Source: a virus
IMG/VR virus record: IMGVR_UViG_3300035661_000380
Location: 1 to 20,224 of that record
Reading direction: 5' to 3' (one strand)
Length of the DNA: 20,224 nucleotides
The notes below the pieces were generated by a model. It did not search any database. It had not been told where the DNA came from and saw nothing but the letters and a program-made list of their open reading frames with translations. Of this stretch, positions 1-20,224 are shown one piece after another. A program made the position numbers and the translations under genes. How positions within the stretch are numbered: position 1 is the first letter of the stretch; each line of letters starts with the position of its first letter.

Positions 1-656
1 ATTTTTTCAAGTTGTGATCTAACGAAAGCTCGGCACTCATTACGCACTATTTTCTCAAGTGCAACATCTGCGCTATCATCCATTTCAAGGTTGGGTTCGT
101 CGTTATTAGCCCATTCCACAAGTTCGGCTGGTATCTGTGCGTTTATGGCAGGAATCACGTCTTTGAAATCTTGTCCACACATGTGGTGACGACTTCCATA
201 CCGTACAGGATTACCGCATACGTCACACAAATTAGTACCTATATCATCATCAACCATCCATGATGATATATCTTGTGCTGGCTTCGGTTCAACGTCATCT
301 TCACCGCCGATTAAAACTTCAAGTGCTTCACATCCCTCATTCCACAAAGAAATATCGACTGACATTAGCATCCCATCTTCACCTTCTGATTCTTCGGCGC
401 TTTCAAACATCTCTGCCAGCGTATTTAGCGCAATATCTCTTTCTTCCTCTGTGCTAACGTAATACTCTGGCTCCTGCTCACGTAGCCGTGCAAGCTCGGC
501 TTCAAGCTCTTTGTTGCGCTGGATGATTGGTTCAACATCACTCCACATGCAAATAGGTTGTTCGCAATCTGTAACTTCGTCATAACCTGCGATAATTGAG
601 TTGTTAGCAAGATTTATACCAAGCCCTGTAACCATATATTTTGTTATCTCACTCAT
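1..656 (-). CDS. Hypothetical phage protein with zinc-ribbon-like cluster (3' end cut by window edge)
   Basis: Open frame starting at an ATG at 656 and still open at base 1, giving 218 complete codons. The ATG overlaps the stop of the upstream 204-aa gene (ATGA), so the start is well supported by translational coupling. Residues about 45-62 are rich in E, L, R and K (RNKELEAELARLREQE) and look like a short coiled coil. Residues 66-125 are acidic. A Cys/His cluster follows (C144-x2-C147, then H157, H158 and C160), compatible with a small zinc ribbon. No enzyme motif is recognised. It is a downstream member of the leftward recombination operon. Coding is seen directly; zinc binding is inferred. 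Confidence 0.75.
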   Translation of the reverse strand, partial: MSEITKYMVTGLGINLANNSIIAGYDEVTDCEQPICMWSDVEPIIQRNKELEAELARLREQEPEYYVSTEEERDIALNTLAEMFESAEESEGEDGMLMSVDISLWNEGCEALEVLIGGEDDVEPKPAQDISSWMVDDDIGTNLCDVCGNPVRYGSRHHMCGQDFKDVIPAINAQIPAELVEWANNDEPNLEMDDSADVALEKIVRNECRAFVRSQLEK

Positions 657-1267
657 AACGAATACCCTACCAATACATTGCCGGTTAGTCGGAATGCATA
701 AATTAGCTTAGGCTGCCACAAATATGCGCTTGCGCTTTCTGTACAAACTATTGCCTGCCAGGGGTCACCATGAATCATGTACTCAAACTCCAGCCCGTCA
801 GGTAGCGGACAATCACCTCCTTGCCAGACTGTCCAAGGTTGGTTTTGTGCAATCTGCACGTTACTTGGTTTAACTTCAAATACTTCTAAGTCTCTATCCA
901 CAGTTTTTGAGGTCGCACCACCTCTGTAACAGCACACCATACCTTTACTAAACGAACTGTAACATAGCACCATACTTTCGCCTGGTACTAAGCAAGTATC
1001 AACGGTAACAAGCGTATCAATTGGCAGCTTAGCCCAGTCAATCTGCTTTACTACTGACTTCATGCGAAGGTCGAAAGGACTACTGATAGATGGGGTAATA
1101 TATCTTCCGTTTGCATAATACGCTAATACATTATCACCATCCTGCACGATTAACTGCCTGTCTGCTTTTGCAGTAGGTATATACGCAACAAATGACACTG
1201 TAGTTCCACATTCTTTTTCAATCGGCTCACCATCAATTGCTCGTTGTAAATCAAATTTATCATTCAT
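653..1267 (-). CDS. Hypothetical phage protein, 204 aa
   Basis: Complete frame with a good ribosome binding site (AAGGAA about 7 bases before the ATG). The N-terminus FDLQRAIDGEPIE resembles the short segment 'FDL-x-A-x2-G-x-P' found at the start of many phage proteins of unknown function (from memory, not searched). The middle is rich in beta-prone residues and has several cysteines (around residues 92, 102, 112 and 113). The C-terminal half contains repeated aromatic residues (PWTVWQGGD, DPWQAIV, YLWQPKL). No signal peptide or membrane segment is seen. Its last bases overlap the start of the next gene by ATGA, so it belongs to the leftward operon. Function unknown. Confidence 0.75.
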   Translation of the reverse strand: MNDKFDLQRAIDGEPIEKECGTTVSFVAYIPTAKADRQLIVQDGDNVLAYYANGRYITPSISSPFDLRMKSVVKQIDWAKLPIDTLVTVDTCLVPGESMVLCYSSFSKGMVCCYRGGATSKTVDRDLEVFEVKPSNVQIAQNQPWTVWQGGDCPLPDGLEFEYMIHGDPWQAIVCTESASAYLWQPKLIYAFRLTGNVLVGYSL

Positions 1268-1279
1268 TTTATTATTCCT

Positions 1280-1447
1280 TCACTTCTTCAAAATTTTTTC
1301 TATAAGCCATGCGAGTAACAAACTATCAATTTCCCAAATATTGATAGTTAGTTTGGCTGCCCTATACCAATCCTCACCCCGCAAAGCATCTTCGCGCTCA
1401 CGTTGAAGCTGTGGCAGGTCTTGCATGATTTCGCTGTAATCTTTCAT
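1280..1447 (-). CDS. Small hypothetical protein, 55 aa
   Basis: Short frame of 56 codons including TGA. Its ATG overlaps the stop of the preceding gene by ATGA, the same coupling seen between other genes of this operon. The product begins MKDYSEIMQDLPQLQREREDA, with a charged helical N-terminal half and a C-terminal segment (INIWEIDSLLLAWLIEKILKK) that could form an amphipathic helix. It may be a small DNA-mimic-like or adaptor protein, but nothing in the sequence proves a role. Support is continuity, spacing and coupling, not recognised homology. Confidence 0.6.
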   Translation of the reverse strand: MKDYSEIMQDLPQLQREREDALRGEDWYRAAKLTINIWEIDSLLLAWLIEKILKK

Positions 1448-1638
1448 AATCCACTTCTTATAGCAAAAGAATAAATTGTGTTATGAATTCCATCTTGCTT
1501 ATCGCAAACTTTTGCACACTCTTCAACACATGCTTCCCATGACATCCTTGCAACTACTCGTGCATGTTCTTCATGATCTTCATCATTTTTTGGAACGATG
1601 CTGCTTCCAATTTCTTCCCACCACTCACTAAATATCAT
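1444..1638 (-). CDS. Small hypothetical protein, 64 aa
   Basis: The frame has ATGs at 1644 and 1638. AGGAG at 1645-1649 touches the first ATG but lies six bases before the second, so 1638 is the better start (MIFSEWWEEIG...). The middle carries ARMSWEACVEECAKVCDKQ, a Trp-Glu-Ala plus Cys-x3-Cys-x3-Cys helix pattern common in short uncharacterised phage proteins of early operons. No enzyme motif. Its stop overlaps the start of the 55-aa gene (ATGA). Confidence 0.65.
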   Translation of the reverse strand: MIFSEWWEEIGSSIVPKNDEDHEEHARVVARMSWEACVEECAKVCDKQDGIHNTIYSFAIRSGL

Positions 1639-1682
1639 TTTCATCTCCTAGCAGCGCACCATGTAGATGCGCTGTTTTTAAT

Positions 1683-2219
1683 TTACTGCATTTCTGAAAA
1701 GAAACTTAATAGAGATTCTGCTGGTATAGAATAATCAAGCCATTTACTATTTGCTTTGCGTGAAACAGATACCGTTTGTATTCCTTTAAAAAACTCAGAC
1801 GGAACAAGCAATATATGTTCTATTTCCTTTTCTTCGCTTAAACAGAAGCAGCATACAAAATCACATATTAGCGTTTGTTTTTTTAAAGAAAAAGACCAAG
1901 ATAATGCTGCAAATCTTTTGTGTTTTTGCTTTGGTAATGAGGCTTTAACATCAATCTTAAATTTGCCGACAGTAAAATCATAGTTAGCTTGAAATTTACT
2001 TAGATTATTGTCTATTGCAAAAGGAACAAGTCTTTTAAATTCCTGCTCTGCCAAAACTCCAAGGCGATCCCTATCTGTTCCGTACCTCAACTTATCACCC
2101 GTAACTGGCTCACCAAGTTTTTTAAGACGAACATATAATGATTGCCATGGAATTCCAAGCTCTTGCGCTGCAATTTTTAGGTTTTTGTGTTTTCTATAAC
2201 ACTCTACTTCTACATTCAT
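1683..2219 (-). CDS. HTH plus PD-(D/E)XK-like nuclease domain protein, 178 aa
   Basis: A strong Shine-Dalgarno (GAGGAGG, 7-base spacer) supports the ATG at 2219. Residues about 14-36 (LKIAAQELGIPWQSLYVRLKK) look like a helix-turn-helix of the kind that binds DNA. A second domain follows: E58/E60 in a helix, then D81 in YDFTVGKFKIDVKAS with D90-x-K92. This E...D...DxK order fits the PD-(D/E)XK nuclease fold, as in the group-I-intron endonuclease I-Ssp6803I or Holliday-junction resolvase families. It sits directly after ssb in a recombination operon, so a repair or junction nuclease, or a free-standing homing nuclease, are both plausible. The domain assignment is inferred from motifs and no search was run. 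Confidence 0.6.
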   Translation of the reverse strand: MNVEVECYRKHKNLKIAAQELGIPWQSLYVRLKKLGEPVTGDKLRYGTDRDRLGVLAEQEFKRLVPFAIDNNLSKFQANYDFTVGKFKIDVKASLPKQKHKRFAALSWSFSLKKQTLICDFVCCFCLSEEKEIEHILLVPSEFFKGIQTVSVSRKANSKWLDYSIPAESLLSFFSEMQ

Positions 2220-2231
2220 TGCTTTGCCTCC

Positions 2232-2663
2232 TCAAAATGGTATTGTATCATCATCCATATCATCAAAGCCATAAGGTTTACGCGCTGCTTGATCTTCCAA
2301 TGGCTTATTTTCAGATTGATCACCATTTGATTTGCTTCCTAACATCTGCATTTTGTCGGCAATAATCTTAGTTGAATATCTCTCAATACCTTCTTTGTCC
2401 GTGTATTTGTCGGTTTTCATACGTCCAGATACAAACACCTGAGAACCTTTTTCTAAATACTTACCACAAATTTCTGCAAGTTTCCCAAATACGGAAACAT
2501 TCACCCATTCAGTCGAATCTTGCTTTTCGCCATTTTTATCTTTCCACTGGCTACCTATTGCGATACTAAAACTAGATATTGCGTCACCGCTTGGCATATA
2601 TCTAGTTTCTACATCCTTACCAAGTCTGCCTATAAAATTACATTGATTTAAGTCGTTTGCCAT
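2232..2663 (-). CDS. ssb: Single-stranded DNA-binding protein (SSB)
   Basis: 143 aa with the classic bacterial or phage SSB layout. The N-terminal OB fold occupies residues 1 to about 108 (NQCNFIGRLGKDVETRYMPS at the start, then TEWVNVSVFGKLAEICGKYL and GSQVFVSGRMKTDKYTDKEG). A flexible linker leads to the acidic tip DDDTIPF, the tail that recruits partner proteins. It coats ssDNA during replication and recombination. It lies just downstream of the YqaJ exonuclease and Bet annealase genes, the usual partners of a phage recombination set. The ribosome binding site AAGGAAAA precedes the ATG. Length is slightly shorter than E. coli SSB (178 aa), as is usual in phages. Confidence 0.95.
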   Translation of the reverse strand: MANDLNQCNFIGRLGKDVETRYMPSGDAISSFSIAIGSQWKDKNGEKQDSTEWVNVSVFGKLAEICGKYLEKGSQVFVSGRMKTDKYTDKEGIERYSTKIIADKMQMLGSKSNGDQSENKPLEDQAARKPYGFDDMDDDTIPF

Positions 2664-2677
2664 TATTTTTCCTTTAG

Positions 2678-3316
2678 TTATGCTGCGTGTTGTAATTTCG
2701 TTAACTTGTCAATCATATCGTCTACCTCAGACAAGAATTTAATAACAGACTGAGTAATTGCCTCTATCCTAGAATCGTCGCACTCGAAGCGAACTATCAT
2801 TAACTGTAGATCAGTCGGCATACGTGGATCAAAACTTACAAAGTCACACCATTTCCTACCAGAGCAAGCCATTTGCCATAACATCTGGTTATGATGTTCA
2901 GTGGGTGCGCCTCCTGAAATTAGCCATTCCATGTGAGTTGATGTGTTCGGACATTTAATCTCGACCATCCCGTCTTCACCAACTAATCCATCAGGTGACG
3001 CGCCTGACATATTTATATACGGATGGTCAATAAAACCTATCTCATGCACCATGTCGCCTGTATAAGCTTCATACGCGGCTCTTGCTAACGGCTCTGCATC
3101 TGTTCCCCATTGCATTGCCGAATTGATAAACGTATCTTGCTTTATACCTGTTAGTCGTTCACATACAAGTTGGGCGCGATAATTCTTACGTGTTGCCGCT
3201 TCCCCGCCTGATTTTAGAACAGCTATTACATCATTTATCTTACTTGCTGTTACCTTACCCAAGCGGCACTCAAACCATTCAGGCGTGCGCTGCTCCATCT
3301 TTGATATTGCATTCAT
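2678..3316 (-). CDS. YqaJ-family viral recombinase / exonuclease
   Basis: 212 aa. The start MEQRTPEWFECRLGKVTASK is the typical beginning of the YqaJ (lambda-exonuclease-like) family, where 'R-x-x-x-W...R-x-x-x-x-T-A-S' is conserved. Catalytic PD-(D/E)XK residues are visible: E75 in GTDAEPLAR, D109 in SGASPDGL and E119-I-K121 in MVEIKCPN, followed by the QMLWQM helix (Q144, Q148). The enzyme resects one strand of dsDNA from an end to give 3' overhangs for the annealase encoded just upstream. The ATG overlaps the stop of bet by ATGA, consistent with coupled synthesis of the two partners. The C-terminal 40 residues are helical. Confidence 0.93.
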   Translation of the reverse strand: MNAISKMEQRTPEWFECRLGKVTASKINDVIAVLKSGGEAATRKNYRAQLVCERLTGIKQDTFINSAMQWGTDAEPLARAAYEAYTGDMVHEIGFIDHPYINMSGASPDGLVGEDGMVEIKCPNTSTHMEWLISGGAPTEHHNQMLWQMACSGRKWCDFVSFDPRMPTDLQLMIVRFECDDSRIEAITQSVIKFLSEVDDMIDKLTKLQHAA

Positions 3317-4209
3317 TTGATCACCTCTACTTTTTCAATATCTATTACAAAATCAGATGAGGCGGCTGTTTCTTTTAGTTCTACGCTATGTTTAGTCCAT
3401 AAAGCAGCTTTGTGTTGTGACTTATCCAACGACTTAAAAGCTGATTCAAGCGCCTTACTTCCGTTTTTTGCAACTGCTTCAAGCAATGGCAATTGCTCAA
3501 TCTCATAATCTTCATAACCATCTGCAATGCTTAATGCTGCTGCGCTGGCTGGCGTTACTTTTGTGTTCACATAAGTAGTCGCGCCGTCATCATAGGTTTT
3601 CCCCTCCATTTCATCGGCGGTAGGTTGTGATCCAAACTCAGGAAAGGCTTTGCGCAATGCCTGCGCTTCTGCGCACTTTGCAATTTGTCCATAAGGGCGT
3701 TTAAGCCACATTGAATTAGGTGTTGCGCTATCCTTGCCTTTTGTTGCGTAGTTTTCTTTCCATATTTCCTTGGCTGAAAATTCAACAATCGTGCCGTTTT
3801 CCATCTGGCGCATTACGATCACTTTGCACCACTTTGGATATGTCACTTTTGCATCGCCTAAACCTTCTGTTACATCGTCTCCAAACTCTGGCTCGCTAAC
3901 CCCAGCGTATTGCCCTGATCGCGCAGCCTGAGTGCGATACAAGCCAATGCCTGGCATTACTACATCTCGCATCGCTTTAATATCATAGCCTTTTGCGTCT
4001 TTTTTTCCTGTTGATGTGTACATTGGAACGATATGAACAGGTTTTTGCATTGGGTCAAGTCCTGACGCTTTGCAATAACTTATTACCAGCTTGATAGATT
4101 CGTCCTGCGCCCCTGGGTAAAGCGAGTTACGCAAAACATTCATCAGTTCAGTTTCGTCCATTGCCATTGCTGGCAAATTCTCTTTTTTAATAACGAGTGA
4201 ATTACTCAT
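3313..4209 (-). CDS. bet: Bet/RecT-family single-strand annealing protein
   Basis: 298 aa. The core matches the phage Bet/RecT annealases: LRNSLYPGAQDESIKLVISY and GLDPMQKPVHIVPMY near residues 26-64, MPGIGLYRTQAARSG around 85-99, and the conserved block WLKRPYGQIAKCAEAQALRK ending in AFPEFG (residues 168-193). The protein anneals complementary strands exposed by the YqaJ nuclease and promotes recombination-dependent replication and repair. The C-terminal hundred residues are variable, as in the family. Four-base ATGA overlaps exist at both ends. Placement with a 5'-3' exonuclease and SSB is the usual three-gene recombination module. Confidence 0.93.
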   Translation of the reverse strand: MSNSLVIKKENLPAMAMDETELMNVLRNSLYPGAQDESIKLVISYCKASGLDPMQKPVHIVPMYTSTGKKDAKGYDIKAMRDVVMPGIGLYRTQAARSGQYAGVSEPEFGDDVTEGLGDAKVTYPKWCKVIVMRQMENGTIVEFSAKEIWKENYATKGKDSATPNSMWLKRPYGQIAKCAEAQALRKAFPEFGSQPTADEMEGKTYDDGATTYVNTKVTPASAAALSIADGYEDYEIEQLPLLEAVAKNGSKALESAFKSLDKSQHKAALWTKHSVELKETAASSDFVIDIEKVEVIK

Positions 4210-4484
4210 CTCGCCACCCCGCCAATATTTTGCTCATGTTTTTGCAATTCCTCAAAACGTTCAAGCTCATAAACTGCGACATCGTATGCTGATGTCCATG
4301 CGTAGCTGAACACTTGCTGTTTAAGCGCACCAAAATTAAGGTTACTGATCTGATCTTCCACAATTTCAGCCTCCGCCTCGTTTAAGCTTTCCAGCCAGTA
4401 GCGCATATTATCTACGCCGTTCCAGCGGTAGCGTCCTAACATCAACTCTGTAACCCTTTTAGTTACCCAATCTGTTTTGTTCAT
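4206..4484 (-). CDS. Hypothetical protein, 92 aa, second gene of the leftward operon
   Basis: The frame can be read from an ATG at 4508, but the ATG at 4484 overlaps the stop of the upstream 51-aa gene by ATGA and has GGTGG five bases before it, so 4484 is chosen (MNKTDWVTKRVTELMLGRY...). The product is acidic and mostly helical: LESLNEAEAEIVEDQISNL around residues 31-50 and aromatic SYAWTSAYDVAVYELERFEE in the last third. It has no recognisable domain. Such proteins upstream of bet may modulate recombination, but that is a guess from position only. Confidence 0.7.
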   Translation of the reverse strand: MNKTDWVTKRVTELMLGRYRWNGVDNMRYWLESLNEAEAEIVEDQISNLNFGALKQQVFSYAWTSAYDVAVYELERFEELQKHEQNIGGVAR

Positions 4485-4636
4485 ATCATCCACCCCAAAG
4501 CTACGCAAACAATGACCCCAACAATTAGCGACCAGAATATCGCACGGAATATCGGCGTGTTCTCTGGATCGGGATTGAAATCATTGCGTGTGTAGCGTCC
4601 GCTTTGTTGCGTTATGCCGTATTTGCCTTTGTACAT
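4481..4636 (-). CDS. Small single-pass membrane protein, 51 aa, first gene of the leftward operon
   Basis: 52 codons including TGA. GGAG sits five bases before the ATG at 4636. The N-terminal half is polar (MYKGKYGITQQSGRYTRNDF). Residues about 29-51 (IFRAIFWSLIVGVIVCVALG then WMI) form one strongly hydrophobic stretch long enough to span a membrane, with no charged residue after it. It is the first gene after the divergent control region, so it would be made early. Candidate roles are superinfection exclusion or another early membrane function, which is inference only; a late holin is unlikely at this position. Translation is coupled to the next gene through ATGA. Confidence 0.65.
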   Translation of the reverse strand: MYKGKYGITQQSGRYTRNDFNPDPENTPIFRAIFWSLIVGVIVCVALGWMI

Positions 4637-4654
4637 TTTTAACTCCTATTCACT

Positions 4655-4677
4655 CGTTGAAATTTGTAACCGTTGAA
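4655..4677. repeat. Direct repeat of CGTTGAA in the leftward leader
   Basis: The 7-mer CGTTGAA occurs at 4655-4661 and 4671-4677, 16 bp apart, between the leftward promoter candidate and the first leftward gene. It would lie in the transcribed leader, or just inside the promoter as a protein-binding half-site pair. Repeat is seen directly; role unknown. Confidence 0.35.
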
Positions 4678-4679
4678 GA

Positions 4680-4708
4680 ATAGTAAATTATCTAAATTAA
4701 ATAATCAA
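4680..4708 (-). promoter_or_regulatory. Candidate leftward early promoter
   Basis: On the minus strand TTGATT (4708-4703) and TACTAT (4685-4680) are separated by exactly 17 bp. Each matches the sigma70 consensus at four of six positions. The predicted start of transcription is about 35-40 bp upstream of the first leftward ATG. The surroundings are very AT-rich, so other hexamer pairs are possible. Confidence 0.5.
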
Positions 4709-4713
4709 CTTTT

Positions 4714-4743
4714 TTTTATTCAAAAATTAAAATAATTTTATTC
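4714..4743. promoter_or_regulatory. Candidate operator between the divergent promoters
   Basis: Two copies of the 8-mer TTTTATTC (4714-4721 and 4736-4743) lie 22 bp apart, two helical turns. A perfect 6-1-6 palindrome TAAAAT-A-ATTTTA covers 4728-4740. They lie between the two promoter candidates and overlap the rightward -35, where a Cro-like repressor would be expected to bind. AT richness makes chance matches likely, so this is a weak call. Confidence 0.3.
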
Positions 4744-4769
4744 CCATTTATTAAAATATAGTTTATGAT
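4741..4769 (+). promoter_or_regulatory. Candidate rightward early promoter
   Basis: TTCCCA (4741-4746) and TATGAT (4764-4769) are spaced by 17 bp and match sigma70 -35 and -10 hexamers at four and five of six positions. Transcription would start near 4776, about 24 bases before the ATG of the Cro-like gene, whose AAGGA ribosome site is at 4789-4793. Confidence 0.5.
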
Positions 4770-4799
4770 TATGGTGCAACTTAACAATAAGGACAGAAG

Positions 4800-5006
4800 A
4801 TGGATATATTAGCTAATAAAATGATAGACGCGCTAGGCGGAACTAAAGCTACCGCAAAAATTATGGGGAAATCTGCGCAAGCAGTAAGCAAGTGGCGCAT
4901 TAACTCAATACCGCCTGATTGTCTGGAGCTGATCAGGTACAGAAAACCTAAAATTTACAAGTCTGTTATGGATGAAATGGCTGCGATGAGTGAAGGTGAT
5001 GAGTAA
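4800..5006 (+). CDS. cro: Cro-like helix-turn-helix transcriptional regulator
   Basis: 68 aa. Residues 8-36 (MIDALGGTKATAKIMGKSAQ followed by AVSKWRINS) carry a helix-turn-helix, and IPPDCLELIRYRKP then continues as in small Cro/YdaS-type phage repressors. Such proteins bind operators in the divergent early control region and turn down early transcription. AAGGA lies six bases before the ATG. The stop overlaps the ATG of the replication gene by one base (TAATG), so both are translated from one message. There is no CI-type repressor on the opposite side of the control region, where lambdoid phages normally have one. Confidence 0.85.
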   Translation: MDILANKMIDALGGTKATAKIMGKSAQAVSKWRINSIPPDCLELIRYRKPKIYKSVMDEMAAMSEGDE

Positions 5007-5881
5007 TGGCTACATCTTGGTTGCGACTATGGCACGATATGCCTAATGATCCGAAGTGGAGAACTATTGCTCGAGTATCAAAACAATCGATCCCTGCGGT
5101 AATTTCGGTTTATATGCACCTACTAGTAAACGCATCGAACGCAACCGAACGCGGACGAACGCAAAACGTGTTTAATGAAGATATTGCAAGCGCACTTGAT
5201 TTGGAATGTGATCAGGTAGATGAAATTATCACAGCTATGCAAGGACGTGTTTTGGATGGAGATAAAATTTCTGGCTGGTCTAAAAGACAAGTTGAGCGCG
5301 AAGATGGTGGAGCACAGCGTTCAAAAGCATGGAGAGAGGCTAAAAAATCACCAATTACAGAAAAACCGAACGCAAACGAACGCAACCGAACGCAATACGA
5401 ACGCAAACGAACGCCAGATACAGATACAGATACAGATACAGATACAGATACAGATAAAGAAGATAATAATATATCGTCAGATTCTAACGAACGTACTTGT
5501 TTACGCTTTGACGAATTTTGGAATATCTGGCCTTCAACAGATCGCAAAACCCAAAAAGCGAAATGCTTGGCTAACTGGAAAGCGAAGAATTTAGATTCTA
5601 TAGCTGAAACAATTATTTCTCATATTGCAGTATTGAAAACAACCGAAAAATGGATTTCTGGATTTGAGCCTGCGCCGATGACATACCTGAACGGAAAGCT
5701 TTGGGAGGATGGATTACCAACCATACAGCGACAATCACCTAGAAGGGCATCACCAGAAAATTCCAAAGAAGCTGGAAGGCAAGCGGCAGCGCGGTCAATC
5801 TTCAAAGACGAGCACATTGGACACCTGAACGGAGTGAATCAAAATGAACATGCAATTGACGCAGAATTTACAAGAGTTTGA
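5006..5881 (+). CDS. O-like phage replication initiation protein
   Basis: 291 aa. Residues 1 to about 100 (SWLRLWHDMPNDPKWRTIAR, then NEDIASALDLECDQVDEIIT) resemble the winged-helix N-terminal domain of phage initiators. A low-complexity linker (about 105-165) contains NERNRT/YERKRT and a (DT)n stretch. Residues about 167-235 (FDEFWNIWPSTDRKTQKAKC ... EPAPMTYLNGKLWED) form a C-terminal domain that recurs in phage replication and DnaT-like proteins and may bind the helicase loader. The likely role is recognition of the iterons inside its own gene and recruitment of the P-like protein encoded next. The linker coding region holds the candidate origin. Assignment rests on domain look and gene order. 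Confidence 0.82.
   Translation: MATSWLRLWHDMPNDPKWRTIARVSKQSIPAVISVYMHLLVNASNATERGRTQNVFNEDIASALDLECDQVDEIITAMQGRVLDGDKISGWSKRQVEREDGGAQRSKAWREAKKSPITEKPNANERNRTQYERKRTPDTDTDTDTDTDTDKEDNNISSDSNERTCLRFDEFWNIWPSTDRKTQKAKCLANWKAKNLDSIAETIISHIAVLKTTEKWISGFEPAPMTYLNGKLWEDGLPTIQRQSPRRASPENSKEAGRQAAARSIFKDEHIGHLNGVNQNEHAIDAEFTRV
5136..5476. other. Candidate replication origin: CGAACGC iterons inside the initiator gene
   Basis: The 7-mer CGAACGC occurs three times at 5136, 5146 and 5156 (exact 10-bp period). It occurs five more times at 5367, 5377, 5387, 5398 and 5408 (steps 10, 10, 11, 10). Most copies continue as CGAACGCAA. Because 10 is not a multiple of 3, successive copies fall in different reading frames and encode different residues, so selection is on DNA rather than protein. 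The second array is followed by a hexamer repeat and then an AT-rich stretch (about 5452-5476) that could unwind. This parallels lambda ori, where O-binding iterons beside an AT-rich region lie inside gene O. Confidence 0.65.
5415..5456 (+). repeat. Seven tandem copies of the hexamer CAGATA
   Basis: 42 bp of perfect CAGATA units, in frame with the replication gene, encode the Asp-Thr alternation at residues about 138-150 of the linker. Units are multiples of three bases, so slippage would change linker length without breaking the frame. They sit between the second iteron array and the AT-rich stretch. Confidence 0.95.
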
Positions 5882-6539
5882 TCCACTTCCTGAATCGTGG
5901 ACAGAGCGTATTTTCATGCGGCTGCATGGACGTTTTGGAAATCCATTTTTAGACAAGTACCGTGCTGGAAAGCTAAATGCTTCGGGTGATGATGTTGGTG
6001 TTGAGAATGCCAAAAAGGTATGGGCTGAGGAGCTGGCAGGGTATTCGCCAGGCGAGATTAAACGCGGACTTGTAAAACAATTCACTTATCCGCCAAGCTG
6101 CGATGAATTTAAGTTGGCGTGCCGACCGCCCATCGACAATCGCACAGAATGGGCTGAGGCGTGCGAGCAAATGCGAATCAGGTTACAAGGCAATCAGCGC
6201 GACAGATGGAGTAGGGCAGAGATATACTGGGCGGCGGTGTCGATAGGTCAGTTCGACTTGAATAATCTATCGTGGGAGCAGATCAAGACACGATGGGCTA
6301 ACGCAATCGCAAATGCCAAAACTGACGCAATCCCTGAGTATCGTGTACAGTTGCCAGCGCCAGGTCATACCGTTCCAAACCCAGAGCAAATAGAAAAACA
6401 CGTTAAAGAGCTGAGCGCACGGCTAGGAACTGAAAAACGTGATTACAAAGCATGGGCGCGAGCGATTGTTGAAAAACCTAAAAAATATCATTCTGCGAGT
6501 TTGAAATCAGCTAAAGATGCTTTGCGAACCGATGCTTAA
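5844..6539 (+). CDS. Lambda P-like replication protein (probable helicase loader)
   Basis: 231 aa. The block ERIFMRLHGRFGNPFLDKYR (residues 21-40), then AKKVWAEELAGYSPGEIKRG and FTYPPSCDEFKLACRP (up to about 95), matches the pattern of phage replication protein P relatives: 'F..rl...fG..f...y', a W-x3-L helix, and 'YPPS..EF...C'. Lambda P delivers host DnaB helicase to the O-bound origin, and position directly after the O-like initiator fits. GGAG is ten bases before the ATG, inside the upstream gene (38-base overlap). The basic C-terminus (KKYHSASLKSAKDALR) could contact DNA or helicase. A second in-frame ATG at 5850 is possible. Confidence 0.75.
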   Translation: MNMQLTQNLQEFDPLPESWTERIFMRLHGRFGNPFLDKYRAGKLNASGDDVGVENAKKVWAEELAGYSPGEIKRGLVKQFTYPPSCDEFKLACRPPIDNRTEWAEACEQMRIRLQGNQRDRWSRAEIYWAAVSIGQFDLNNLSWEQIKTRWANAIANAKTDAIPEYRVQLPAPGHTVPNPEQIEKHVKELSARLGTEKRDYKAWARAIVEKPKKYHSASLKSAKDALRTDA

Positions 6540-6693
6540 AGTGACAGAAGCCGCATCTTTTTTAATATCGAGCAAAACTAAGGAATACCGCCGTGAGTGT
6601 TTGGATTACTGGAAAAAATTACACGGTGATAAGTATGCAGATGAGGTCGAACGCATGGTTATAAAAATTTGGAAGGGTCGTAAAAATGGATGA
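6532..6693 (+). CDS. Small hypothetical protein, 53 aa
   Basis: Frame ATG 6532 to TGA 6693, overlapping the P-like gene by 8 bases and the zinc-finger gene by 8 bases, which fits a packed early operon. The product (MLKVTEAASFLISSKTKEYR ... LDYWKKLHGDKYADEVERMV) is charged and probably helical. It resembles short phage proteins with an 'EYRRECL..YW' segment, but no function is known to me. There is no strong ribosome site, so coupling to the upstream gene is likely. A GTG at 6541 is an alternative start. Confidence 0.6.
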   Translation: MLKVTEAASFLISSKTKEYRRECLDYWKKLHGDKYADEVERMVIKIWKGRKNG

Positions 6694-6892
6694 ATTCGAT
6701 AGGGCAAGCGAGTTAGAGCAAAAGTACCGAGATGCGGCTATCAGCCAAACACGCGCCACGGCGGTAAAGTTGGCATATTCTGGCCAGTGCTACAATTGCC
6801 AGGAACAACTAGATGCTGGCTTATTTTGTGATACGTTCTGTCAAAAAGATTGGCAAAAAAGAATGGACGCAAAACATGGTAAAAATAGATAG
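6686..6892 (+). CDS. Small C4 zinc-finger protein, DksA/TraR-like
   Basis: 68 aa. The N-terminus DEFDRASELEQKYRDAAISQ resembles phage-encoded short DksA/TraR relatives, which begin with an 'A-x-E-x-E/Q-x4-R-D' helix. Four cysteines follow as C35-x2-C38 and C48-x3-C52 (CYNCQEQLDAGLFCDTFCQK), a probable zinc site. DksA-type proteins enter the RNA polymerase secondary channel, but this one is short and its coiled-coil part is minimal, so a simple zinc-binding role is equally possible. GGAAGGG is 9 bases before the ATG. It is the last gene before a promoter region. Confidence 0.65.
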   Translation: MDEFDRASELEQKYRDAAISQTRATAVKLAYSGQCYNCQEQLDAGLFCDTFCQKDWQKRMDAKHGKNR

Positions 6893-6914
6893 TAAAAAAA
6901 TAAATACAAAATAA

Positions 6915-6963
6915 TGCTTGCTTATTTATATACAGAGTATATAATCCATTCATCGGGCAAGCA
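6915..6963 (+). promoter_or_regulatory. Promoter candidate flanked by an inverted repeat
   Basis: TTGCTT (6918-6923) and a perfect TATAAT (6940-6945) with a 16-bp spacer form the best sigma70 promoter seen in the window. The inverted arms TGCTTGC (6915-6921) and GCAAGCA (6957-6963) lie over the -35 and just past the expected start. They could be repressor half-sites or form a hairpin in DNA. It stands in the 104-bp gap before three small genes and probably drives them. Confidence 0.6.
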
Positions 6964-6996
6964 AATATCTAAGCCTGGCAATTAAAGGAAATCAAA

Positions 6997-7197
6997 ATGA
7001 ATGTTTCTTACTTATCAAATAGCAAAGTTGAAAAGTTAATCGCTAATAACCAAGAAATTGCCAGCTTCGGAATCCTTGGTATTCACTTGGTTAATGATGA
7101 AGTTGTTATTGTTACCGAGTACGATATTCCTAGCGAATGTGGTTTTGAAGAACTAACCGAAAAACTGAAAACTGAAGCGGTTAAATATTTCAACTAA
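6997..7197 (+). CDS. Hypothetical protein, 66 aa
   Basis: Clear ribosome site (AAAGGAAA, seven bases before the ATG) and the first gene after the promoter at 6918-6945. The product is acidic and appears alpha/beta: a hydrophobic beta stretch ASFGILGIHLVNDEVVIVTE at residues 22-41 and a C-terminal helix FEELTEKLKTEAVKYF. No cysteine pair, no membrane segment, no recognised family. It begins a run of three short genes separated by similar leaders, which hints at shared regulation. Confidence 0.7.
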   Translation: MNVSYLSNSKVEKLIANNQEIASFGILGIHLVNDEVVIVTEYDIPSECGFEELTEKLKTEAVKYFN

Positions 7198-7204
7198 CAA
7201 CCTA

Positions 7205-7218
7205 CCGCCTACGGGCGG
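7205..7218 (+). promoter_or_regulatory. RNA hairpin with UACG tetraloop before a start codon
   Basis: CCGCC-TACG-GGCGG: five G-C pairs closed over a cUACGg loop, a member of the very stable UNCG class. It lies 8 bases after the upstream stop and about 20 bases before the ATG at 7239, just ahead of the AAGGA site. There is no U-run, so it is not an intrinsic terminator. It may stabilise or punctuate the mRNA. Confidence 0.6.
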
Positions 7219-7238
7219 ATAAGCAAAGGATTAACAAA

Positions 7239-7445
7239 ATGATTACTTTTCAAATTGGCAAAACATACACAACCCGCAGCGTTTGCGATCATGACTGCAT
7301 TATCAGCGTAACAATAGCTAAACGCACAGCTAAAACAGTTACAACTAACAAGGGTGAAGTTTTCCGCACCAAAGAATATGACGGCGCTGAATTCATCAAG
7401 CCTTGGGGTTCATACAGCATGGCGCCAATAGTCAGAGCTAACTAA
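7239..7445 (+). CDS. Conserved hypothetical protein, 68 aa
   Basis: MITFQIGKTYTTRSVCDHDC ... IISVTIAKRTAKTV ... WGSYSMAPIVRAN. I recognise this as a short protein type carried by plasmids and phages of varied bacteria, with conserved 'G-K-x-Y-x-x-R-S-x-C-D-H-D-C' at the start and 'Y-S-M-A-P' near the end. Its role is unknown. The two close cysteines and histidine (C16, H18, C20) might bind metal. It appears to be all-beta. The UACG hairpin and AAAGGA ribosome site precede it, and the next gene uses the same leader design. Family recall is from memory. Confidence 0.75.
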   Translation: MITFQIGKTYTTRSVCDHDCIISVTIAKRTAKTVTTNKGEVFRTKEYDGAEFIKPWGSYSMAPIVRAN

Positions 7446-7453
7446 TCAACAGC

Positions 7454-7465
7454 CGCCTACGGGCG
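7454..7465 (+). promoter_or_regulatory. Second copy of the UACG RNA hairpin before a start codon
   Basis: CGCC-TACG-GGCG, four pairs with the same loop. The 13-mer CCGCCTACGGGCG at 7453-7465 is identical to 7205-7217, although the flanking bases differ. It lies 20 bases before the ATG at 7485, again directly ahead of an AAGGA site. Confidence 0.6.
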
Positions 7466-7484
7466 ACTTAATAAGGATCATAAA

Positions 7485-7670
7485 ATGAAAGAACTAAAAA
7501 ACGCAGCAATATCAGCTCGCTTAATGGCTTTTATCTCTAATGGCTCAACTATAGAAGAAGCGTTTAACTACGTGCTAGGCGCTGGCTACTACGGTGCTAT
7601 GGTTGAGGAGCTTTATTCAGGGCTTAATCAAAAAGCAAAAAATCAGGTTTTACACTGTGCAAACAAATAA
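7485..7670 (+). CDS. Conserved hypothetical protein, 61 aa
   Basis: MKELKNAAISARLMAFISNG ... EEAFNYVLGAGYYGAMVEEL. Helical, with an 'A-F-x-x-V-L-G-A-G-x-Y' segment that I associate with short mobile-element proteins found next to the YSMAP-type protein encoded upstream. Function unknown. AAGGAT is eight bases before the ATG. The 3' end overlaps the probable GTG start of the XRE regulator by 14 bases, which suggests coupled translation. A toxin-antitoxin arrangement was considered, but nothing in this product looks like a known toxin. Confidence 0.7.
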   Translation: MKELKNAAISARLMAFISNGSTIEEAFNYVLGAGYYGAMVEELYSGLNQKAKNQVLHCANK

Positions 7671-7848
7671 ACAAATCAATACAGGTGCAGAACTAAAAAC
7701 ACTGCGTCAATCGCTAGGACTGACGCAGAAAGCGTGCGCTGACATGGTGCACGTATCGCTTATCGCCTGGCAAAAGTGGGAAGCTGGCGACAGGCCGATA
7801 AACAAAACAGCGATGGAGCTTTTTACTTTGAAAGTGAAAAATGTATAA
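7657..7848 (+). CDS. Small XRE-family helix-turn-helix regulator
   Basis: 63 aa from GTG 7657. The frame extends upstream to an ATG at 7594, but that would overlap most of the previous gene, and AGGT lies eight bases before the GTG, so GTG is preferred. Residues 11-44 (AELKTLRQSLGLTQKACADM then VHVSLIAWQKWEAG) are a textbook Xre/Cro helix-turn-helix including the 'LGLTQ' turn and the 'W-x-x-W-E-x-G' end. It probably represses a nearby promoter; the inverted repeat at 6915-6963 is a candidate site, which is inference. Confidence 0.8.
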   Translation: MQTNKQINTGAELKTLRQSLGLTQKACADMVHVSLIAWQKWEAGDRPINKTAMELFTLKVKNV

Positions 7849-7978
7849 ATTAACATGGTCATACGGTGGCATAGAACTAGAGATGATAGTAAACGAATCC
7901 GCGCTAAATGCGACTATCGACGAATTGCTAATGCAAGCTAGTATTGTTATGGTTGAGTTACTGAAAGGTGATAAATGA
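7841..7978 (+). CDS. Small hypothetical protein, 45 aa
   Basis: ATG 7841 overlaps the end of the XRE gene by eight bases, and the TGA overlaps the next ATG (ATGA). The product, MYKLTWSYGGIELEMIVNES ... LLMQASIVMVELLKGDK, is short, acidic and likely one beta hairpin plus one helix. Support comes from the unbroken coupling on both sides; there is no recognised family. Confidence 0.55.
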   Translation: MYKLTWSYGGIELEMIVNESALNATIDELLMQASIVMVELLKGDK

Positions 7979-8337
7979 CCACGATAAACATAAAGCTAAT
8001 ATCATCCGATTGCTATGCCCTAACAGCTAACGCAATCCGACTAATGGCCATCGCACCAAACAGCATAGGCAGGATGGAGATTGTGAAATATGTACAAATT
8101 GGGCGTGTTTATGCTGATGCAGTGATGGACGGCAAGCGAATGTATGTTGACGAGATAACGGGCAGTATATTTGACTGCAACGGCGTATCTATTGACGGAC
8201 TACGCAAGCTGGACATGAGTACGTTAAAAATAATCAAGAAAAAGGACGTGCTGGCGTGGATAAAAACGGCTGATTCACGGACAGCTAATCCCATGGCGTA
8301 CAATAACAGACGCAAGGATGAGCAAGACGATGAGTAA
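7975..8337 (+). CDS. Hypothetical protein, 120 aa
   Basis: MTTINIKLISSDCYALTANA ... GRVYADAVMDGKRMYVDEITG ... KKKDVLAWIKTADSRTANPM. Mixed alpha/beta composition with a charged tail ending in KDEQDDE. No catalytic motif, membrane helix or signal peptide is visible. The ATG overlaps the previous stop (ATGA), and the 3' end overlaps the ninB remnant by eight bases. It closes the run of small accessory genes before the DNA-modification cassette. Confidence 0.7.
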   Translation: MTTINIKLISSDCYALTANAIRLMAIAPNSIGRMEIVKYVQIGRVYADAVMDGKRMYVDEITGSIFDCNGVSIDGLRKLDMSTLKIIKKKDVLAWIKTADSRTANPMAYNNRRKDEQDDE

Positions 8338-8401
8338 GCAGACATTTAGGTTAGCACATGACGAAGCGATGCGCAGGGCTATGCAGAAGTCTGCATCATG
8401 A
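8330..8401 (+). pseudogene. Truncated duplicate of ninB (first 19 codons conserved)
   Basis: Frame of 23 residues, MSKQTFRLAHDEAMRRAMQKSAS, ending in a TGA that overlaps the methyltransferase ATG. Over the first 57 bases it matches the start of full-length ninB at 9734 at 48 positions; 15 of 19 residues are identical. Similarity stops after codon 19. It is either the relic of a ninB gene broken when the methyltransferase arrived, or a retained leader peptide that now couples translation to the methyltransferase. Confidence 0.75.
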
Positions 8402-9723
8402 GATACGGCTCAGTTTGCTCAGGCATAGAAGCTGCAAGCGTGGCATGGGAGTCGTTAGGATGGAAAGCGTCATTTCTGTCTGAAATAGAAACCTTCCCAC
8501 GTAGAGTATTGGCGCACCACTATCCAAATACCAAGCTACACGGTGATTTTACAACAATAAAGAAAGATGATTATGACCCAATTGAGCTTCTTGTCGGAGG
8601 AACACCATGCCAATCTTTTTCAGTTGCAGGACTTCGAGCAGGATTGGATGATCCGCGTGGCAACCTCATGCTTGAGTTCGGTTCGCTTGCTCGCAGACTT
8701 AATCCCAAATGGCTTGTATGGGAAAACGTGCCTGGTGTCCTGTCAAGTAACAGAGGTAGGGATTTTGGCACCTTTCTCGGGATGTTGGGCGAACTCGGGT
8801 ATGGGTTCGCCTACAGAATTCTTGACGCTCAATACTTCGGAGTGGCACAACGCCGCCGCCGTGTGTTCGTTGTCGGATGTTTTGGAGATTGGAGAAGTGC
8901 AGCAGCGGTACTTTTTGACAGCGAAAGCCTGCGCGGGAATACTCCGCCGAGCCGAGAAGCGGGGCAAAAAATTGCCGGAACATTTAAGGCGTGCGCTGGA
9001 AAAAGTGGCGGATGGTCAAACAGTGTAGATCACGCAGCGGCTGGATATATGCAACCAGTAATCATGGCTACCGGCCAAGCAGGTGCAGAGATAGGGATAG
9101 GGATAGGGATAGGGACAACGCTTAACTGCAATCACGAAGCGCCGATAGCCTGCTATTCACTAGCAGGTAACACAATAGGGCGGAAACCTGAAAATGGGGG
9201 CAACGGTAATGGATATGATGAATCTGGTGTTAGTTACACGCTGACTAAGACAGACCAGCACGCGATTTGCTATCCAATAAATACGCAGATAGCAACACGC
9301 CACGAAGCTATGGGTAAGGGTACTGGAATGGGTATTGGGTTTGAAAGTGACCCTGCATACACATTGCAGGCAGCGCATAGTCACGCTGTTGCTTTTGCGT
9401 TTGACAGTCTAAGCAGCAATTCTATGAAATCAAGAAACCCGATAAGTGGGTGTAATGAAGTGGATGTTTCAAAAACTATAGATACAAGCGGATTAAACCC
9501 ATCATGTAATCAGGGAGGCAATGCAGTTCTTCAAACAATGCAGGTGCGCCGTCTAACCCCAACAGAGTGCGAACGCTTGCAAGGGTTCCCTGATGGTTAC
9601 ACAAATATACCTGGCGCATCTGACACTGGGCGTTACAAAGCGTTAGGTAACTCGATGGCTGTGCCTGTTATGAAATGGATAGGTGAACGCATTCAGGCTG
9701 TAGAAAACACCAACACAAAATAG
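8398..9723 (+). CDS. DNA (cytosine-5-)-methyltransferase
   Basis: 441 aa. Motifs in order: I GSVCSGIEAASVAW (4-17), IV GGTPCQSFSVAG with catalytic C71, VI ENVPGV (109-114), VIII QRRRRVFVVG (151-160), IX RRLTPTECERLQGFP (384-398), X KALGNSMAVPV (414-424). It methylates cytosine C5, probably protecting phage DNA from restriction. Between VIII and IX lie about 220 residues, where the target-recognition domain sits. These include an (IG)n run and several 'TL-x5-HA'-like segments, a repeat build seen in phage enzymes of this type. Codons about 59-210 overlap a second gene in the +1 frame. There is no cognate restriction enzyme nearby. Confidence 0.95.
   Translation: MRYGSVCSGIEAASVAWESLGWKASFLSEIETFPRRVLAHHYPNTKLHGDFTTIKKDDYDPIELLVGGTPCQSFSVAGLRAGLDDPRGNLMLEFGSLARRLNPKWLVWENVPGVLSSNRGRDFGTFLGMLGELGYGFAYRILDAQYFGVAQRRRRVFVVGCFGDWRSAAAVLFDSESLRGNTPPSREAGQKIAGTFKACAGKSGGWSNSVDHAAAGYMQPVIMATGQAGAEIGIGIGIGTTLNCNHEAPIACYSLAGNTIGRKPENGGNGNGYDESGVSYTLTKTDQHAICYPINTQIATRHEAMGKGTGMGIGFESDPAYTLQAAHSHAVAFAFDSLSSNSMKSRNPISGCNEVDVSKTIDTSGLNPSCNQGGNAVLQTMQVRRLTPTECERLQGFPDGYTNIPGASDTGRYKALGNSMAVPVMKWIGERIQAVENTNTK
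8573..9028 (+). CDS. Overlapping phage protein nested in the methyltransferase gene
   Basis: 151 codons in the +1 frame of the methyltransferase. ATGs stand at 8567 and 8573; AGAAAG at 8561-8566 is better spaced for 8573 (MTQLSFLSEEHHANLFQL...). The product shows segments that I recall as a recurring phage protein of unknown function: a LSFL-x-EEHHAN start, the middle piece GMGSPTEFLTLNTSEW, and FLTAKACAGILRRAEKRGK-x-LP near the end. The same DNA reads VLFDSESLRGNTPPSREAG in the methyltransferase, a segment also common in that family, so both frames look constrained. A stretch of about 150 sense codons in a shifted frame also favours a real gene. Family recall is from memory and needs a database check. 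Confidence 0.65.
   Translation: MTQLSFLSEEHHANLFQLQDFEQDWMIRVATSCLSSVRLLADLIPNGLYGKTCLVSCQVTEVGILAPFSGCWANSGMGSPTEFLTLNTSEWHNAAAVCSLSDVLEIGEVQQRYFLTAKACAGILRRAEKRGKKLPEHLRRALEKVADGQTV
9091..9114 (+). repeat. Four tandem copies of the hexamer ATAGGG
   Basis: Perfect units in frame with the methyltransferase encode Ile-Gly four times (residues 232-239) in the variable region before the recognition-domain repeats. Six-base units keep the frame on expansion or loss. Confidence 0.9.
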
Positions 9724-9733
9724 AGCGTACAGT

Positions 9734-10114
9734 ATGAGTAAACAGATATTTAGGCTAGTGCATGACGAAGCGCGGCGCAGGGCTATTCAAGCAGTTAAAG
9801 ACGCGCAAGATGGATATATCATCACAGTATCAGAGCCAACACGTAACCTAGATCAGAACGCGGCATTGTGGGCGATGCTAACAGATATTAGTCGGCAAGT
9901 TGACTGGTACGGCAATAAACTAAGTCAGGAAGAATGGAAGTCAGTTTTTAGCTCATCGCTTAAAAAGCAAAAAGTTGTACCTGGGCTAGATGGCGGCTTT
10001 GTTGTTTGTGGCCAGTCCACTTCAAAGATGACAAAATCAGAGTTCAGCGAATTGCTTGAGTTAATCGCGGCATTTGGTGCGAATAATGGGGTAAAGTTTA
10101 ATGACAAAATCTGA
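9734..10114 (+). CDS. ninB: NinB-family recombination protein
   Basis: 126 aa. The profile fits NinB (lambda Orf): start MSKQIFRLVHDEARRRAIQA, then ITVSEPTRNLDQNAALWAML (residues 30-49), and QEEWKSVFSSSLKKQKVVPG (66-85) followed by a C-terminal helix. Lambda Orf binds ssDNA and SSB and helps load recombinase at gaps, standing in for host RecFOR. A partner SSB is encoded in the left operon. The 3' end overlaps the Ref-like gene by 14 bases. A truncated copy of the N-terminal 19 codons lies upstream of the methyltransferase. Confidence 0.9.
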   Translation: MSKQIFRLVHDEARRRAIQAVKDAQDGYIITVSEPTRNLDQNAALWAMLTDISRQVDWYGNKLSQEEWKSVFSSSLKKQKVVPGLDGGFVVCGQSTSKMTKSEFSELLELIAAFGANNGVKFNDKI

Positions 10115-10355
10115 GCATAAACACATAGAACGCGTAAAAAATCTATCATGTGGCGTATGTGGAGATGGAGAAACATCAGACGCTCATCATATATTAGAGG
10201 GTGGACGCAGGGTAAGTCACTTTGCAGTTATCCCACTATGCAAATCATGCCATCAGGATAATCATAACGGAATACACGGGCGTAAAGCGATGTGGAATAT
10301 CATGCACAAGACTGAATTGTTAGTGCTGGCGGAAACAATAGAAAGGTTAATGTGA
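10101..10355 (+). CDS. Ref-like HNH nuclease (RecA-dependent nuclease family)
   Basis: 84 aa. C17-x2-C20 (LSCGVCGD), H29-H30 in DAHHILEGGRRVSH, and IPLCKSCHQDNHNGIHG with C47, C50 and H51 make a compact zinc-HNH fold. The arrangement 'CxxC...HHI...G.R.SH...PLC..CH....GIHG' is that of the phage Ref / recombination-enhancement nucleases, where P1 Ref cuts DNA in RecA-dependent fashion. It lies between ninB and a methyltransferase gene, like other recombination genes here. The product lacks the long disordered N-terminus of P1 Ref. Assigned by motif. Confidence 0.75.
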   Translation: MTKSEHKHIERVKNLSCGVCGDGETSDAHHILEGGRRVSHFAVIPLCKSCHQDNHNGIHGRKAMWNIMHKTELLVLAETIERLM

Positions 10356-10852
10356 AAAAAAAGATGGGTTTTACTCATGATGATAGCGGTAAAAATAATG
10401 TTGATTGGTACACGCCAAAATCAATTTTTGACGCATTAGGAATAGAGTTCGATTTAGACCCGTGCCAGCCGATAGGAGGAGTTCCTTGGATACCTGCAAA
10501 GAAATATTATACTGTTGAAGATGATGGACTAATTCAAGATTGGGAAGGCAATGTATGGCTCAACCCACCTTACGGCAAGGAAACAGGTAAATGGCTTAAA
10601 AAGATGGATGGACATAGGAATGGTATTGCCTTATTGTTTTCGCGTACAGATTGCAGGTGGTTTCATGATTACGTTGCTAATGCGGATAGCATCTTGTTCC
10701 TAAAAGGTCGTGTAAAATTTGTTGATGGACTAGGGGTATCAGGAGGTAATGGCGCAGGAAGCGGGTCTATGCTTGTGGCTTGGGGAACAAAAAACGTGCA
10801 CGCGTTAAATAATTGCTCTGATTTGGGAGTAAATATGTATTTTGATGAGTAA
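10352..10852 (+). CDS. Phage DNA N6-adenine methyltransferase
   Basis: 166 aa. Residues 18-22 (DWYTP), FDLDPCQP near 33-40, VWLNPPYGKETGKWL with the catalytic NPPY at 71-74, and GIALLFSRTDCRWFHDYV fit the phage Dam family, in which NPPY is motif IV of adenine-N6 methylation. It likely protects phage DNA from host restriction together with the C5 enzyme. The start is a GTG whose bases overlap the previous stop (GTGA), with AAGG six bases upstream; ATG 10364 is an alternative. No restriction partner is encoded, consistent with an anti-restriction role. Confidence 0.9.
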   Translation: MKKKMGFTHDDSGKNNVDWYTPKSIFDALGIEFDLDPCQPIGGVPWIPAKKYYTVEDDGLIQDWEGNVWLNPPYGKETGKWLKKMDGHRNGIALLFSRTDCRWFHDYVANADSILFLKGRVKFVDGLGVSGGNGAGSGSMLVAWGTKNVHALNNCSDLGVNMYFDE

Positions 10853-10858
10853 ATAAAT

Positions 10859-11236
10859 GTGATAACGATTAGATTACCATATCCTGTATCAGCCAATAAA
10901 TACTGGCGCACAATGGTTACAAAAGGCCATGCTGTTACTTATGTTAGCGCGGAGGCTAGGACATATAAGCAGGCTGTGGCATGGATAGCGATAGCGGCAG
11001 GAGTACGACCAGTACATGAGCATATCGAGATTAAGATAGTTTTGCATCCAAAAGTGACAAAGAATGGCGACGCGTCAAAAATATGCTTGGATTTGGATAA
11101 CTCAATAAAAGTAACTTGTGACGCGCTTAATGGAATTGCATACAATGATGACAGGCAGATAATGCGAATTGAAGCAGAGTATGGCGACCCAGTCAAAGAT
11201 GGCGGGATGACAGTGACTATTGGGGCTATGCCTTGA
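10859..11236 (+). CDS. rusA: RusA-family Holliday junction resolvase
   Basis: 125 aa from a GTG start. Family features: N-terminal VSANKYWR, then DLDNSIKVTCDALNGIAYNDDRQI (positions 78-101), holding the acidic metal ligands D78, D80, D88 and D97/D98 and the catalytic K84. RusA cuts four-way DNA junctions as a dimer, preparing phage DNA for packaging. It ends the recombination and modification cassette, 6 bases after the adenine methyltransferase gene. Length equals the usual 120 or so residues. Confidence 0.92.
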   Translation: MITIRLPYPVSANKYWRTMVTKGHAVTYVSAEARTYKQAVAWIAIAAGVRPVHEHIEIKIVLHPKVTKNGDASKICLDLDNSIKVTCDALNGIAYNDDRQIMRIEAEYGDPVKDGGMTVTIGAMP

Positions 11237-11266
11237 CCATGCTATCTTAGATATTCAGGAGTTAAG

Positions 11267-11446
11267 ATGAGTATTAAGTATGTTGATATATTGCCAAAAT
11301 CTGCAAGAGAAGCATTGATGAAGGCAGCACAAACACCAGTTACAAAACATGATCCACTCGCACGGCGCAAAGCAGTTGATCGCGCTATTGAGTGGGTAAA
11401 ATATCAATACCCAGACTATTTTGAAAAGGAATTACCATGGCTTTAA
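11267..11446 (+). CDS. Small hypothetical protein, 59 aa
   Basis: AGGAG lies five bases before the ATG at 11267. The product, MSIKYVDILPKSAREALMKA ... RRKAVDRAIEWVKYQYPDYF, has a 'R-A-I-E-W-V-K-x-x-Y-P-x-Y-F' C-terminal helix common in small phage proteins near the lysis or terminase region. Function unknown. Its stop overlaps the next gene by 10 bases (11437-11446). Confidence 0.7.
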   Translation: MSIKYVDILPKSAREALMKAAQTPVTKHDPLARRKAVDRAIEWVKYQYPDYFEKELPWL

Positions 11447-11649
11447 TCGTTATAACAATTCGTGATACTGACAGCGGAGTTGAGGTTCAATTGCAGGATG
11501 AGCCAAAGGTCACTGAAGCACAAACTGATTTCACGCCTGCACAAACAATGGGGGCCGTTGCGCTCAATGCAATTCATAAAGAACTGAACTCAAAAGAAAT
11601 GAATAAGCCTAGGCTGATCGTAGTAGGCGCTGATGAAATGCCAGGTTAG
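11437..11649 (+). CDS. Hypothetical phage protein, 70 aa
   Basis: MALIVITIRDTDSGVEVQLQ ... TDFTPAQTMGAVALNAIHKE. The start 'V-I-T-I-R-D-x-x-x-G-V-x-V' with a later 'F-T-P-A-Q-x-x-x-A-x-A-L-N-A-I' helix recurs in short proteins of tailed phages of Gram-negative hosts (from memory). It is probably a small beta sheet plus a helix. AAAGGA precedes the ATG. No function is known. Confidence 0.7.
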   Translation: MALIVITIRDTDSGVEVQLQDEPKVTEAQTDFTPAQTMGAVALNAIHKELNSKEMNKPRLIVVGADEMPG

Positions 11650-11653
11650 AAAA

Positions 11654-11890
11654 ATGAATATCCTGGTCGGTGTTAGTGAAAAAGGTTTGCGCGTTGGTGA
11701 ATATCATCCTAATGCGAAACTTACTAATCGGGAAGTAGATACTTTGCGAGATTTGCACGAGTCAGGTTATGGATATAGAAGATTAGCAAAAATGTTTGAT
11801 ATAGGAATTACAACAGCGCGTAAGTATGTAAAGTGCGAGCTGCGATCTCAGTGCGTGCATCATTTTAAGACTGTGCGCATAGATGAATGA
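11654..11890 (+). CDS. Small helix-turn-helix protein, 78 aa
   Basis: The frame begins earlier (ATG 11633), but AGG at 11643-11645 is well placed for ATG 11654, four bases after the stop of the previous gene, so that start is preferred. HPNAKLTNREVDTLRDLHES then GYGYRRLAKMFDIGITTARK form a helix-turn-helix (about residues 17-57) of the type 'G..HPNAKLT..EV..LR.L', frequent in small phage DNA-binding proteins. It may act on late transcription or at the packaging site; location just before TerS favours neither. Its TGA lies 14 bases before the chosen terS start. Confidence 0.65.
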   Translation: MNILVGVSEKGLRVGEYHPNAKLTNREVDTLRDLHESGYGYRRLAKMFDIGITTARKYVKCELRSQCVHHFKTVRIDE

Positions 11891-11904
11891 CAGGAGTTTG
11901 TAGA

Positions 11905-12387
11905 ATGACTACTAAGAAGAAAACAGGCCGACCAACTACATTTAACAAAGATATTGTTGATATAGTCTGCGAGCGGTTGGCTTCTGGTGAAACTTTGCGA
12001 GGTATTTGCAGGGAAGATGGTATGCCACCCGAAGCAACATTCCGCACATGGTTGTTAGATGATAAAAATGGAGTTTACACGCAATACGCAATGGCAAGAG
12101 ACATCGGCCTTGATGTGATGGCTGATCAGTTACTTGATATTGCTGATGATAGTTCAAGCGACACATACCAGACTGAAGATGGGGTAGAACGAACTAACCA
12201 AGAAGTTATAGCTCGGTCACGATTGCGAGTTGATACGCGCAAGTGGTATCTGTCAAAGCTGGCACCTAAGCGATACGGCGAAAAGCAAGCGGTTGAGCTA
12301 TCTGGCAATCTAACATTATCAACTATGAGTGATGAGGATATTCTGGCTGAGTTAGCTGCATTAAAACTAACCGTTAAAGATGAGTGA
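11905..12387 (+). CDS. terS: Terminase small subunit
   Basis: 160 aa from ATG 11905, which has AGGAG eight bases upstream; an ATG at 11887 lacks a ribosome site. The N-terminus GRPTTFNKDIVDIVCERLAS ... RGICREDGMPPEATFRTWLL is the helix-turn-helix DNA-recognition domain. The central helical part contains AMARDIGLDVMADQLLDIAD, and the end ...YLSKLAPKRYGEKQAVELSG is typical of small terminase subunits. It recognises phage DNA to start packaging and passes it to TerL, which is encoded next with an 8-base overlap. Confidence 0.88.
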   Translation: MTTKKKTGRPTTFNKDIVDIVCERLASGETLRGICREDGMPPEATFRTWLLDDKNGVYTQYAMARDIGLDVMADQLLDIADDSSSDTYQTEDGVERTNQEVIARSRLRVDTRKWYLSKLAPKRYGEKQAVELSGNLTLSTMSDEDILAELAALKLTVKDE

Positions 12388-13945
12388 TCAAGCAACTAAT
12401 GAGAGGGTAAAGTTAGAACGCGCCTTACTTCTTGCGCGTGAGCTGAGGAGGCGTCACCCGTGGAAACCGCTACCAGGACCGCAGACTCTAGCTTACGAGA
12501 GTAACGCGGATATTATCGGTTACGGCGGTTCAGCAGGAGGCGGGAAAACTGATTTGGCCTGCGGTAAAGCAATAACTAAACACAAGCGCGTGCTGATTGT
12601 GCGACGAGAGAAAGCCCAGACAGAGGGTGTAGTGCAGCGCTTAACTGAGATAGCTGGATCATCAAACGGGTATAACTCGCAAAAGGGCGTATGGCGATTA
12701 CCTGTTGGAACTGAGCCGTTAATTGAGTTCGGTGGACTGGATAACCCTGGTGACGAAAACCGCTGGCAAGGTAGAGCGCACGACCTTAAGCTGCTTGAGG
12801 AAGTCGCTGAGATGCGTGAATCTCAAGCTAGATTCGTAATGGGATGGACACGCTCAGCGGATCCAACTGTAAAGCCGCAAGTTTTGATGACATTCAACCC
12901 GCCGACTAAAGCCGATGGGAGATGGGTAATTACTTTCTTTGCACCATGGCTTGACGCAAAGCACCATAACCCTGCAAAGCCTGGCGAGTTACGATGGTTC
13001 ACTACAATCGGCGGTAAAGACGTCGAAGTACCTGATTCGCGTAGCTTCGTGCTCGGGGATGATGGTGAGTATCTGTACGACTTCAATCCAGATGAACACA
13101 AGCAGGAAAATATCCTTACTCCGAAGTCGCGCACGTTCATCCCTGCGCGGGTAACTGACAATCCATACTTGATAGGAACGGGCTATATGTCAACGCTTCA
13201 ATCGTTACCTGAGCCGCTGCGCTCGCAAATGCTGTACGGTGATTTCAATGCTGGCATAGAGGACGACCCTTGGCAGGTTATACCTACCACGTGGGTAGAA
13301 GCTGCACAGGCTAGATGGGTTAAGCCAGCACAATTATCCCCGATGGATTCACTGGGCGTAGACGTAGCACGCGGGGGTAAAGACAACACGATAATCGCTC
13401 GCCGTCATGGAATGTGGTTCGACGAGCCGCTAACATACACTGGCGCAGCAACACCAGACGGACCATCCGTTGCTGGCTTGTGTATTGCTGCCATGCGCGA
13501 CGCAGCACCTATCCATATTGACGTTATTGGTGTCGGTGCTAGTCCGTATGATTTCCTCAACTCAGCTAACCAGCAAGTGATTGGCGTTAACGTATCAGAG
13601 AAGTCACTAGCAACAGACAAGTCAGGGCGGCTACGTTTCTTTAACCAGCGCTCTGAATATTACTGGAAGATGCGCGAGGCGCTGGACCCGTCAAACAATA
13701 CTGGTATATGCCTGCCGCCAAACAAGCAACTGTTAGCTGACTTATGCGCGCCAACGTGGGAGTTATCAGGCAGCGTTATCAAGGTTGAAAGCCGCGAGGG
13801 TATTATCAATCGCATTGGTCGGTCACCAGACTGGGCAAGCGCGTACATGCTGGCGCTGATAGATACGCCCAAGCGCTCTAAGTTGTTAGGTGGTGCACGT
13901 ACTAAAAGCAGAATGGTAGATTATGACCCTTATTCAAGCAAATAG
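12380..13945 (+). CDS. terL: Terminase large subunit (packaging ATPase/nuclease)
   Basis: 521 aa. The ATPase domain shows a Walker A motif GYGGSAGGGKT (48-57), LIVRREKAQ shortly after, LKLLEEVAE as a Walker B/catalytic-glutamate candidate (136-144), and TFNPP as the coupling motif (171-175). The C-terminal nuclease domain carries SLGVDVARGGKDNT (D329) and IHIDVIGVG (D382), as in RNase-H-like terminase nucleases. It pumps DNA into the prohead at the portal and cuts the genome. The next genes encode portal and head proteins, the usual order for this group. The C-terminus GGARTKSRMVDYDPYSSK is polar. Confidence 0.95.
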   Translation: MSDQATNERVKLERALLLARELRRRHPWKPLPGPQTLAYESNADIIGYGGSAGGGKTDLACGKAITKHKRVLIVRREKAQTEGVVQRLTEIAGSSNGYNSQKGVWRLPVGTEPLIEFGGLDNPGDENRWQGRAHDLKLLEEVAEMRESQARFVMGWTRSADPTVKPQVLMTFNPPTKADGRWVITFFAPWLDAKHHNPAKPGELRWFTTIGGKDVEVPDSRSFVLGDDGEYLYDFNPDEHKQENILTPKSRTFIPARVTDNPYLIGTGYMSTLQSLPEPLRSQMLYGDFNAGIEDDPWQVIPTTWVEAAQARWVKPAQLSPMDSLGVDVARGGKDNTIIARRHGMWFDEPLTYTGAATPDGPSVAGLCIAAMRDAAPIHIDVIGVGASPYDFLNSANQQVIGVNVSEKSLATDKSGRLRFFNQRSEYYWKMREALDPSNNTGICLPPNKQLLADLCAPTWELSGSVIKVESREGIINRIGRSPDWASAYMLALIDTPKRSKLLGGARTKSRMVDYDPYSSK

Positions 13946-13953
13946 GGTTTGCC

Positions 13954-14430
13954 ATGCTGCCAGCGGATCAATTAGGTGATGTAATACTAGCAACTAATCA
14001 CAGCGTGGCTGAATTAGAAAGCTTACTGCTTACTGTTCCACAAGTTGACTTATCAACTTCAAACTTGATTCATGCAGGCATGTGCGCACGCACAATCTTA
14101 ATTCCTGCTGGCACGGTGCTAACAGGTGCACTAACTAATATCGATAACATCTGCATTACATCTGGCGATATTACAGTAACTACGGATGAGGGAACAGTTA
14201 GATTTACTGGATACCACGTATTGCCTGCGACGAAAGGGAATAAGCGTGCTGGCATTGCTCACGCTGATACGTATTGGACTACCGTTTGGAAAACTGATTT
14301 GACTGATATAACAGAGATTGAGGACGAGATGACATGCGAAAGCGACATGCTTCAAAGCCGTAAGTCAAATAACAATCAAATAAAGCATAGTCATTTTGAC
14401 GTGATAGATGAATTGAAGGGGGTTAACTAA
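13954..14430 (+). CDS. Cupin-like hypothetical phage protein, 158 aa
   Basis: AGGG precedes the ATG, 8 bases after terL. Residues about 43-85 (CARTILIPAGTVLTGALTNI ... ICITSGDITVTTDEGTVRF) and YHVLPATKGNKRAGIAHADT then YWTTVWKTD give a short beta-barrel (cupin) pattern with 'P-A-G-T-x-x-T-G' and a final histidine. I recall similar cupin-like proteins between terL and portal in short-tailed phages. No complete metal-binding set is obvious. It could be structural or a small binding protein. It overlaps the next gene by one base. Confidence 0.6.
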   Translation: MLPADQLGDVILATNHSVAELESLLLTVPQVDLSTSNLIHAGMCARTILIPAGTVLTGALTNIDNICITSGDITVTTDEGTVRFTGYHVLPATKGNKRAGIAHADTYWTTVWKTDLTDITEIEDEMTCESDMLQSRKSNNNQIKHSHFDVIDELKGVN

Positions 14431-14717
14431 TGTCTTTAGGAATATCAGCAGCTGCATGGGGTGCAATCGCTGCGATTGGGTCGGTTGCAGTTTCAGCATA
14501 TAGCGCGTCTAACCAGCCTAAAGCTCCACAGATGGCGGCTGCACCTCCTATGCCGCAAGCATCACAAGCGCCTAATGCGCAGGGTATTGCGCGAGGTATG
14601 GCTGGTGCTGGACAGGCTGGCGGATCGCCAGGAGTTGGGCAAACTATGTTGACTGGCGCTGGTGGCGTTGACCCTAATACATTAGCACTTGGAAAGAATA
14701 CCCTGCTAGGTTCATGA
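14430..14717 (+). CDS. Ala/Gly/Pro-rich small protein with N-terminal hydrophobic segment
   Basis: 95 aa. Residues 5-24 (ISAAAWGAIAAIGSVAVSAY) are hydrophobic, followed by a low-complexity middle rich in A, P, Q and G and ending LALGKNTLLGS. Similar proteins with an 'LGK-x-T-L-L-G' end occur next to the portal in phages of the Bordetella BPP-1 type and are probably minor virion or internal proteins. The frame is intact and packed between neighbours: the stop is one base before the portal ATG. Export or membrane insertion is possible but not proven. Confidence 0.6.
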   Translation: MSLGISAAAWGAIAAIGSVAVSAYSASNQPKAPQMAAAPPMPQASQAPNAQGIARGMAGAGQAGGSPGVGQTMLTGAGGVDPNTLALGKNTLLGS

Positions 14718-14718
14718 T

Positions 14719-16389
14719 ATGGCGGATATAACTCCCAAAGAAAAGATACTAAACAGGTATGGGCAGTTAAAGACTGAACGTGCTAGCTGGATAGCGCACT
14801 GGCAAGAAATATCAAGCTATCTGCTTCCTCGCAATGGCCGCTTCTTTGTTCAAGATCGTGACCGAGGACAGCGCCGTAACAACGCCATTTACGATAGTAC
14901 AGGCACTAAATCCCTGCGTATCCTTGCTGCTGGCTTAATGGGCGGCTTAACCTCCCCTGCTCGCCCATGGTTCCGCCTTGCTGTATCTGATAGCAAGCTG
15001 ATGAAGAATGCGGGCGTTAAGGTTTGGCTTGATGATTGCACAACCAAGATGCTGGATATATTTGCAAAGTCTAATACCTATCGTGCACTTCACGGCATGT
15101 ATGAAGAACTTGGCGCATTCGGAACATCGGCTTGCATCATGATGGAAGATTATGATTCAGTTATCCGCCATTACCCGCTTACGGTCGGCGAGTTCTGCAT
15201 CGCTACCGATTACAGGGGTGACGTTTGCACGCTATATCGTGAGTTCCAGAAGACGGTCAGTGAGATTGTCAAAGAGTTCGGTTATGACAATTGCAGCAAT
15301 GCAGTTCGTAATATGTATGACCAGGGGCAGCTTGACCAGTGGGTAACTATCATCCATGCGATTGAACCGCGTGAGGATAGGGATCATAGTAAGTCAGATT
15401 CTAAGAATATGCCGTGGTCGAGTGTCTATTATGAACTCGGTGGCGAGAGTGACAAGCCGTTACGCGAATCAGGGTACAAGAAATTTCCTGCTCTATGCCC
15501 TAGATGGGGGGTAGCTGGTGGGGATATTTACGGTAACAGCCCAGGCATGGAAGCGCTAGGTGACGTAAAGCAATTGCAGCATGAGCAACTACGCAAAGCG
15601 CAGTGCATCGATTACCAAACCAACCCGCCTCTGCAAGTTCCAACGTCGATGAAGAACCGTGATGTTGAAACATTGCCAGGCGGTATCAGCTTCGTAGATT
15701 CTGCCAGTACAGGCGGCGGAATTAAAACCGCATTCGATGTACAGCTTAATCTAGCTTATCTGCTTCAAGATATTCAAGATGTTAGAACTCGCATTAGCAG
15801 CGCGTTTTATTCTGACTTATTCTTGATGCTGTCACAAGATCAGACAGGCCGCATGACTGCAACCGAAGTGTCAGAACGGCACGAAGAAAAGATGCTGATG
15901 CTGGGTCCTGTACTTGAGCGACTGCATAATGAGCTGCTAGAGCCTTTGATAGATACTACGTTCCAGATCATGCTTGATGCTGGCGTCGTTCCACCTCCTC
16001 CGCCTGAATTGCAAGGCCAGGTATTGAGTGTTGAGTTAGTTAGCATGTTGGCGCAAGCACAGCGCGCCATTGCAACTAATGGCATTGACCGCTTTATTGG
16101 AGGTCTTGGGAGTATTGCTCAGATTAAACCAGAAGTCCTGGACAAATTCGATGCAGATGTCTGGGCGAACGATTATGCAGATATGCTCGGTGTTGACCCT
16201 ACGATGTTGGTATCTGATGAGCAAGTAGCAATGGTACGTCAGGCACGAGCGCAGGCTCAGGCTAAAGCGCAACAGTCGGCAATGGCTAACCAACAGGCAG
16301 ATACGGCTCAGAAGTTAGGAACGGTAAACACTACAGGCGGCAATGCTGCAAGTGATGTGATGAATATGTTTAGCGGGTACAACGGATAA
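14719..16389 (+). CDS. Head-to-tail connector (portal) protein
   Basis: 556 aa. The N-terminal block SSYLLPRNGRFFVQDRDRGQ then RRNNAIYDSTGTKSLRILAAGLMGG and LTSPARPWFRL (residues 32-86) is the diagnostic start of the phage head-tail connector family. PGMEALGDVKQLQHEQLRKA (around 274-293), TATEVSERHEEKMLMLGPVL near 375-395, and a Gln/Ala-rich C-terminus (QARAQAQAKAQQ) follow. It forms the dodecameric ring at the capsid vertex through which TerL moves DNA. Length matches relatives (about 530-570). It is the portal type of podovirus-like phages, not the SPP1/HK97 portal. Confidence 0.93.
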   Translation: MADITPKEKILNRYGQLKTERASWIAHWQEISSYLLPRNGRFFVQDRDRGQRRNNAIYDSTGTKSLRILAAGLMGGLTSPARPWFRLAVSDSKLMKNAGVKVWLDDCTTKMLDIFAKSNTYRALHGMYEELGAFGTSACIMMEDYDSVIRHYPLTVGEFCIATDYRGDVCTLYREFQKTVSEIVKEFGYDNCSNAVRNMYDQGQLDQWVTIIHAIEPREDRDHSKSDSKNMPWSSVYYELGGESDKPLRESGYKKFPALCPRWGVAGGDIYGNSPGMEALGDVKQLQHEQLRKAQCIDYQTNPPLQVPTSMKNRDVETLPGGISFVDSASTGGGIKTAFDVQLNLAYLLQDIQDVRTRISSAFYSDLFLMLSQDQTGRMTATEVSERHEEKMLMLGPVLERLHNELLEPLIDTTFQIMLDAGVVPPPPPELQGQVLSVELVSMLAQAQRAIATNGIDRFIGGLGSIAQIKPEVLDKFDADVWANDYADMLGVDPTMLVSDEQVAMVRQARAQAQAKAQQSAMANQQADTAQKLGTVNTTGGNAASDVMNMFSGYNG

Positions 16390-16398
16390 AGGAATGAT

Positions 16399-16716
16399 AT
16401 GAGCATGGTAAGCATGAAAATACCTCCAGATGATAGTAACGAGGAAATAGCATCATCCAATCAGTACGGCTATGGTTTGCGTATCAGATTGAATGACGAC
16501 CAGTGTGAAGCGCTTGGCATTACTACGCCGCCAACAGCTGGTAGCAAGATGAACATCAACGCCGTGGCCTTCGTAGCAAGTGCCACTCAATCGGTTGAGG
16601 ATGACGGTGATGATGCTGGCAACGATGTGTATCTTGAGTTGCAGATTACAGACATGGAATTAAGTACGTCTAAAGGCGTAGATCCTTCAACAATGTTATA
16701 TGGGAGTGGGTCATGA
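16399..16716 (+). CDS. Capsid-staple-like head protein
   Basis: 105 aa. YGYGLRIRLNDDQCEALGIT then TPPTAGSKMNINAVAFVASA (residues 22-61), and DVYLELQITDMELS followed by a terminal 'STMLYGSGS', recall the small beta-rich staple proteins that clamp capsid subunits together in BPP-1-like podoviruses (YGL.I.L....L..L.......G......A.......V..). AAAGGA lies before the ATG. Assignment is from memory of family shape and from position just after the portal. The stop overlaps the next start by four bases. Confidence 0.55.
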   Translation: MSMVSMKIPPDDSNEEIASSNQYGYGLRIRLNDDQCEALGITTPPTAGSKMNINAVAFVASATQSVEDDGDDAGNDVYLELQITDMELSTSKGVDPSTMLYGSGS

Positions 16717-17012
16717 GTGGAAACAGTAATTATATGGTGGGGTTATGGGGTCCAGTGCACTCTATTTTAAGTTCTACTCCAATAGTCGTTCCCATGGTAG
16801 GTGCACCACTTCCATCAATCATAAAGCTATACGTCACCGCAGGCGATACTCTCGTGCTAGACCAGTCGTTTGATGGAGGGCTAACTTACGACACGCCACT
16901 ACTGACTGCGACGACAAGCCAAGGCGTGACGCTATCCGCTGGCTGCTCACATATCCGCGTCACTCGTTCTGCTGGCGCCTCTACTACTTCTTACTTTACG
17001 GTGTGTGGTTAA
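16713..17012 (+). CDS. Hypothetical beta-rich structural protein, 99 aa
   Basis: MSGNSNYMVGLWGPVHSILS then PIVVPMVGAPLPSIIKLYVT, DTLVLDQSFDGGLTYDTPLL and a Ser/Thr-rich end (HIRVTRSAGASTTSYFTVCG). It is a hydrophobic and Thr-rich all-beta composition, typical of small virion decoration or tail-adaptor proteins. No recognised domain. It lies in the head-gene run, overlapping its neighbour upstream by four bases, and is probably made late. Confidence 0.6.
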   Translation: MSGNSNYMVGLWGPVHSILSSTPIVVPMVGAPLPSIIKLYVTAGDTLVLDQSFDGGLTYDTPLLTATTSQGVTLSAGCSHIRVTRSAGASTTSYFTVCG

Positions 17013-17014
17013 TC

Positions 17015-17383
17015 ATGGCTAATGAAAACGCATCAAATCAAACATCAAACGTAAATGATATAGCCGTACATCCTGGCGATTCAGCAACATACAATCGAAA
17101 ACTTGTGCAGGAGTCTTATCCGTATCAACAGTTAACTGCTAGTACAGCAGTAGTAACGGGTCCTGGTGTCGTGGCAGGGTTCATTGTTATTGCAACTACA
17201 TCTGGAGTTTTTACTGTATATGACAGCACAGCAGCGTCAGGTATTAAATTATTCGACAGCACTGGGATGACGTTAACTGTTGGTCAGATAATACCATTCC
17301 CAATAGCAATGCAATTCAACACTGGCCTGTATATTGCAATATCGGGCACTTTGACTCTTAACGCTATCTACACACCACAATAA
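17015..17383 (+). CDS. Hypothetical beta-rich virion protein, 122 aa
   Basis: A GTG at 17003 opens the frame, but the ATG at 17015 (MANENASNQTSNVNDIAVHP) lies two bases past the previous stop and is the natural start. Residues about 58-122 (IATTSGVFTVYDSTAASGIK, then IIPFPIAMQFNTGLYIAISG and TLTLNAIY) form a beta sandwich that I have seen in small phage structural proteins ('FNTGLY-x-x-I-x-G-T'). Probable head decoration or adaptor; no specific role can be read. Its stop shares a base with the next ATG. Confidence 0.6.
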   Translation: MANENASNQTSNVNDIAVHPGDSATYNRKLVQESYPYQQLTASTAVVTGPGVVAGFIVIATTSGVFTVYDSTAASGIKLFDSTGMTLTVGQIIPFPIAMQFNTGLYIAISGTLTLNAIYTPQ

Positions 17384-19050
17384 TGAATACACCAATCATT
17401 AAAACAGCTTCATACGTTGGCACTGGCGCAGCACAAGTAATTCGCATTGGGTTTAAGCCAGACCTATTGCTTATTAAAGGCTCAGGTCAATACGCTAGTT
17501 TTCAGCATGATTATACGTGGGGTGGTGGTCGTGAAGCGTTTGGCAATATAACGCTGTCAGGTTCTGATGGATCTTTATGTTATTTTACAGATGAAGGTTT
17601 TACGCTTAAAACGGACGCAACGAATAACTCATCTGGAGTAACATACCATTATTTAGCGATTTCTGATAACCAAAGCGGTGTCCTTCAGACAGGCAATTAT
17701 AACGGTTATCGGTATCAAACTACTGTCGCGAATGGTGCAAATTCTGACCCAGTAACGCTTGATATTCTCAAAGCAAAACCTGACGCATTTTTCGTAAAAC
17801 GTGATTCTGCTACTCGTCCTGCCGTGTTTGCAAACTCATCATTTGTTAAAAAAGACGGTGCGTATGCTCCCGACCCAACACTGTTAACAGTTAATTCGGA
17901 CGGCACGTTATCACTCAGTACTGACATTTCAGTAAATGAAAACAATGCAATAGATAGCGGTGAAGCGCATAACTTCTTTGCGCTATTTAATAATGGAAAT
18001 TCCTGGTACACAACATCGTATGTCGGTACAGGTTCAGCCTTGAATGTGCCAGTTCCCATAACACCAGTAGCAGCGATTGTAATTCCTAATGCATCAGGTG
18101 CAATGGTATTCAACTGGGGCACAATGGGCGCCAACTCAGCAGATGGCGGAAACACTGCATTAGTCGCAAATAAGATAACGGGTTTCAGTGCTGGCAATAT
18201 CGCTATAGGTACTGATGCGTCAGTTAATACACCTGGTGTAACTTATACAGTATTGTGCTTCGCTGCATCTTCACCACAGCAAATTAGCGCATCAAAAGTT
18301 GCACAGCGTACTGCTATTAGGATGCGTAATCAATCTGGCACGATTAGTCGTGTTGCATGTGGCAGTGACAACTCACTTGGCGTTGCGGGAGCAATTACTC
18401 TGGAATGGATAGGCGAGTTCTCTGGGAATGTAAGCGAGCATGTACTGATGAGCCGAGGTGGCGGAGCATCAACTGGCAGTCGTTCCACCCCAACAAATGG
18501 CTCATTTAACTATGCCATGGCTTACACTGATTCAGCCAACGGCTTAGAAGTTTGCACATCAGACCAGTTTTCTAGCGTAGTGCCAAGCCCTACAGTTACC
18601 GCGTTCAACCGATGGCGCACTGGATGGAAACCGCAATTAGGCAGACGTTATCACTTAATGTTTACGCATGATGGGGTTGATAAATGGCTGATGTACGTAG
18701 ACAGTAAGTTAGTCAACTGGAGGCGTTTTCCTCAGTCCGTCATCGGGTTAAATGGCATCACTAATACAGCAGGACTTGTTATGGGGTTCGGTGCGCGTTA
18801 TGCAAATGGCGCGTGGTATGCATCTCAGAATACGCTGCATGCGCTGGGGCGTGTGTATAACAGGGCGCTTTCTGCTGGTGAAGTAACACGGCGTTACAAC
18901 ATCGGTTTTCTTGGACAGTCTGGGCAGGATATTACCAGCGGATTAGTGGAAGAATGGAAATTTACCGAAGCCACTGGATCAACCGTAGCGGCTACAGTTA
19001 ACGCGGCAAATAACGGCACTATTACTAATGGTGCTTGGGTTAAGCCATGA
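17383..19050 (+). CDS. Large lectin-like virion protein, two repeated domains plus LamG-like C-terminus
   Basis: 555 aa. Residues 7-96 begin TASYVGTGAAQVIRIGFKPD and end VTYHYLAISDN. Residues 208-300 begin TTSYVGTGSALNVPVPITPV and end VTYTVLCFAAS, so this is an internal repeat of one domain of the type now found in many phage fibre proteins. Residues about 325-555 carry an ALGRVYNRALSAGEVTRRYN motif and 'ITLEWIGEF', as in concanavalin-A/LamG-like lectin domains. It may bind sugars on the host cell surface, or decorate the head. It sits between portal and scaffold genes, where a head fibre or decoration fits better than a tail fibre. No catalytic site seen. Confidence 0.75.
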   Translation: MNTPIIKTASYVGTGAAQVIRIGFKPDLLLIKGSGQYASFQHDYTWGGGREAFGNITLSGSDGSLCYFTDEGFTLKTDATNNSSGVTYHYLAISDNQSGVLQTGNYNGYRYQTTVANGANSDPVTLDILKAKPDAFFVKRDSATRPAVFANSSFVKKDGAYAPDPTLLTVNSDGTLSLSTDISVNENNAIDSGEAHNFFALFNNGNSWYTTSYVGTGSALNVPVPITPVAAIVIPNASGAMVFNWGTMGANSADGGNTALVANKITGFSAGNIAIGTDASVNTPGVTYTVLCFAASSPQQISASKVAQRTAIRMRNQSGTISRVACGSDNSLGVAGAITLEWIGEFSGNVSEHVLMSRGGGASTGSRSTPTNGSFNYAMAYTDSANGLEVCTSDQFSSVVPSPTVTAFNRWRTGWKPQLGRRYHLMFTHDGVDKWLMYVDSKLVNWRRFPQSVIGLNGITNTAGLVMGFGARYANGAWYASQNTLHALGRVYNRALSAGEVTRRYNIGFLGQSGQDITSGLVEEWKFTEATGSTVAATVNAANNGTITNGAWVKP

Positions 19051-19172
19051 CCAAGACGGACTTCATATCCCAGCTAACCACTGCCGCGCTTGAGTGTGAG
19101 AAAGTGGCGTGGATACCTCATGCGTTTACATTAGCTCAGGGTGGTGCACGTACCAAGATAATCAAAGTATAA
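19047..19172 (+). CDS. Small hypothetical protein, 41 aa
   Basis: The ATG overlaps the previous stop (ATGA), which is good evidence for translation: MTKTDFISQLTTAALECEKV then AWIPHAFTLAQGGARTKIIKV. Short, with one Trp and one Cys and no membrane segment or known domain. It lies ten bases before the next gene. Coding status rests on coupling and frame only. Confidence 0.5.
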   Translation: MTKTDFISQLTTAALECEKVAWIPHAFTLAQGGARTKIIKV

Positions 19173-19181
19173 AGTAACCGC

Positions 19182-19490
19182 ATGAATGATTTTGACCCAA
19201 CCGACATACAGGCGCAAGAGCGAGCTAAAGAAGATGCAACAGAACGTGCAAAGCTAGCGGCGGTTGATGCAGGTAATGATTTTAAGTGGTTGATGAGTAA
19301 CAAACGTGGCAGGCGAATTATATGGCGCTTGCTTGAAAAAACTGGCGTATTTAGAACCAGTTTCACGGGTGATAACGCTACGTTTTTTAACGAGGGTCAA
19401 CGTAATATAGGGCTTATGCTTATCTCGGACATACATGAGTATTGCCCTGAAATGTATTTAACCATGCTAAAGGAACGAGCAAATGGCTGA
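19182..19490 (+). CDS. Bbp19-like phage head-region protein
   Basis: 102 aa. The core FKWLMSNKRGRRIIWRLLEK, GVFRTSFTGDNATFFNEGQR and NIGLMLISDIHEY matches the Bbp19-type phage family ('DfrwLMs..GRR..WR.L...GVfrtSFtG.....FnEG.RnvGL.L'), commonly found beside scaffold and capsid genes in BPP-1-like phages. Exact role unknown; structural or assembly function is likely. Its last 8 bases overlap the scaffold start. Confidence 0.8.
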   Translation: MNDFDPTDIQAQERAKEDATERAKLAAVDAGNDFKWLMSNKRGRRIIWRLLEKTGVFRTSFTGDNATFFNEGQRNIGLMLISDIHEYCPEMYLTMLKERANG

Positions 19491-20130
19491 AGAATCAGCA
19501 GTAGCAGCAACAAGCGCAGCGCCTGCAACAAGTGAATCGGTATCCGCACCAGTTACAACTGAATCGACTGCTTCATCAGCTGCACCTGTAGATGGCATAG
19601 GAGTTGCGACTGAAGCTGCTAAGGTAGATGGCGATGTCGTTAAGGCCGACGATAAAACCGATACGAGTAAACCATCTGGCGCGCCTGAGAAGTACGATTT
19701 CAAATCGCCTGAAGGTCAATCGTTTGACTCTAATGTACTTGCTAAGTTTGAAGAAGTAGCACGCGAGATAAACTTGCCGCAAGCTGAAGCGCAAAAGATG
19801 CTGGACAAAATTGCACCAGCGCTGGCGCAGAAACAAGCTGACGTTATCAAGGCAGCGCAGGATGAATGGGTAGCTAGTACCAAGGCTGATAAAGAGATCG
19901 GTGGAGATAAGCTCGATGCGAATTTATCAGTAGCAAAGAAAGCGCTTGATGCATTTGGTACGCCAGCTTTGCGTGACTTGCTGAATGAGTCAGGCTTGGG
20001 CAACCATCCTGAAATTATCAGAGCCTTTTACAAGGCTGGCAAAGCGATTAGCGAAGATTCATTTGTGCCAGGCGGAAGTAAGCCAGCAGGTAATTCAGAT
20101 CAATCACTTGCATCAAAGTTGTACGGGTAA
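19483..20130 (+). CDS. Capsid assembly scaffolding protein
   Basis: 215 aa. An Ala/Thr/Ser-rich, acidic N-terminus (to about residue 70) leads into APEKYDFKSPEGQSFDSNVL and FEEVAREINLPQAEAQKMLD, then Lys/Ala-rich helices (ALAQKQADVIKAAQDEWVAS), ALDAFGTPALRDLLNESGLG and NHPEIIRAFYKAGKAISEDS. 'Y-x-F-...-G' followed by a long helical region and 'P-x-I-x-x-x-F-Y-x-x-G-x-x-x-x-E-D' is the layout of phage scaffold proteins in this group. It guides assembly of the prohead and is lost later. AAAGGA lies eight bases before the ATG. The major capsid gene should follow, and a start codon does at 20214. Confidence 0.85.
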   Translation: MAEESAVAATSAAPATSESVSAPVTTESTASSAAPVDGIGVATEAAKVDGDVVKADDKTDTSKPSGAPEKYDFKSPEGQSFDSNVLAKFEEVAREINLPQAEAQKMLDKIAPALAQKQADVIKAAQDEWVASTKADKEIGGDKLDANLSVAKKALDAFGTPALRDLLNESGLGNHPEIIRAFYKAGKAISEDSFVPGGSKPAGNSDQSLASKLYG

Positions 20131-20145
20131 CAGGCAGTAACTAAC

Positions 20146-20199
20146 GCTCTAACGCTGTGAAGCGCTGAGCACCTTTAATTCTAACACCGTGATGGTGCT
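20146..20199 (+). promoter_or_regulatory. Structured RNA leader between scaffold and the next (capsid) gene
   Basis: GCTC (20146-20149) pairs with GAGC (20167-20170), and inside it CGCT (20153-20156) pairs with AGCG (20161-20164) over a GTGA loop of the GNRA type. Further right, GGTG (20194-20197) can pair either with CACC at 20185-20188 over a GTGAT loop, or as part of GGTGCT (20194-20199) with AGCACC (20168-20173), which would break the first stem. The AAGGAG ribosome site is at 20201-20206. The structure could tune or process the capsid message. Confidence 0.5.
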
Positions 20200-20213
20200 G
20201 AAGGAGTAATACG

Positions 20214-20224
20214 ATGGCAACACT
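20214..20224 (+). CDS. Start of the next gene, probably major capsid protein (cut by window edge)
   Basis: ATG GCA ACA followed by two bases, eight bases after AAGGAG (20201-20206), the strongest ribosome site near the right edge. Position directly after the scaffold gene predicts the major capsid protein. Only three complete codons are visible, so the identity is inference from gene order alone. Confidence 0.5.

Follow-up and report, generated by a model that had tools for sequence, protein, structure and literature searches.

Two phased iteron arrays within a phage initiator gene as a probable replication origin

We analysed the window, a 20,224-base IMG/VR virus record that carries terminase and head-tail adaptor genes. 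Two arrays of the heptamer CGAACGC and an AT-rich tract adjoining the second of them lie within the gene of a replication initiator and, judged from the sequence, very probably form the replication origin of this phage. The initial annotation, which had described iterons within an initiator gene as a likely origin, therefore finds support in the sequence evidence. The observations behind this reading are the retention of the repeats at the DNA level, the pairing of two arrays that share their core within each gene, the codon bias of the tract, the predicted fold of the initiator, and the gene neighbourhood. The relevant features of the window are the following.

2232-4209, minus strand: divergent recombination genes (SSB, YqaJ exonuclease, RecT annealing protein)
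4800-5006, plus strand: small Cro/YdaS-like DNA-binding protein, directly 5' of the initiator gene, in the position of cro in lambda
5006-5881, plus strand: initiator gene, 291 aa (PHROG 3729, PHROG 9474), with predicted winged-helix N-domain, linker and helical C-domain
5136-5162, plus strand: array 1, three CGAACGC iterons, one every 10 bp, in codons 44-53, which encode the loop that joins helices 29-43 and 57-64
5367-5414, plus strand: array 2, five CGAACGC iterons at steps of 10, 10, 11 and 10 bp, disordered linker
5415-5480, plus strand: (GATACA)n GATAAA GAAGATAATAATATATCG, AT-rich hexamers directly after array 2, putative DNA unwinding element
5844-6539, plus strand: lambda-P-like helicase loader, 231 aa, overlapping the end of the initiator gene

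Arrays and AT-rich tract in the window

The CGAACGC copies start on the plus strand at positions 5136, 5146 and 5156 (array 1) and 5367, 5377, 5387, 5398 and 5408 (array 2), exactly as annotated before: eight copies in two arrays with steps of 10, 10 and 10, 10, 11, 10 bp. These are eight of the ten copies in the whole window (shuffled sequences: mean 2.0, maximum 6), and both arrays were recovered independently by Tandem Repeats Finder. A DNA uptake sequence or another genome-wide motif was considered and rejected, since just two stray copies of CGAACGC lie outside the arrays. In a fixed-lag test, none of the 11 other tested genes of the window gave a lag peak, so that they serve as negative controls.

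We then kept the protein fixed and shuffled synonymous codons. In 20,000 such shuffles the gene contained on average 0.71 copies of CGAACGC and never more than five, compared to the eight observed. Therefore, it is the DNA and not the protein that is under retention, as the initial annotation had proposed. The 10-bp autocorrelation also differed from that of synonymous shuffles (P = 0.0016 for array 1 and 5e-5 for array 2). The copies start at codon positions 2, 3, 1 in array 1 and 2, 3, 1, 3, 1 in array 2. Because of this shift, one DNA unit reads NA, ER and RT in turn, which bears out the claim that the repeats encode different residues each time. The spacers between the cores vary within each array (AAC and GGA in array 1; AAA, AAC, AATA and AAA in array 2).

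About 205-210 bp lie between array 1 and array 2 with its adjoining AT-rich tract. The AT-rich patch noted earlier behind the repeats was evident: positions 5415-5485 are 70% AT, and only two 50-bp stretches in the whole window are less stable than 5424-5473. Positions 5415-5460 correspond to (CAGATA)7.7 according to Tandem Repeats Finder. Across the 52 related genes in which a D/T/K/E tract is clear, the GC content at its third codon positions was 0.10, whereas the codons used for these residues in the rest of each gene predict 0.52; every one of the 52 was below expectation. The low third-position GC of the GATAAA/GATACA tract fits an unwinding element; for lambda and SPP1, an AT-rich tract beside iterons is established as such (PMC5043065, PMC6316719). 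A lone AACGAACGT right behind the tract (5487-5495) is possibly a degenerate ninth iteron.

Related genes and alternative readings

About 290 loci were obtained when viral contigs, species genomes and phage records were scanned, and these were reduced to 75 representative genes from phages and prophages of mostly beta- and gamma- and some alphaproteobacteria; these relatives are not independent of one another. At least two copies of one core were present in both the loop (window codons 44-53) and the linker of 64 of the 75 genes, with cores of the CGAACGC type (24 genes), GTCAC (37) or GTAACGC (3). Two different cores never occurred in the same gene (0 of 75), seven genes had one array only (among them L120, L122, L124 and L285), and four had none. 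Genes without an in-gene array include L088 and the distant cyanophage genes L289 and L290. The initial annotation had suggested searching relatives for repeats of another sequence with an unchanged 10-bp step, and exactly such repeats were found, with GTCAC and GTAACGC arrays at the same two places and with 10- or 11-bp steps. The opposite case, a relative that keeps the protein sequence of the linker and lacks the repeats, was not seen among them.

Steps of 10 bp were counted 88 times for CGAACGC, 158 times for GTCAC and 8 times for GTAACGC, and steps of 11 bp 6, 48 and 5 times, respectively, using core motifs picked after viewing the data. Free of this choice, the lag spectrum of repeated 5-mers in 72 genes displayed sharp peaks only near 10/11, 20/21 and 30 bp. 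At lag 10, we counted 338 repeats in the loop versus 32 in synonymous shuffles, and 520 versus 49 in the linker. The loop and linker of one gene share 6-mers above synonymous shuffles and above swapped partners (p = 4e-12 and 2e-9, values that are too small because the genes are related). A match finer than the core class was considered and dropped: relative to partners of the same class, 8-mers gave only a weak excess for CGAACGC (p = 0.03) and none for GTCAC (p = 0.98). Helical phasing between the two arrays was likewise dropped as a firm result. The Rayleigh statistic at 10.5 bp (R 0.35, p about 5e-4) is only suggestive, since related genes inflate it and the spacings spread over 130-319 bp.

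On the poorly resolved tree of the N-domain, the core class changes at least five to six times; a topology with all GTCAC genes in one clade is rejected by a narrow margin only (p-AU 0.0497). Of 44 cases, 29 have the tract 2-5 bp behind the last exact core, and in 10 it follows after 10-14 bp, one further step. Taken together, the same layout with different cores in about 70 distinct related genes points almost certainly to a replication origin.

Phased direct repeats can also be operators and centromeres. The arrays might thus bind the initiator or another phage protein for autoregulation, partition or phage incompatibility and not mark a start of replication, which we regard as unlikely. Besides this general precedent, the initiation site is here a prediction from sequence, and array 1, which lies apart from array 2 and the tract, could serve in handling or regulation. 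But whichever of the three cores a gene carries, the hexamer tract adjoins array 2, and its retention is at the DNA level. Moreover, arrays of at least three cores at 9-12-bp steps occur only in the initiator gene, beside the helicase loader, both in the window and in the three full-length phage records that were compared; the promoter regions of the window are therefore without an array.

We consider it highly improbable that the repeats are a by-product of constraint on the peptides NATERGRTQ, NANERNRTQ and DTDTDT. The loop peptide is fairly conserved within one class (NATERGRT in many genes), and the 6-bp period of the tract is a codon multiple. However, synonymous shuffles destroy the arrays, the copies use all three codon frames in 58 of the 64 genes, and the loop and linker peptides differ completely between core classes while position and step remain constant. 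Furthermore, the codons of the tract end in A or T even where the third-position GC of the gene is 0.76, and the structural model shows loop or disorder for both regions. A frameshifted Serratia gene (L105), whose frameshift could be a sequencing error, retains GTCAC x3 and GATAAA x4. Neutral tandem duplication or slippage is also highly improbable: the copy number of the CAGATA hexamer does vary among close relatives, as slippage would give, but the spacers differ within one array, so that recent copying of the units is out, a slip by 10 bp would shift the frame, and one core occurs at two separate sites.

Some relatives deviate from the layout of the putative origin. L088 and L089 represent the only lineage of Proteobacteria without in-gene arrays that has an intact domain layout; their linker is unrelated. 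In L089, L099 and L101, from a betaproteobacterial MAG, the in-gene arrays are absent and an array is located about 0.5 kb upstream, outside the gene. It consists of 2-4 CGAACGC/CAAACGC copies, one every 10 bp, together with a purine-rich tract, and none of 2000 shuffles of L089 reproduced it. This array may represent an origin that has moved or the remnant of a further gene copy. These intergenic regions (L089:2444-2544, L101:2440-2532 and L099:2428-2506) also contain an exact DnaA box, TTATCCACA, and several copies are present in one bin. In a Pantoea prophage (L123), a stretch that by eye resembles GIY-YIG follows the N-domain and replaces the usual linker; arrays are absent. In L018 (2983-3516; also L015 and L016), an initiator-like N-domain is fused to an HNH endonuclease (PF01844, E 9e-15). 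This fusion gene is located directly upstream of an array-bearing initiator gene, its N-domain is 43-50% identical to those of the cyanophage genes L289 and L290, and its product may cut at or near an origin.

Initiator, gene neighbourhood and known origins

The initiator matched the PHROG 3729 replication initiation protein profile across residues 1-156 (E 5.4e-43) and PHROG 9474 (E 2e-14), and the nearest annotated phage records name its relatives replication protein O, primosomal protein I or phage replisome organizer. An AlphaFold model based on a 54-sequence alignment (mean pLDDT 68, above 90 for most of the N-domain) comprises an N-domain at about residues 16-90, a disordered linker and a helical C-domain (160-236). 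Helices 16-25, 29-43, 57-64 and 68-78, followed by hairpin strands at about 79-88, correspond to a winged helix. According to this model, array 1 codes for a loop between helices, and array 2 and the tract code for the disordered linker. The DNA elements therefore sit where the protein tolerates change. Searches with the whole initiator model against PDB folds gave nothing significant, and sequence searches against PDB chains gave nothing. The protein of the window had no match to Phage_rep_org_N (PF09681/TIGR01714); among the 54 aligned proteins, the best E values were 0.004-0.03 and the curated cut-off was not reached. DnaT-type C-domains were detected in 11-13 of these 54 relatives.

CGAACGC and GTCAC genes are best told apart by alignment columns 68, 31, 66 and 67. 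Three of these four, residues 66-68, map to the beginning of helix 68-78, the putative recognition helix. The link between these residues and the core class is only suggestive, because the class partly follows ancestry.

The neighbouring genes agree in order and content with cro-O-P of lambda. The Cro/YdaS-like protein upstream matched PHROG 8008 (E 3e-9) and, below the curated cut-offs, PF15943 (E 8e-5) and PF14549 (E 2e-4). For the 231-aa protein downstream, the best PDB fold match was lambda P in the DnaB-P complex 9oa1 (E 5.5e-3, prob 0.99). Its sequence similarity to lambda P is weak by BLASTP (25% over 80 aa, E 8e-4), and hhalign gave E 6e-4 over 160 columns with a probability of only 30%. 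In other phages, the neighbour of the initiator is annotated as replication protein P, DnaC-like loader or replicative helicase. Further downstream, the window encodes two separate methyltransferases, a C5-cytosine enzyme (8398-9723), whose gene contains GATAGG x4.3 in frame at 9090-9115, and a Dam-type adenine enzyme (10352-10852; PF05869, E 4e-18).

From these data we infer how the phage might use this origin. The winged-helix N-domain would bind CGAACGC, one core per helical turn. Because the copies recur once per turn, several initiator molecules would be aligned and stacked along one face of the DNA in each array. Bending or looping may bring the two arrays together. The initiator complex would then strain and open the GATACA/AT-rich tract that abuts array 2, and the C-domain would hand over to the P-like loader encoded downstream, so that the host DnaB helicase is delivered.

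GC skew, which the initial annotation had proposed as a check, provided no usable origin signal in the window or in three full-length records, because the minimum of the window near 4.7 kb falls on the switch between divergent genes and the full-length relatives are inconsistent (minima at 34.5 kb, which is 2.4 kb past the end of the gene, or at the record ends). No exact DnaA box (TTATNCACA) is located within 13 kb of the arrays; the sole exact match in the window is at 18852.

Origins inside initiator genes are already classical (lambda O, SPP1 gene 38), and by analogy that of the window appears to work like them. Similarity to lambda ori had been noted before; it holds for the layout, but not for descent, iteron type or number of arrays. 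As in ori-lambda and in lambdoid and Stx phages, the iterons are located in the middle of the initiator coding sequence and are followed directly by an AT-rich, presumably meltable tract (PMC5043065, PMC7466680), with a P-type loader as the next gene and a cro-type gene upstream. However, lambda has a single array of four iterons (six in Stx phages) of 18-19 bp, which are inverted repeats, each bound by an O dimer, at uneven steps of 20-24 bp. The window instead contains direct repeats of 7-bp non-palindromic cores at 10-bp steps in two arrays, one of them within the coding sequence of the DNA-binding domain. Comparison of the N-domain profile with lambda O by hhalign detected no relation (probability 0.1, E 0.79). 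Lambda O gave no peak in the fixed-lag test, since its iterons are unevenly spaced, and therefore does not serve as a positive control.

By layout, oriL in gene 38 of the B. subtilis phage SPP1 is also comparable: direct repeats and an AT-rich DUE lie inside the gene of the replisome organizer gp38, alongside the helicase loader gp39 (PMC6316719). SPP1 differs in having a second, distant origin, oriR. The iteron plasmids RK2, P1, R6K and pSC101 share helically phased direct repeats beside an AT-rich region (PMC5043065), but their origins contain DnaA sites, whereas the arrays of the window have no DnaA box nearby and lie within the initiator gene. In a search of open-access literature, we found no description of the origin of this initiator family. 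On balance, we favour the view that a split origin in the coding sequence of the initiator, with arrays that change their core together with the DNA-binding domain, is widespread and undescribed in this literature.

Wider occurrence and the Rac prophage

The replication origins of most phages are unmapped; here, one would be recognisable from sequence in some 70 different initiator genes, carried by phages and prophages of proteobacteria. The natural cores with their matching initiators provide a lock-and-key set for finding the residues that read each iteron, and the core classes would predict which prophages can or cannot cross-replicate. The gene is an example of a second, DNA-level message carried across all reading frames, and the odd linkers RTQTNANER and DTDTDT/DKDKDK would be explained as DNA elements and not as protein features.

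A similar layout was found with another N-domain. In L294 and L295, the downstream gene of the window and the C-terminal tail of the initiator are kept, and the N-domain is DUF1376 (PF07120). Between L294:2172-3035 and window:5006-5881, the last ~35 residues and the next gene are nearly identical, a clean module swap inside one gene. The linker of L294/L295 contains, as in the window, repeats and then a tract, namely [CG]AACGC at 11-bp steps running into (ACCAAT)n. In contrast to the window, the DUF1376 proteins, which include YdaU of the Rac prophage of E. coli K-12, belong to another N-domain family, have an 11-12-bp step, and only a linker array was seen. In 42 DUF1376 linkers, the lag excess was at 11 and 12 bp (183 versus 29 and 132 versus 43). 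If the split-origin reading is true, the origins of many unstudied phages could therefore be readable from sequence. YdaU itself was negative in the lag test. The linker of the DUF1376 protein encoded by ydaU (L303:5120-5977) contains TGTTCAAAC-like copies and a AATAAAGATACAGATAAAGAT tract, and from this sequence it is a candidate for the site of Rac oriJ.
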